A stretch of DNA of 53,302 nucleotides, from positions 1 to 53,302 of the forward strand of contig JACXUM010000022.1 in the NCBI GenBank assembly GCA_014763895.1, read 5' to 3'. This DNA is from Campylobacterales bacterium (GTDB taxonomy: Bacteria > Campylobacterota > Campylobacteria > Campylobacterales > Sulfurovaceae). Positions 1 to 53,302 of this stretch are shown piece after piece (position 1 is the first letter of the stretch; each line of letters starts with the position of its first letter). The position numbers and the translations under genes were made by a program. The notes under the pieces were generated by a model, which saw only the letters and a program-made list of their open reading frames with translations, made no database searches and had not been told where the DNA came from.

Positions 1-360
1 AGTACCTTCCCAGATACCGTGTTTTGTACAGTAACCGTGTGCTACAAGGTTCAATTTCTTACCTGTTGGAATGATGGTAAAAGTTGTTGTGTTGTGTGCT
101 TTAGTATTTCCCAATGTACCAGGAACGTAAGTTGCTTTAGCCAACATAGTATCACCGTCAAATAATGTAACTGATTCAATATAGTGATCGAAATCATCCG
201 GGTGAGTATACTCGTTACCCATTTGTACAGTTACTTGGAACGGCTCACCTTTTTTTGCAGTGTCTGCACAGTGGATGAATGGTGAATGTCTATCGATAAG
301 ATCTTTTTTTGCTTCTCTTTCGACAGTGTCGATATCTACATATTTATTGATTTTTGGCAT
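1..360 (-). CDS. Superoxide reductase (neelaredoxin/desulfoferrodoxin type), 3' end cut by window
   Basis: The gene reads leftwards from ATG at 360 and runs off the window after 120 codons. The visible protein has the superoxide reductase fold signature: an early HSPFIHCAD segment, a central HPDDFDHYIE segment, and near the cut edge HGYCTKHGIWEG, which carries the Cys and His ligands of the mononuclear iron centre. The desulforedoxin-like N-terminal CxxC domain is absent, so this is the short neelaredoxin class. It would reduce superoxide to peroxide in the cytoplasm. The start is supported by AAAGGA about 7 bases upstream. A TATAAT-like -10 lies at 392-397 (minus strand), but I see no good -35 at the right distance. 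Family membership is clear; the C-terminus is not seen. Confidence 0.88.
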   Translation of the reverse strand, partial: MPKINKYVDIDTVEREAKKDLIDRHSPFIHCADTAKKGEPFQVTVQMGNEYTHPDDFDHYIESVTLFDGDTMLAKATYVPGTLGNTKAHNTTTFTIIPTGKKLNLVAHGYCTKHGIWEGT

Positions 361-445
361 CTTTCTTTCCTTTTAATTTAATTGATAAAAAATTATACCA
401 TAAAAAATATTAAATAGGACAAAATCTATCTTATTTTTGTCAATT

Positions 446-880
446 TTATTCTTTCAGGTTACTTTGTGCCCATTTTTTGATTGTATTTCTTTGAGCCTGC
501 GTCAGTTTAGCTTCTTCATGCATACTTAGATATATTGGCATAGGCATACTGTAATTGATCGTTTTAATGATCCCATCATAGATCTTTTGTTGCTTCTCTT
601 CATCATAGTTGTTCCATTCCTGGAAATTCAGCCAAGCACGACCATCTTTGATATGGCTTCGAACCTCCCATGAGATCGGCGCGATATTGTTATACCAAGG
701 CATTTTAGTTTCATAGGAGTGACAGTCATAACAGGAGGTTTTTAGCATACTCATGATCTCTTGCGGTGCTTGTATTTCATTTTTGGGATCGATATGTGAG
801 GGAGGATTGGGGATATCGATCCTGATGGCTTGCAACAGCAATAATGCACCAATTATCCATGCAAAAATTATTTTAATCAT
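446..880 (-). CDS. Haem-binding domain protein (cytochrome c-like), periplasmic
   Basis: A protein of 144 residues. The open frame extends further upstream, but the ATG at 880 follows an AAGGT ribosome site and begins a hydrophobic N-terminus (MIKIIFAWIIGALLLLQA) that fits a signal peptide or anchor. A single haem c site, CYDCH, follows at about residue 50, and the C-terminal half is rich in Trp, Tyr and Met. This matches the small haem-binding domain family of periplasmic cytochrome-like proteins. It probably takes part in electron transfer or peroxide handling. Its gene lies between superoxide reductase and sdhE on the same strand, but the gap to each is too large to claim one transcript. 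The redox partner is unknown. Confidence 0.75.
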   Translation of the reverse strand: MIKIIFAWIIGALLLLQAIRIDIPNPPSHIDPKNEIQAPQEIMSMLKTSCYDCHSYETKMPWYNNIAPISWEVRSHIKDGRAWLNFQEWNNYDEEKQQKIYDGIIKTINYSMPMPIYLSMHEEAKLTQAQRNTIKKWAQSNLKE

Positions 881-971
881 ACTTTCTACCTTGTTTTTTG
901 CTGCATTATAGTAAAAGAAGGTAAATGAAGAATGAAAAGACTCTACCCGCAAAGGGGTAGAAAAGTAAAAA

Positions 972-1859
972 TTATGCAGTATATAAGTGTTTTGCTTTGC
1001 TAACGTGGTATTTAAGACCGATCTCTTTTTCTGTACATCCAAGTGCCAATGCAACCATTTGCGGCATATGCAGTACAGGCAGTTCGATATCACGGCCCAT
1101 TACTTTTCCGATACTATCTTGGTATGTATCCATTTTGAGGTGACAAAGCGGACACGGGGTTACCATCAAATCCGCATTGTTATCAAGTGCATCCAAAAGA
1201 GCGTTACCTGCAAGGATTTCAGATGTATGGTTTGCTTGCAGCTCTACGTGGAAACCGCAACATTTGTTTTTGCTAGCATAGTTTACCGGATGACCTTCAA
1301 GTGCGGCGATGAGACTGTCAAGTGAAGTAGGGTTATATGGATTCTCTCCGCCATTGCTTTCATGTTGAAGTTCTGAAGGTCTGATGTTGTGACATCCGTA
1401 GAATGGTGCAATGTTAAATCTGCTGAGAGGTGTTTTTACTCTATCTTTGATATTCTCAAGACCATAATCTTCGATCAACGCGTACAAGAAGTGCTTAATT
1501 TGGGAAGTTCCTTTGTACTCAAGTCCAACTTCTGCAAGTTTTTCATTGACTCTTGCCCTATATTCAGGATCATTATCAAGTTTATGCTTTGTCATAGCAG
1601 AATTGATCTGACAGGTATTACAGATAGTGATCATCGTAAGTCCCAGTTTTTCTGCATAACAGATATTTCTAGCATTGAGTACATGCGCCAAGAATTCATC
1701 AAAATCCTGAAGGTGGCTTGCACCGCAGCAGCTTGCTTCTTCAAGGATCGTGATTTTGATACCGAGTTTCTCTGCTACAGCGAGTGTAGATGAGAGAAGT
1801 TCAGGAGTCGACTGCTTTGCAGTACATCCTGTAAATAATGCATAATGTAATTGGCTCAT
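972..1859 (-). CDS. sdhE: Succinate dehydrogenase/fumarate reductase subunit E, CCG-domain (HdrB-like)
   Basis: A protein of 295 residues starting at the ATG at 1859. The longer frame to 1916 overlaps sdhB and lacks a ribosome site, while TAAGGAG, which overlaps the sdhB stop codon, sits 6 bases before this start. Two cysteine-rich CCG repeats are visible: CCGASH near residue 44 and CCGFHVE in the C-terminal half, each with partner cysteines (ICNTCQ; TPCPLC). This is the HdrB-type subunit that replaces the usual haem-b membrane anchor in non-classical Sdh (SdhABE) or methylmenaquinol:fumarate reductases (MfrABE). It likely carries an unusual Fe-S cofactor and mediates quinone interaction at the membrane. 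It is the last gene of an A-B-E operon. Confidence 0.9.
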   Translation of the reverse strand: MSQLHYALFTGCTAKQSTPELLSSTLAVAEKLGIKITILEEASCCGASHLQDFDEFLAHVLNARNICYAEKLGLTMITICNTCQINSAMTKHKLDNDPEYRARVNEKLAEVGLEYKGTSQIKHFLYALIEDYGLENIKDRVKTPLSRFNIAPFYGCHNIRPSELQHESNGGENPYNPTSLDSLIAALEGHPVNYASKNKCCGFHVELQANHTSEILAGNALLDALDNNADLMVTPCPLCHLKMDTYQDSIGKVMGRDIELPVLHMPQMVALALGCTEKEIGLKYHVSKAKHLYTA

Positions 1860-1869
1860 CTGGTTCTCC

Positions 1870-2859
1870 TTACAGTTTATTTGTTTGTGAAATTTCAATG
1901 AGTTTCTTAACTTCATCTAGGTTTTTGATCTTTGGAATACTATTGATAAATGGAATTCCTGAATGCCAATGAATCTTACCGCTCTTCATCATTTTCAGTG
2001 CAGTTGGAAGATGTTTGTACATACCAAGCATTCCCTCAGAGTAGAGTACGATATCTGCTTCATCAAGGTAGCCTGTTTTCTTCATACCTCTGAGGAAACC
2101 TTCTGCGTGACGTGTCGCGACGTTACTTTGGGCTACACCTTGCTCGAACTGAAGGTTGTGAAGTTTCATGATCTTTTCGATCGGATTGACATCTTTTGGA
2201 CATGCTTCAGCACACTCATAGCACTTCACACAATCCCATACACCTTGACCAAGTTGCGCGGTCATCTCAAGTCTTTCTTGACCTGAATTATCTCTTGGAT
2301 CAACGGTAAATCTATAGGCAGCAGCAAATGCCGCCGGGCCAAAGAATTCGCTGTTCGCTTCAAGAGCAGGGCAGGCATAGTGACAGTTTCCGCACTGGAT
2401 ACAGTAATCAGCATCCAAAATGTTTTCCACCTGTTCTTTTGTCATGTGTGTTTCATGTGTCGGATGAGGATCTACGTTACCGTTGACATAAGGCTTGATC
2501 GCGTTATGTTTGTCCCAGAAATCTTTTTTATCGATGATCATATCTTTGATCGCACGTTTTTTGCTTTGCGGATCGAAGATCAACTCTTCACCGAAAAGCT
2601 TGATCATATCATAGGCATTTTCTTTGCAGGAAAGTACCGGTTTTCCATTTACTTTGATTGAACATGATCCACAGATACCGTGTCTGCATGATCTTCTGTA
2701 AGAGAAACTTCCATCGTGTTCCCATTTGATACGGTTAAGAAGGTCTAGGATAAGTTCGTCTTTACCAACTTCCATCTCATACGTTTTATAGTAAGGAAGA
2801 TAATCTGTCTCAGCATTGAATCTAAACGCTTTTATCGTTATTTTTTTTGTTTCGCTCAT
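1870..2859 (-). CDS. sdhB: Succinate dehydrogenase/fumarate reductase iron-sulfur subunit
   Basis: The ATG at 2859 is preceded by TAAGGAG overlapping the sdhA stop, with 6 bases of spacing. The protein has 329 residues, longer than the roughly 240 of classical SdhB. The N-terminal 2Fe-2S ferredoxin part shows CRHGICGSC and a later cysteine (SCKE). The C-terminal part has the 4Fe-4S and 3Fe-4S motifs CIQCGNCHYACP and CVKCYECAEACP. The extra C-terminal tail of about 90 residues is typical of the SdhABE/MfrABE group. It passes electrons from the flavin subunit to SdhE. Confidence 0.93.
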   Translation of the reverse strand: MSETKKITIKAFRFNAETDYLPYYKTYEMEVGKDELILDLLNRIKWEHDGSFSYRRSCRHGICGSCSIKVNGKPVLSCKENAYDMIKLFGEELIFDPQSKKRAIKDMIIDKKDFWDKHNAIKPYVNGNVDPHPTHETHMTKEQVENILDADYCIQCGNCHYACPALEANSEFFGPAAFAAAYRFTVDPRDNSGQERLEMTAQLGQGVWDCVKCYECAEACPKDVNPIEKIMKLHNLQFEQGVAQSNVATRHAEGFLRGMKKTGYLDEADIVLYSEGMLGMYKHLPTALKMMKSGKIHWHSGIPFINSIPKIKNLDEVKKLIEISQTNKL

Positions 2860-2869
2860 CACTATCTCC

Positions 2870-4582
2870 TTAATATGATCTTTCTTTTACTTCAAATTTA
2901 CCAAGTACGACATCCGCATACTCTTGTGTGATGTTGAAATCTTTATCCATATAAGCATAAGTATGTTTTAGGAACTTTTCATCATCTCTTTGAGGAAAAT
3001 CTTCACGGAAGTGTCCACCACGGCTCTCTTCACGCGCCAATGCACCTTCTACGATGAAAAGGCTGTACTCTAACATATGCCCAAGTTCGATCGCTTCCTG
3101 AATCTCAGTGTTATAAACAGAAGATTTATCTTGAACACGGATCTCTTTGTAACGCTTCAACAGCTCTTTGATCTTCTCTTTTTGTCTACTCAAAGATTCT
3201 GCCGTCCTAAAGACACCAGCATCTCTTGTCATACTCTCCTGAAGCTCTTCTCTAAGTTTTGCAACTTTTTCGTTACCGTTGTTTGTTTTTACCCACTGAT
3301 ACTCAGCGATGAATGCAGCGGCATCTTGTTCAGTTGCAGGTCTAAGCTCAAGATTGCCAAGGTCTTTAACTATATTTTCCCCCGCATGTCTACCAAAAAG
3401 TAATGCTTCAAGTACAGAGTTTGCACCAAGTCTGTTCGCTCCGTGTACAGATACACATGAACATTCACCAGCCGCATAGAAACCTTCTACCAACTCTTTA
3501 GGGTTTTTGCGTACATGACAGTTGATGTCTACCGGGATACCGCCCATAGAGTAGTGAGCTGTAGCAGCGATATGGATAGGCTCTTTGAGCATATCCTGTC
3601 CAAGGAACGTGATCGCAAGTTCTCTAAGCTCAGGAAGCCTTGTAAGGATGATCTCCGGATCAAGGTGAGTCAGGTCGATGCTTACGGCATCCTTGTTAGG
3701 ACCTACACCTCTACCTTCCCTGATCTCTTGCATGATCGCACGGCTTACAACATCTCTGGATGCAAGTTCAAGTGCATTTGGAGCGTATTTCTCCATAAAT
3801 CTTTCGCCCTCTGAATTATAAAGACGGCCCCCTTCACCACGTGCCGCTTCAGAGATAAGGATACCTGAACCGCCAAGCCCGCTTGGGTGGAACTGTACGA
3901 ACTCCATATCCTCAAGCGGAAGTCCGTGACGCGCCACGATAGAGAGTGAATCTCCCGTATTGGCATGGGCATTTGAGTTGATCTTATAGGCTCTTGCGTG
4001 TCCACCTGTTGCGAACATAGTAGCTTTTGCATTGAAGATGGCAAATTTCGAATCCCTTATGTTGAAAGCGACGACACCCGATACTTTTCCATCCTTGTAG
4101 ATAAGATCACCTGCGTACCATTCATCGAAAACTTCAACATCTTCTCTGACACATTGCTCATAGATCGTCTGAAGCAGGGTAAGGCCTGTTCTGTCTTTTG
4201 CATAACAGGCTCTTGGCTTTGACTGTCCACCAAAAGGACGGATTGCGATGTCACCTTTGTCATCTCTTGAGAAAACAGCACCCATTTGTTCTGCCCATCT
4301 GATCGTTTCAGGTGCTTTGGTACACATCAACTCTACACAGTCCTGGTCAGCCAGATAATCACTACCTTTTACAGTGTCAAATTCATGAAGCTCCGTTGAA
4401 TCACCTTCTCCAAGCGCTGCGTTGATTCCACCTTGTGCCGCACCTGAATGGCTTCTTAGAGGGTGAAGTTTCGTGATTACGGCAGTTTTTTTACCTGCAG
4501 CCGTCAATTCACGTGCTGCAGCAAGTCCTGCAAGTCCCGCACCGACAATCACTGCATCGTATTGATAGATCTTAACATCCAT
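2870..4582 (-). CDS. sdhA: Succinate dehydrogenase/fumarate reductase flavoprotein subunit
   Basis: A protein of 570 residues. The Rossmann FAD motif [12 protein letters not shown] lies near the N-terminus, followed by the flavin attachment segment [15 protein letters not shown], in which the His before SGAAQ is the expected covalent FAD site. [21 protein letters not shown] and GGIPVD form the substrate site, and [18 protein letters not shown] is the C-terminal FAD loop. There is no twin-arginine signal, which separates it from the periplasmic MfrA enzymes and places the active site in the cytoplasm. It starts the sdhA-B-E operon and is divergent from thiL across 115 bases. Whether it works mainly as succinate dehydrogenase or as fumarate reductase cannot be read from sequence. 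Confidence 0.93.
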
Positions 4583-4697
4583 AGCTACTATGTCCTTTTA
4601 AGTAAATTTGCTTTTATTATATCGGTTGGTCAATATTAATTTCTTTAATATTTCCTTTAAAATAATGAAATGCATTCAATTATGTTACAATTTTGCA

Positions 4698-5525
4698 ATG
4701 AAAAAAATAGACAAAGAACAATACCTTATCAATAAATTAAGTTCTGATTATATCGGAGATGATGCGGCGGTCATCGGAGATACGCTTTACAGTATGGATG
4801 CTTTTTTTGAAGATGTCCATTTTAAACGTGACTGGATGAGTATGCAACAGATTGGCAGAAAAGCAATGCTGGTCAACCTTTCAGATGCAATCGCCATGAA
4901 TGCCATGCCGCAGTATGCATTGGTAACAGTTTCACTTCCAAAAGAGATATCAACAAATGAGATCGATGAGCTATTGCAGAGTCTTGAAAAAACTGCAGCA
5001 GAATATGGCTGTCAGATCATTGGAGGCGATACAATCGGAGGTGATAAACTCCATCTCTCCATCACCATTGTTTCCAAAAGCGACAATCCACTTTTAAGAA
5101 AAGGGCTTAAAGAGGGCGATCTTCTAGCCTTTACAGGTAAACTCGGGGAGAGCAAACGTGATCTTGAACGACTTTTCAAAGGTGAAAAAATTGAACCGGA
5201 TTCGCGCTTTTTTGAACCGGTTTTAAGAAGAGAGTTTATCGAAAGTTCCAGACCTTTTTTACATGCTGGGATGGATATCTCGGACGGATTGTTCTGCGAT
5301 ACGAACAAGCTATTGGATATTAATAAATATGGAATGAATGAGATTTTTCCCATAAGGCATGAAATTGGCCTAAGCGGGGAAGAGTACGAGATGTTGATCG
5401 GTTTTGATCCAAAGTATCTGAACATCCTTGAAAAGATAGCCAAAGAGACTAACACAACGCTCACGGTTTTTGCCAAAGTCATGGACAATCGACATCGATA
5501 TCCATGTCTTAGCCATCATTTTTGA
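4698..5525 (+). CDS. thiL: Thiamine-monophosphate kinase
   Basis: The ATG at 4698 was chosen over an upstream in-frame one at 4608, because the intervening residues are low-complexity and fall in the divergent promoter region. The protein is 275 residues, shorter than the roughly 320 of the E. coli enzyme. ThiL/PurM-fold features are visible: GDDAAVI near the N-terminus, AMLVNLSDAIAMNAMP, IIGGDTIGG with the metal-binding Asp, a glycine-containing segment LLAFTGKLGESK, and MDISDGL. It phosphorylates thiamine phosphate to thiamine diphosphate, the cofactor that the 2-oxoacid oxidoreductase at 36 kb needs. It appears to be a single gene. Confidence 0.85.
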   Translation: MKKIDKEQYLINKLSSDYIGDDAAVIGDTLYSMDAFFEDVHFKRDWMSMQQIGRKAMLVNLSDAIAMNAMPQYALVTVSLPKEISTNEIDELLQSLEKTAAEYGCQIIGGDTIGGDKLHLSITIVSKSDNPLLRKGLKEGDLLAFTGKLGESKRDLERLFKGEKIEPDSRFFEPVLRREFIESSRPFLHAGMDISDGLFCDTNKLLDINKYGMNEIFPIRHEIGLSGEEYEMLIGFDPKYLNILEKIAKETNTTLTVFAKVMDNRHRYPCLSHHF

Positions 5526-5600
5526 TAGCAATCGTAACACTTCTTTTATTGAATCTTTAACCAAAAAATATATTTAATTTCCTTAATAATATCATTATGT

Positions 5601-5622
5601 ACTGTTATCACTTTGTAACAGT
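5601..5622. promoter_or_regulatory. Perfect 7-bp inverted repeat upstream of pstS
   Basis: ACTGTTA and TAACAGT are exact inverted copies separated by 8 bases, lying 74 bases before the pstS start and 76 bases after the thiL stop. No T-run follows, so it is a poor terminator. It could be an operator controlling pstS. It does not match the direct-repeat Pho box known from Campylobacter. Confidence 0.4.
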
Positions 5623-5695
5623 ATTGATTTAAAATGCCTCCGATAAATGTAAAGTATGATCTTATTGTTTATTAAGATTTATCAGGAGTGCGATT

Positions 5696-6703
5696 ATGAA
5701 AACAAAATTATTTTATCGGTTAATATTGGTATCGATACTGACAGCTACAAGTCTATATGCAAATAGCAGCATCTCCGGAAGAGGAGCATCTTTCCCTTCT
5801 ACGGTTTATATAGATTGGGCAGAAGCATATGAAGAAGCCACGGGAAATAAGATCCATTATTCACCTACAGGTTCAGGGGATGGAATTATTTCTATTAAGA
5901 GACGTATGGTAGATTTTGGAGGGAGTGACAAACCATTACAGCCTTGGAGATTGGAAAGATACAATCTTTCAATGTTCCCGACTATCATAGGAAGCATTGT
6001 TCTTGCCTACAATATACCAGGGATCAAGGATAATGAGTTAAAATTAAGTGAAAAAGCGATAGCTGCTATTTTTTCCGGTGAAGCAAAATATTGGGATGAT
6101 CCTGTCATTAAAGCACATAATTATGCTTTGTTATTACCCCATAAGCGAATAAAAGTCGCTGTTCGTTCAGATGAATCAGGAACGACATTCAATTTTACCT
6201 ATTATCTTAGAAAAATTGATTATGATCATTTTCATAAGGCTTCGACCAAGTTTGATTGGAAGGCTGAAACGATCGAAGGTAAAGGAAACGGTGGTGTATC
6301 CGACAATATTAAAAATAATGAATACGCTATAGGATATATCGAATATTCCTACAAACAAAAAGAAAATCTCAGTGCTGCGACTGTTGAAAATAAAGCAGGA
6401 CATTGGATTTCACCGAGTATCAATGCATGCAAAGATGGTGCACAATACAGTAATATGCATATGAATAATGATTTTTTTGCCATGATCACGTACCCTGAAG
6501 GGGAAACATCATATCCGATCATTGCAACTTCATTTATTCTGCTGCCAAATGAGAAAAAAGGTTCCAATGGTGAGATTATTGCATTTTTTAAATGGGTTTT
6601 TGAAAACGGTGAGGATATAGCAAAGAAGCATGGCTATGCATTTTTGCCCAAAAGCACCATCGAAGAAATCAAGTTCTATTGGAAGTCTAAAAAACTCTTA
6701 TAG
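5696..6703 (+). CDS. pstS: Phosphate ABC transporter substrate-binding protein
   Basis: A protein of 335 residues with a clear signal peptide (cleavage probably after SLYA near residue 22). The PstS phosphate-binding loops are visible: GRGASFPS at the N-terminus of the mature protein, SPTGSGDGI, DFGGSDKPL, and RSDESGTTFNFT. AGGAG lies about 8 bases before the start. It would bind phosphate in the periplasm for PstCAB, but no pstC, pstA or pstB lies in the window, so this is an orphan binding protein. An inverted repeat at 5601-5622 may control it. Some orphan PstS proteins act in sensing rather than transport; that cannot be decided here. Confidence 0.9.
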   Translation: MKTKLFYRLILVSILTATSLYANSSISGRGASFPSTVYIDWAEAYEEATGNKIHYSPTGSGDGIISIKRRMVDFGGSDKPLQPWRLERYNLSMFPTIIGSIVLAYNIPGIKDNELKLSEKAIAAIFSGEAKYWDDPVIKAHNYALLLPHKRIKVAVRSDESGTTFNFTYYLRKIDYDHFHKASTKFDWKAETIEGKGNGGVSDNIKNNEYAIGYIEYSYKQKENLSAATVENKAGHWISPSINACKDGAQYSNMHMNNDFFAMITYPEGETSYPIIATSFILLPNEKKGSNGEIIAFFKWVFENGEDIAKKHGYAFLPKSTIEEIKFYWKSKKLL

Positions 6704-6765
6704 AACGCTTTTTAAGTCATTAAAGTATATAGTGTCATTCTAAAAATTTAAAAGTGACTGTTTTT

Positions 6766-7836
6766 ATGAAACCTATTTATCCGCTTAATGTCAAAAATGA
6801 CTTTGTCTTTAACTCTTCTGCTCGTGATTTTACTGTTGAAGAGATCCCTTTGTACGATTTTACAGGGGAGGGGGAGCATCTGGTTCTTAAAATCCGTAAA
6901 AAAGAACTGACCACATGGGAGATGCTCGATATCATTTCTGGATTTGTAGGCATCAAACGCCGTGATATCGGGTATGCCGGTCTCAAAGACAAACATGCGA
7001 TGACGATTCAGCACATCTCATTGCCTGCGAAATTTCAAGAAAGGCTCTCCTCTTTTTCTCACGAAAAGATCAAGATCCTTGATATGATGCGCCATAACAA
7101 TAAGATTCGCGTAGGGCATCTCAAAGGAAATCGTTTCAATATTCGTCTCAAAAAAGTTTTAGGCGTACAGAAAGACAAGCTGGACTCTGTTTTGAAATGG
7201 ATCAAGGCTAACGGTGTGCCTAACTATTTTGGAAATCAGCGTTTTGGCACAGATGGAACCAACTGGATAGACGGTAAAAAACTGCTATCGGGTGAACTGA
7301 AGATCAGAGATAAAAAAACGCGCGAGTTTTTGCTGGGATCGTACCAAAGCTACCTTTTCAACCAATGGCTGGCAAAAAGAATGGAGCTTAACCTGCTTTT
7401 GGAAAAGTTCAGCGAAGAGGAGACTGAGCAGGTCATGAAACTTCCTTCCGGCTCTCTCAAAGGGGTGAAGTCCCAGCCAAATTTCTATAAACTGGTTGAA
7501 GGTGACCTGATGATGCATTACCCATATGGAAGGCTTTTTGAAGTAGAAGACCTGGAGAGTGAAGCCAAACGTTTTGAGACCAAAGATATTGCCCCTACAG
7601 GCTTGATTCCCGGAAGCAAGACCAAAAGAGCGACAGGTGTGGCAGGAATGATAGAAAAAGAGTTCGATGTAGAAATGAAAGAGTTTGGAGCCAGACGATA
7701 TGCGTGGATACAGGTAACCGAGATCAAAAAGAACTATGTTGAAGAAAAAGCCCATTACGAACTGAGCTTTGTTTTGCCTAAAGGCTCTTATGCAACCAAT
7801 ATTTTGGATGTGCTCAGAGGAAGCAATCAGTTATAA
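6766..7836 (+). CDS. truD: tRNA pseudouridine(13) synthase
   Basis: About 356 residues from the ATG at 6766; a GTG at 6754 is an alternative, and neither has a good ribosome site. TruD hallmarks are present: an N-terminal DFTVEEIPLY segment, GYAGLKDKHAMT with the catalytic Asp of the GLKD motif, KGNRFNIRL, and NYFGNQRFG. It isomerises U13 of tRNA-Glu. The stop is 23 bases from the convergent murA stop. Confidence 0.93.
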   Translation: MKPIYPLNVKNDFVFNSSARDFTVEEIPLYDFTGEGEHLVLKIRKKELTTWEMLDIISGFVGIKRRDIGYAGLKDKHAMTIQHISLPAKFQERLSSFSHEKIKILDMMRHNNKIRVGHLKGNRFNIRLKKVLGVQKDKLDSVLKWIKANGVPNYFGNQRFGTDGTNWIDGKKLLSGELKIRDKKTREFLLGSYQSYLFNQWLAKRMELNLLLEKFSEEETEQVMKLPSGSLKGVKSQPNFYKLVEGDLMMHYPYGRLFEVEDLESEAKRFETKDIAPTGLIPGSKTKRATGVAGMIEKEFDVEMKEFGARRYAWIQVTEIKKNYVEEKAHYELSFVLPKGSYATNILDVLRGSNQL

Positions 7837-7859
7837 AAACTGATTTTCCTTATTTAAAA

Positions 7860-9128
7860 TTATTTGACCTCTTTTTTTCGAATGATATCTGCGCCCAGGG
7901 CAGAGAGTTTTCCTTCAAGGTTATCATAACCTCTATCCAAATGGTAGATACGGCGTACATTCGTTGTTCCTTCTGCTACCAGTGCTGCTAAAACCAATGC
8001 CGAGCTGGCTCTTAGATCTGTTGCCATAACATCTGCGCCATAAAGCTTGTCTACACCTTTGACGGCTGCAATATTTCCTTTTAGCCAGATATCTGCTCCC
8101 AAACGGTTGAGTTCGCTTACATGCATGAAGCGGTTTTCAAACAAACGTTCTTCAATGATACTTTCCCCTTTCGCCATAACTGCAAGTGCCATGAGTTGAG
8201 CCTGCATGTCAGTCGGAAAGCCAGGATATTCGATCGTAATGATGTTAACAGGTTTGAGTTCCTTGGGAGGGTAGATCGTAATACGATCATCTTCGGTTTC
8301 AAATTTACATCCCATCGCTTCAAGTTTATCCATCGTCGCACGGATATGTTTTTCATTGACTTTTTCAAGCATGATTTGGGAAGCTGTGATAGCTCCGGCA
8401 CATAGATAGGTTCCTGCTTCGATACGATCAGGAATGATCTCGACGGGTTTAAATGTGAGAGGCTCTCTGTCTGTTCCGTGGATGATCAATTCATCCGAAC
8501 CTATCCCCTCTATCTGTACTCCGGCATCCCGTATCATCTCACACAACTGCACCACTTCGGGTTCTTTTGCCGCATTGATGATCGTCGTTACGCCTTTGGC
8601 AAGAGCAGCAGCCATTACGATATTTTCCGTACCACCTACCGTAATTTTGTCAAATACGATCTTGGCCCCGTGAAGCCCTTCATGTGCTTCTGCACGAACA
8701 TAGCCGCCTTTGATCTCGATCTTTGCTCCCATTGCTTCCAGCGCTTTAAGGTGTAGATCAATGGGACGCTGGCCGATAGCACACCCTCCCGGCAAACTCA
8801 CTTCACATTCGCCAAATCTGGCAAGCAGAGGCCCTAAGACCAAAATCGAAGCTCTCATTTGCGCAACGATTTCATAAACGGCTTTTGTCGATATGATAGA
8901 ACCGTTATTGATCTTGGCTGTCGTTCCTTCGTGTTCGACTTTCCCGCCAAGCATCGTTAAAAGTTTAAGCAGGGTACGGATATCTACGACATTGGGCAGA
9001 TTAGTAAGTGTTACATCTTTGTTACTGAGCAGCGTTGCTGCAATGATCGGCAATGCCGCATTTTTGGCTCCGCTGATCGTCACAGTTCCACTTAGTTTTT
9101 TCCCGCCTTGTATCTGTAGATAATCCAT
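7860..9128 (-). CDS. murA: UDP-N-acetylglucosamine 1-carboxyvinyltransferase
   Basis: A protein of 422 residues, the usual length. SGAKNAALP at the N-terminus is the substrate loop, and [14 protein letters not shown] contains the active-site Cys (about residue 116), which is the fosfomycin target. The C-terminal [13 protein letters not shown] and [11 protein letters not shown] segments are canonical. It transfers enolpyruvate from PEP to UDP-GlcNAc, the first committed step of murein synthesis. It is divergent from the gene at 9353 across a 224-base AT-rich gap that must hold both promoters. Confidence 0.96.
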
Positions 9129-9352
9129 TTTTTATCAATCCCTTGCATATATTTTAGATGTGATTCTATCTAAAGTATGGTTAAGCCAAGAAATCAATAA
9201 AAACATACTAATCAATATGAACTTCTAAGCAGTTTTAAAATTAATTAATAAAAAATTTGATATTATTCACTATGATTTAAGAATTCATCCTGTAAAATAT
9301 TTTCTAATATGTATCTTTCGATATCGGACAATGTACGATTATAAGGGAAACG

Positions 9353-9904
9353 ATGTCAAACAGTTTAGATAAACTCAAAGCACTTACCAGCCGGCTGGAA
9401 GACAAACTTGCAGAAAAAGGGAAAGTTCCCTCTGCAGAACCAAAACCCAGCGTCATACCTATAGAAGAACCACTGGCCACTAAACCTGTATCTGTGGTCC
9501 AAAGTGAATTTGGAAATGTACGTAGCGTCAATATGGAGCGACTCAAAAATCTCTATGAAAAACTGGGTATCGCTGAAAAATCTCCTGATTTTGAAAATAT
9601 CTTTATCTATAAAGCCATGAATCTAAGTGGTATCGGCTTGAAAGAAGATGATTTTGGAGAGGTTAGAGAAGGCAAATATGTGCAGATTATTGCCATCACC
9701 TATGAACCGGATAAAAACGGAAAGAAAAAGGCTAAAAACATCTCACTGGGTTATTTTGGTAAAGCAGAGATACTTGAGAGTAGCCTCAAAAAAAAGATCA
9801 TAGAATTTGTTTTAAGATGGAGATACGAAAAAGCATTCCAAAACTTAGAACACTATAAAGATTTGATCGCAAAAATCGAACAGCCGGTTGATACTTTATT
9901 TTAA
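9353..9904 (+). CDS. Conserved hypothetical protein
   Basis: A protein of 183 residues that I do not recognise. The start is well placed after AAGGG (5 bases). The N-terminus is a short amphipathic, possibly coiled-coil helix (KLKALTSRLEDKLAEK) followed by a Pro-rich linker. A folded, mixed charged domain begins around residue 60, and the C-terminal third looks helical. No signal peptide or membrane segment is seen, so it is cytoplasmic. It sits 69 bases before another small unknown and the UvrD-like helicase on the same strand, so a DNA-related role is possible but not shown. Confidence 0.7.
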   Translation: MSNSLDKLKALTSRLEDKLAEKGKVPSAEPKPSVIPIEEPLATKPVSVVQSEFGNVRSVNMERLKNLYEKLGIAEKSPDFENIFIYKAMNLSGIGLKEDDFGEVREGKYVQIIAITYEPDKNGKKKAKNISLGYFGKAEILESSLKKKIIEFVLRWRYEKAFQNLEHYKDLIAKIEQPVDTLF

Positions 9905-9973
9905 AATACTCTCTTCTTAAATATTTTTTGTTACAATCCTCTTTCTAAATTTCAATTCCAAAAGAGGTATATC

Positions 9974-10312
9974 ATGCATATCGACTTAACACCTGAAGCA
10001 ATGTTGGCACAACTTGGTTATAGTCAGAATGAACATACACTTGCTCAGATAAACAGTATCATTGCAAATACAAAGAATTTTGATCACTTTTCCAAACACT
10101 TACTCTCTTTACAGGATGCATTGGCGGTTGAAAAAGGCTATATCGCTATGTCAAACTCAGAAAACTATCTCAAGATCAAATGTGATGAAGATAGCAGTGC
10201 AGACAATCTTTCAGCATTTAATGATATCGTTCACCATTGGTCGGATAAATACAGAATATCACTCAAACAAGTAGATCATAAACCAACTTACTACATCCTT
10301 GGTCAAAACTGA
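9974..10312 (+). CDS. Conserved hypothetical protein
   Basis: A protein of 112 residues, with an AGAGG ribosome site just before the ATG. No motif that I recognise, no signal peptide and no membrane segment. It is acidic in the middle and predicted to be compact. The helicase gene starts 3 bases after its stop, so the two are almost certainly translated from one message, suggesting a functional or regulatory link. Confidence 0.7.
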   Translation: MHIDLTPEAMLAQLGYSQNEHTLAQINSIIANTKNFDHFSKHLLSLQDALAVEKGYIAMSNSENYLKIKCDEDSSADNLSAFNDIVHHWSDKYRISLKQVDHKPTYYILGQN

Positions 10313-10315
10313 TCA

Positions 10316-12370
10316 ATGCCTCTTAGCTCTCTCAATGCTGAGCAGCTAAGTGCTGCTACTGCACCTTTAGGCCACAACCTGATCATTGCCAGTGCCGGTA
10401 CAGGCAAAACATCCACCATTGTAGGACGGATCTCTCATCTTTTACATTCCGGTGTAGAACCTTCCAAAATCCTACTGCTAACCTTTACAAACAAAGCGGC
10501 CGGAGAGATGATAACAAGGCTGGAGCGTTATTTCCCCAAAAAAGTAGTTTCCCAGATCGAAGCGGGAACATTTCATGCAGTAAGTTACAGATGGCTCAAA
10601 GAGATCTATCCGAATATCACACTCAAACAGCCTGGCGAGTTGAAAACACTTTTTCGCAGTCTATATGAAAAACGCTATTTTTCACGTATGAATCTTTCCA
10701 TAGAACCGTTCTCTGCTACGTATCTGTATGAGATGTACAGTTTGTATCAGAACGCTTCTTTGGAAGGATTTGATGTATGGTTTTTGGAAAAATATCCAGA
10801 GCATGAACCCTTAATGGATGTTTATATGGATATTGCTCAAGAATTTGAAAAAGAGAAGATCGAATACGGCTTTGCTTCGTTCAATGATCTGCTGTTGCGT
10901 ATGAAACACTACCTGGAAACATCTACGATGCCATTTGAAGAGGTTCTGGTCGATGAATATCAGGACACCAATACACTTCAAAGTGCACTCATCGATACAT
11001 TGAAACCTCGATCACTCTTTTGTGTAGGAGACTACGATCAAAGTATCTATGCTTTTAACGGAGCAAACATAGAAAACATTGGTACATTTTCCAAGCGGTA
11101 TCAAAATGCCACCGTCTTTACACTCAAGACCAATTACCGTTCAACCGCTCCCATCCTTTCATTGGCCAACCGTGTCATAGAAAGAAACGAGCGCATCTAT
11201 CCCAAAAAACTCGAAGTAGGAAGGGAAGGAAAGAGCCATCCGCCGAGGCTTTTAGTCTACAATGATCTTTTTGAGCAGTATCAGTCGATCGCCCATTCGA
11301 TCAAAACAACCCATGTTCCCAACCATGATATCGCCGTGATCTTTAGAAACAATTCGAGTGCTGACGGTATCGAAGCAAGCTTAAGAGAACTGGGGATACC
11401 GTGTAAACGAAAGGGAAGTACCAGTTTCTTTGATACCAAGGAGATCAAGTTTTTGCTTGATGTGCTAACGCTACTGGTCAATCCAAAGGATATGATGGCT
11501 TTTATCCATATATTCGAATATGCTCCAAGCATCGGTTCTGCGCTTGCCAAAGAGTTTTTTCAATGTTTCTTGCATTTTGGTAACGGACATTTCCGACAAG
11601 GACTTCTACATCCAAAGCATCATGATCTACCCAAGCTCAATCCGGCAAAGAACATGCAATTGGGGTTGTTTGACGATGATCATGAGATCGGTTCAGCTAC
11701 GCGGTTTGGCCATATGAACCTTGAATCTGTCATCTATAACCATCCGCTATTGAAACATCCCAAGATCAGCCAGGAAGGCGTTGCATTTTTCCGGGATTTT
11801 TATCATTTGATGAACTTGCTTCATACACAACAACCGCCTTATGAGCTCTTGCGTTCGGTTATTGCTTCGAATCTTTACAAACGTATTATTGAGATACTCT
11901 CTACTCAAAGAGGTCGCCTCAAAAACGGAGAAATAGATCAAGAAAAAAAGAAACAGGCAAAAGAACGCATTGAGCGTAAAGCGAATCTTCTTCTTGATCT
12001 GACTCGCCAGTATCGGGAACTTGGGCGTTTTGTCAACGCTATGGTGCTCGGGGGCAATGAACTTAGTGAGGGAGAGGGAGTCAATCTTCTGACAGTACAT
12101 GCAAGTAAAGGGCTGGAATTCCCTGAAGTTTACGTGGTCGATCTGGTAGATGGACGCTTCCCCAACAGAAAGCTCATGAGTAGAGGGGGAAGTTTGGAAG
12201 AAGAGCGAAGACTCTTTTATGTCGCTGTCACCAGAGCAAAAGACAAACTCTATCTCTCCTATGCCAAATTCGATAAACTCAAAAAAGCAGAGTACAAACC
12301 TTCACCCTTCCTTTATGAAGCAGGTCTCATAAAAGGTGAGTTTGAAGAACCGGTAACCGAAATAAAGTAA
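10316..12370 (+). CDS. UvrD/Rep/PcrA-family superfamily 1A DNA helicase
   Basis: A protein of 684 residues with the full SF1A motif set in order: ASAGTGKTST (Walker A, about residue 28), LLLTFTNKAAGEM (Ia), LVDEYQDTN (II), VGDYDQSIYAFNGA (III), LKTNYRST (IV), LLTVHASKGLEFPEVYV (V) and LFYVAVTRAKDKLYLS (VI). It unwinds DNA 3' to 5' in repair or replication restart. It starts 3 bases after the preceding small gene and has no strong ribosome site of its own, consistent with coupling. It converges with the L,D-transpeptidase, 18 bases apart. Whether it is UvrD, PcrA or Rep cannot be told from motifs alone. Confidence 0.93.
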   Translation: MPLSSLNAEQLSAATAPLGHNLIIASAGTGKTSTIVGRISHLLHSGVEPSKILLLTFTNKAAGEMITRLERYFPKKVVSQIEAGTFHAVSYRWLKEIYPNITLKQPGELKTLFRSLYEKRYFSRMNLSIEPFSATYLYEMYSLYQNASLEGFDVWFLEKYPEHEPLMDVYMDIAQEFEKEKIEYGFASFNDLLLRMKHYLETSTMPFEEVLVDEYQDTNTLQSALIDTLKPRSLFCVGDYDQSIYAFNGANIENIGTFSKRYQNATVFTLKTNYRSTAPILSLANRVIERNERIYPKKLEVGREGKSHPPRLLVYNDLFEQYQSIAHSIKTTHVPNHDIAVIFRNNSSADGIEASLRELGIPCKRKGSTSFFDTKEIKFLLDVLTLLVNPKDMMAFIHIFEYAPSIGSALAKEFFQCFLHFGNGHFRQGLLHPKHHDLPKLNPAKNMQLGLFDDDHEIGSATRFGHMNLESVIYNHPLLKHPKISQEGVAFFRDFYHLMNLLHTQQPPYELLRSVIASNLYKRIIEILSTQRGRLKNGEIDQEKKKQAKERIERKANLLLDLTRQYRELGRFVNAMVLGGNELSEGEGVNLLTVHASKGLEFPEVYVVDLVDGRFPNRKLMSRGGSLEEERRLFYVAVTRAKDKLYLSYAKFDKLKKAEYKPSPFLYEAGLIKGEFEEPVTEIK

Positions 12371-12388
12371 ATTTTATATGTCGTTACA

Positions 12389-13159
12389 TTACGGTTTAAT
12401 GAGAATAGGGGTCCCTACATCAACAAATTTTAAAAGTTCATCAATCTCATTATTTAAAAGCGCGATACACCCTGCCGTCCAATTTTCATTTGGTTTTATA
12501 TATTTTTTTGCCCATGCCTGATTATTCGGTTGTCCGTGTATCATGATCTGTCCACCGGGCCTTTTACCCAGTTTTCTGGCATTTGCCATATCTTGTGTAT
12601 TGGGATATGAAATATGAAAAGCTTTATAAAACGTACTGTTGCATTTAAAATAATCAAGTTTATAGAAACCTTCCGGTGTCTTTTTATCACCTTCTACTTG
12701 TTTAGGACCATTGGGATTACCGCCCAAGGCGACTTTATAGGTTTTGAAAACCTTTCCATTATTTGAAAGATACAAAGTATTTTGTGATTTTATGATCATG
12801 ACCAAATCTGCTTTCACATTTTCGGGTATTTGAGTTTCAGTTGCGTTCTCTTCCCTGAAAACAGAAAAAATAAAGTCGAACATACTTGCATGATCCTCTT
12901 TCACATTGTCAGAACTTTGAGGCTTGGTGGTATTGTCTTCTTTTTTAAAAGGGGATAGAATGGAGTCAAATATACTTTTATCTTCTGCTTTGATAGTTTG
13001 AGATTTTTGAGATTCAGATGTATTGTCTTCTTTTTTGATGTTTTGAGATTTTTCAGCTTTAGATGCATTATCTTCTTTAAAAGGAGACAGCATAAAGTCC
13101 ATAATATTGGCATGCAGAAAAACCAAGGTAATAAAATTAAGAAAGAGATATTTTTTCAT
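12389..13159 (-). CDS. L,D-transpeptidase (YkuD) with N-terminal triplicated segment
   Basis: A protein of 256 residues. A signal peptide (residues 1-18, ending HANI) is followed by three diverged copies of a roughly 35-residue unit containing (L/V)FSPFKxEDN-like text (near residues 22-48, 65-90 and 93-115). The YkuD domain then covers about 118-256. Its catalytic region reads GQIMIHGQPN and, after 20-odd residues, NWTAGCIALLN, supplying the His and Cys of the family. It would form or edit 3-3 peptide crosslinks in murein or attach proteins to it. It follows the NYN gene by 185 bases without visible features. The repeats are Lys/Glu/Ser/Asn-rich and probably form a flexible spacer. Confidence 0.87.
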   Translation of the reverse strand: MKKYLFLNFITLVFLHANIMDFMLSPFKEDNASKAEKSQNIKKEDNTSESQKSQTIKAEDKSIFDSILSPFKKEDNTTKPQSSDNVKEDHASMFDFIFSVFREENATETQIPENVKADLVMIIKSQNTLYLSNNGKVFKTYKVALGGNPNGPKQVEGDKKTPEGFYKLDYFKCNSTFYKAFHISYPNTQDMANARKLGKRPGGQIMIHGQPNNQAWAKKYIKPNENWTAGCIALLNNEIDELLKFVDVGTPILIKP

Positions 13160-13344
13160 TGTTTAATACTCACCTAAAAATTCATATAATTATAATATTA
13201 CTACATATCAAAAGAATTGTAAAGTCTTTCATGCCGGCGCTGCATGAAAATATGGGCTGCAGTGATACAAATCCGTACAATTTATCTCTCATCATGCATA
13301 GAGGGGTCAGATTTGCAAAGAATTCAAACCGGTTAGAAGATTTA

Positions 13345-14088
13345 TCAGTTGCCCAACCGCTTATCTCGTATGCTCATCTGTTTGGTTTCTTCATTGATGT
13401 AAACATCAAAAAGATCGATTTCGTCGATCAAACCACTGAGTTTTTTATATCCGTAATTGATAGGAGAAAATGAAGAGCTGTTGTTGATATACTGTCCTAC
13501 GTCAGCAAGGTTTGCCCAGCCATGCTCATCCATTGTCTGGTCTACGGCATTTCTTAACAAACCAACCAGCCAGGTATCAGCGCGCATCTCTTTGCCGCTT
13601 TTTCTGACCGGAAGTTCGGGTTTATCACTTTGAATATCACTTTTATCATTCATCATCAGTTTTTCGGTAAAAATAAACTGGGAGCAGGCCGCCATGAAAG
13701 GTTTTGGGGTCTTTTTTTCGCCAAAGCCGTACACTTTGATCCCTTCGGCTTGAACACGCATCACTACCGGGGTGAAATCGCTGTCACTGGTTGCAAAGGC
13801 AAACGCATCGATATCTTTGGTATGTAAAAGGTCTATTGCATCGATCGTCATCAGGATATCGGTAGCATTTTTGTTCTTGGAATAGTCAAACTGCTGAATG
13901 GGTTTGATGGCAAACTGAAGAAGTTTCTCTTCCCAGTTTTTGAGGTTGTCCTTAGTCCAGTTACCGTAGGCCTGGCGAATGTTGACAACGCCGTATTTGC
14001 TCAGTTCGCTGATGATACCTTCTATCGCTTTATGTGAGATATTGTCACAGTCGATAAATAGGGCGATATGATCTTCTTTTTTCTGCAT
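13345..14088 (-). CDS. NYN-domain protein with C-terminal OST-HTH/LOTUS domain
   Basis: A protein of 247 residues. The N-terminal PIN-like NYN nuclease domain (about 1-145) shows the acidic metal site: ALFIDCDNIS, then NATDILMTIDAIDLL and FAFATSDSDFTPVV. A linker leads to a LOTUS/OST-HTH-like domain (about 170-245, WLVGLLRNAVDQ ... GWANLADVGQYI ... YGYKKLSGLID), an RNA-binding fold. The expected role is RNA cleavage or RNA regulation; the target is unknown. The region before the start is A-rich with no clear ribosome site. It lies 9 bases after the rhodanese gene and is probably co-transcribed. Confidence 0.83.
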   Translation of the reverse strand: MQKKEDHIALFIDCDNISHKAIEGIISELSKYGVVNIRQAYGNWTKDNLKNWEEKLLQFAIKPIQQFDYSKNKNATDILMTIDAIDLLHTKDIDAFAFATSDSDFTPVVMRVQAEGIKVYGFGEKKTPKPFMAACSQFIFTEKLMMNDKSDIQSDKPELPVRKSGKEMRADTWLVGLLRNAVDQTMDEHGWANLADVGQYINNSSSFSPINYGYKKLSGLIDEIDLFDVYINEETKQMSIRDKRLGN

Positions 14089-14097
14089 TTTTTTTCT

Positions 14098-14535
14098 TTA
14101 GGATTGGAGTTTGAAGTAACCAAGATAGTTTTTGATCGTTTTACCTGAGTTAACCCAGCTTTCGATTCCGCCTTTGAGATTGACGACATTTTCAAATCCA
14201 AGTTCTCTCAAGGCTTTAGCAGCCAGCAGTCCACGCGCGCCTTTAAGGCAGTAACAGATGACCATCTTGTCGCTTACACTGACGAGTTTGTCATCAACGG
14301 CAAATTCAAGTTTCCCTCTTGGGATCGTAAAGATGGTTTTAGCAGGAATCACACCACTGGCAAACTCATCTGCTTCTCTCACATCGATCAATACGGCATT
14401 TTCAAGATCCACTTCGTCAACCCCGATCTCTGGGATCTCCAGCTTTGCTTTTTCCAAAGACTCTTTGAGTCGTCCTTTGAGCAGGTCGATATCACATCGT
14501 TCGTAAAATTTCTTGAGTTGTTCGTTGTGTTCCAT
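14098..14535 (-). CDS. Rhodanese-like domain protein, cytoplasmic
   Basis: A protein of 145 residues without signal peptide. A helical N-terminal extension of about 40 residues precedes a single rhodanese domain: AVLIDVREADEFASGVIP (substrate-side loop) and the active-site loop CYCLKGARG, in which the second Cys is in catalytic position. The C-terminal NLKGGIESWVNSG is the typical end. It likely moves sulfane sulfur from a persulfide donor. It sits between rsmD and the NYN gene on one strand. Confidence 0.85.
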   Translation of the reverse strand: MEHNEQLKKFYERCDIDLLKGRLKESLEKAKLEIPEIGVDEVDLENAVLIDVREADEFASGVIPAKTIFTIPRGKLEFAVDDKLVSVSDKMVICYCLKGARGLLAAKALRELGFENVVNLKGGIESWVNSGKTIKNYLGYFKLQS

Positions 14536-14608
14536 ACTACCATCCTTACTTTTTTGTTTAAGTATAACACCTAATGATAAGAAAAGTAAAGATGAATAAG
14601 GGGAGATT

Positions 14609-15208
14609 TCAGGCTTGATAATAGCTTAGAGAGCTTTTACCGAATTTTTTCTCTTTTATGAGAGAGTAACTTCCGATGCTTTGGGGCATTGTAAGGGCAG
14701 TCATATGTTCTACAATGACCATTTCGCAGATATCCGGTTCGATATTTTCTATCAATTTGAGCGTTTTATCATATATCTCATCCATCCCTTCACGATAAGA
14801 GAATGGAGGATCAAAGTAAAAATAAGTTTTTTCATCACTTCTTTTGAGTATCTCATAAACGGTTGAAAATTTTTCAAAACTGTCACCGTAAAAGAGATGG
14901 CAATGTGTTGGATCCATTCGTTTTACATTTGACTCAAGAATATGGAATGCCGTTTTGTTATACTCAATAAAGTAGCATTCTCCAGCCCCTCGGCTCAATG
15001 CTTCAAGGCCTACAGAACCGCTTCCCGCAAAAACTTCAACGAAGTTTTTATCAATGATGTCAAATTGGAGTGTATTGAAAAGGGATTCTCTCAGGATCGC
15101 TTTGGAACTTCGTGTTGTAGAGATATCAGGTATCTCAATTTTGCAGCCTTTGAATTTCCCGGCTGTGATGGTAGTAGTAAATAGTTTGATCTTTTCATTC
15201 TTTTTCAT
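14609..15208 (-). CDS. rsmD: 16S rRNA (guanine(966)-N(2))-methyltransferase
   Basis: A protein of 199 residues. The sequence shows AGKFKGCKIEIP, the RsmD-type STTRSSKAILRESLFN segment, the SAM-binding EVFAGSGSVGLEALSRG, and the catalytic FDPPFSYREG. It methylates G966 in 16S rRNA during 30S assembly. It is downstream of the NlpC/P60 gene by 43 bases on the same strand. Confidence 0.92.
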   Translation of the reverse strand: MKKNEKIKLFTTTITAGKFKGCKIEIPDISTTRSSKAILRESLFNTLQFDIIDKNFVEVFAGSGSVGLEALSRGAGECYFIEYNKTAFHILESNVKRMDPTHCHLFYGDSFEKFSTVYEILKRSDEKTYFYFDPPFSYREGMDEIYDKTLKLIENIEPDICEMVIVEHMTALTMPQSIGSYSLIKEKKFGKSSLSYYQA

Positions 15209-15251
15209 GGGTGGTATTTTACCCTATCATGGGTAAAAAGGAGGTGCATTC

Positions 15252-16580
15252 TTAAAAGCATACAATAGACTGAAGGGTGTTGATCAGTTTGCTCTGTTCT
15301 CTGATATCCGGTCTCTCTTTGCCAGGTTCGGTACTTGTGATGATAGTGCGCCCCGTGATCAGTTTGCTTCCGTCTGTTTTGCGAATTCCCCAATAGGTAT
15401 GCATGATCACAGGTTCCCCTTTGTATTGCCCAAGATAAAGTACGATATGCCCTGGAACATAAAGCAGCGATCTGAATGGTTCAGCTTCCTGAATGATCTT
15501 TTGTTTTTTATAAGATTTATTTAGCCCTGCAATAGGAATACGTTTTTTGCCTTCACGTGCCTGCTTGCTGGAATTACGCTCCAAAAAGATGCCGAACACC
15601 CCGAGAAAATCCCTTGTTGTTGCAGAACAGTCACGGCATTCATAACTTCCGCCCCATCCATAGGGCTCATTATAAAACTGTCTGGCAATATATGCCACGT
15701 TTTTGGATGTAAAAGGAAGTGGTTTGGCGGCTAAAAGACCATTTTCCCTGATACTGACCTTTGTAGCATGGGCTCTTCCCTGCCTGTCACGTGTTGCAAC
15801 CAGATAATATTTCCCCTCCTTAGAGATAGAAAAAAGCGCTCCGATTTTGACGAGGCTGACAGGATTTTTATTACGGTAGAGCCTGATATTGTCCTTAATG
15901 ACCATCGCATAACGGCCATTTTTGAATGCTTCAATAAATTTGTCATCGACCAAGGCTATATCAGTAACCTTCACCCAGCCAAATGTATACGAGCCTCGTA
16001 CAAACGCCCATTTTTTGTCTTTTGAAAAATGGGAGACATAAAGTGGAATATTGATGTGATAGGCCGAATTTTGGTTATAGTCAAAAGGAAAACCCTCACC
16101 AATTTTTCTTGGATCACGGTAAAAAGCTGTAGAAGTCGGGAGTGCTTTGACATCGGTACGGCGGATCGTGATCGCTTTGTACCCTTTGGTATCTACTTCA
16201 TCCATATTGGCATTATAGAGCCATTTGCGATAGATCAAAGGAGGGATGATCTTGCCGTTTTCCCTATAGATGGGTTTTTTGGTCACAAAACGCTCTTCCC
16301 ATCCGAAATCTTCTCTTGGAATATCCAGACTGCTCATATCCCACGGATAAAAATAACGTTCGTTGAATTCTTCATCGAGCGCTTTTTGCTCTTTGGAAGA
16401 AACAGGTTTGATCTGGTCGGCATAATAAGAGGGGTCCTGAGGGATACAGTGCATATCCTCGACTTTGTTCTTTGGCATCATATCTATCTTGCTTTTTACT
16501 CTATAGCTTTGTTTGAGTATATACTCACCGTGCAAGAGACTGATACTTATCAACAGCATCACCGACCATTTCCAGATCAT
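15252..16580 (-). CDS. NlpC/P60 cysteine peptidase with SH3-like domains
   Basis: A protein of 442 residues with a GAAGGA ribosome site. A signal peptide (about 1-18) is followed by an N-terminal region of the NlpC/P60-associated type, two SH3-like domains (about 130-290), and a C-terminal NlpC/P60 domain. In that domain YGWGGSYECRDCSATTRDF carries the catalytic Cys and VPGHIVLYLGQ the His. It is a periplasmic murein endopeptidase, probably cleaving stem peptides. Together with the dipeptide epimerase and L,D-transpeptidase nearby it gives the region a murein-turnover flavour. Confidence 0.88.
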   Translation of the reverse strand: MIWKWSVMLLISISLLHGEYILKQSYRVKSKIDMMPKNKVEDMHCIPQDPSYYADQIKPVSSKEQKALDEEFNERYFYPWDMSSLDIPREDFGWEERFVTKKPIYRENGKIIPPLIYRKWLYNANMDEVDTKGYKAITIRRTDVKALPTSTAFYRDPRKIGEGFPFDYNQNSAYHINIPLYVSHFSKDKKWAFVRGSYTFGWVKVTDIALVDDKFIEAFKNGRYAMVIKDNIRLYRNKNPVSLVKIGALFSISKEGKYYLVATRDRQGRAHATKVSIRENGLLAAKPLPFTSKNVAYIARQFYNEPYGWGGSYECRDCSATTRDFLGVFGIFLERNSSKQAREGKKRIPIAGLNKSYKKQKIIQEAEPFRSLLYVPGHIVLYLGQYKGEPVIMHTYWGIRKTDGSKLITGRTIITSTEPGKERPDIREQSKLINTLQSIVCF

Positions 16581-16673
16581 TTTATTCCTTCTCTTTTTTC
16601 GTATAATAGACCTTATTTGTTAATGATCGGTTGATAGGCAGGATTTATTTGATGAAGAAAAGAAAAATTTTGT

Positions 16674-16970
16674 TTAAAACTGATACAAAAATCGTTCCAG
16701 GTCTATCTTCTTTTCATCCGAAATAATGACTCCTTCACTTTGGAGCAGTTCTATTTTTTTATCCACACCCAAGGCATAACCGCCTACACTGCCGTCACTT
16801 TTAACTACCCTGTGACAGGGGATGGTAATGAGGTTTTTATTCTTTGCCATGGCATTTCCCACGGCTCTGTATGCTTTAGTATCCAATGCATTGGCGATCT
16901 TTGCATAAGTTATTACTTTACCTTTTGGTATCTGTTTGAGCAGCTCATAGCAGCGTTCGTTGAAATCCAT
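16674..16970 (-). CDS. MGMT/Ogt-type methylated-DNA cysteine methyltransferase, single-domain
   Basis: A protein of 98 residues consisting of only the DNA-binding/active-site domain: IPKGKVITYAKIANAL (helix-turn-helix), YRAVGNAMAKN (the Arg finger region), and the intact active site IPCHRVV followed by GGYALG. The Cys separates it from alkyltransferase-like proteins, which have Trp there. It should repair O6-alkylguanine or act as a small alkyl acceptor. The usual N-terminal ribonuclease-like domain is missing; such short forms are common and this is not clearly a truncation. Confidence 0.87.
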   Translation of the reverse strand: MDFNERCYELLKQIPKGKVITYAKIANALDTKAYRAVGNAMAKNKNLITIPCHRVVKSDGSVGGYALGVDKKIELLQSEGVIISDEKKIDLERFLYQF

Positions 16971-17134
16971 TGTCTTATCATCCTTTGTATGCGCTATTGC
17001 ATTGTCACCATAACATTAAACTACGGCTGCTTTTACTACACATACTCTCTTTATACCAAAATAAAGTTTAGGTATATGATTAAATTTTTCTTTATCTCAA
17101 AATATAGTATAATATCAAAAATGGAGAGAAAATG

Positions 17135-17488
17135 ATGAAATTTATAAAAGTCTTAATTTTAGTAAGCCTCTTTATGAGTACGAGTGTTGAAGCTAGAAGC
17201 CATCATCATGGTTATGACAGGGGTTATCGGGATGGTTGTGATACTGCCAGAGATGGATTTATTCGGGACAATTATGCTTTTAGACATAATCCGAATTATA
17301 GGGACGGATGGATAGATGGTAAAAGAGAATGCCATAGACGACCTCCGATGACAAATCGAAGATATGATATGGGCTATCAAGATGGATGTAGAACGGCAAG
17401 ACGTGGATTTACAAGAGATCCTATTTTGTGGGCTGAAAGCAAAAACTATAGAAGAGGCTGGAGAGACGGTACAAGAAGATGCAGATAA
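17135..17488 (+). CDS. Small secreted protein with two YxxGYxDGC repeats
   Basis: A protein of 117 residues. The ATG at 17135 was chosen over the adjacent one at 17132 because GGAGAG then has better spacing. A signal peptide ends around VEARS. The mature part holds two copies of a unit of about 45 residues: the first contains GYDRGYRDGCDTARDGF and ends YRDGWIDGKREC, and the second contains YDMGYQDGCRTARRGF and ends YRRGWRDGTRRC. Each unit has two Cys, suggesting a disulfide per repeat. The protein is very basic and Arg/Gly-rich. I do not know a function; it is periplasmic or surface exposed. Confidence 0.75.
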   Translation: MKFIKVLILVSLFMSTSVEARSHHHGYDRGYRDGCDTARDGFIRDNYAFRHNPNYRDGWIDGKRECHRRPPMTNRRYDMGYQDGCRTARRGFTRDPILWAESKNYRRGWRDGTRRCR

Positions 17489-17517
17489 TAATATTCTGCA
17501 TCTTATAAAAGTATCAG

Positions 17518-18588
17518 TTACGGTCTGATACCTAATCCAACTTCATTTCCAAGTGTGATTTCACTCTCCTTAAAGCAGATAGAAGAAGTGACCGGGTTTT
17601 CTGCAAGCAAAGAGACGGCATCCAGGTCTATCATGCTGATGACATCTGCTTTTGCCGAAGCCACATGTACTCCGGCTGCTACCGAATAAGGGCCCTCCAG
17701 CATACATCCTATCATACACTTCACTCCGAAATTTCTGGCTGTATCTGCAAGTTCAAGGGCACCGCTGATGCCTGCCGTCTTAGCCAGCTTGATATTAACA
17801 TAATCAATAGCTTCTATTTCCAAAAGGGTGATCGCATCTTTGAGTGTGAAGATCGATTCATCTGCGAGCAACGGAGTTTGAACCCTTTTTTTAATATATT
17901 TAAGTCCTTGTATATCATCTGCTTTGACCGGTTGTTCGATCAGTTGCGGCCAGATGCCTGCATTTTCAATCGTTTGTAAAACTTCTACACTTTGTACCGC
18001 ATTCCAGCCTTGATTTGCATCCAATCGAAGTGTGATATTCTTTCCAACTGCATGATGGATCGCTTTGATGCGTTCAATATCTTTTTTTGGATTATCCCCG
18101 ATCTTTATCTTGAGTATTTCATAACCTCTCTCAACGGCTTGTAGAGAATCTGCGACCATTTGGTCAATATCGTTCATACTGATCGTAATATCGGTTTTAA
18201 ATGTTGTTTGCATTCCTCCGAGCATTCGGTATAAAGGTAGTTTGACAGCCTGCGACCCAAGATCATAAAGTGCGATCTCAAGTGCAGATTTGGCAGTGGT
18301 ATTTTTGACGATGGATCGATGAAGATTGCTTAAAATGGCCTCAAAATCTTCTTCAATATCAAGTCCGATAAGGGTAGGTCTTATATGCTCAATCGCTGCA
18401 ATCATAGAACCCATGGTTTCACCCGTAATGACTGGGGTAGGCGCTCCTTCACCATAACCTAAAGTGCCATCGTTACACTCAATAATGACAACAAGGTCTT
18501 CTAGATGATCCACACGTCGTAATGCTGTTTTAAAAGGAGTTTTTAGCGGTGCTTTGAAAGTAGTCGTTCGTATCTGTTTTATCTTCAT
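17518..18588 (-). CDS. Dipeptide epimerase (enolase superfamily, L-Ala-D/L-Glu type)
   Basis: About 356 residues (ATG at 18588 or 18591; AAGGT favours the former). Muconate-lactonizing subgroup markers are visible: the lysine motif LKIKIG, metal ligands LDANQGW, IEQP and ADES, and the second catalytic Lys in VNIKLAK. The C-terminal IGCMLEGPYSVAA is typical of dipeptide epimerases. It would interconvert L-Ala-D-Glu and L-Ala-L-Glu in murein peptide recycling. A DUF819 transporter is encoded 850 bases upstream on the same strand, with a lipoprotein gene between. DUF819 genes often accompany such epimerases, which supports a peptide-uptake or recycling role. Confidence 0.87.
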   Translation of the reverse strand: MKIKQIRTTTFKAPLKTPFKTALRRVDHLEDLVVIIECNDGTLGYGEGAPTPVITGETMGSMIAAIEHIRPTLIGLDIEEDFEAILSNLHRSIVKNTTAKSALEIALYDLGSQAVKLPLYRMLGGMQTTFKTDITISMNDIDQMVADSLQAVERGYEILKIKIGDNPKKDIERIKAIHHAVGKNITLRLDANQGWNAVQSVEVLQTIENAGIWPQLIEQPVKADDIQGLKYIKKRVQTPLLADESIFTLKDAITLLEIEAIDYVNIKLAKTAGISGALELADTARNFGVKCMIGCMLEGPYSVAAGVHVASAKADVISMIDLDAVSLLAENPVTSSICFKESEITLGNEVGLGIRP

Positions 18589-18681
18589 CATTGACCTTCT
18601 GCAAAAGGGGAGTATGGCTTTAGATCAAATTGTGCCATTTTCCCTCTTACAAAGAGCCGCTTGCTTTAAGAAAAGATCATA

Positions 18682-19353
18682 TTATCTATTGAAAAAATGT
18701 CCTGTTCTTTGTGTATTGTCATCGTTGTCATTTCTATCGCGTGAAGAACTTCTCTCTGACCTTTCAGTACTCATCGATCTTTGAAAATTGCTTCTCTCCC
18801 GCACTTGATTTGTCTGGTTTGTGCCAAAATTACTTCTTTCTCTTTGGAATGTTCTTTGAGTTTGCATTCTCTCTCTGTCTGGATTCATATTGCGATCGAT
18901 TGTACGGTGACCTAAATTCATATTGTTTTGCTGCATTTGGTATGTATGAGTCGTATTATTCATACGAATATGTCGATCACCTCTATCTTTTGAATAGTCA
19001 CGAGTTTGATAACTTCTGTCATCCCCACTATTTCTTCCCCTATAGCTGTTCTTATGGTCTCTTCTTCCATCACGGTGACTATTATGGTGGTGATGATAGT
19101 TACCGCCTCTATATTTGTGTCCGCGATAATAATAATACCCATCTCGGTAATACCCGCCATAATAATACCTTCCGTTATAGAAATAATATGGTCTGTCAGT
19201 ATAACAAGGATAACTGTATACGGCTATCACCGATGAACCATAATACGGATCATCGTAATAGTATCCATCGTTATACACTTCCGCACATCCGCTTAATAAT
19301 AAAGCTGATGAAAAAGCTCCCATCAATGCAATTTGTTTTATATATTTTCTCAT
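18682..19353 (-). CDS. Tyr/Gly/His-rich lipoprotein, paralogue of the one at 52958
   Basis: A protein of 223 residues. AAAGGA precedes the ATG. A lipoprotein signal ends in the lipobox LLSGC (Cys about residue 23). The mature N-terminal half is dominated by Tyr (many YYY and YY runs) with the unit DRPYYFYNGRYYYGG followed by RDGYYYYRGH, and then an HHHH tract. The C-terminal half is Arg/Asn/Ser/Gln-rich and looks disordered. The Tyr/Gly section closely resembles the protein at 52958-53287. Similar sequences belong to YXWGXW-type lipoproteins. Function unknown; it is predicted to sit in the outer membrane or periplasm. Confidence 0.77.
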   Translation of the reverse strand: MRKYIKQIALMGAFSSALLLSGCAEVYNDGYYYDDPYYGSSVIAVYSYPCYTDRPYYFYNGRYYYGGYYRDGYYYYRGHKYRGGNYHHHHNSHRDGRRDHKNSYRGRNSGDDRSYQTRDYSKDRGDRHIRMNNTTHTYQMQQNNMNLGHRTIDRNMNPDRERMQTQRTFQRERSNFGTNQTNQVRERSNFQRSMSTERSERSSSRDRNDNDDNTQRTGHFFNR

Positions 19354-19436
19354 TATTAAATCCTTTGAAAAATTATGTGTATTGTATCAAAATTGCGTGT
19401 TGAAATTGTGAAATTTATCGATATTTCATAGAGAAT

Positions 19437-20597
19437 TTAGAGGACAATCACCTGTAGTATTTTTCCCACCATCAATCCACCGAAAGTCCCAACAATGTAA
19501 CCCATCATAGCCATCAAAACACCGATAGGGATCAGAGTTCCTGAATAGGCCGATGCCAGAATAGGGGCCGAGGCAACACCGCCGATATTTGCAAGGGAAG
19601 CCACGCCGATACTGAAAAGATCCAGTCTGAAAAGTTTGGCAAAAAGTATCATCAGCAATGCATGTATCAAGATAACGATGAAGCCCGAAAAGATATAGAA
19701 TGGTGCCTGCGAAAATTCGGCAATATCCGCTCCAGATGCGATTAGGGCCACTAACCCGTATAACAGATAAGAGCCAATATCCACTGCACCGGCCAATCTT
19801 GCCAAAGGTGTCATCGCGAACAAAATGCCTAAAATAGTCGCAATGATCACGACCCATGTTGATGGACTCAAAAACGCAGTAGTCGGTAAAAACGATGCGC
19901 CATATTGACAGATCCATGAGATGAAAAGACTTATCGATAAAAGTATCAATAATGTCAGCAAACTTTTCTTTTTATTTGAAATGTTCACCGATAGTTTACG
20001 GCTGACTTCATCTATGATAGAAGTGTCAGCCTTACTCCATCTGTTAAAATATTTGGCAAACGGAACAAGTGCCAAAAGTATCATGACCCAAAGTGCATAA
20101 TCGATTGAATCGATCAAAAGGGCATATCCCATTTTGGAATCAGGTACCCCCAATGCCCCCTGTATGGCAACCATGTTGCCGGTTCCGCCCATCCAAGAAC
20201 CGCTAAGAGCGGCAAACGCTTTCCATGCGTCAGTTTCAAAATAGGTATGGAACATCGAAAACATCCCGATAAATCCAATGCCGATACTCAGTGAAGCCAG
20301 AAAAAAGGAAAGCAGCATTCTCTTTCCTAGCTTCATGATCTGCCGTATATCAGCGCCCAAAAGCATTAAAAAGATCATGGCGGGAAGCAGGTTCGATTTG
20401 AGCAGATTTGAGGTTATTTGGATACTCTCGTTTTTTTGCCATAACCCAAAACTTGCCAGGAGCATAGCCGAAAAGTACAGTATAACAATCCCTGGAAGGT
20501 ACTCAAAAAATCTCCATCCGCTTTTTTTCTCTGTCACCTTAATCACAGAAACAATGAGTACCAAAGAAACCACATAAGCCAAACCTGTTTCTATCAT
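19437..20597 (-). CDS. DUF819-family integral membrane protein, probable transporter
   Basis: A protein of 386 residues with about 10-11 hydrophobic segments and few soluble loops. Family-type glycine motifs are present: LSGSWMGGTGNMVAIQ in the first half and SLANIGGVASAPILASAYSG in the second, as expected for an inverted-repeat carrier. A charged cytoplasmic loop lies near residues 185-215. The family is uncharacterised, but its genes often neighbour dipeptide epimerases, as here. A role in moving murein-derived peptides or another amphipathic solute is inference. AGGAA lies upstream of the start. Confidence 0.83.
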   Translation of the reverse strand: MIETGLAYVVSLVLIVSVIKVTEKKSGWRFFEYLPGIVILYFSAMLLASFGLWQKNESIQITSNLLKSNLLPAMIFLMLLGADIRQIMKLGKRMLLSFFLASLSIGIGFIGMFSMFHTYFETDAWKAFAALSGSWMGGTGNMVAIQGALGVPDSKMGYALLIDSIDYALWVMILLALVPFAKYFNRWSKADTSIIDEVSRKLSVNISNKKKSLLTLLILLSISLFISWICQYGASFLPTTAFLSPSTWVVIIATILGILFAMTPLARLAGAVDIGSYLLYGLVALIASGADIAEFSQAPFYIFSGFIVILIHALLMILFAKLFRLDLFSIGVASLANIGGVASAPILASAYSGTLIPIGVLMAMMGYIVGTFGGLMVGKILQVIVL

Positions 20598-20726
20598 ATC
20601 GACAAATTCCTAATATTATTAAATATATACCGTCTTTCTCGTGAAAATCATAAAAGGATTATATCCCTTTAAACCAAAACTAATCCCAAAATATTTAATA
20701 TAACAGTAAAAAAGGAACCGGCTCTT

Positions 20727-21176
20727 ATGGCATTTATTCCCAAAACACCTTTTCTTGCAACCGATGGTATCATCGAAGTGTATGAAGGTATGACATTTAA
20801 AGGCATCGTTCTGATCAAACGTAAAAACGAACCTGTTGGTCTTGCTTTGCCGGGTGGTTTTGTAGAGGTTGGAGAACGCGTTGAAGAGGCATTGGTCAGA
20901 GAGATGAAAGAGGAGACGAACCTGGATGTAACGATCATAGGGATACTCGACGTTTATTCTGACCCTAAACGGGACCTGAGGTTTCATACTGCAAGCGTAG
21001 TCTATATCGCTTCAGCAGAAGGAAAACCTAGGGGAGGAGATGATGCTATAGAGGCGATCATCTATGATCTGGATGATATCCCTCTGGATCAACTGGTCTT
21101 TGACCATGCAAAGATCATTAACGATTATCTGCATTTGAAAAAAAATGAAAAGGCTTTTTTTGCAAAGCAGTTATGA
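20727..21176 (+). CDS. Nudix hydrolase
   Basis: A protein of 149 residues. The Nudix box is complete: GGFVEVGE followed by REMKEETNLD (pattern G-x5-E-x7-REUxEExGU). The N-terminal LIKRKNEPVGLALPGG is the usual lead-in. It hydrolyses a nucleoside-diphosphate derivative; the specificity (ADP-ribose, oxidised nucleotide or other) is not readable. The next gene, a DNA glycosylase, starts 32 bases before this stop, so the two are translationally linked, which makes nucleotide-pool or damage control plausible. Confidence 0.9.
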   Translation: MAFIPKTPFLATDGIIEVYEGMTFKGIVLIKRKNEPVGLALPGGFVEVGERVEEALVREMKEETNLDVTIIGILDVYSDPKRDLRFHTASVVYIASAEGKPRGGDDAIEAIIYDLDDIPLDQLVFDHAKIINDYLHLKKNEKAFFAKQL

Positions 21177-21849
21177 CCTTCTTTATGCACTCAAAGTAAT
21201 GGAGTATCTCCAAACCACAAGAGACCCGTTTTGGTGGCCGCATAGCGGGAGTGTGGAAGTCATTATCGGAGCCATCCTGACCCAACAGACCAAGTGGGAG
21301 AAGGTTGAACTCTCACTTGAACATCTCCATGCACATGATCTATGTACATTGAAAGCTCTGAGTACTACAAACCTCTCTGTGATCGCAAAGCTTATTCAGC
21401 CCAGCGGTTTTTACAATACAAAAGCCCAAAGGCTGCAGAGACTCTGTCAAAACATTTTGAAAGATTTTGGCGATTTTGAAACCTTTGCACAAGAAGTGGA
21501 CAGGGAGTGGCTTCTAAGCCAAAAAGGGATCGGGATGGAGAGTGCCGATTCGATCCTCTGTTATGCATGCAAACGTGATGTCATGGTGATAGACAGTTAT
21601 ACACAAAGGCTTCTTGAAGCACTCGGATATGCTTTTGAAAGCTATATGCAGATACAGGAATGGATGCAAGAGGGGATAGAGAGCAACTGGGAAAAGGTCC
21701 AACAGCTTTACGATCATCCCGTGACATTGCAAACAGTCTACGCCCGTTTTCACGGAAAGATCGTTGAGTTTGCAAAAAAGCATATAAAGGGCAAAAAAGT
21801 AGACACAACCCAACTTGAAGCACTGATGGAAAAAGGAAAAGAAATATGA
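21145..21849 (+). CDS. DNA-3-methyladenine glycosylase of the MagIII type (HhH-GPD)
   Basis: A protein of 234 residues. The start at 21145 overlaps the Nudix gene; an alternative ATG lies at 21199, but the extra N-terminus (SSYDLLYALKVMEYL) resembles that of Helicobacter MagIII as I remember it. Visible features are DPFWWPHSGSVEVIIGAILTQQT, the helix-hairpin-helix LLSQKGIGMESADSILCYA, and VMVIDSYTQRLL with the Asp of the active site. No C-terminal 4Fe-4S cysteine cluster is present, unlike Nth. It excises alkylated adenine. It ends in an ATGA overlap with the SDR gene. Confidence 0.88.
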   Translation: MKRLFLQSSYDLLYALKVMEYLQTTRDPFWWPHSGSVEVIIGAILTQQTKWEKVELSLEHLHAHDLCTLKALSTTNLSVIAKLIQPSGFYNTKAQRLQRLCQNILKDFGDFETFAQEVDREWLLSQKGIGMESADSILCYACKRDVMVIDSYTQRLLEALGYAFESYMQIQEWMQEGIESNWEKVQQLYDHPVTLQTVYARFHGKIVEFAKKHIKGKKVDTTQLEALMEKGKEI

Positions 21850-22661
21850 AGAATATCATTATCACCGGATGCGGCAGCGGGATAGGGATGGAGACGGCAC
21901 TTTACCTGCGTAACAAGTTCATTACCGTCTATCCGACAGCCAGAAAAGCCGAAGATGTGGAAAGGCTCAAAAGTCTGGGATTTGAAGATGCCATGCAGCT
22001 TGATGTCACCAAACCCGAACAGATCGCCGCCGTGATTCAAACCGTACTTGAAAAAGATGGAACCATTGGTGTCTGGTTCAACAATGCCGGCTTTGGACAG
22101 CCAGGAGCCATTGAAGATATCAGAACAGAAGTACTTCGGGCCCAGTTTGAGACCAATGTTTTCGGGCTGCATGAGTGCACCAGACAGATCATCCCCGTTA
22201 TGCGAAAACAGGGATACGGCAAGATCATCCAGCATAGTTCAGTACTGGGGCTGATCTCACTTTTTGGACGTGGCTCTTACAATGCCAGCAAATATGCCAT
22301 TGAAGGACTGACCGATACGCTACGGCTAGAACTTCAAGGTACACAGATCTATCCCGTACTGCTTAACACGGGGCCCATCACAAGCCATTTCCGTATCAAC
22401 GCTGTTGAAAAATTGAAAGAAAACGTTGATGTAGAACATTCGGTATTTGCCGACAGATACAAAAAAAGCCTTGAGGGGAGCGCCAAGAGAGTTCCGTTCA
22501 ATGAATCTGCCGTCTCGGTAGCCAAGGTCGTGCACCACATCATACTGACAGAAAAACCAAAGCCAAGATACTACATTACCAAAGCGACGTATCTGCTCGG
22601 TTATGCAAAAAAAGTTCTCAGTTCATCCCTGCTTGACAAGATTTTGATCAAGGTAGGTTAA
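21846..22661 (+). CDS. Short-chain dehydrogenase/reductase
   Basis: A protein of 271 residues starting in the ATGA overlap with the glycosylase gene. The classical SDR set is complete: TGCGSGIG (cofactor binding), FNNAGFG, the catalytic Ser in IIQHSSVLG, and YNASK with the catalytic Tyr and Lys. LNTGPI follows the active site. The lack of an Asp at the end of beta-2 (TARKAED) suggests NADP preference; this is inference. The substrate is unknown. It is the third gene of the Nudix-MagIII-SDR operon and its stop overlaps that of the converging gene at 22658. Confidence 0.9.
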   Translation: MKNIIITGCGSGIGMETALYLRNKFITVYPTARKAEDVERLKSLGFEDAMQLDVTKPEQIAAVIQTVLEKDGTIGVWFNNAGFGQPGAIEDIRTEVLRAQFETNVFGLHECTRQIIPVMRKQGYGKIIQHSSVLGLISLFGRGSYNASKYAIEGLTDTLRLELQGTQIYPVLLNTGPITSHFRINAVEKLKENVDVEHSVFADRYKKSLEGSAKRVPFNESAVSVAKVVHHIILTEKPKPRYYITKATYLLGYAKKVLSSSLLDKILIKVG

Positions 22662-23805
22662 GAACGTTTTCGAATGGATTGGCCGCAATGCATGCAAAAT
22701 TCTGCTTTGGCCAATGTCTTTTTCTGACATGCTTCACACGGTATATAGTGGTGGAATCCGCAGATATAACAGTATTCCCCATCGATGACGCAACCGCACC
22801 CCGCACATTTTCCCATTTTTAGGTTCGATATCTCCTGATTGCGCTTTTTCTCTCCGGTAGTATCATGTTTTTGAACTCTGTAGATGACGATACCAAAGAT
22901 AAAAATGAAAAATAAAATGGCAATGATGTTAAGCACGATAGCCATGTTATGCTGCATGAAAAATGCGATGATCTTTTCAAAAAAGAGTTTCGGGATGATG
23001 TCATACACAAAAGAGATCAGATAACCAAGGGCATAAAGTGCCGCAACATTGGCCACATGCAGTGTCAAATGCGAAAGGATATAATGTTGGTTTTTGAGCA
23101 TCCATTTGTATGCAAGATAAAAGAGCAGCCATATCGGAAGCAAAAAGGCAAAAGCCTGCATCGTACGCTTGAAACTGTAGTAACGCAGTTTATGCTCGTA
23201 GGATTTTTTTAGATTTTCTTTGTTGGTATGGTAGAAATTCTCAAAAGCTTTGTAAGACTCATAGCTTTTCAGATCGGTTAGTGTGGTGATAGTTCGATTA
23301 TATTCATTAAAATTCTCTTCAAGCCTTGTCAATTCAACTTTTATTTTTTCACTGTCAGTAGCGAATATCGACTTGGATCGTTCCTGTTTAGCGACCTTTT
23401 CCAAAAGAAGATCTCCGTAGGATCGTTTTAGGTCTGCTATCTTATTTTGCGTTTCCAGCAACTTTTTTTCAAACTGGGGTACTATTTTTTGATTGGTATC
23501 GAATGTGGTATCCAAAAGAAATGCCAAATACAGTTCACCAAGCTTTTTACAAGTCGGATCATCTCCAAAAGCATCATGGATACTTCTATCTCTCTCTCCT
23601 TAAGATAGATGTGATGCATAACTTCTTTAAATGACAGATCCTCCTTTCTATCCATGAAGTTTTGACACATATAACCATACATCTGGCGTGGAGATTTTTC
23701 CTGTCCTACTTGCCAATCCAATCCCCAGCCGATGATAATGAAAACAGTAAATAAAAAAATGGTTAAAAGTATTTTTGAACTTACTGAGAGATCTTTTTGG
23801 TTGAC
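22658..23805 (-). pseudogene. Membrane protein with C-terminal double zinc ribbon, frameshifted
   Basis: Two frames together make one protein. The upstream frame (to 23805, after a TAG stop) encodes a membrane segment (KILLTIFLFTVFIIIGWG) and a soluble part up to LKERE. A shift within the GA dinucleotide tract at 23589-23598 moves reading into the second frame, which continues through RSIHDAFGDDPTCKKLGELY to the rest: coiled-coil (about 23300-23480), two or three membrane helices, and a C-terminal pair of zinc ribbons (CAGCGC..CYICG and CEACQ..CMHCG). The downstream frame on its own has only a TTG with no ribosome site. Even the upstream part has no ATG or GTG start before the TAG, so a second lesion near 23800 is likely. 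Family not recognised. Confidence 0.68.
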
Positions 23806-23916
23806 CTAAAAAAGGGATTTTCAATATTCTGAAAGATAATGTCTTAATTTTAGAAACATTCTGAACCTTTCTCCATAGATATAGTTCTATTCACATCTTA
23901 GCAAAATATTATATAA

Positions 23917-24549
23917 TTAATGACCTTTTTTAAAATTGTTCATCAGCTGCAGCACCTCTTCATCGCTTACATCATACCAATTCTCATAAACCTGTGCCAC
24001 CGCATAGAAATTTGCCGGCGATTCCAGAACGATAAGATCATCGGCCATCTGAGAAAATTTTTTAATGGCATGATGTCCCGCTACAGGTACTGCGATAACA
24101 ATCTTTTCAGCCCCATTATTTCTACACATCGTAACAGCCGTATGCATCGTTGATCCCATTGCGATCCCGTCATCTACCAAAATGACAATTCTTCCTTTAA
24201 GCGAAGGCAAGGATTTACCCTCTCTTAACGTTTTGATACGTCTTTGTATCTCATGCTGCTGTTCTTCTATAATCTGTTCGATTTCATGATCCGATACATA
24301 TGCTGCTGCCGCATCGTTAATATATACAGAACCGTCTTCGGCAATCGCGCCAAAACCGCTTTCTGGATTGTGAGGATAGGGGAGTTTTCGGCAAATGATC
24401 AATGAAAAATCACATCCCAAAGCCTTTGCGATCTCGTATCCAAGTTCGACACCGCCTCTTGGAATTGCCAGAACCAAAACATTTTGCCCTTTATAGCTTT
24501 GAAGTTTTGAAGCAAGTTCCTTACCGGCATCTTGACGATCTTTAAACAT
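23917..24549 (-). CDS. Phosphoribosyltransferase family protein
   Basis: The ATG at 24549 follows GAGGGAA and removes an unlikely Phe-rich N-terminal extension of the longer frame to 24633. The protein has 210 residues. The PRPP-binding motif reads VILVDDGIAMGSTM (about residue 122), and an N-terminal AIPRGGVELG is the PPi loop. The insertion between them (ICRKLPYPHNPESGFGAIAEDG) is typical of the uncharacterised phosphoribosyltransferases found in stress-related clusters. The substrate is unknown. It is divergent from the broken gene at 24648 and near hsp20 and polX. Confidence 0.85.
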   Translation of the reverse strand: MFKDRQDAGKELASKLQSYKGQNVLVLAIPRGGVELGYEIAKALGCDFSLIICRKLPYPHNPESGFGAIAEDGSVYINDAAAAYVSDHEIEQIIEEQQHEIQRRIKTLREGKSLPSLKGRIVILVDDGIAMGSTMHTAVTMCRNNGAEKIVIAVPVAGHHAIKKFSQMADDLIVLESPANFYAVAQVYENWYDVSDEEVLQLMNNFKKGH

Positions 24550-24647
24550 TTCATTCCCTCTTTTTTGATTTATTGTACTGAAGATAGAAAAGAAAAAGCA
24601 ATAAAAAAGTAGTATTACAAAAAAACAGTACAAAGCAGGTATGGTAT

Positions 24648-25588
24648 ATGGAAATGTCGGGACTGGTCCAGGATATTATGGAAAAATTTGCGAGGCGGAC
24701 CTGTATAGGTGAAACTGGTTGTACCCCTACACGCTATTTGTGGACAGATGCTTTTGCCGTCTGTAACTATCTTGGTCTTTTTCATCAAACGGGCGATGAA
24801 AAGTATAAGAAAAAAGCTCTCATCTTGTTAGCCGGGAAACGGGTGATTTTAAATATAATCGCTGGGCAATGGAACTTGCCAAAACAGCTTTTGAAAAATT
24901 CAGCTATAGGACCCTTACACATGAAAGACGGATGTATTGGAAAATGAGTATCGATCTTTCATATCCGCTTGTTTCTGCCATGGGTCAACATGATGCGATG
25001 GATGGTTATATTATCTGTCTCATGCTTCAACAAACAGCTTTTGATGATAGTGAACTACCTCATGAACTTAATCTTGCATCCGAGATGGTCCAACTCGTTC
25101 AAATGACCCAGACATCCAGCCTAACTACCGATGATCCTCTGGGCCTTGGGGAGCTGCTGAGTGATGCCTGTTTGCTCATGAAAACAATCTATAAGAATGA
25201 TACGGATCATCATGCTTCTCATATACTTGAAAAAATGCTTAGTGAAGCTAAAACAGGTATAGAAAAATTTTTGCAAACCAACAATACCCTGAACTATCCG
25301 GCCGCATATAGACTTGCCTTTAGAGAATTGGGTTTGAGTATTGGATTCCATGGGGTTGAACAGATGGAAACATTGTTGAAAAACCATCCGGAACATTTTT
25401 CCCCAAATATACACAGACTTTTAAATGAACTTTTGGATTATCTTCCTGTTGCAAAAATCATTGAAAAATTTTGGATGGAGCCTGCAAATCAAATGGCCAC
25501 AACATGGAATGAACATCTTGATATCAACAGCGTAATGCTTGCCACCAGTTTGCAGCCAGAGGGATATTTTGATAAAATATTTTTGTAA
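24648..25588 (+). pseudogene. Conserved hypothetical gene inactivated by an internal out-of-frame deletion
   Basis: The first frame (24648-24947) has RYLWTDAFAVCNYLGL, then LFHQTGDEKYKKKALIL, after which it becomes nonsense. From about 24827 a different frame carries SRETGDFKYNRWAMELAKTA, then RRMYWKMSIDLSYPLV and AMGQHD, continuing to a stop at 25588. Both parts fit one conserved uncharacterised family of about 370 residues that I remember in this order, with a middle section (recognisable by KLPER and WDRDGQYFHYLTKWM text) that is missing here. The junction lies between about 24822 and 24832. Roughly 80 residues seem lost and the frame is broken. The C-terminal 239 residues could still be made from the ATG at 24869. 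Confidence 0.7.
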
Positions 25589-25604
25589 AAAATCATTATT
25601 ATCA

Positions 25605-25634
25605 TTGACTTCATTAGACAAAAGGGGGTAGAAT
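25605..25634 (+). promoter_or_regulatory. Sigma-70-like promoter for hsp20
   Basis: TTGACT at 25605-25610 and TAGAAT at 25629-25634 are separated by 18 bases, just upstream of the hsp20 ribosome site. No CIRCE inverted repeat or HspR-type repeat was seen near it. Confidence 0.55.
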
Positions 25635-25664
25635 AATATATCTCAATTGAAAAAGGAGTCTACA

Positions 25665-26102
25665 ATGCTGTTAACAAGATTTGATCCAATGAAAGATTTT
25701 AGAGATTTGGAAGAGAGAGTGAAGGCGGCTTTCCAAGTACCGGCACTATCAGATACTCTTAGCAATGTGACTGGTTTTACGCCATCTGTCAATACAAGAG
25801 AGGATAAAGATGCCTATCATGTGGAAGTAGATCTTCCCGGTGTCAAAAAAGAAGATATCCATGTCGATATCAAAGATAATGTCATGACTATTTCAGGTGA
25901 AAGAAAAACCAAAAAAGAGGTCACAGAGAAGGATTATCACAAGATTGAAAGCTTTTACGGCAGATTTCAAAGAAGCTTCACACTCCCTGAGAATACGGAT
26001 GCAGATGCCATCGAAGCAAAATCTAAAGAGGGTGTACTGGAAGTAGTCATACCAAAATTGAAAAAAGCCGAAAAAGAGACTAAAAAAATCGAAGTAAAAT
26101 AA
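25665..26102 (+). CDS. Hsp20-family small heat shock protein
   Basis: A protein of 145 residues from the ATG at 25665, which follows AAGGAG at ideal spacing; the frame extends to 25647 but without a ribosome site. The alpha-crystallin domain (about 40-135) contains YHVEVDLPGVKKEDIHVDI, MTISGERK and the conserved SKEGVLEVVIPK. The C-terminal IEV is a reduced I-x-I/V motif for oligomer contacts. It is an ATP-independent holdase in the cytoplasm. polX follows after a hairpin at 26112-26143. Confidence 0.93.
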   Translation: MLLTRFDPMKDFRDLEERVKAAFQVPALSDTLSNVTGFTPSVNTREDKDAYHVEVDLPGVKKEDIHVDIKDNVMTISGERKTKKEVTEKDYHKIESFYGRFQRSFTLPENTDADAIEAKSKEGVLEVVIPKLKKAEKETKKIEVK

Positions 26103-26111
26103 AAGCACAAG

Positions 26112-26143
26112 GGCCAAAAGGCAGATCATCATACCTGTTGGCC
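26112..26143. terminator. Hairpin between hsp20 and polX
   Basis: GGCCAA and TTGGCC are perfect inverted copies with a 20-base loop, followed by TTTACA. The stem is short and the T-run weak, so this may only attenuate transcription from hsp20 into polX. Confidence 0.4.
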
Positions 26144-26163
26144 TTTACATAAAGCAGGTTGTT

Positions 26164-27885
26164 ATGACCATATCCAATCGTGAGATTGCTGCTATTTTTG
26201 ATCAATTAGCTGATTTGCTGGAGATCAAGGGAGAAAACCCATTCAAGATAAGGGCGTATCGCAATGCGGTACGAACGATCGAAAACATGGGTACTGATTT
26301 ATCAAAAATGGTTACAGAGGGGATCGATCTCTCCGATATTCCAACGATCGGTGAACATATCGCACAAAAGATCGAAGAGATCGTAAAAACAGGCAAACTT
26401 GCAAAACTTGAAACACTTGAACAATCATTTCCTTCACATTTCCTTGATATTCTTCACGTAAAGGGCATAGGTCCAAAACGAGCCAAAATACTTTATGAAA
26501 ATTTAAAAATAGGCTCACTGGAAGAACTAAGAAAAGCTGCTAAAACGCATCAGATCCAAAAATTGGAAGGATTTGATGAAAAACTTGAACATATGATCCT
26601 CGAGGGAACGCTTCTTACAAAAAAAGAAGGAAGGCGATTCATGTATGCCGTAGCCGAGTCTCATGTGAATGCTCTCTTATCCTACCTGAAAGATTCAAAA
26701 GATGCTTTACAGGTCATTTGTGCCGGAAGTTTCAGAAGAAGAAAAGAAACCGTGGGAGATATTGATCTTCTTGCAACTTCAGATCATCCTGCACTGCTTA
26801 TCAACCATTTTGTCCAGTATCCGGCTATCAAAGAGATCATCTCACACGGTGAGACCAGATCGACCGTTATCCTAAAAAATGATCTGCAGGTCGATCTACG
26901 ATGTGTAGCCGATGAAAGTTACGGTGCTGCTTTGCATTATTTTACCGGTTCAAAATCGCATAATATTGCGATACGTAAAATAGCTATAAAAATGGGTTTG
27001 AAGATCAATGAATACGGTATTTTCAAAGGTGAAGAAAAAATTGCCGGAAGATACGAAAAAGAGATGTATAAAACAGTAGGCCTAAGATATATAGAACCTG
27101 AACTTCGTGAGAATCTGGGTGAAATCGAAGCTGCAAAAAAAGGTAAACTTCCCGAGTTGATCACTTTGGAAGATGTCCGGGGTGACCTGCATCTGCACAG
27201 TATTTACAGTGACGGGCACAATTCGATTTTGGAAATGGCGCAGGCAGCAAAGGATCTGGGGTATGACTATATCGCTATCACTGACCATTCCAAACATATG
27301 CCCATAGTCAAAGGCATGGATGAAAAAAAGATCAGAAGGCAAATGGAAGAGATCGATCAAATCAATGATCAGCTCAAGGGTATCAGGATATTAAAAAGCA
27401 TCGAAGTCGATATTTTGGAAGACGGCTCTTTGGCAATGCCGGATCATATACTCAAAGAACTTGACCTGGTAGTCGGTGCAGTACATGATAAGTTCAGTCT
27501 TTCCCAAGACAAACAGACAGCAAGAATTCTCAAAGCTATGGATAATCCCTATTTTAATATCCTGGCACACCCGACAGGAAGATTGATAGGTGAAAGACGG
27601 CCCTATGATATAGATATGGAACTTTTATTTAAAGATATCAAAGCGCGGGGTTGTTTTTTGGAGATCAATGCTCAGCCAAAACGGCTTGATCTTAATGACA
27701 TCTATACAAAAGCCGCAAAAGAAGCCAGCATACGTTTTGTGATCTCTACCGATGCCCATGAACCATCCCAGTTAAACTATATGAATTACGGAGTTTTTCA
27801 GGCTAGAAGAGGGTGGCTCGAAAAAAACGATGTGCTCAATACACTTTCGTGGAGTGAATTCAAAAAATCTATACAAAGAATTTGA
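26164..27885 (+). CDS. polX: DNA polymerase/3'-5' exonuclease PolX
   Basis: A protein of 573 residues, the standard length. The N-terminal 8-kDa-like domain has helix-hairpin-helix text (IPTIGEHIAQKIEEI; LHVKGIGPKRAKILYE). The polymerase beta-like palm has GSFRRRKETVGDIDLL with catalytic Asp residues and LQVDLRCV. The C-terminal PHP domain (about 340-573) begins DLHLHSIYSDGHNS and includes ITDHSKH, AHPTGRL and STDAHEPSQL as metal ligands. It fills short gaps in DNA repair and degrades 3' ends. The start is at the ATG after a GCAGGTTGTT segment with a modest ribosome site. Confidence 0.95.
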   Translation: MTISNREIAAIFDQLADLLEIKGENPFKIRAYRNAVRTIENMGTDLSKMVTEGIDLSDIPTIGEHIAQKIEEIVKTGKLAKLETLEQSFPSHFLDILHVKGIGPKRAKILYENLKIGSLEELRKAAKTHQIQKLEGFDEKLEHMILEGTLLTKKEGRRFMYAVAESHVNALLSYLKDSKDALQVICAGSFRRRKETVGDIDLLATSDHPALLINHFVQYPAIKEIISHGETRSTVILKNDLQVDLRCVADESYGAALHYFTGSKSHNIAIRKIAIKMGLKINEYGIFKGEEKIAGRYEKEMYKTVGLRYIEPELRENLGEIEAAKKGKLPELITLEDVRGDLHLHSIYSDGHNSILEMAQAAKDLGYDYIAITDHSKHMPIVKGMDEKKIRRQMEEIDQINDQLKGIRILKSIEVDILEDGSLAMPDHILKELDLVVGAVHDKFSLSQDKQTARILKAMDNPYFNILAHPTGRLIGERRPYDIDMELLFKDIKARGCFLEINAQPKRLDLNDIYTKAAKEASIRFVISTDAHEPSQLNYMNYGVFQARRGWLEKNDVLNTLSWSEFKKSIQRI

Positions 27886-27889
27886 ATAT

Positions 27890-27921
27890 TTTTCGCACCC
27901 CCATTGCCTTGGGCGCGAAAA
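27890..27921. terminator. Bidirectional terminator between polX and the convergent gene
   Basis: TTTTCGC (27890-27896) and GCGAAAA (27915-27921) are perfect inverted copies, extended by an inner CCC/GGG pairing. The stem is flanked by T-rich sequence on the minus-strand side and A/T on the other, and it lies exactly between two convergent stop codons. Confidence 0.75.
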
Positions 27922-27923
27922 GA

Positions 27924-28367
27924 TTAAGCGAAGTGAGATAGGATTTTATCTTTATCTGTTTTAACAAGATCAGAAGCGACATTTTTAGTCAAAACTGCTT
28001 TAGTTGCCTGGCTAAGTTCATTTTCCAGTTCATGAGAGTGCTCTTTTGGGAATGCCAAAAAAAGCTGTGCAGGCTTCATTTCGTTTACGATCGCATCTAT
28101 ATCGTGTGCAATGTCTTTAACTGTTCGGTTTTCTCTTTCTTCTTTTAAATTATGGTTTTCAAGAGTACCCTGATGGAATCTTCCGGCACTGTCACTCACC
28201 ACTTCATTGATTTTTTTTCTACCGCTGATAAAGTTTTCATCATTGATCAATTTTAACGAATGAGAAATTTTTAATTCATTTCCTACCATTCCTTCATGTT
28301 TTTCAACATTATACGCTTTAAGCTCTCCTAAATCAGCTACGATAACGATAGTATTTTCTAATTTCAT
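27924..28367 (-). CDS. Host-attachment-family protein (eRF1-like domain)
   Basis: A protein of 147 residues. The sequence order VIVADLGELKAYNVEK, then VSDSAGRFHQGTLENHNLKEE, QLFLAFPKEHSHELE and KNVASDLVKTDKDKILSHF matches the family annotated as protein required for attachment to host cells, which is related to archaeal-type eRF1 domains. The family is widespread in free-living bacteria, so the name should not be read as virulence. A ribosome-associated or stress role is possible. No signal peptide; cytoplasmic. It ends against the polX terminator. Confidence 0.8.
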   Translation of the reverse strand: MKLENTIVIVADLGELKAYNVEKHEGMVGNELKISHSLKLINDENFISGRKKINEVVSDSAGRFHQGTLENHNLKEERENRTVKDIAHDIDAIVNEMKPAQLFLAFPKEHSHELENELSQATKAVLTKNVASDLVKTDKDKILSHFA

Positions 28368-28519
28368 AATTCTTCCTTCTTCCTAATTTCAGACAAGTTG
28401 ATTAAACTATCTAAAAAGTATGATAAATCAAATATGCTTTATTCTGAATGAAAACCTGTCACTTATACAATTACGCTATAATGGGCAAATTTTTTAGTAA
28501 TAAAAAGGATATGCAAAAA

Positions 28520-29050
28520 ATGGATAAGATCAAGATAGGTGTTGTTACTACAAGCGATAGAGCGAGTCAAGGCATTTATGAGGATATTTCAGGTGTAGCC
28601 ATTATGGATACCATGAAAGAGTATCTTTTAAATGAGTGTGAATACGTCTATCGTTGTATACCGGACGAACAAAATCTGATCGAAACCACGCTCATCGAGC
28701 TTTCACGCGATGAAAAATGCGATCTCATCGTTACAACAGGAGGAACCGGGCCTGCGCCAAGAGATGTCACAACAGAGGCTACAGAAAATGTATGCCAAAA
28801 ACTTCTTCCAGGTTTTGGTGAGCAGATGAGGGCAGTCAGCCTGCAGCATGTACCAACTGCCATCCTGTCACGCCAAACAGCTGGCATCTGCAACGGTTCG
28901 CTTATCATCAATCTTCCCGGAAAACCAAAATCTATCAGAGAGTGCCTTGATGCAGTGTTTCCTGCAGTACCATACTGTATCGATCTCATAGGCGGGCATT
29001 ACATGGAAGCCAATGAAGATGTCATTAAGGTTTTCAGACCTAAAAAGTAA
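28520..29050 (+). CDS. Molybdenum cofactor biosynthesis protein, MogA/MoaB family
   Basis: The ATG at 28520 was chosen because AAGGA lies 10 bases before it; upstream in-frame ATGs at 28448 and 28511 have no suitable site. The protein has 176 residues with the MPT-binding motif LIVTTGGTGPAPRDVT, the MogA-type LPGFGEQMR, and GSLIINLPGKPKSIRECL. It adenylylates molybdopterin before metal insertion. The length and the LPGFGEQMR loop favour MogA over MoaB, but the two are close. No other moa/moe gene is nearby. Confidence 0.88.
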   Translation: MDKIKIGVVTTSDRASQGIYEDISGVAIMDTMKEYLLNECEYVYRCIPDEQNLIETTLIELSRDEKCDLIVTTGGTGPAPRDVTTEATENVCQKLLPGFGEQMRAVSLQHVPTAILSRQTAGICNGSLIINLPGKPKSIRECLDAVFPAVPYCIDLIGGHYMEANEDVIKVFRPKK

Positions 29051-29076
29051 GCCAATATAGGGATATACTAAAAAAT

Positions 29077-29295
29077 ATGAATATAGATTTTATAGAAAAA
29101 AAACTGGGTGAAATCATTAAAGAACTTGAGACTGAAGCCATGCAGGTGATTAGTGATCAAATGTTGGATAAAAAACAGACCAATCTGCGTATGAAACCGC
29201 TTACATCGACCAAAAAAATACTCACTAACGCATTAGAGAGTATCAAAATGGTCAATGAACTTTCCCAACAGGAGATAGATGATGCAGCTCACTAA
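29077..29295 (+). CDS. Small conserved hypothetical protein
   Basis: A protein of 72 residues, almost entirely helical and charged, without Cys or membrane segment. I do not recognise it. It follows mogA by 26 bases and overlaps the next tiny membrane protein by 14 bases, so the pair is probably co-translated. Confidence 0.6.
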   Translation: MNIDFIEKKLGEIIKELETEAMQVISDQMLDKKQTNLRMKPLTSTKKILTNALESIKMVNELSQQEIDDAAH

Positions 29296-29437
29296 CGGTA
29301 CGGTTCTTTTACTTTTTTTCGTTGCGACTGCACTCTTTTTTTGGGGTGTATCCAAAGCAGTCCGTACACAAAAGAAGATCTACCTGCTTGCAATGCTGCC
29401 TTTCTTTTTGGGAATGATAGGAATGTTTTTACTATAG
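29282..29437 (+). CDS. Small two-helix membrane protein
   Basis: A frame of 51 residues starting at ATG 29282 inside the end of the preceding gene and ending TAG at 29435-29437. The ribosome site is the upstream ACAGGAGA, about 8 bases before the start. It has two hydrophobic helices (VLLLFFVATALFFWGV and LLAMLPFFLGMIGMFLL) joined by a basic loop (SKAVRTQKK), giving a hairpin topology with the loop in the cytoplasm. The good ribosome site and the coupling support a real gene. Function unknown. Confidence 0.65.
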   Translation: MQLTNGTVLLLFFVATALFFWGVSKAVRTQKKIYLLAMLPFFLGMIGMFLL

Positions 29438-29460
29438 ATCCCTCTTTTTTCTAAAAGAAC

Positions 29461-30147
29461 TCAATCTCTCATACTTGTCATTCCTGCCCCCAACCAGTCT
29501 TGTATACCGCCTCGGTACCATTTGATATTTTCAGGCGGATATCCAATCTCAAGCAGGGCATTGATCATATGTGATGACTGCCCGCACCACGGTCCATTAC
29601 AAAAAACCAGTATCGTTTTTGCATTGTCAAAATCAAACTCATTATCTTTTAGAATCTTTACATCCAGCATTTTCATTGCATATTCAAATTCCTCTTTAAA
29701 CAATGTTCTATCCTGAAAGTAGGGGTAAGGCATGTTGATCGCTCCTGGTATCGTACGATATTCGTACCATTCATCATTTCGTGCATCTATCAGCATTAGT
29801 CTATTGTTATTTTTCATATCCTTGATAAAAGCAAGAACTTCAAGTTCCCCGTATGTTTCAATATCTTCATCCAACTGTATAGGCTGAAGATGGCCTGATG
29901 TATGGACAAAAGTGGATTTACAAGCTTGTGGAACCTTTGTATTGGCGTAGTTTCCTGTCCAGACCGTTTCATTCGTAATTGGGATCTTGGCGCATTCATC
30001 AGGGATGTGACGCTTCACAAGAATGGTTTTTTCTTTTCCATCTCCATTGGTAACTTTCATAGGGACACCTTGATACTCCAATCCTTCCCCTCCATACAGA
30101 CTCATGCAACCCAATAAGATCAAATAAATCATATTTTTTTCAATCAT
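29461..30147 (-). CDS. Periplasmic rhodanese-domain protein, copy A
   Basis: ATG at 30147 with AAAGGATAC upstream; the longer frame to 30192 lacks a site. The protein has 228 residues. A signal peptide ends near SLYGGE. An N-terminal region of about 100 residues contains WTGNYANTKVPQACKST and HTSGHLQPIQL, followed by the rhodanese domain: LMLIDARNDEWYEYRTIPGA and the active loop VFCNGPWCGQS with two Cys, then WYRGGIQDWLGAGM. It is similar throughout to its neighbour at 30200-30868, so the pair is a tandem duplication. It may handle sulfane sulfur or thiosulfate in the periplasm, as expected in a sulfur oxidiser. Confidence 0.85.
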   Translation of the reverse strand: MIEKNMIYLILLGCMSLYGGEGLEYQGVPMKVTNGDGKEKTILVKRHIPDECAKIPITNETVWTGNYANTKVPQACKSTFVHTSGHLQPIQLDEDIETYGELEVLAFIKDMKNNNRLMLIDARNDEWYEYRTIPGAINMPYPYFQDRTLFKEEFEYAMKMLDVKILKDNEFDFDNAKTILVFCNGPWCGQSSHMINALLEIGYPPENIKWYRGGIQDWLGAGMTSMRD

Positions 30148-30199
30148 CTTGTATCCTTTTTTATCTTTGCTCCATTCAAAATCAACATTCAAATAAAAA

Positions 30200-30868
30200 T
30201 TAATTTCTCGTACCTGTCATTCCCGCACCCAACCAATGCTGCAGACCTCCCCGGTACCATTTTATCTTGTCATGGGGATAACCGATCTCAATGAGTGCCT
30301 TTACCATCGATACAGATTGGCTGCACCAGGGGCCGTTGCAAAACACAACGATCGTTTTGGCATTGCTGAAATCGTAAATATCCTCATCTTTGATCTTCAC
30401 ACCGAGTTTTTTCATAGCATTTTCAAATTCAAAAACAAAATGATCTCTGTATTTGATATATTCAAAAGGGATATTGACTGCACCGGGGATAGTAAGATAT
30501 TCAAACCACTCTTCTTTTCTCCCATCAATAAGCATCAGATGATCATCTTCCTGCATCTCTTTGATAAAGGCTAAAACTTCAAGCTCTCCGTATGTTTCAA
30601 CATCGACATCCAACTTCATAGGTTGAAGATGACCTGTTGTATGAACATAAGTGGATTTACATCCATCGGGAACTTTTGGATCGGCGTAATTGCCAGTCCA
30701 AACTATCTCATTTACGATAGGGAGCTTTGCACATTCATCAGGAATATAGCGTTTTACAACAAATTGTTTTTTACCGTTTTTGACTGATACACCTTCATAT
30801 TCAAAACCAATAGAGTCACCTATAAGTTGAATCGTGGGTACTATCAAAAACCATAGGTAACTTTTCAT
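30200..30868 (-). CDS. Periplasmic rhodanese-domain protein, copy B
   Basis: ATG at 30868 after AAGGGG; 222 residues. A signal peptide is followed by the same N-terminal region as copy A (WTGNYADPKVPDGCKST, HTTGHLQPMKL), then LMLIDGRKEEWFEYLTIPGA and the active loop VFCNGPWCSQS. Copy B precedes copy A by 52 bases on one strand. The catalytic Cys and the second Cys four residues later are kept in both copies, so neither looks dead. The N-terminal segment is not a second rhodanese domain that I can recognise. Confidence 0.85.
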   Translation of the reverse strand: MKSYLWFLIVPTIQLIGDSIGFEYEGVSVKNGKKQFVVKRYIPDECAKLPIVNEIVWTGNYADPKVPDGCKSTYVHTTGHLQPMKLDVDVETYGELEVLAFIKEMQEDDHLMLIDGRKEEWFEYLTIPGAVNIPFEYIKYRDHFVFEFENAMKKLGVKIKDEDIYDFSNAKTIVVFCNGPWCSQSVSMVKALIEIGYPHDKIKWYRGGLQHWLGAGMTGTRN

Positions 30869-30967
30869 CTCAAACCCCTTACTTGTTTCTATGATATCAA
30901 TAAATGTGTGCAATGAGAGTGGAATTGTTAAATTTTCATAATCTGAATGAAAGTTGTTTAAAGCAGA

Positions 30968-31101
30968 CTATATTCCACTCACTCCCAAGCTCCAGAGACT
31001 GTAAAAGAACTAAAAAGAGCGGTAAAACAAAAGAGTTTTTGATTGATCGGTGTTTGGAAGGTATTCCATATCGGGAGATATGGAACAAGATGAAAAGTTA
31101 G
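30968..31101 (+). pseudogene. Possible remnant of a small gene, frameshifted
   Basis: Two overlapping frames read like adjoining pieces of one protein: YSTHSQAPETVKELKRAVKQ in one, then KEFLIDRCLEGIPYREIWNK in the next, with the switch in an A-rich tract near 31024-31034. The frames have no good start or ribosome site. The stop at 31099-31101 overlaps the sulP stop. I cannot name the family. It may equally be chance coding text in an intergenic region. Confidence 0.3.
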
Positions 31102-32681
31102 ATATTCGCTGCGACCTTATAGGTCGGATCATCCTCTTCATAAGTGCAGAAAGGTCCGGCACTTTTGAGTACTTTTTTACAGTCGTTTGATAGATGTCTA
31201 AGCGTAAGTTTTTTGCCTGCTTTTTGGTATTTGTCTGTCAAAGCATCGATCGCTTCTGTTCCTGAACTGTCCATAACCCTTGCATTCTTAAAATCGATGA
31301 TAACTTCCTGTGGATCGTTTTCCACATCGAACTGCTCGTTAAATGAGGTAACGGAAGCAAAAAAGAGTGGGCCATCGAGAAGATAAATCTTTTTACCGGA
31401 TTCATCCAAAGCAGTTTTTGCCGAGATCTTTGCATGTTTCCATGCAAAAACAAGCGCAGATATAATGATCCCTGCGATCACTGCCGTCGCAAGATCTGCT
31501 AATACCGTGATGATCGTTACTGCAATGAGCACGAAAGCATCCGAACGCGGCATATACTTCAAACGTCTAGCCGAAGAAAACTCAAATGTTCCGATACTTA
31601 CCATGAACATGATCCCGACCAAAACCGCTACAGGAATAACGGCTATGATATCAGAGAAACTGACGACAAGAATGATGAGAAGCATTGCCGCAGTAAATGA
31701 AGAAAGACGTCCCAGACCGCCTGAAGTAAAGTTGATGACACTTTGACCGATCATCGCACATCCTGCCATTCCTCCGAACAGTCCCGATGCAACATTTCCC
31801 GTACCAAGCGCGATACACTCCTGGTTGCCTGAACCGCGTTCGCCTCCCATTTCATCAAGTACAGAAAGTGTCAAAAGGGACTCGATCAATCCTACAAGGG
31901 CTACGATAACCGCAATAGGAAGAATGATCGACAGTGACTCCCAAGTAAATAATGTCATATCAGGCATCACAAGAGCAGGGAATGAAACATTTGAAAGATC
32001 GGCAAGATCACCGACTACTTTTGTATCAATATCCCCGAAATAGACCACAAGTGTCATGACTATGATCGCGACTAGTCCCGCCGGCACGGCTTTGGTGATC
32101 TTTGGCAAAAAATACATCGTTGCCATCGTGATAGCGATAATGATATACATCACATAGTTTTCTGTGAAACTTGCAAAGAAAACATTTATCCAACTGCTAT
32201 AGTTTTCTACATTTTGTGGTGCCAAAAATTTGAGCTGTGCCAATGCGATGACGATAGCCAAACCATTAACGAAGCCAAATAGGGCAGGCTGAGGGACCAA
32301 ACGGATGAATTTTCCCATTTTCAGTACACCTATGAGTACCTGTATCGCTCCAGCGACGATCGAAGTAAAGAGTATGTAATGCAGGATCATCATAGACAGT
32401 GCCTCTTTATCCAAATCTGGATAGAGATTTGCCACAGCGATCCCCAGAGAGACGAACACAACGGCAACTGATCCTGTTGCACCGGAGATCATCCCCGGTT
32501 TCCCGCCGAGGATAGAGGTAATGAGACCTATGATAAATGCCCCATAAAGCCCAACAATGGGTGAAACACCCGCAATAAACGCAAAAGCGATCGCTTCAGG
32601 AATCAGTGCAACGGCAACCAATGCACCGGAGAGGATGTCGTTTTTGATGTTTTGCGTAGAGTAGTTTTGAAGATTGATCAA
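31098..32681 (-). CDS. SulP-family anion transporter with STAS domain
   Basis: A protein of 527 residues starting at TTG 32681, with AAGGA 7 bases upstream. The SulP core has about 11-12 helices and the motif ALIPEAIAFAFIAGVSPIVGLYGAF near the N-terminus, and GMAGCAMIGQSVIN in the middle. A cytoplasmic STAS domain covers about 420-510 (VIIDFKNARVMDSSGTEAIDAL). The substrate may be sulfate, bicarbonate or another anion; no partner gene such as carbonic anhydrase is next to it. Confidence 0.9.
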   Translation of the reverse strand: MINLQNYSTQNIKNDILSGALVAVALIPEAIAFAFIAGVSPIVGLYGAFIIGLITSILGGKPGMISGATGSVAVVFVSLGIAVANLYPDLDKEALSMMILHYILFTSIVAGAIQVLIGVLKMGKFIRLVPQPALFGFVNGLAIVIALAQLKFLAPQNVENYSSWINVFFASFTENYVMYIIIAITMATMYFLPKITKAVPAGLVAIIVMTLVVYFGDIDTKVVGDLADLSNVSFPALVMPDMTLFTWESLSIILPIAVIVALVGLIESLLTLSVLDEMGGERGSGNQECIALGTGNVASGLFGGMAGCAMIGQSVINFTSGGLGRLSSFTAAMLLIILVVSFSDIIAVIPVAVLVGIMFMVSIGTFEFSSARRLKYMPRSDAFVLIAVTIITVLADLATAVIAGIIISALVFAWKHAKISAKTALDESGKKIYLLDGPLFFASVTSFNEQFDVENDPQEVIIDFKNARVMDSSGTEAIDALTDKYQKAGKKLTLRHLSNDCKKVLKSAGPFCTYEEDDPTYKVAANI

Positions 32682-32760
32682 AAGTCGTTCCTTATAAAAT
32701 AATGGACGAATTCTAACATATTAGTTTTAGAGAACCCTCCCAAAAAGGAGTTTGTATCTT

Positions 32761-34215
32761 CTAGAAAGCGTTGGGGTATGCTACGTTCCTATCTGCAAGC
32801 GACTCAGGATATGCGCGTTCTTTCGCAATTTTTCTTGCAAGTGTATTGATCGCTTCTTCTTGTAGATTTTTAAGATGTTGCAGCTCTCTTTTTCCACATA
32901 CTGAGCCATCAAGATATCCAAGTTTTATCAATTCTCTAACGATAGCATCGATCATATCCAGTATAGAAGAGACCTTGACGATCTCACATCGTGCATAATG
33001 CTCCATAGGGAAAGAGACCTCTGCTACACGTAAAGTCGGATCATCTCCAGGGATCTGCTGTGCACCAAAAAGTGGTTTGGAACCGACTTTGGCATCGGCA
33101 AAACCGGGGATAAACCTTGAGATATGCCGGATAGCACTCTGGGTACGCTCTTTTGTTTCTTCCTGGCTCCACGCTTTTTCTATCTTTTGCATAAAGTTAC
33201 GTCCAAGCTGGGGCTGACAGCTCAAAGGAGTGTTTGCCACCAACCCGTCAGGATAAAGCGTGATATCTTTTGTCATGCCATGTAGCTGAAAATAACCGCC
33301 GGGGTAGGGAGTGAACTGTGCCATTCCCCTTGGCGTACCGCGTTCGCCGTGGAACACTATCTCCGGCCAAAGTGTATCTTCACTTTTTTCCCATCGGCTG
33401 ACGTAGGCCGCTTTAAACTCCACCATACGCTCGCATGGTGCGCCTACCATATCATCGATCTTTCCAGTTCTAAAACCCGAAGCATTGATGAGATAGTCAA
33501 AATGTTCCTTTTGACTCACTGCATCTTTTTCATACTGCACAATCCATCCGTCATTTGTTCTTTCCTGTGAAATATCACTGACTGTGGTAGCAAATCGAAC
33601 ATGACAGCTCCCTATCTCTCTCAGTGCCAAAGTGATCCCGGCACCTGCCCTGAAAAGGTTAAGCCCATATTCCTGTACAAGGATAACAGGGAACTGGATA
33701 GTATTCAGATCGACACTCTTGGCAAAAGGAATGAGCCACTCATCGGCACGAAAAGGTTTTTTGACCAAAGGCCGTTTCTTAAGAGCTTCGATTTTCTCTT
33801 TGTCGTAAAGTCTGTAGTACTCGGCTGCTTCGCCTAGGACCTTGTTAGCGGGGTCTTTTTCTATGAGTTTTGCATACTCATTTTTCAGTTTTTCTAAACG
33901 CGGCAAAAGATGGCTGGCACTTTTAGTACAATCAACCGGTATCGCTATCACAGTAGGACGATAATCCACACAGAAAGGATAAAATCGTAAAAAGTCTATG
34001 GACTGACGCAACAGTGTGATACACTGCTCATCAGAGATATCCGGGTAGAGGTTACCGCCTGCATGAAGATGGCACCACGGCGGTCCGTTGACAAGGCTTT
34101 CTTCTTTTTCAAAGAGCGTAACCTTCAATCCCATTTCGCTTAAATAAAGAGCAGTGGATGCTCCGGCTATCCCTCCCCCTATGACAGCAATCTTGGCATT
34201 TTGTTTTAACATCAT
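32761..34215 (-). CDS. FAD-dependent oxidoreductase (DAO-like)
   Basis: A protein of 484 residues. The N-terminal dinucleotide motif reads IAVIGGGIAGASTALYLSEMG, followed by the acidic ribose-binding end (FEKE). A second conserved glycine region is DYLINASGFRTGKI. The middle holds GERGTPRGMAQFTPYPGGY, and the C-terminus is helical. The start ATG directly follows the gph stop (TAAATG), and a second ATG is 3 bases on. The substrate is unknown; a DAO-fold amine or hydroxy-acid oxidase is possible. Coupling with gph hints at 2-hydroxy-acid (glycolate) metabolism, which is inference only. Confidence 0.8.
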   Translation of the reverse strand: MMLKQNAKIAVIGGGIAGASTALYLSEMGLKVTLFEKEESLVNGPPWCHLHAGGNLYPDISDEQCITLLRQSIDFLRFYPFCVDYRPTVIAIPVDCTKSASHLLPRLEKLKNEYAKLIEKDPANKVLGEAAEYYRLYDKEKIEALKKRPLVKKPFRADEWLIPFAKSVDLNTIQFPVILVQEYGLNLFRAGAGITLALREIGSCHVRFATTVSDISQERTNDGWIVQYEKDAVSQKEHFDYLINASGFRTGKIDDMVGAPCERMVEFKAAYVSRWEKSEDTLWPEIVFHGERGTPRGMAQFTPYPGGYFQLHGMTKDITLYPDGLVANTPLSCQPQLGRNFMQKIEKAWSQEETKERTQSAIRHISRFIPGFADAKVGSKPLFGAQQIPGDDPTLRVAEVSFPMEHYARCEIVKVSSILDMIDAIVRELIKLGYLDGSVCGKRELQHLKNLQEEAINTLARKIAKERAYPESLADRNVAYPNAF

Positions 34216-34902
34216 TTACACTCTTGTTCCAAAAAGCCTAACAATATCACCAAAGTCATCCACGACTGCTTCAGGCTCATACGTTCGGATATCCTCACCA
34301 TAGTTATATCCGTAGGTTACGCCGATACTTTGCATATTTGCCGTTTTTGCAGCCAAAAGATCATTTTTGGAATCTCCGACCATCACACATTTTTCTACAG
34401 GCACGTTCAGTCTGTCGCAAACATGGATAAGCGGAGCAGGGTCAGGTTTTTTTTGCGGAAGCGAGTCTCCGCCCAACCAAAATTCAAAAAGACCTTCAAG
34501 TTCCAATCCCTTTAAGATAGGCTCTACAAAAGCAAACGGCTTATTGGTCACGATCACAAGTCTATAACCTTCAGCTTTCAATGTATGGAGTGTATCTGAA
34601 ACATTGGGGAAGGCAAACGTACCGATGCAGAGGTTCTGTCCATAGTAATTCAAAAAGATCTCCAAGGCTTTTGCAACAAATGTATCGTCGAGTGTTTCAT
34701 CGATATCCATATTGCCTGACAAGGCGCGTTTTACAAGTACCTGTGCGCCGTTTCCAACCCATCCTCGAACAACTGATTCGTCAAAAGTAGGGCGGTACAA
34801 AGCCGTCAACATACGGTTTATCGCCAAAGCAAGATCAGGAACACTATCGATCAGTGTACCGTCAAGATCAAAGATAATTACCTCTTTATCACTAAATTTC
34901 AC
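34216..34902 (-). CDS. gph: Phosphoglycolate phosphatase-type HAD hydrolase
   Basis: GTG at 34902 is chosen because AAAGG lies 8 bases before it; TTG at 34908 is too close. About 228 residues. HAD motifs are present: IIFDLDGTLIDS (I), VIVTNKP (II), the Lys in PQKKPDPAP (III) and MVGDSKNDLLAAK (IV), with a helical cap between I and II. It would salvage 2-phosphoglycolate from DNA repair or oxygenation. It is directly upstream of the FAD oxidoreductase with no gap, and divergent from proB across about 195 bases. Confidence 0.88.
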   Translation of the reverse strand: MKFSDKEVIIFDLDGTLIDSVPDLALAINRMLTALYRPTFDESVVRGWVGNGAQVLVKRALSGNMDIDETLDDTFVAKALEIFLNYYGQNLCIGTFAFPNVSDTLHTLKAEGYRLVIVTNKPFAFVEPILKGLELEGLFEFWLGGDSLPQKKPDPAPLIHVCDRLNVPVEKCVMVGDSKNDLLAAKTANMQSIGVTYGYNYGEDIRTYEPEAVVDDFGDIVRLFGTRV

Positions 34903-35097
34903 TATCAAAACCTTTATATCATTTGCCGGGAGTATACAAAAACAGGTTTGGATTTGGCTTAAATAACCTTACAAATCATATAAACCATAACCCTTTATTG
35001 CATGGTTGTTTCAAACGATTTTACCGGACATTAAAACAATTATGGTATTTTGATGTTAGCTCACGAACTAAATAATTTTAATCTAAAAAGGAATTTT

Positions 35098-35868
35098 ATG
35101 CAGCGAATCGTTATTAAAGTAGGGAGTGCCGTACTGACAGAAAACAACAAGATCGCTAAAGCCAGAATGCTCAATCTGGTTTCCCTGATCTCAAAACTTA
35201 AATCCTCATATGATGTCGTACTTGTCACCTCAGGAGCCGTTGCTGCCGGATATTCGGCACTTAAACTGGATAAGAAAAAACATATAGGCAAAAAAGCTCT
35301 GGCATCTGCAGGACAACCTATACTCATGGCATCCTATAAAAAGAAATTTGACATTTTCGAGATTGATATCGCCCAAATCCTTTTAACCGAAGATGACTTT
35401 GACTCTCGTAGACGTACCAAAATGTTTCAAGAGATCATCGATGCACTGCTTGAAAATAAGATATTACCCATTATCAACGAAAACGACATTACCTCCACTC
35501 CTGAACAGCTTTTCGGAGACAACGATCAACTCTCTGCCAATGTCGCACATGCGGTGAATGCCGATCTGCTGGTTATACTGAGTGATATCGATGGCTATTA
35601 TGATAAAAATCCCAAAGAAAACAGCGATGCGAAGATCTATAAAACGATCACCGAACTCTCACCTGAAGTACTCCAGGAGGTTACAACACCGAACAACGAA
35701 TTTGCAACAGGAGGCATCGTCACCAAGCTAAAAGCAGCAGACTATATGATGAAACACCATAGAAAAATGTTCTTATGCAGCGGTTTTGATCTGGCAGCAG
35801 CAGAATCTTTTCTTTTGAAACACCAACAAACATTAGGTACACTTTTTACCTATGAAAAACATAAATAA
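35098..35868 (+). CDS. proB: Glutamate 5-kinase, short form without PUA domain
   Basis: ATG at 35098 follows AAAGGA at good spacing; the longer frame to 35050 has none. The protein has 256 residues, against about 367 for E. coli ProB, because the C-terminal PUA domain is absent, as in other Campylobacterota. The amino acid kinase fold is clear: RIVIKVGSAVLT, VTSGAVAAG, NENDITSTPEQLFGDNDQLSA and LSDIDGYY. It phosphorylates glutamate, the first step of proline synthesis. proA is not in the window. The gene is convergent with korB. Confidence 0.92.
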   Translation: MQRIVIKVGSAVLTENNKIAKARMLNLVSLISKLKSSYDVVLVTSGAVAAGYSALKLDKKKHIGKKALASAGQPILMASYKKKFDIFEIDIAQILLTEDDFDSRRRTKMFQEIIDALLENKILPIINENDITSTPEQLFGDNDQLSANVAHAVNADLLVILSDIDGYYDKNPKENSDAKIYKTITELSPEVLQEVTTPNNEFATGGIVTKLKAADYMMKHHRKMFLCSGFDLAAAESFLLKHQQTLGTLFTYEKHK

Positions 35869-35921
35869 ATCGGAACGGGTTAAACTCATTCCTGTTGATA
35901 AAAAATGAGATATTTAGTAAA

Positions 35922-36773
35922 TTAGTAACCATTAAAGAGTTCCTGTATCTTTGAAAGGTCATGCTGGGTTTGATAAAGCGGTCTTGTATCTTTGCCTCGG
36001 AGATGCTCTTCAAAGGTTGCATGATGTTCTTTGTCCTGATAGATGATGCCCAAAGGCATCGGCATAGTCTCGAATGCTTTTTTAATGGCTTTGTCGAAAT
36101 CTGTATGATCATATGTATCATCAAGGATATAGGTATTCTCTTTAAACCATTGATAGGTGTTGATTTTATTAAAGGTTACGCAGGGCTGGAAAATATCTAC
36201 CAACGCATAGCCGCGATGGATGAAAGCAGCCTTCACGACTTCCTTGGCATGGGCATAATTACCGATATTGACACGGGAAACAAATCCTGCTTTCAATGAG
36301 AGTGCGACACCCAGCGGATTGAACGGTTCATTGCTCACACCGCTGACCTGTACTTTGGTGATGAAACCTTGCTGGCTGGTCGGGGAGGCCTGTCCTTTGG
36401 TTAGACCGTAGACCATATTGTTATGTACGATATGGATAATGTCTGGATTGCGTCTGATCGTATGAAGGAAATGGTTACCTCCCTCACCGTACATATCCCC
36501 GTCACCTCCCTCGGCGATCACTGTCAGTTCGGGATTGGCTGCCTTGATCGCTGTTGCGACAGGAAGCGCTCTTCCGTGCAATCCACCGAACATATTTGTA
36601 TCCACATAATAGGGTGTTTTGGCAGCCTGCCCGATCCCAGATACCATGACAATCTGCTGTTTTGGAACGGCCAAATCTTCCAACACTTCTTTGATAAGTT
36701 TCAAAATACCGAAATTCCCGCATCCCGGGCACCACGCGACATCAACATTTTCTCTCTCAAATATGTTCTGCAT
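35922..36773 (-). CDS. korB: 2-oxoacid:acceptor oxidoreductase beta subunit (KorB-like)
   Basis: The start ATG at 36773 overlaps the stop of the upstream gene as TGATG, with AAAGGA 6 bases before; a longer reading from 36779 is possible but poorly spaced. The protein has 283 residues. The thiamine diphosphate site is complete: WCPGCGNFGI, GIGQAAK, LHGRALPVATAIKAANP, and GDGDMYGEGGNHFLH with NNMVYGLTKGQASPTS. The motif order fits 2-oxoglutarate (or branched 2-oxoacid) oxidoreductases. It provides the catalytic TPP subunit for the fused gamma-alpha protein. No separate ferredoxin-like delta subunit is encoded next to it. Confidence 0.92.
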   Translation of the reverse strand: MQNIFERENVDVAWCPGCGNFGILKLIKEVLEDLAVPKQQIVMVSGIGQAAKTPYYVDTNMFGGLHGRALPVATAIKAANPELTVIAEGGDGDMYGEGGNHFLHTIRRNPDIIHIVHNNMVYGLTKGQASPTSQQGFITKVQVSGVSNEPFNPLGVALSLKAGFVSRVNIGNYAHAKEVVKAAFIHRGYALVDIFQPCVTFNKINTYQWFKENTYILDDTYDHTDFDKAIKKAFETMPMPLGIIYQDKEHHATFEEHLRGKDTRPLYQTQHDLSKIQELFNGY

Positions 36774-39247
36774 CACCATTCCTTTACTGCATTTTCAATC
36801 ATTATTGCAAGCTCGTCTGCAAAAAATTCAAAACCGTTATACTGCAAGATCATGTCATCCACCTTTATGCCATGAAGCTTCAGTTGATCGGCAAAAATCC
36901 CGTCCGCATTGTTCTCCACAACAAACTTGCGTTCATATGCTTCAAGCACTTGCAATTGCTTTTCTCCGAGAGGATGTACCCAACTAAAGTGCACATGACA
37001 AAGATGCGGATCATCCAGCAGTGAGAGTGCTTCTTCAATCGCACTGTAGGTGGATCCCCAGCCTATGATGGCAATATTACCGTTTCCGCTTATTTTGGGC
37101 AGAATGGCATTGGCATGGAGCATTTCACGTCTGCGTGAGCGTTTATCGATCATACGTACACGTGTTTCGTGATCTTCCGTTATCTGTCCCACTTCATCGT
37201 GTTCATCGCTCACACTACAGACCAATCCTTCACCCAAACCGGGTACGCTTCTTGGACTGATCCCATCTTCAGTCTCGGCATAGCGTTTATATGCTTTGTC
37301 ACTCTCTATAATATACCGATGTTGTTCAAATGCCGAAAAATCGATCTGGCCGATCGTACTCATCGAATCAGCCAGATGCTGGTCGCTTAAAAAGATCACG
37401 GGTATCTGGTAACGGTCGGCCAATTCAAACGCAAGATAGCCGCATTCAATGCACTCTTCGAGTGTTCCGGGGGCAAGTATGATACGTTCAAACGGTCCGT
37501 GGCCTGAATATATCGCCATATTGAGATCTCCCTGCTCACTACGCGTAGGAAGCCCCGTAGCAGGTCCAGGTCTTTGGGCCAGATAGATCACCGCCGGTGT
37601 TTCAGTCATACCGCTAAGGCTTAGTGCCTCGCCCATCAGAGCAAAACCTCCGCCGGAAGTGGTGGTCATAGCACGTGCACCTGCATACCATCCTCCCAGC
37701 ACCATATTCAACGAAGCGATCTCATCTTCGCTCTGTTCTACGATGATTGTGAATTTTTCAGAACAGGACGCCATAAAGTTTAACACACCGGTGGAAGGGG
37801 ACATCGGATAAGAGGTAACCATATTGCAGCCACCTGCCAAAAAGCCAAATCCAGATGCGGTCGTACCATCCATCAGATGCAGATTTTCCATTATCTGCTT
37901 ATTGTTTTGCGGAAGTTTCGCTACGGTAATGTTCTCTACGTTCGTTCCGGCACCATACCCCTCATCAGCCACTTGAACATTGAGGGTGTCGTCTTTTAAA
38001 TGGTTGCCTATACTTTCTAACAAAGCACGCTTCTCAAGTTTCAACAGACCAAATACAAAACCAGCCATATAGGTATTGATATAACGGAGATCTCCAAATT
38101 TTTTTGCACTCTCTTTCATCTCAACAGGTATAATATCCGGCATGTTGTGGGAGTATTCCATATCGGCAAAGACCAACGTATCACTTCTCCATCTCTCCTG
38201 CATATGTTCCAGTGAGGCTTCATCCATGGCAATGGAGACGTCGACCTTCCAGCATGGTGCATGGACTGGTGTATCGCTGATGCGTATCAATGTCGAATTG
38301 CTTCCCCCGCGTACACGTGACATAAACTCTTTGGTAGAAAAGACATAATATCCGTAGGCTTTGAAAGCTTCTGAAAGTATTTTTTCTATAGTATCGATCC
38401 CAGAACCTGCTGCCCCTCCTATGAGAATGGCAAGTCCTTGATGATCTTGTTGTTTGAGAAGTTCGTTCTTTTCCTCGGGGATTTTAAGTAATATACCCTC
38501 ATTTTCATGGATATCTTTTATAGTTTGCCCGGTTTTCATTTTGGAGTGATCACCCCATGTGATCTTGCCTCCATAGTATCCTAAAACTATGACACTCAGA
38601 CCGGTGAGCAAAACGATGCCATGATAGATTATCCCAAATGCGGAGCTGCTATAGACGATGTCCGGATTTTCCAGATAAATACCGATATTGAGTATTCCGA
38701 GTATAAGCGTTAGGATCGAAACGATAAGTTTGATGATGAAAGGAGGATAGGTCGAAAGATTATAATTGACACACCAGCTCAAGATGCCCGGTATCATTGC
38801 CACAAATCCCATGATCGTGGCGACCAAAAAGGTATAAAATACGCTCAAGGCATAGGCTTCTTTTTGATCATATAAAAATAAGAGATCCAATCCTGCCGCA
38901 AAAAGATGCAGTGCGATCGGAAAATGAACAGTCATGGGGTGGGGGTGATACTTTTGATACCACCTTTCAACCTTCATTTTAAAGGTCCATGGGAGAGAAG
39001 AGATCGTAGAGTTTTGCGATTCATAGGCTTCCAGTGTATCAACGACAGGAAAGTTTTTGAAAACTTCCTCGCCATGGGGAGCACCGGAGAGTTGGATAGT
39101 CAAATCTTCTCCCGCATAATGCAGACCTTCATGCTCACCCTCTTGCCATAACGGGCTTTGTGTCACATCATAAACAACATTCTTATAGGCTATATAAGCT
39201 TTCGAACCGTTGCGTCCATTATATTTTTTCAGTTCTTCAATTGTCAT
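36773..39247 (-). CDS. Fusion: cytochrome b5-like domain + DUF2231 membrane domain + 2-oxoacid:acceptor oxidoreductase gamma-alpha
   Basis: One uninterrupted frame of 824 residues with GAAGGA before the ATG. Residues 1-75 are a bacterial cytochrome b5-like haem/steroid-binding domain, with candidate haem ligands H39, H43 and H58 (APHGEEV). Residues 100-228 form a DUF2231 domain with four hydrophobic helices and a histidine-rich start (HPHPMTVHFPIALH). After a charged linker (230-268), residues 270-448 are the gamma domain (LIGGAAGSGIDTIEKIL, SRVRGGSN). Residues 460-824 are the alpha domain (GTTASGFGFLAGGCNMV, SYPMSPSTGV, RPGPATGLPTRSEQGDL). Gamma-alpha fusions are common; the membrane haem extension is what is unusual. 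An internal ATG at 38539 with weak GGTGAT could also give a soluble gamma-alpha form. Confidence 0.85.
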   Translation of the reverse strand: MTIEELKKYNGRNGSKAYIAYKNVVYDVTQSPLWQEGEHEGLHYAGEDLTIQLSGAPHGEEVFKNFPVVDTLEAYESQNSTISSLPWTFKMKVERWYQKYHPHPMTVHFPIALHLFAAGLDLLFLYDQKEAYALSVFYTFLVATIMGFVAMIPGILSWCVNYNLSTYPPFIIKLIVSILTLILGILNIGIYLENPDIVYSSSAFGIIYHGIVLLTGLSVIVLGYYGGKITWGDHSKMKTGQTIKDIHENEGILLKIPEEKNELLKQQDHQGLAILIGGAAGSGIDTIEKILSEAFKAYGYYVFSTKEFMSRVRGGSNSTLIRISDTPVHAPCWKVDVSIAMDEASLEHMQERWRSDTLVFADMEYSHNMPDIIPVEMKESAKKFGDLRYINTYMAGFVFGLLKLEKRALLESIGNHLKDDTLNVQVADEGYGAGTNVENITVAKLPQNNKQIMENLHLMDGTTASGFGFLAGGCNMVTSYPMSPSTGVLNFMASCSEKFTIIVEQSEDEIASLNMVLGGWYAGARAMTTTSGGGFALMGEALSLSGMTETPAVIYLAQRPGPATGLPTRSEQGDLNMAIYSGHGPFERIILAPGTLEECIECGYLAFELADRYQIPVIFLSDQHLADSMSTIGQIDFSAFEQHRYIIESDKAYKRYAETEDGISPRSVPGLGEGLVCSVSDEHDEVGQITEDHETRVRMIDKRSRRREMLHANAILPKISGNGNIAIIGWGSTYSAIEEALSLLDDPHLCHVHFSWVHPLGEKQLQVLEAYERKFVVENNADGIFADQLKLHGIKVDDMILQYNGFEFFADELAIMIENAVKEW

Positions 39248-39408
39248 AGGTATATCCTTCTATCTCTGCTAGAGGTCAGGGAAATTCCAATGCCTCAAGG
39301 TCTTTTTCATCATCATGATGTTCACAGTATAGTCATTTGACCATTGTAGCCAAAAAAATGTTAATGTAGAAACATTCACATTTCTTATAATTTTGAATAT
39401 GTTTGAAG

Positions 39409-40647
39409 TTAATGCAGCAAGCCCGCAAGATATCCGCTGGCAAAAGACCACTGAAGATTATATCCGCCACAAGGACCGTCTAGGTTCATGACCTCTCCGC
39501 AAAAATAGAGCCCTTTGAGTTTACGGCTCTGCATGGTGTAGGGATCGATCTCTTTGAGGCTGACACCTCCCCGGGTGATCATTGCCATTTTGAATCCCTC
39601 ATGCCCCGTGACCGTCAGCGGAGTCCATGCCAAAAGTTTGATAAGCCTGTCTCTGGCAACCCCCTGCTGTTTGTTAAAACCTAGTGTAGGATCGGCCTCT
39701 GCGAGGTTGCATATCTCTTTGGCAACGGATTCTGGGATCAGGGTAGAAACCAATTCCAGTGTCGAGCGATGCGGATATTTAGTAAGCTCATCCTTGAAGT
39801 GTTTTCGTATCTGCTCTTCGTTCATCCCTTTGGTAAGATTCATCAGGAGGGGAACTTCATCAAATTTGCTCAAAAGCGGCGTTATCTCACGGGAAAAATC
39901 CAAAACAACCGGTCCTCTTATGCCATCTTTGGTAAAGATCAGGTCTCCTTTGGCTTTTAATTTGTTATATTTTTTAATATCTACAAACATTTCGACCGCC
40001 GGTATCGTGTCTGCCCTGCATTCAGCAACCCATGTTTCCTTCGTTTTAAGGGGCATCATGGCAGGGTAGAGTTCTGTTACCTTATGTCCGGCAGATTCAG
40101 CCAAAGCATACCCGTCACCTTCGGCACCCAACATCGGATAGCCCATACCGCCTGTCGCGATGACAATATGTGGAGCATGAAAAGTATCATTTTGTGTGCT
40201 TACACCCGTAACCCTCGTGCCGTCATGTTCAAGTTTTTCGACCTTTTGGGAACACAGCACCTCTACACCGGCTTTCCCCATCTCATCTTTAAGCGCGTTG
40301 ATGATGGTACTCGAACTATGCGTCACGGGAAATACCCTGTATCCGTCAGGCGCATGACTTTCAACGCCTATCTCTTTAAAAAAAGCGATCAGTTTTTGGT
40401 GATCAAATGCTGCCAAAGCAGGAGACATAAAACGGCCATCTCTTCCAAAACGGCCCATAAAGGTTTCATTGTCAAGCGTATTGGTCAGATTGCAGCGTCC
40501 GCCTCCGGTGGCTTTGAGCTTGGCACCCAGCTGCGAGAGTTTTTCCAAAAGCAGTACCTTCTTGCCGTCGTTGCGTGCCGCAGTGATCGCCGCGATCATA
40601 CCCGCAGCTCCGGAACCGACAACGATAAGGTCATACTTTTTTGCCAT
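39409..40647 (-). CDS. HI0933/BaiN-family flavoprotein (NAD(P)/FAD-dependent oxidoreductase)
   Basis: ATG at 40647 with GAAGG upstream, cutting an implausible 29-residue extension; 412 residues. FAD motif LIVVGSGAAGMIAAITAAR, then the family signature LGAKLKATGGGRCNLTN, a second IVIATGGMGYPMLG, TKDGIRGPVVLDFSR, and the C-terminal LYFCGEVMNLDGPCGGYNLQWSFASG. The family includes BaiN and uncharacterised flavoproteins. The physiological substrate is unknown. It is 160 bases upstream of the oxidoreductase fusion on the same strand; co-transcription is possible. Confidence 0.88.
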   Translation of the reverse strand: MAKKYDLIVVGSGAAGMIAAITAARNDGKKVLLLEKLSQLGAKLKATGGGRCNLTNTLDNETFMGRFGRDGRFMSPALAAFDHQKLIAFFKEIGVESHAPDGYRVFPVTHSSSTIINALKDEMGKAGVEVLCSQKVEKLEHDGTRVTGVSTQNDTFHAPHIVIATGGMGYPMLGAEGDGYALAESAGHKVTELYPAMMPLKTKETWVAECRADTIPAVEMFVDIKKYNKLKAKGDLIFTKDGIRGPVVLDFSREITPLLSKFDEVPLLMNLTKGMNEEQIRKHFKDELTKYPHRSTLELVSTLIPESVAKEICNLAEADPTLGFNKQQGVARDRLIKLLAWTPLTVTGHEGFKMAMITRGGVSLKEIDPYTMQSRKLKGLYFCGEVMNLDGPCGGYNLQWSFASGYLAGLLH

Positions 40648-40779
40648 ACTATACCTTCTACACTCTTTGTCGGCATCATAGCCAAAATTTACAAAGAGTA
40701 AACAACATTTCACAAACAGTTCACACAAATCCATTATAATGGTTTCGATTCATACAACATTATAACGAAAGGATAGACA

Positions 40780-41550
40780 ATGAAAAAACTGATGGTAATT
40801 GCGGCATTGGCTACAACATTAGGATTTGCAACTGATTTTTCTACAATGTCAAATCAAGATCTTGCAAAGATGGAAGGAAACGTACCTGCCAATGAAAAAG
40901 CGGCATTTGATGCAGAAGTTGATAAACGCATCGCACAAATGCCAAAATTTTCTTATTATGACTTTGATTCTGATGGTCAGATCAATGAAACCGAATTTTT
41001 AGAAGGCCACAAAAAACGTATGGATGAACGGACCGCAGAGGGCAGAATGATGAGAAATGCCGGCAATGCACCGTCATTTGCCGATATAGACACCGATAAA
41101 AACGGTAAAGTGTCTCCTGAAGAGTTTAGACATCACCAAATCCTGCAACTGAAAAATCCCAACAAAGGTATGATGATGCAAGGCCAAGGCATGAAATGCG
41201 GTGGCAATGGACCTGGCATGGGTATGGGAAGAGGAATGGGAATGGGCAAAATGCGTATGAGACAAATGCCCCAATTCTCTGATTGTGATCTCAATAATGA
41301 CGGACAAATTGTTGAAAATGAATTTCTGGAAGCACGTGCCAAACGTATGAACGAACGTGCGGAGGAAGGGAGAATGATGAAAAATGCCGGGAATGCACCG
41401 TCATTTGGAGATATAGATACCGATAAAAACGGAAAAATAACCCCCGAAGAATTCCATCAGCACCAAATGCAGCAAATGCAGAATCCTAATAAAGGTATGA
41501 TGAAATGCAATGGCAATGGAATGAATATGAAATGTAATACCGCCAAATAA
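40780..41550 (+). CDS. Secreted EF-hand protein with four calcium-binding loops, Met/Gly-rich linker
   Basis: A protein of 256 residues with GAAAGGA before the ATG and a signal peptide ending near GFATD. Four canonical EF loops are seen: residues 61-72 (DFDSDGQINETE), 104-115 (DTDKNGKVSPEE), 160-171 (DLNNDGQIVENE) and 203-214 (DTDKNGKITPEE). They form two near-identical tandem halves of about 100 residues, each ending in NPNKGMM. The halves are joined by a Met/Gly-rich linker (GMGMGRGMGMGKMRMRQM), and the C-terminus adds MKC-type Met/Cys text. Calcium binding in the periplasm is well supported; Met/Cys runs suggest soft-metal (copper) contact, which is inference. Confidence 0.85.
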   Translation: MKKLMVIAALATTLGFATDFSTMSNQDLAKMEGNVPANEKAAFDAEVDKRIAQMPKFSYYDFDSDGQINETEFLEGHKKRMDERTAEGRMMRNAGNAPSFADIDTDKNGKVSPEEFRHHQILQLKNPNKGMMMQGQGMKCGGNGPGMGMGRGMGMGKMRMRQMPQFSDCDLNNDGQIVENEFLEARAKRMNERAEEGRMMKNAGNAPSFGDIDTDKNGKITPEEFHQHQMQQMQNPNKGMMKCNGNGMNMKCNTAK

Positions 41551-41561
41551 ATTTTAAAACT

Positions 41562-41586
41562 TTTTCTCCCTTGAGATGGGAGAAAA
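41562..41586. terminator. Hairpin after the EF-hand gene
   Basis: TTTTCTCCC and GGGAGAAAA are perfect 9-base inverted copies with a 7-base loop, 11 bases after the EF-hand stop codon. The T-run is inside the stem rather than after it, so termination strength is uncertain. Confidence 0.6.
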
Positions 41587-41646
41587 TATCAAACAATTCA
41601 GTTAAATTCACACTAATTTCATACTTAGCAGCTATACTTTTTTCAA

Positions 41647-41722
41647 CCTTCCTATCAAAAGACACTAAATCGTACTATTTATTATTTAGTCTTCCCTCCC
41701 TTTCCCAACTAAGATAGGAAGG
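41647..41722. other. Nested inverted repeats in intergenic DNA, possible structured RNA
   Basis: CCTTCCTATC (41647-41656) and GATAGGAAGG (41713-41722) pair perfectly. Inside them ACTAAAT (41664-41670) pairs with ATTTAGT (41684-41690). A pyrimidine tract (CTTCCCTCCCTTTCCC) lies between the two right-hand arms. It sits 50 bases before the TTG start of the 41773 gene, so it could be a leader structure or a small RNA. No promoter was firmly identified. Confidence 0.4.
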
Positions 41723-41772
41723 CATACTCCCTTATTCATTATGGTAAAATTGGTCTAAAAAAAAGGCTTTTA

Positions 41773-42717
41773 TTGAAATTTACAACGCAAAGCATGCTTG
41801 ATATTATCAGTATTCTTCAAAAAAAGGTTGCAATTTACAAAGAAGATGAAGAGATATCTTTTGATGTGATCGATCCCGATCTCTATGAAGGATATGCCGG
41901 CTGTCTGGTTTCCATTGACGGTCAAAATTATATCTATAGAGGCTATAAAGCATGGGCCGACCTTGCCCAACTGCTGATGTGCAAAATGCTTACTCCCAGA
42001 CAAAGTGTATATCCTTTGGTAAAAATCCGTTTTAAAAAACTGCTCAGAGAAGACTCTTTTCATTTGCAAACAAACAGGCCAAAAGAGGAAAAATACGGCA
42101 CGGATTCACTCTTCTTTGGTATCCATAAGATGGAAGAGCCTGCTTTTTTGTATTATTACAGACAAGCGCTGCAAAATGTGGATATTCAAAACAAAAAACG
42201 TATTTTGGATCTTGGCATCAACAAAGCAGATGAGTTTGAAACCATTCGCCAAATAGTAGATTCCCAAACTTATCAACACATGATACTGGTCGGTATCGAT
42301 CACAGCCAAACCGCGCTCACTCATGCCCAAAATTCATTTCCAGAATCCAATGTGCAGTTCCATGCCCATAATATTAATGATCTGGATACTCTGGATCTTG
42401 GAAAATTCGATCTGCTTATCAGTATCGGAACCCTGCAAAGCCCAGGAATCAACTTTAAACCCTTTTTTATGTCATTGATCCAGAATTATCTAACCGAGGA
42501 TGGTTCTGTAATTCTTGGATTTCCAAACAGCAGATGGATAGGGGGAGAGATGATCTATGGAGCAAAAGCCCCCAATTATGCCATGAGTGAAATGTCTCTG
42601 CTCTTTAATGATGTCATGTTCTGTAAAAAGTATTTGCAGCAACACAAATTTCGTGTAACCATCACCGGAAAAGAGTATATTTTTTTGACCGCAACCAAGA
42701 TTACTAAGCGATCTTAA
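41773..42717 (+). CDS. Probable SAM-dependent methyltransferase with N-terminal domain
   Basis: A protein of 314 residues starting at TTG, with AAAGG 6-7 bases upstream. The N-terminal 140 residues are a domain I do not recognise. The C-terminal part looks like a class I Rossmann methyltransferase: ILDLGINKADEFETI in the place of motif I (the GxGxG is degenerate), LVGIDHSQTALTHA as motif II, FHAHNINDL, and FDLLISIGTLQS. The degenerate glycine loop makes SAM binding less certain than the fold. It precedes the DUF3365 gene by 52 bases on the same strand. Confidence 0.65.
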   Translation: MKFTTQSMLDIISILQKKVAIYKEDEEISFDVIDPDLYEGYAGCLVSIDGQNYIYRGYKAWADLAQLLMCKMLTPRQSVYPLVKIRFKKLLREDSFHLQTNRPKEEKYGTDSLFFGIHKMEEPAFLYYYRQALQNVDIQNKKRILDLGINKADEFETIRQIVDSQTYQHMILVGIDHSQTALTHAQNSFPESNVQFHAHNINDLDTLDLGKFDLLISIGTLQSPGINFKPFFMSLIQNYLTEDGSVILGFPNSRWIGGEMIYGAKAPNYAMSEMSLLFNDVMFCKKYLQQHKFRVTITGKEYIFLTATKITKRS

Positions 42718-42769
42718 GGAAAAATATCTATAATCTTAACAAATCGATCAAATAGAAAAAGGAAATATC

Positions 42770-43342
42770 ATGAAACTTCAAACCATTTTACTTTCAGCAC
42801 TATTGGCAACCTCATTGTTCGCTGCAGATCAAAATGCAACAGCTCCTATGACAACTAAACAAGAGGGTGTTCAATATATCAAAATGTTGGGTGAAGCACT
42901 CAAATCTCAATTACAGGCCCAGATGAAAGCCGATCCCTCCGGTATGAGTGCTTTAGGTTTCTGTACGGCAAAAGCGATGGAGATCACCAAAGAAGTCAAC
43001 CAAAAACTTCCGACTTATGCATCAGTTAGACGTACGGCACTTAAAACCAGAAATGAAGGCAATGCTCCGGATGCGATCGATACACAAGTGATGCAAGACT
43101 ATGAAAAAGCGATCGCTGATAAGACATTTACTCCGACAGATATCAAAGTGGTAGAAGAGGGCAATGTAACAAGACTCTATAAACCTCTTATCACTGAGGC
43201 TCCTTGCTTAAAATGTCACGGTACCCAACTAAGTCCTGACATCCAAGCTTCACTCAAAGTCAATTATACAAAAGACCAGGCTACAGGATTCACCGAAGGA
43301 TCACTCAGAGGTGTGATCGTAGCTGAGATCAAAAAACACTAA
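42770..43342 (+). CDS. Periplasmic DUF3365 (Tll0287-like) haem protein
   Basis: A protein of 190 residues with AAAAGGAAA before the ATG. The signal peptide ends LFAAD. DUF3365 text is clear: FCTAKAMEITKEVN, VRRTALKTRNEGNAPD, and one haem c site CLKCHG near residue 144, followed by GSLRGVIVAEI. The family binds haem and is fused to sensor kinases in other bacteria; here it stands alone. A periplasmic redox or haem-sensing role is inferred. Confidence 0.85.
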   Translation: MKLQTILLSALLATSLFAADQNATAPMTTKQEGVQYIKMLGEALKSQLQAQMKADPSGMSALGFCTAKAMEITKEVNQKLPTYASVRRTALKTRNEGNAPDAIDTQVMQDYEKAIADKTFTPTDIKVVEEGNVTRLYKPLITEAPCLKCHGTQLSPDIQASLKVNYTKDQATGFTEGSLRGVIVAEIKKH

Positions 43343-43353
43343 AGTGCTTGATC

Positions 43354-43956
43354 TTATTTTTTTGCCGTCATTAAAAAGACGGTAAAATCACGGTGCGGCT
43401 TGCTGATCGTACTGGCCGTATCAAATTTGATTTCTTTAAACCCTGCTTTCTCTGCAATGACTTCCAGCGCCTCTCTGTCAAAACCGTGATGAAAAACACC
43501 TGTATTGTCACTGTGAAAACTCCCATCTTCTATATCAAGATCGGCAATCGCGATAAAACCGCCCTCACGCAGCATATCATAAAGTTTGGAAAAAAGGGCA
43601 ATGATATCTTCAAGATGATGGATCGTCATAGAAGAGATGATCCCATCGAATTTTCTATCCAAACTTTCGATACTGAGATCTTTTTGAATAATCTCTGTTT
43701 GACAAACAAACTCATCACATTTGTTTTCAAACTCTTTTAACATGGAAGGGGAGTTGTCCACCGCAACGATCTTATCCACAAAAGGGGCGATCAAAAAACT
43801 CAAAAGCCCGGTTCCTGCACCAAAATCCATCAGTTCCATAGATTTGCCTAATTTTATATTTTTTACTATTAACTCTGCAATGCTTTTGGCATTCTGAACA
43901 CGTTTGCTATTCATATCCCAAGATTTTGATTTATGTTCAAAGAGATCTTTATTCAT
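43354..43956 (-). CDS. Class I SAM-dependent methyltransferase
   Basis: A protein of 200 residues. ELMDFGAGTGLLSFLIAP is a canonical motif I, VAVDNSPSMLKEF motif II, DGIISSMTIHHLEDI motif IV, and LREGGFIAIADLD motif V. The family is UbiE/Methyltransf_11-like, and the substrate is not readable. It is convergent with the DUF3365 gene, 11 bases from its stop. It is also downstream of the TetR gene on the same strand (62 bases), so it could belong to the TetR regulon. Confidence 0.87.
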   Translation of the reverse strand: MNKDLFEHKSKSWDMNSKRVQNAKSIAELIVKNIKLGKSMELMDFGAGTGLLSFLIAPFVDKIVAVDNSPSMLKEFENKCDEFVCQTEIIQKDLSIESLDRKFDGIISSMTIHHLEDIIALFSKLYDMLREGGFIAIADLDIEDGSFHSDNTGVFHHGFDREALEVIAEKAGFKEIKFDTASTISKPHRDFTVFLMTAKK

Positions 43957-44018
43957 TATCCTACCATTCCTTTTTAATATTTTTAAATATCTATTTTATA
44001 GTATTTATTAGTATATTA

Positions 44019-44672
44019 CTAGAAAAGCGTGCCTTGCCTTTCAATTTTAATCGAATCCCAGAAGTAATCCACATGTTTCTCGAAGAGTGAAACCACCGAA
44101 GAGGTCGATTTTTTGTCTAATTTTAGCAAAGAAACCTGCATTTGGTAGAAAAAAAGTGGTGAAAAAAACTCATTTGCCAATAATAATGGATCAGAAGACT
44201 TGATCATCTCGTTCTGCATCATTAAAAAGAAAAGACCAGAGAGCTTTTTAACATTCTCTTGATAGAAATATTCGTTATAGATCTCGCGAATACGCTCATT
44301 AAGCAATATTTCCTGCATCATAAGCTTGAAAAGTGCCTCATTCTGGTTGTCAAAGCTCAAAAGCTTAAATACCGTAGCAATAGACATTAAAAGGGATTTC
44401 CCCTGTTTATAGAGCTCCTGGCTCTCTTTACCTTCAAATATGGTCACTATCGCGGAGGAGGTTAGATCCGATACCAAAGTTTCCAGTATCTCATCCTTGT
44501 TTTTAAAGTGATTGTAAAGTGCGCTTTGCTTTACACCCATGGCTCCTGCTATATCTCTAACCGTAGTTGCCTTGTAACCCTTATTAGAGAAGAGTTTAAG
44601 TGAAATTTTGAGTATTTTCTCTTTGGTTTTACTTCCCTTGGATGGCAGGGAAACATCGCTCTCAGCGTACAT
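44019..44672 (-). CDS. TetR/AcrR-family transcriptional regulator
   Basis: A protein of 217 residues. The N-terminal DNA-binding domain is typical: KEKILKISLKLFSNKGYKATTVRDIA, then GVKQSALYNHFKNKDEILE. The C-terminal ligand-binding half is helical, with no recognisable ligand. AAAAGGAGT precedes the start. Its promoter (44692-44720) contains a perfect palindrome in the spacer, and three more copies follow at helical-phase spacing, so autorepression is strongly suggested. The neighbouring methyltransferase is its only downstream gene. Confidence 0.93.
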   Translation of the reverse strand: MYAESDVSLPSKGSKTKEKILKISLKLFSNKGYKATTVRDIAGAMGVKQSALYNHFKNKDEILETLVSDLTSSAIVTIFEGKESQELYKQGKSLLMSIATVFKLLSFDNQNEALFKLMMQEILLNERIREIYNEYFYQENVKKLSGLFFLMMQNEMIKSSDPLLLANEFFSPLFFYQMQVSLLKLDKKSTSSVVSLFEKHVDYFWDSIKIERQGTLF

Positions 44673-44691
44673 TCAGACTCCTTTTTTGCAT

Positions 44692-44720
44692 ATTATAGTG
44701 AACAATTGTTCATTTGTCAA
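44692..44720 (-). promoter_or_regulatory. Consensus sigma-70 promoter of the TetR gene with embedded operator
   Basis: On the minus strand the -35 is TTGACA (44715-44720) and the -10 is TATAAT (44692-44697), separated by exactly 17 bases. The spacer contains the palindrome TGAACAATTGTTCA (44699-44712), so a bound dimer would block RNA polymerase. Confidence 0.85.
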
Positions 44721-44839
44721 ACTATTCTATTTAAAACAAAGTGAACATTTGTTCACTAATATTTTTTTGCGCATTTATTTTTATGAACAAATGTTCACTA
44801 ATTGTAAAATAGATAAAAAATAAAATGAACATTTGTTCT
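44699..44839. promoter_or_regulatory. Array of four TetR-type operators, TGAACA-N2-TGTTCA
   Basis: The copies are TGAACAATTGTTCA (44699-44712), TGAACATTTGTTCA (44742-44755), TGAACAAATGTTCA (44784-44797) and TGAACATTTGTTCT (44826-44839). Their centres are 43, 42 and 42 bp apart, close to four helical turns, which would place all on one face of the DNA. Only the outermost copy has a mismatch. Confidence 0.82.
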
Positions 44840-45207
44840 TTTAAATATATTTAAAGTCCGTATCTACGGTTATTATAGGCATTTTTTGAATTTGATCAAG
44901 ATGGAGAGCGGGTATAGATGAGGAATAAAACCGTTAATTTGCATCTTCATTAATAGGCCGCATGTGTTTTTCTTTATGCACAAATCGAACCTATTTAATA
45001 TTCTATAATATATAAATACAATCCGAAAGGATGATAGCGACAGGGGAAAGAAAATTTCATTTCAAAAAATTATTTATAGTTAAAAATATTAAAACATAGA
45101 ATCAAAAATACTTTTTACTCAGAGCAAAGAAGTGAAAGGTATTTCATATTACTTCATCAGGCAACATTGTGTAGAAAGTTAAACTTAAAAAATTAAATAA
45201 AAAATTT

Positions 45208-45236
45208 TTGACATTTTTGGGTTCTTTATATACTAT
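45208..45236 (+). promoter_or_regulatory. Orphan sigma-70-like promoter
   Basis: TTGACA (45208-45213) and TACTAT (45231-45236) are 17 bases apart. No coding frame follows before the convergent Spy-like gene, so it could drive a short RNA of about 110-140 bases ending near the 45319-45354 hairpin and antisense to the Spy-like gene's 3' end. Confidence 0.4.
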
Positions 45237-45318
45237 ATTTACAAAATGGAAAGTGGGTTGATATTTGCAAAAATATATTTTTAATAGAATTTATATTATG
45301 TTAACCAATGTATATTTT

Positions 45319-45354
45319 TCATTACACAATAGAAAGATTTCTACAATGTAATGA
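45319..45354. repeat. Nested quasi-palindrome
   Basis: TCATTAC (45319-45325) pairs with GTAATGA (45348-45354), and AGAAA (45331-45335) pairs with TTTCT (45338-45342). ACAAT appears on both sides as a symmetric internal loop. A T-run follows 8-10 bases later on the plus strand. Confidence 0.5.
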
Positions 45355-45367
45355 TATTCTTGTGTTT

Positions 45368-45985
45368 TTACATATTATTATTTGGTTTCATGCCCATTCT
45401 ATTTTTGCGATGAGATAGAAGAAATAAAAGCTGATCTTTATTTAATATCTCTTTTGTCTTTTCTATACATCTCAGTTGAACCATCGTAGCATTCGCTTCC
45501 AATGAAGCCAGTTTTTCAACTTTCTCTTTCAAACTGTCTGCACTTGCACCTGATGTACCTGCTGATACAATTTCATTTCTAAGCGCAATGACTTCCGGCT
45601 TGATCTGTATCACTGCGCCCATTGTTTCCTTTCTTACCTTTAAAAGCTGTTCTTTTTGTTCATTAGTAAGAGCAAATGCCGGCTCATCCCAGTGTTGCAT
45701 AACCATTTTTGTCATATGAGGTAATCCGAACTTGATAAGAAACGGTGAATTCTGTTTCTTACCGGCCATTTTGTTCTTGCCCATTTTATGAGGACAGTAT
45801 GGATTGTTGTTTGACATTTTATTTTGACCACCCTGACCCATCATCTGCATACCTGAATTGCCCGCAGGTGCCGCCAACAGTAAACCGATTGAAGCTGCAG
45901 ATACTATTTTGGGTTTGCATATCCCTTTTTCGATTAATATCGCTTCTATAGCATCAAACAGGATAAGAACTTTCATCTCACTCAA
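45368..45985 (-). CDS. Spy/CpxP-like periplasmic protein, start uncertain
   Basis: A frame of 205 residues. The C-terminal half (about 100-200) is a helical Spy/CpxP/LTXXQ-like region: ALTNEQKEQLLKVRKET, ALRNEIVSAG and LKEKVEKLASLEA. The middle is Met/Asn/Gly/Lys-rich (MQMMGQGGQNKMSNNN). A signal-like segment (KPKIVSAASIGLLLAAPAG) starts only at about residue 23, and the residues before it look unrelated. A ribosome site (AAAAGGGAT) followed by ATG sits exactly there, but one base out of frame (ATGCAAACCC). One inserted base near 45916 would explain this; otherwise translation starts at 45985 or 45976. Envelope stress or metal-related chaperone role inferred. Confidence 0.65.
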   Translation of the reverse strand: MSEMKVLILFDAIEAILIEKGICKPKIVSAASIGLLLAAPAGNSGMQMMGQGGQNKMSNNNPYCPHKMGKNKMAGKKQNSPFLIKFGLPHMTKMVMQHWDEPAFALTNEQKEQLLKVRKETMGAVIQIKPEVIALRNEIVSAGTSGASADSLKEKVEKLASLEANATMVQLRCIEKTKEILNKDQLLFLLSHRKNRMGMKPNNNM

Positions 45986-46092
45986 AAACTGAGTACTCCG
46001 CTTTCCTCCCTGATATTCCAGTGCGTAATCGAAAAAATTAGTTAGATATCTTATTTTACCGTATAGGTACTGATGAATAAGTTTTTGTGGGT

Positions 46093-46713
46093 TTATTCAG
46101 AGGGTTCAATTAAAAATCTCCCAAAACTTAAAAAATTCATTGTGGAACATCTCAAGTCTGTATTGAAGACTTTCCTTAATAATTCCATTTTTACATAAAA
46201 AGAAAAACGTAATTCATCCGCAAAAATATATTTATGGGGATTGACCTTTTGTCTATAATGCTCATGCATTGCCAAAAATTCAAAAGACATCTTTTGACGA
46301 TTACATCGTAATGCCATACCATTATCCGGAGCAACTGCAATGATCTGAGATTTGTTGGCAAACGTCAGTGCATGATTCAGCCAAAGATAGCGATCTTCAA
46401 GTGCTTTTGGTACTTTTTCATAATAAAATTTTACGTTTTGAATCAGTTTAAGCTTTTCAAGTTCTTCCACTTCCCTCTTTTGACGCATGATCAGATCCAA
46501 AAGCGAATATTCCAAATACTCATCGCTTCCATGCATACGTTCAAAATAATCTATATATTTACCATCACTGCCCTTCTCACCCTCCCCATCATACATAAAC
46601 CATATTTGGGCCAATGCTTTGCCATTTAGAGGACTCTCTTCATGATTGAACAAATATCGAAAAAGCTGGAATTTACCAAAATCTCCTACATCCCCTACAT
46701 ATTTGTTTTGCAT
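46093..46713 (-). pseudogene. Conserved hypothetical protein with frameshifted C-terminus
   Basis: A frame of 206 residues. The N-terminus MQNKYVGDVGDFGKFQLFRY and the central APDNGMALR match a conserved uncharacterised family I remember as starting QNKYVGDIGDFGKY. After KYIFADEL the current frame becomes implausible. The neighbouring frame reads FLCKNGIIKESLQYRLEMFH and then NEFFKFWEIFN to a stop at 46106-46108, which is protein-like and ends sensibly. The shift lies in the T5-C-T5 tract at about 46194-46207. Function unknown; cytoplasmic. Confidence 0.6.
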
Positions 46714-46835
46714 AATCTGATTTTGCCTCTTTTCTTATTTTAGTTATATTGTAACATCTTTCAAATTTCATTTGTTTTTAGCCTAAATAAATAGTAGAAT
46801 ATATTTTGAGCAATAATGAGAAGGAAATAATCAAA

Positions 46836-47957
46836 ATGAATTTAGACAAACAAACCCTTTTAGGAAAATTGAATGCATGGCTTGATATGCTGATTGAAGT
46901 AGAGGGAGCGGATCTACATCTTAAAAGTAACAGTTCCATTCATGCGCGTGTAAAAAGTGACATTATTCTTTTATCAAATGAAGTTGTTCCCAGTCAAATC
47001 ATGAATGGGTTGGTTGAAGTAATCATGGGAAGTAAATATAATGAGTTCCAAAATACAAAAGAGTTTGACGGTCTTTACCAAAGAAATGAAAATTATCGTT
47101 TCCGTGTCAATATCTATATGCATTTAGACGGTTATTCTATTGCAATGCGTCTGATTCCCAAGGAAATTAAAACGTTTGAAGAATTAAATCTTCCTTCATC
47201 ATTAGAAAACCTAACACATCTAAGACGAGGCCTTGTACTCATAACAGGTACCACAGGAAGCGGTAAATCCACTACTCTTGCAAGCATTATTGAGGAGATC
47301 AACAAGAATTACCCCCATCATATTATCACCATTGAAGATCCAATCGAGTATATTCATGACGACAAGAAGGCCATCATCGAACAAAGAGAACTTGGTAAGC
47401 ATACCAATAGTTTTGCTACTGCCTTGCGTGCAGCAATGCGTGAAGATCCGGATATTATCGTAGTTGGGGAAATTAGAGATATTGCAACGGCTGAAAGTAT
47501 TATGCAGGCTGTTAATACCGGTCACCTTGTCTTTTCTACAGTCCACACATTGGATGCACGAGAAACCATTGACAGGATGATCGCAATATTCCCAAGCGAA
47601 GAACAAAACCGTATCCGTGCAACCTTGGCTGCAAACATAGAAGCAGTCATATCGCAACGTCTTATCAAAGGGACATCCGGAGATATGATACCGGCTGTTG
47701 AGCTAATGTTTAGAAGTCCTCAGATCCAAGAACTTATCAGAAGCAAACGGGATAATGAACTTCCTGATGCAATGGCTAAAGAGGGAACCATGTTCCATTC
47801 TATTACATTCAATCAAGCTTTGTTCAATCTTACATTGGCTGGGAAAATTACTGAAGAACAAGCTTATCAGTATGCTTCAATACCGGCTGACCTCAAACTG
47901 ATGTTCACACTAAGCCCAGAATACGAAGCGATAAAAAGCAAACATCAACACTTATAA
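46836..47957 (+). CDS. PilT/PilU-family type IV pilus retraction-type ATPase
   Basis: ATG at 46836 after GAAGGA; the upstream TTG at 46806 has no site. The protein has 373 residues. The N-terminal PAS-like domain of PilT (LDMLIEVEGADLHLKSNSS) is followed by the Walker A GTTGSGKSTTL, Asp box IEDPIEYIH, Walker B EDPDIIVVGEIRD, and His box VFSTVHTLDARETIDRM. It would power pilus retraction from the cytoplasm. No pilin or other pil gene is in the window. The C-terminal region ends in a long helix, similar to PilU-like proteins. Confidence 0.9.
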   Translation: MNLDKQTLLGKLNAWLDMLIEVEGADLHLKSNSSIHARVKSDIILLSNEVVPSQIMNGLVEVIMGSKYNEFQNTKEFDGLYQRNENYRFRVNIYMHLDGYSIAMRLIPKEIKTFEELNLPSSLENLTHLRRGLVLITGTTGSGKSTTLASIIEEINKNYPHHIITIEDPIEYIHDDKKAIIEQRELGKHTNSFATALRAAMREDPDIIVVGEIRDIATAESIMQAVNTGHLVFSTVHTLDARETIDRMIAIFPSEEQNRIRATLAANIEAVISQRLIKGTSGDMIPAVELMFRSPQIQELIRSKRDNELPDAMAKEGTMFHSITFNQALFNLTLAGKITEEQAYQYASIPADLKLMFTLSPEYEAIKSKHQHL

Positions 47958-47963
47958 ATTTAG

Positions 47964-48107
47964 TTAAGCAGTCGCATCATGCACTGCTTTTTTCGTACTT
48001 TTCCATGCATGGTTCGAGTCTTGTTTAATACCGTTCCATGTTGCACAAGCGCTCATAAAAAATCCCATAATGATTATAAGAAAAATCCATTTCAATTCTC
48101 TTATCAT
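47964..48107 (-). CDS. Entericidin-like small lipoprotein
   Basis: A gene of 47 residues. The ribosome site AAGGTGAT lies just before ATG 48107. The N-terminus has a basic start and a hydrophobic helix (WIFLIIIMGFFMSAC) ending in the lipobox MSAC, with Cys at residue 21. The mature part ATWNGIKQDSNHAWKSTKKA is short, polar and amphipathic. This is the architecture of EcnA/EcnB bacteriolysis-type lipoproteins (CNTxxGxGxD in enterics). Role unknown here; membrane-associated. Confidence 0.78.
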   Translation of the reverse strand: MIRELKWIFLIIIMGFFMSACATWNGIKQDSNHAWKSTKKAVHDATA

Positions 48108-48152
48108 TTGATCACCTTCTGTCTTACCTTAAAACTTCATCCTATTATAATT

Positions 48153-48457
48153 TTATAGATTGGAATGGATCGTTTTTACAGGTTTATCGACTGTTTTTGA
48201 AAGTATTTCAACATAACATTCCATCCAACCGGACTCTTTCGCCTTGTCCAAAGCTTTGGCAAGTTCTTCAAATTTCACAGTTTTAGCGCTATTGGCATCT
48301 TGCCCGATTCGACAGTCAAAATCCCAATACATCAATTCATTATCGGGTAACTTCTTTTTTGATTCACGTTTTGCATATTTGCGTATCTCATGCTTTATAG
48401 ATTCAAGTACACGGTCTGGATGTTTTTTTCATCTTGGAATTTAAAAATTTTTTTCAT
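48153..48457 (-). pseudogene. DUF6172-like protein, frameshifted in a T7 tract
   Basis: From ATG 48457, with AGAGG upstream, the frame reads MKKIFKFQDEKN and soon stops. Adding one base to the T7 tract at 48423-48429 restores one protein of about 101 residues: PDRVLESIKHEIRKYAKRES, then KLPDNELMYWDFDCRIG and the rest down to HSNL. This matches the small family with the WDFDCRxG signature. It begins 4 bases after the rhlE stop and is probably in the same message. The role is unknown. Whether the missing base is real or an assembly error cannot be told. Confidence 0.75.
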
Positions 48458-48461
48458 TTGT

Positions 48462-49757
48462 TTACCTCTTATTTTCACGATAATTCGATTTTTTAGCCGA
48501 TCCGCTTCGTGTTGATTTCGAATGCTGAGACGCTATTCCGCCCCGATTACTACCTTGACGAGAAGTACTTCTTTGATTGTTTTTTCCTCTTCCGTTTTGA
48601 ATAGGCTCTGCTTTGATACTTGGATCTGGGGCGAAAGCTGGAATTTCCACTTTTTTAATTGGAGCTTTAATAAATTTTTCAATATCTGCAAGAAGTTTAT
48701 GCTCATCCACACAGACCAAAGAGACCGCTTCCCCTTCTTTCCCCGCACGCCCTGTTCTGCCGATGCGATGCACATAGTCTTCAGGCACATTCGGAAGCTC
48801 ATAGTTGACTACATGAGGAAGCTGATCTATGTCTATACCTCTTGCGGCAATATCCGTAGCCACAAGTACCCTGATCTTCTTTTCTTTAAAATCTGCAAGA
48901 GCCTTCGTTCTGGCTCCTTGACTTTTATTCCCGTGTATGGCTGCTGCCAATATGCCTGATTCTTCAAGCTGTGTGGTTAATCTATTGGCTCCATGTTTGG
49001 TACGCGTAAAAACCAATACCTGCTGCCATTTTTTGGTTTTTATCAGCTGTGAAAGCAATTCTTTTTTACGTGTTTTGTCGACGAAGTGTACCACTTGTGA
49101 TATCTGATCAGCAGTAGTGTTTTCTCTTGCAACTTCTACAAGTGCAGGATCCTTAAGTAATCCAGCTGCAAGTACTTTGATCTCAGGCGAGAAGGTTGCT
49201 GAAAAGAGTAAAGTTTGTCTCTTTTGTGGCATAAGCTTCATTAGTTTCTTGATATCGTGTATGAAACCCATATCGAGCATACGATCCGCTTCATCCAGAA
49301 TCAGACATTCCAACTTAGAAAAATCTATACCCTTCTGACTTGCGATATCAAGCAGTCTTCCAGGTGTTGCGATGACGATATCCACACCTTTTCGGATGGC
49401 AGCAAGCTGAGGATGGATACCCACCCCACCAAATATAACCGTAGAGGTAAAAGGCGTATATTTTCCATACACTTTGATACTTTCTGCAACTTGTGCTGCA
49501 AGCTCACGTGTAGGGGTTAAAACTAAAGCACGTATTTGATATTTATTCATATTAGGTTTGTTTTGGGCAAGTCTTTCAAGCAAAGGAAGCGTAAATCCTG
49601 CTGTCTTTCCTGTACCCGTTTGCGCTGCGGCTAGGATATCTTTGTTTTGTATGATTACCGGAATGGCTTGTTTCTGTATGGGCGTAGGTGTAGTATACCC
49701 CTGCTCTTTGATAGCTTTAAGTAAGGGTTCTGATAACCCCAGATTTGTAAATGACAT
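48462..49757 (-). CDS. rhlE: DEAD-box RNA helicase, RhlE-like
   Basis: A protein of 431 residues. All motifs are in order: [10 protein letters not shown] (Q motif), [12 protein letters not shown] (I), PTRELAAQ (Ia), TPGRLL (Ib), [12 protein letters not shown] (II, DEAD), FSATFS (III), [13 protein letters not shown] (V) and [10 protein letters not shown] (VI). The C-terminal tail from about residue 370 is low-complexity and Arg/Ser/Gly/Asn-rich, typical of RhlE. It remodels RNA, often during cold growth or ribosome assembly. A -10 (TATAAT, minus strand, 49882-49887) implies an untranslated leader of about 115-120 bases. Confidence 0.93.
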
Positions 49758-50055
49758 TGTATTATACCTTGTGAACGAGCCTACCTTATCAAGTATATAG
49801 GTCGGTCTTAGGCTTAGTTAGTGTTGTTTTATTTTGTAGAAAATTTGAGTCGTTGACCGATGTACGCTTAAATCAGCTGGTATTATAGCGTAATAATTGG
49901 ACTGAATAGTAAACAAGAGTTCAATATCCTCATAAATATATATTTGATGTAAGTAGAATACAATTAACTTGCTGCTTCATTGAATTAAATATCAAAACCT
50001 TATCTCATTATCAAATCATGCTATACTTAGAAAAATTAAATCAGAATAGATTCAT
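49758..50055. promoter_or_regulatory. Divergent region between rhlE and the SUV3-like helicase
   Basis: 298 bases, AT-rich. The minus-strand TATAAT at 49882-49887 is the likely rhlE -10, with a weak -35. The leader between it and rhlE is C/T-rich in places and may fold, as in cold-responsive helicase mRNAs. On the plus strand, no strong promoter or ribosome site before 50056 was identified. Confidence 0.45.
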
Positions 50056-52860
50056 ATGGCAAAGAAAAAGAAAAAATATCTCATTAAACTTAATAATAAA
50101 ATACGCAACTACTTTAATGGACTTCCTTTTGAGGAAGGTATCGCAACACTCAATGAAGATAAACTCATCGAACTGATGATGATCCTTGGTATCAGACTCC
50201 CCAATTTTAAAAAAGAAGAGATGGTACGCACCCTAAGACGCATCTGGAGTGAAGGCGGAGCACATGAAAGAGAGATGATCGTTACCCATCTTACACAACA
50301 TACCAAGTCTTTTCCACACACTGAAACTCTTTATAATCTACAGTCTGATAAAACGGATATGATCATTGGAATACTAGAGGATATCGAACATACAAAACAT
50401 GAAGAAAATCTGATCCTTGAATCCTTCTTGGATGTTAAAGCGTCCAAGATCACCGAGGAAAAGATCATCAATAAACTTCATTATATCCGTATGATTGAAA
50501 AGCTTGGAAAATGTGAAAAAGAGTTAGATGTCGAATTTAACTCTCTCAATGAAATGACCTTCTATCATAGTTTTCTGTTCCATTTTCAAAATATTGATTT
50601 CAATAAATTACTGCTTTGTACAACCCACCCCATCGATATGGAATTGCTCTTGGCTTCGGACAACGAACAACAGATCCTGGAAAAACTCAAAACCATCAAA
50701 GAGAGTACCATATCTCATAAAACTGAGGAAATCGAATCATTTATTAGTAAACTGATCAGAACCGAACACCTCTATCTCAACGAGGATGAAATGATTCAGG
50801 CGTTGAAGCAAATGAGCCCGGATACACCTTTATACCATGCACCTCTCCCCTTCGAAATCATTGAAAACATATTAACAAATATTAGCAATAAATATCATAT
50901 TTTTGAAAGCACCTATCATATTATGATAGAAAAAGAGAAATTTGATGATCTCTTCGGGACACGCATATTTTACAATACCTCCGTCTCATACGAAAAGCCA
51001 TTCTTTTTCAGCCTGATTTGGCAAGAAAAAGATCTTCCAGTCAAAGACGATATCAACCGGGTCAATGATGAATTAATCGAGCATTTTAGAATCGCGGTCG
51101 ATGAAGTTTATGATGAAATGGCCTCTTTGTGTGAAAAAATCAATGTGAAAGAAGAGGTATTTCAGGAATTCATTATCCGTTTTGTTGAACCGCAGATACG
51201 AAGTTCACATAATCTCAAGTTCAAAGAGAAGATCAAAAGGCGGATCCTTTATCATTTTTCAGAATATATCAAGCCCCTTTTAGCCAAACAAAAACGTGAA
51301 GAACTGCTTGCAAAAACCATACGGGATTTCAAAAACCTTTTCCCTCTTGCAAGAAGTCTCAAACGAAAGATCATCTTCCATGTAGGCCCGACAAATAGTG
51401 GAAAAACCTATGCAGCATTTGAAAAACTTTTAAGTGCGGATACAGGCTATTATCTTGCCCCTTTGCGTCTTTTGGCTTTGGAAGGATATGAAAACCTCAA
51501 AAATAAGGGGGTCCACGTTTCCCTTATTACCGGCGAAGAAGAGATTATCGACACAGAATCGACCCATATCAGCTCCACGATAGAAATGATGAACATTTCT
51601 GTTGATGTCGATGTCTGCGTGATCGATGAGATACAGATGATCGCTGATAGGGACAGGGGTTGGGCATGGGCAAATGCACTCATCGGTGCACCTGCAAAGA
51701 CCGTTATCTTGACAGGATCAAGTGATGCCCTACCCGCCATTGTGGAACTTTGCAACTATCTTGAAGAAGAGCTGGAGATTATCGAATTTGAAAGAAAAAA
51801 TGAACTGGTAATGATGGAACATCCTGTTTCCATACGAAAAATCGAAAAGAAAACCGCAATCGTAGCTTTTTCAAGACGCGAAGTCCTTGCACTGAAACAA
51901 CAGCTTAGCGACCGTTATCATGTTTCGGTCGTTTACGGTAATCTTTCGCCCGAAGTCAGAAGAGAAGAAGCACGAAGGTTTAGGGAAGGTGAAAGTGACA
52001 TTCTGGTTGCTACCGATGCCATAGCGATGGGACTAAACCTTCCTATCAAAACAATCCTATTTGCAAAAGACAATAAATTTGACGGTTTACGACGCAGAGA
52101 ACTTCATCCAACTGAGGTATTACAGATAGCTGGACGGGCGGGAAGATACGGCATAGAAGAAAAAGGCTATGTAGGAGCACTTGAGGAAAACACCCTTTTT
52201 AACATCGAACAAATGTTGTACACACCTCTTCCCGAACTTCAGCTTCCTGTATCTGTCATGGCAAGCCTGGAACATGTTATGCTGATAGGAGAGATTCTTG
52301 AAACAGATAACCTTTTGGATATTTTAGGATTCTTTGCGGAAAATATGGAGTTTGAAGGACCTTTTGTAGCTGCAAACATTGACTCTATGATAGAGATAGC
52401 TGCCATCGTCAGCGAATATAACCTTGATCTTCGTACACGATACTATCTCTCATGTGCACCAGCAAGCATCTCTTCACCCTATATCGAATCAGTACTGCAC
52501 CGCTATATCAGACAGATTGAAGCCGGCAGCAAGGTTGCATATATTCCACCACGTGATCTCCCTGCATTTGCACAGACCAATGATATGTTACTCAATGCTG
52601 AAGACAGGGTTAGAGAAATTTCTCTTTATCTCTGGCTCTCTTTTAAATTTCCTGATCTTTTTGAAGATACGCAAAAAGCAATAGAAGCCAGAGGAAGGCT
52701 TAATACGTTTATAGAAAACTCTCTTAGAAAAGGCCATTTTGTCAAACAATGCCGAAAATGCGGAAAAGTATTGGATTTCTCCTATCGTTTTTCAATCTGT
52801 GACAGCTGCCATTCTCAAGGTAAAGGCGGCAACGTCAATTATAGAAGCAGAAGAAAATAA
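50056..52860 (+). CDS. SUV3-like RNA/DNA helicase with C-terminal zinc ribbon
   Basis: A protein of 934 residues. The first 400 or so residues are helical and not recognised. The helicase core then has HVGPTNSGKTYAAFEK (Walker A with the SUV3-type GPTNSGKT), YLAPLRLLALEGYENL, CVIDEIQMIADRDRGWAW (motif II, DEIQ), LTGSSDALP, IVAFSRREVLALKQQL, LVATDAIAMGLNLPI (V) and EVLQIAGRAGRYG (VI). A SUV3-type C-terminal domain follows (about 840-890, LPAFAQTNDMLLNAEDRV). A zinc ribbon with C899, C902, C915 and C918 ends the protein. Mitochondrial SUV3 degrades RNA with an exonuclease; a role in RNA turnover is likely here. The ribosome site before ATG 50056 is weak. Confidence 0.87.
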   Translation: MAKKKKKYLIKLNNKIRNYFNGLPFEEGIATLNEDKLIELMMILGIRLPNFKKEEMVRTLRRIWSEGGAHEREMIVTHLTQHTKSFPHTETLYNLQSDKTDMIIGILEDIEHTKHEENLILESFLDVKASKITEEKIINKLHYIRMIEKLGKCEKELDVEFNSLNEMTFYHSFLFHFQNIDFNKLLLCTTHPIDMELLLASDNEQQILEKLKTIKESTISHKTEEIESFISKLIRTEHLYLNEDEMIQALKQMSPDTPLYHAPLPFEIIENILTNISNKYHIFESTYHIMIEKEKFDDLFGTRIFYNTSVSYEKPFFFSLIWQEKDLPVKDDINRVNDELIEHFRIAVDEVYDEMASLCEKINVKEEVFQEFIIRFVEPQIRSSHNLKFKEKIKRRILYHFSEYIKPLLAKQKREELLAKTIRDFKNLFPLARSLKRKIIFHVGPTNSGKTYAAFEKLLSADTGYYLAPLRLLALEGYENLKNKGVHVSLITGEEEIIDTESTHISSTIEMMNISVDVDVCVIDEIQMIADRDRGWAWANALIGAPAKTVILTGSSDALPAIVELCNYLEEELEIIEFERKNELVMMEHPVSIRKIEKKTAIVAFSRREVLALKQQLSDRYHVSVVYGNLSPEVRREEARRFREGESDILVATDAIAMGLNLPIKTILFAKDNKFDGLRRRELHPTEVLQIAGRAGRYGIEEKGYVGALEENTLFNIEQMLYTPLPELQLPVSVMASLEHVMLIGEILETDNLLDILGFFAENMEFEGPFVAANIDSMIEIAAIVSEYNLDLRTRYYLSCAPASISSPYIESVLHRYIRQIEAGSKVAYIPPRDLPAFAQTNDMLLNAEDRVREISLYLWLSFKFPDLFEDTQKAIEARGRLNTFIENSLRKGHFVKQCRKCGKVLDFSYRFSICDSCHSQGKGGNVNYRSRRK

Positions 52861-52957
52861 ATTTATTTGTAATGATTAATAATTTTTTTCGATACTTCTA
52901 AACAATAGCTACACATTTATACTATAATATAGAGTAACTGAACAAAAAGGAGTCGTT

Positions 52958-53287
52958 ATGAAAATTCTAACAGTTAAACATTTAGGTACGGTGGGGCTAA
53001 TTTCTGGTATGTTGTTTTTGACTGCCTGTACTCCAGAAGAAAGAGCATTTGCAACGGGAGCAGCTGTCGGAGCGATAGTTGTTGCATCTTATGATTATCC
53101 AAGATATTATGATCGTCCATATTATTATTATCATGGAAGATACTATTATGGCGGTGTTTGGAGAGACGGATACTACCATTATAGAGGACACAGATACCAT
53201 GGTGGTCGCTACTATCAGAGATATGACAGAAGACATCATGTCAGAGATAGAGATAGAGATCGCAGGGACTATAGGGATCACAGATAG
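52958..53287 (+). CDS. Tyr/His/Arg-rich lipoprotein, paralogue of the one at 18682
   Basis: A protein of 109 residues with AAAGGAGTC before the ATG and a TATAAT at 52923-52928. The lipoprotein signal ends in FLTAC (Cys about 24). After a glycine/alanine hydrophobic stretch (ATGAAVGAIVVASYD), the Tyr-rich block reads DRPYYYYHGRYYYGG then WRDGYYHYRGHRYHGG. It is nearly the same as the block in the protein at 18682-19353, and the rest is Arg/Asp-rich. The shared unit marks a duplicated gene family. Function unknown; predicted periplasmic or outer-membrane lipoprotein. Confidence 0.8.
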   Translation: MKILTVKHLGTVGLISGMLFLTACTPEERAFATGAAVGAIVVASYDYPRYYDRPYYYYHGRYYYGGVWRDGYYHYRGHRYHGGRYYQRYDRRHHVRDRDRDRRDYRDHR

Positions 53288-53302
53288 TAATCATTCTTAT
53301 AT

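Follow-up and report, generated by a model that had tools for sequence, protein, structure and literature searches.

2-Oxoacid:ferredoxin oxidoreductases (OFORs) are described as soluble, oxygen-labile enzymes coupled to ferredoxin. Members of the two-subunit class, made of a gamma-alpha and a beta chain, have no ferredoxin domain and use an external ferredoxin, and the single cluster of the Sulfolobus OFOR sits close to the surface of a large, open pocket, the modelled docking site of ferredoxin (PMC5020499). The substrate residues of this enzyme have been described, and Lys49b and Asp468a are reported to be needed for its 2-oxoglutarate activity (PMC5020499). Por and Oor of Campylobacter are labile to oxygen (PMC4257069), and how autotrophic Campylobacterota run the OFORs of the reverse TCA cycle near oxygen is debated (e.g. 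PMC10066037).

The closest described systems are the Sulfolobus tokodaii enzymes StOFOR1/2 (5b48, 5b46) and the Magnetococcus marinus OGOR (6n2n), in which a gamma-alpha chain with domains III-I-II pairs with a beta chain formed by domain VI. The enzyme reported here, encoded in a window of 53,302 nucleotides (the whole stretch of DNA analysed) from a Campylobacterales bacterium, has the same chains and likewise no ferredoxin domain but, unlike them, carries an N-terminal cytochrome b5-DUF2231 extension with four predicted transmembrane helices. The initial annotation knew of no OFOR with such an extension, and a literature search, with most subscription papers outside it, bore this out: it returned no paper describing a haem-type or membrane addition to an OFOR, no cytochrome b5 joined to an OFOR, and nothing relevant on DUF2231 paired with cytochrome b5 or on DUF2231 function.

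The fused gene and its parts

The minus-strand open reading frame at 36773-39247 encodes 824 amino acids with no internal stop in the window translation, and is followed by korB. The features of the locus are as follows.

36773..39247, minus strand: fusion gene, cytochrome b5 - DUF2231 - OFOR gamma-alpha, 824 amino acids (Pfam, NCBIfam, kept in relatives)
39032..39247, minus strand: prokaryotic cytochrome b5 domain, residues 1-72 (Pfam Cyt-b5, structure matches to 6nzx/6vz6, invariant His39, His43 and His58)
38549..38944, minus strand: DUF2231, residues 102-233, four predicted transmembrane helices (Pfam, hydropathy, AlphaFold2, His conservation)
38444..38554, minus strand: disordered linker, residues 232-268 (pLDDT <50; 31-67 amino acids long in relatives)
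37958..38440, minus strand: OFOR gamma domain (domain III), residues ~270-430 (Pfam, structure superposition)
36776..37885, minus strand: OFOR alpha (domains I-II), residues ~455-824, with YPMSP motif at 480-484 and Arg559 (Pfam, superposition, conservation)
35922..36779, minus strand: korB, OFOR beta subunit, TPP and Fe-S (Pfam TPP_enzyme_C and PFO_beta_C)
38537..38539, minus strand: possible internal ATG start at Met237, preceded by a Shine-Dalgarno-like GGGGTGA (without conservation across relatives)

All domains of the fused frame exceed their Pfam cut-offs. The Cyt-b5 profile (PF00173) matches residues 1-65 (E = 2e-6; 28.1 bits, cut-off 23.7) and DUF2231 (PF09990) residues 102-233 (E = 1.9e-12; 47.9 bits, cut-off 26.4), while the POR/gamma and POR_N/alpha profiles lie above their curated cut-offs at residues 279-430 and 469-700 (E = 3.8e-49 for the latter). 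The NCBIfam model for 2-oxoacid:acceptor oxidoreductase gamma-alpha chains, TIGR03710, spans residues 272-813 at 557 bits (cut-off 482.75). KorB passes the beta-subunit model TIGR02177 (342.6 bits, cut-off 261.9) and falls below the curated cut-off of NF008821 (PRK11869 beta; 417.6 vs 438 bits). As the initial annotation had read it, the two genes meet in a TGATG junction, where the TGA that ends the fusion, at 36775-36773, shares bases with the ATG of KorB Met3; the korB start in relatives corresponds to Met2 or Met3. The linker, which it had placed at 38480-38560, lies close to that position.

Between close pairs of relatives dN/dS is 0.06-0.23 in the cytochrome b5 and DUF2231 parts, 0.07-0.14 in the OFOR part and 0.14-0.44 in the linker, values which indicate that all parts of the fusion are under purifying selection. 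Chance or an assembly error is rejected because complete fused frames recur in other genomes and because dN/dS is low.

The window genome encodes three further OFORs, OorDABC (contig C9), PorGDAB (C25) and a NifJ-type PFOR (C35), which answers the earlier question about a soluble kor and makes the fusion enzyme an extra OFOR rather than the sole one. OorDABC of Campylobacterota, for which 8ys5 gives the complex from Helicobacter pylori, belongs to the same catalytic superfamily but, unlike the fusion, consists of four separate subunits including delta, retains the cluster cysteine in OorB (GIGC) and has no membrane module.

A promoter and terminator scan at the locus gave nothing informative. 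Near the fusion, on the opposite strand, 40780-41550 encodes a small protein in which EF-hand-like motifs recur (DFDSDGQINETEF, DIDTDKNGKVSPEEF) alongside stretches rich in Met and Gly. The product of 42770-43342, a secreted-looking protein of 190 amino acids, contains CLKCH and is probably a c-type cytochrome with a single haem.

Distribution and gene order in Campylobacterota

Searches for relatives covered the family (175 genomes) and the order (299 genomes) and turned up the same complete fused frame in other species. The N-terminal module was found in 31 loci among 84,980 species genomes scanned with two peptide patterns, which remoter forms may escape. All are Campylobacterota by record title or by grouping, with Sulfurovum, Sulfurimonas, Sulfuricurvum, one Arcobacter MAG and one further MAG grouping among them. 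The counts that follow refer to 44 roughly distinct Campylobacterota loci. The fusion is complete in 26; in one (L065) its frame breaks off within gamma, and in another (L090) a contig end cuts it. Cytochrome b5-DUF2231 stands as its own gene directly before the OFOR in eight, and DUF2231 without cytochrome b5 takes that place in five; two loci have the OFOR without a module and one (L072, with 1.4 kb of downstream sequence) the module without an OFOR. Counting the 26 complete fusions, the interrupted one and the 13 pairs of neighbouring genes, 40 of the 44 loci have the module in the OFOR gene or immediately next to it. No relative was found among the viral contigs searched, and a plasmid search returned OFOR parts only, none covering 80% of the query.

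The initial annotation held that separate adjacent genes in related genomes would speak against a real fusion. Some relatives do have separate genes, most of them overlapping stop to start (ATGA), but others are fused, and in a tree built from the OFOR columns only, the fused sequences as one clade were rejected (AU test, p-AU 3e-6), with at least three changes of state. One Sulfurovum clade mixes fused, separate and module-less forms. The mixture points to a fusion and fission series of partners rather than an artefact, and a single fusion event is rejected by the AU test, although long branches (L041, L073, L079) make exact placement in the tree unsure. As the fused state is not monophyletic, the genes have joined and/or separated more than once, and this speaks for a functional partnership of module and OFOR.

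Three loci or pairs of loci have features of their own. At L065:9001-11457, whose sequence is the same as that of L049, the frame is broken in the gamma domain in one MAG, as a sequencing error or a broken copy. One Sulfurovum MAG (G126) carries the fusion twice, as genes that differ in sequence and lie on separate contigs (L028 and L029), by duplication or from mixed strains. At L041:2710-6222 (G140) the fusion lies inside a 1170-codon open frame whose first ~326 codons look like a chance extension; the conserved start is at 3688.

An iron superoxide dismutase gene, sodB, lies near the fusion or OFOR in 17 of the 44 loci (L033-L036, L046, L039, L040, L060, L063, L064, L083, L090, L096, L097, L099, L101, L102). 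In most of these it lies immediately upstream in the same orientation, 22-64 bp away, or ~400-900 bp away in one Sulfurovum subclade (distances between matches). Genes of the suf system adjoin or lie within 5 kb in eight loci, all Sulfurovum, which carry sufB, sufC, sufD, sufE and a DUF59 gene near the fusion. By our own estimate, the chance of a given gene lying so near in genomes of ~2000 genes is well under 1%, a figure to be read with the relatedness of the loci in mind. The sodB link is frequent, not universal, and the window genome has both sodB and suf away from the fusion, on C18 and C12 respectively. At L036:813-2698 the suf genes are followed by a second pair encoding a SufC-like ATPase and a SufD-like protein.

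The haem-type module and the catalytic part

An AlphaFold2 model of the N-terminal module, made with 38 relatives, has a mean pLDDT of 86.6 over residues 1-237 and contains a small alpha/beta domain followed by four helices. The predicted transmembrane helices (~104-126, 130-162, 168-193 and 203-231) agree with hydropathy, and the linker falls below pLDDT 50 in the full-length model. With four membrane helices, the cytochrome b5 domain and the catalytic part are predicted to share one side of the membrane, which would be the cytoplasm, as OFORs are cytoplasmic. This topology speaks against a soluble enzyme and makes it very likely that the catalytic part is anchored to the inner membrane, as had been proposed from the locus alone.

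The cytochrome b5 domain has the same fold as the prokaryotic cytochrome b5 proteins of Hadesarchaea YNP_N21 and Methanococcoides burtonii (6nzx, 6vz6), with 51-55% identity over 73 residues and Z scores of 13.6 and 13.2; 6nzx is described as a b-type cytochrome (PMC7096707). His39, His43 and His58, found in every sequence having the domain, match three histidines at the same places in these structures, which were solved as lone small domains, whereas here the domain is joined to a membrane domain and an enzyme. DUF2231 has His103, His108, His114 and His209 in 38 of 38 sequences. Searches with this domain gave no significant structural relative, only generic four-helix-bundle matches with CcmC, STEAP and b561 at low significance; the best Foldseek membrane match was CcmC (E = 0.056), and the Z score of 9.4 with cytochrome b561 4o6y lies inside the background of helical bundles. 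From their conserved histidines, both domains are candidates for haem binding.

The catalytic part, residues 268-824, can be superposed end to end on both the Sulfolobus OFOR2 alpha chain (Z 39.9, 537 residues, 2.8 A) and the Magnetococcus OGOR (Z 38.9); across 5b48, 5b46 and 6n2n the Z scores are 38-40 over 500-540 residues, and most active-site residues are kept. Domains III-I-II in one chain and VI in the other give the Sulfolobus-type layout. Because two-subunit OFORs normally lack a ferredoxin domain (PMC5020499), the missing delta subunit, which the initial annotation took to fit an altered route for the electrons, was discarded as evidence. The substrate residues Arg559 (Arg344a in Sulfolobus), KorB Lys54 (Lys49b) and KorB Leu126 (Leu123b) are retained, as are Gly-Asp-Gly and Asn of the Mg-TPP site (D93-G94-D95, N121). 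Ser483 stands at the Thr257a position in the alignment to the Sulfolobus OFOR, and the motif reads YPMSP in the fusion vs YPITP in the Sulfolobus and Magnetococcus enzymes. Of the residues needed for 2-oxoglutarate activity in Sulfolobus, Lys49b has its counterpart Lys54 conserved in 13 of 14 sequences, but Asp681, considered with Asp468a, is replaced by His or Gly in 8 of 30; relatives may therefore differ in substrate range.

KorB has just three cysteines (Cys17, Cys20 and Cys200), and the four-Cys [4Fe-4S] ligand set of the Sulfolobus-type beta subunit is not present in it; Gln51 stands where the Sulfolobus and Magnetococcus beta chains have the fourth cluster cysteine. The motif GIGQ (GIGQAAK) occurs in every KorB of the group, fused or unfused, and in the clostridial gamma-alpha/beta OFOR of Peptoclostridium acidaminophilum (EAL2_RS13085), whose gamma-alpha chain is 38-40% identical and, unlike the fusion, has no N-terminal extension. 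OorB of the window genome and another Sulfurovum KorAB type (L021-L023) have GIGC, with Cys. Gln51 as a feature of the fusion is ruled out by the unfused relatives and the clostridial enzyme; as these sequences indicate, it is a subfamily trait and not tied to the fusion.

Possible routes for the electrons

As the likeliest reading, we tentatively propose that the haem module anchors the OFOR and that electrons leave its cluster for the membrane by way of haem b. In the cytoplasm, KorB together with the gamma-alpha part would carry TPP and a single Fe-S cluster and convert a 2-oxoacid to acyl-CoA by oxidative decarboxylation. The N-terminal module would tether this complex to the inner membrane through the DUF2231 four-helix bundle, while its cytochrome b5 domain and the linker stay on the cytoplasmic side. 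Since the Sulfolobus cluster lies near the surface of an open pocket, a tethered haem domain beside the gamma domain could reach it, and haem b would take electrons there, in the pocket modelled for external ferredoxin. A second haem between the conserved DUF2231 histidines would possibly relay them, and passage to the menaquinone pool would keep them from O2 and make the reaction run oxidatively. Such haem-mediated export to quinone is plausible. The architecture, conservation, gene partnership, predicted domain folds and active-site residues are observed, and from here we infer, most strongly for the anchoring, the membrane location, haem content, direction and quinone acceptor of the enzyme. 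The proposal is favoured by a link between module and OFOR that holds in 40 of 44 loci and has outlasted repeated fusion or fission, by the likeness to archaeal cytochrome b5 and the invariant His in both domains, and by four helices with both ends on one side of the membrane next to a catalytic part that superposes on OFORs with its active-site residues kept. Three ordinary OFORs remain in the genome for ferredoxin-linked work, and the sodB and suf neighbours fit an oxygen-exposed setting. It is weakened by haem ligands that are candidates only, by the generic matches of DUF2231, and by relatives that keep DUF2231 only or no module, in which cytochrome b5 is dispensable. Passing low-potential electrons to menaquinone would also waste energy, and the missing fourth Cys makes cluster form and potential uncertain.

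Were the module an anchor or regulator only, fixing the OFOR at the membrane with any haem sensing O2 or redox, electrons would still go to ferredoxin or flavodoxin. The long, disordered and variable linker, which does not fix the haem near the cluster, the loss of cytochrome b5 or the whole module in some relatives, and the normal use of external ferredoxin by two-subunit OFORs (PMC5020499) agree with this, but a plain anchor needs neither invariant His in two domains nor a cytochrome b5 of the electron-carrier type, and we regard it as rather unlikely. In a protective role, the module would remove superoxide or divert electrons from the radical intermediate, shielding an oxygen-sensitive OFOR, and the sodB neighbours would do the rest. 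The E. coli superoxide oxidase CybB removes superoxide and passes the electrons to quinone. Such protection would suit the oxygen lability of Campylobacter Por and Oor (PMC4257069), the frequent sodB genes, often 22-64 bp upstream, and the Fe-S assembly genes in eight loci. It is nevertheless distinctly unlikely, given a DUF2231 resemblance to cytochrome b561 within helical-bundle background and a window genome whose sodB is on another contig.

The altered cluster site raises the question whether this is an ordinary oxidative OFOR at all, since three cysteines could instead belong to a TPP-dependent 2-oxoacid decarboxylase or hold a [3Fe-4S] cluster in another role. Gln51 is present in every KorB of the group, and, going by the title of ref. 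27 as cited in PMC5020499, all four Cys of the Sulfolobus enzyme are required for CoA-dependent oxidative, not non-oxidative, decarboxylation. The same Gln in the Peptoclostridium OFOR has the appearance of a subfamily trait, however, and three Cys and the majority of the remaining active-site residues are retained, which leaves this improbable. Least credible, and close to negligible, is an artefact or unused fusion whose true product starts at Met237, with the upstream part as a remnant. The product from the internal ATG at 38539 considered earlier does have a Shine-Dalgarno-like site stronger than that of the annotated start (dG -6.0 vs -4.8), but no such start is conserved across fused relatives, complete fused frames occur in 26 loci, and the N-terminal part is itself under purifying selection.

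The export reading can be carried further, to a respiratory CoA-acylating 2-oxoacid:quinone oxidoreductase evolved in Campylobacterota, in which haem wires an OFOR with an altered three-Cys cluster into the quinone pool and bypasses ferredoxin; this more specific proposal is the more doubtful of the two. The component families are known, and as far as could be tested their combination, spread and gene partnership are new. The findings suggest that Sulfurovum and related Campylobacterota, by fusing the OFOR large subunit to a haem-type membrane module or placing it adjacent to one, have a membrane-bound version of the enzyme, which may hand electrons to the membrane instead of ferredoxin. The OFOR would give DUF2231 a candidate functional partner, and a conserved extra OFOR tied to this module, often beside sodB and suf, offers a testable route to membrane-bound OFORs that feed quinone or are shielded from O2.

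Follow-up and report, generated by a model that had tools for sequence, protein, structure and literature searches.

Why does a TetR-family gene in a Sulfurovaceae genome carry four evenly phased palindromes in front of it, and what does this array do at its place on the chromosome? We analysed the array in its window, the whole 53,302-nucleotide stretch of contig JACXUM010000022.1 (positions 1-53,302, forward strand), to which all coordinates refer, and compared it with related loci of other Campylobacterota. The features of the window that bear on these questions are the following.

43354..43956, minus strand: class I SAM methyltransferase gene (Pfam Methyltransf families), downstream of tetR
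44019..44672, minus strand: TetR-family gene (tetR), 217 aa, Pfam TetR_N, presumed to encode the binder of the array
44692..44720, minus strand: tetR promoter, TTGACA-17-TATAAT, 12/12 match, with site 1 in its spacer
44699-44712, no strand: site 1, TGAACAATTGTTCA, exact TGAACA-N2-TGTTCA, promoter-proximal
44742-44755, no strand: site 2, TGAACATTTGTTCA, exact TGAACA-N2-TGTTCA
44784-44797, no strand: site 3, TGAACAAATGTTCA, exact TGAACA-N2-TGTTCA
44826-44839, no strand: site 4, TGAACATTTGTTCT, one mismatch (ends TGTTCT), distal
44840..45278: stretch between array and dif, 439 bp, no open reading frame of at least 80 aa
45279..45306, plus strand: chromosomal dif, TTTTAATAGAATTTATATTATGTTAACC, 0 mismatches to the dif pattern

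An earlier note on this DNA had reported four copies of TGAACA-N2-TGTTCA before the TetR gene, 43, 42 and 42 bp apart. We recovered the four palindromes at 44699, 44742, 44784 and 44826, and the start-to-start spacing came out the same. The motif itself required a correction, because three of the copies are exact and the fourth carries one mismatch. The window-wide chance expectation was 0.009 for exact sites and, under a dinucleotide model, 0.28 for sites with up to one mismatch, and clusters of this kind were expected by chance at only ~2e-11 under the same model.

The protein encoded by tetR matched Pfam PF00440 (TetR_N) at 54.7 bits against a cut-off of 24, and its predicted fold aligned over nearly its full length with TetR structures. 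It has both the N-terminal helix-turn-helix and the TetR fold by which membership of the TetR/AcrR family is recognised. A structure search with the predicted fold returned generic TetR folds, with EthR at the top of the ranking (Z 18.6); RefZ and SlmA were absent among the structure matches listed, which does not by itself exclude either of them. The nearest structures to the model are ordinary TetR regulators, and this resemblance is uninformative on function.

On the minus strand, the promoter of tetR consists of TTGACA (44720-44715), a 17-bp spacer and TATAAT (44697-44692), with the whole of site 1 contained in the spacer, as had been described before. The same arrangement was found in 55 loci sharing the 42-bp-type consensus CTTGACA..TGAACAatTGTTCACTATAAT, in which the proximal site falls between TTGACA and TATAAT, so that a palindromic putative operator covers the gene's own promoter, as is characteristic of the TetR/AcrR family. 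In the 32-bp-type loci, TATAAT instead comes after site 3. These two arrangements indicate that tetR is likely autoregulated, with a predicted geometry that varies by lineage while the four sites persist. The methyltransferase gene of the window is probably co-transcribed with tetR. Downstream of tetR, a methyltransferase was found in 56 Sulfurovum-type loci and a membrane protein gene in 37. The methyltransferase at this position is an addition of the Sulfurovaceae only and is missing there in other families. Outside the Sulfurovaceae, the genes that follow tetR are convergent or no partner is conserved, indicating that tetR is a single-gene unit there.

We then examined how far the array is conserved. 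We found about 75 orthologues of the TetR protein across Sulfurovum, Sulfurimonas and related Campylobacterota; a whole-genome search added further ones, and orthologues were also present in Nitratiruptor-type genomes. Among the 89 loci with enough upstream DNA, 71 had exactly four exact degenerate sites upstream of tetR. The spacings between neighbouring sites in these 89 loci were restricted to 22, 31-34 and 41-45 bp, and their surrounding DNA contained no comparable site match. Spacing differed by lineage, being 42-43 bp in the Sulfurovum type, 32 bp in the Sulfurimonas type and 22 bp in the Nitratiruptor type (family f8, genus g22), and some single loci held mixed arrays that changed in whole-turn steps (42,32,42; 43,33,43; 33,31,22). 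In the 42-type arrays, the information per position was 1.38-1.59 bits within the sites versus about 0.27 around sites 1-3. All four sites were equally conserved, sites 2-4 as strongly as the promoter site, and the spacers were not.

The conservation of sites but not of spacers, together with the whole-turn changes in spacing, indicates at the sequence level that helical phase and the number four are selected, and that the number of turns (2, 3 or 4) is free. The earlier note had made its reading, four same-face operators at an autoregulated tetR promoter, depend on whether sites and spacing are conserved in relatives. Number and helical phase are conserved, the promoter overlap recurs in the 55 loci mentioned above, and this part of the reading is well supported. 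Of the modes of action that the note had suggested for the sites (cooperative or filament-like binding, or looping), a filament of touching dimers is a poor match, because it would demand one fixed spacing, yet 2, 3 and 4 turns all occur. The tetR tree agreed with the families at the minimum number of changes, indicating vertical inheritance of the gene.

The dif site, at which entangled chromosome copies are separated ahead of division, lies 439 bp beyond site 4 and did not appear in the earlier note. We identified it with a dif pattern built from the published dif sites of Sulfurovum NBC37-1 and Sulfurimonas denitrificans (PMC2731167 Table 2); in control sequence, even the closest chance matches carried 6 mismatches or more. 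For a comparison across loci we took the 76 that had at least 1 kb of upstream DNA and at least three sites. The results showed that dif was no more than 3 kb away in 68 of them, and the gap between array and dif ranged across loci from 34 bp to 1.9 kb. Published dif positions are consistent with this assignment. In Sulfurovum sp. NBC37-1, dif is at position 1,186,929 of 2,562,277 bp, and difH of Nitratiruptor sp. SB155-2 is at position 1,001,399 of 1,877,931 bp (PMC2731167 Table 2). In the genome that we took as NBC37-1 (G042), tetR is at 1,187,704 and the array is 581 bp from dif; in the one taken as SB155-2 (G134), tetR spans 1,000,611-1,001,231 and the array is 44 bp from dif. Both agree with the published positions. 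Just past dif in the window (45368-45985, minus strand) is a gene whose product is rich in methionine and asparagine and has no Pfam match. In 17 Sulfurovum-type loci, such a gene stands upstream of the array.

We also measured the position of tetR relative to the origin. With dnaA as the reference, tetR was located at 0.455-0.496 of the ori distance in 20 of 21 genomes, and in one genome (G020) it coincided with the GC-skew peak; within the window itself, no clear GC-skew flip was found. Ori distance alone is not decisive, because the control gene panC was likewise conserved in this respect, and we dropped it as evidence by itself. Adjacency to dif and a comparison of neighbouring genes in four families were used in its place.

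This comparison covered 20-kb regions around the terminus in 21 mostly complete genomes, and of the orthologue groups in them, tetR alone occurred near dif in each of the four families. The runner-up, murA, was near dif in three families and 8 genomes. In 20 of these genomes tetR lay between 127 bp and 2.1 kb from dif; in the remaining one, G284, the distance was 10.5 kb. In G284 (L171, L159), a half-dif, TTTCAAGAGAATATACATTATGAGGTTT, lies beside the array and the intact dif about 10 kb off, as if an element had integrated at dif. Two of the families use XerH/difH and two use an XerCD-type dif, and the link between tetR and dif is kept in both. All nine genomes examined from families f8 and f11 had the order xerH - difH - array - tetR, with xerH divergent. 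The Sulfurovaceae and Sulfurimonadaceae have an XerCD-type dif and no xer gene at the locus, and the array still adjoins dif. Orientation relative to dif was constant in families f1 and f7 with one exception, L040, a two-mismatch case. At one XerH-type locus (L152, genome G129), difH at 2718 is inverted relative to array and tetR, unlike in all the other XerH-type loci examined.

A scan of the genome for further copies had been suggested as a way to find the regulon. We searched 13 Sulfurovaceae genomes for GAACA-N2-TGTTC and obtained 70 matches, 43 of them in arrays. The 27 sites outside arrays were no excess over the 31 matches of a reversed control pattern in the same genomes, so the scan did not bring out a regulon. 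A search for pairs of sites returned at most one array per genome and no match for the control. The sole other exact TGAACA-N2-TGTTCA in the genome of the window (G000:C16:57205) was rejected as a regulon member, since the gene there is short and unrelated and the 13 genomes gave no excess. This site (L001, about 1300-1550) lies 17 bp before the short gene, which is helix-turn-helix-like, resembles DUF134 by eye and stands upstream of a cytochrome bd-like gene; just upstream, a second half-matching site falls within a TTGACT/TATAAT spacer.

Since the only detectable target is the promoter of tetR itself, beside dif, the interpretation that fits best is that the array and its TetR protein form an autoregulated nucleoprotein landmark at the terminus of replication; we consider this reading of the sequence rather probable. 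The maintenance of four sites, of the spacing rhythm and of the dif neighbourhood in four families suggests a marker of the chromosome end over an ordinary gene switch, and we infer a terminus function for the array. TetR dimers would occupy the four sites along a single face of the double helix. Through self-repression, the dimer on the site that overlaps the promoter would hold the protein at a low level, and the real output of the system would be the four-dimer patch near dif. This patch could pair two sister termini face to face, which would explain why phase and number are fixed and the turns vary, because identical sister arrays always match. Alternatively, it could tether the terminus to some partner located where the cell divides (FtsK, Xer, Z-ring proteins or the membrane). 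The outcome would be that sister dif sites come together at the septum during dimer resolution and cell division. Weighing against the landmark reading, the variable distance between dif and array speaks against array and recombinases forming one rigid complex. A role in ligand sensing may also exist, as the TetR protein has the predicted fold of ordinary ligand-responsive repressors.

We give about even chances to the broader proposal that this is an undescribed terminus system of the Campylobacterota, in which a repurposed TetR protein on a compact, centromere-like four-site array by dif would pair sister termini or anchor them at the septum, and which would have outlived the swap between XerH/difH and XerCD-type dif. 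Literature searches in papers available without subscription turned up no TetR gene or operator array with a described link to dif. For most of the bacteria without MatP, the way in which terminus and dif reach the division site is an open question, and a compact array by dif with one dedicated putative binder would make it testable with one protein and a 150-bp site. The locus would also provide an example of a transcription-factor fold without a detectable regulon, apparently kept for chromosome position. In practical terms, the array is a simple sequence marker for dif in these sulfur-oxidising Campylobacterota genomes.

Several other explanations were weighed against the terminus landmark. 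The array could belong to a plain autorepressor with redundant operators for tight cooperative self-repression, which lies beside dif only because rearrangements there are rare. The exact placement of the proximal site in the promoter spacer in 55 loci is what such a repressor would show, and symmetric rearrangement holds the ori distance of unrelated genes such as panC fairly constant. However, control of itself only has no output, given that there are no sites in excess elsewhere and that tetR is a single-gene unit in three families. Sites 2-4 are, moreover, conserved as strongly as the promoter site, and passive linkage is a poor fit to a region in which no other gene is kept near dif in four families; we regard this explanation as unlikely. 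In each of the nine genomes examined from f8 and f11, xerH and tetR diverge from either side of difH, which would suit a regulator of the Xer system that first controlled xerH and stayed on after XerH was replaced. The Sulfurovaceae and Sulfurimonadaceae, however, retain array, phase and dif linkage in full with no xer gene at the locus, and this history appears improbable to us.

A ligand-sensing repressor of an operon of tetR, methyltransferase and membrane protein genes, for example a detoxification switch, would be in line with the typical TetR fold and with the downstream methyltransferase (56 Sulfurovum-type loci) and membrane protein gene (37 loci). These operon genes are missing in the other families, where the four-site array persists, and the linkage to dif would be left unexplained, which makes this a very doubtful account of the array. 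Regions around dif attract insertions, and G284, with its half-dif by the array and its intact dif about 10 kb away, raises the question of whether tetR was carried in as cargo of an element integrating at dif. The tetR tree, however, matches the families at the minimum number of changes, the orientation relative to dif does not vary within f1 and f7 except in L040, and a second dif flanking tetR was not found; we find cargo status scarcely credible.

The terminus landmark would, by analogy of function, be most like MatP/matS and the ZapT linkers and a member of neither, and MatP is not a TetR protein. With MatP, which organises the Ter macrodomain of enteric bacteria, it shares a DNA-binding protein tied to the terminus and a proposed link between terminus and division machinery (PMC6538776, PMC7188993), and its sites are likewise confined to the terminus, the array lying by dif with no excess elsewhere. 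MatP has many sites across ~800 kb (PMC7188993), whereas here a single four-site array lies by dif, on the protein's own promoter. In Caulobacter crescentus, ZapT, which belongs to a family of transcription factors, binds the terminus region and connects it to ZapA/ZauP at the Z-ring (PMC7188993). It differs in being MerR-type, in its low sequence specificity in vitro, in being encoded in an operon with ihfA, and in having neither a phased array nor dif linkage.

Two TetR-family proteins that mark chromosome position were compared directly. RefZ of Bacillus is a positional marker with five near-palindromic sites (RBM) of conserved position (PMC6657595), and it shares its family and a weak sequence similarity with the window protein. 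The RBM sites occur singly and far apart, one of them close to oriC and two on either arm, in contrast to the one array here. The RefZ model NF037937 was the best NCBIfam match of the window protein, at 64.2 bits versus a cut-off of 180, and four orthologues scored 44-52 bits on it, similar to the MtrR or AcrR models. With scores far under the cut-off and, in the orthologues, no better than for MtrR or AcrR, and with one array by dif as its site distribution, membership of RefZ was rejected. SlmA of the Gammaproteobacteria uses the chromosome as a division landmark through dozens of sites (SBS) everywhere except the terminus (PMC6657595). Its sites avoid the terminus, whereas those described here occur only there. 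The window protein scored 35.7 bits on the SlmA model (cut-off 120) and there is no site excess outside the terminal array, so that SlmA membership was rejected as well.

Multi-operator TetR autorepressors such as EthR place several dimers on one operator region, and the present system resembles them in its probable autoregulation and its putative several dimers. The known ones, to our knowledge, act on an adjacent effector gene and have no tie to dif, and we know of no earlier description of four separate phased sites kept across families. At cer, PepA and ArgR are DNA-binding proteins that act on accessory DNA by a Xer site and need a fixed geometry. The presumed binder of the array is similarly placed next to a Xer site. 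An Xer accessory system of this type, with a rigid recombinase complex, would call for a fixed distance and helical register to the recombination site, and it was rejected in view of array-to-dif distances that run from 34 bp to 1.9 kb.

Finally, we examined genomes in which the system is reduced or missing. Some Sulfurovaceae have dif without a tetR gene (G011, G021), about 40% of the near-complete genomes of family f7 are without tetR, and further complete genomes have no tetR at all, some of them retaining dif. These results indicate that the system is dispensable, which counts against the landmark reading, and that it would aid dif without being required for it. Within f7, tetR was missing in all listed genomes of genus g46 and present in nearly all of the sister genus g18, which offers a natural comparison for terminus handling. 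At one locus (L069), there is a stop codon within tetR and the array is absent. The small Sulfurovum-type genome G003 (L164) retains only TetR residues 43-217, having lost the first part of the DNA-binding domain, and it has no array, no recognisable dif and a changed terminus position, a coherent loss of tetR, array, dif and position that we read as co-decay. Two Xer-type recombinase genes are still present in this genome.
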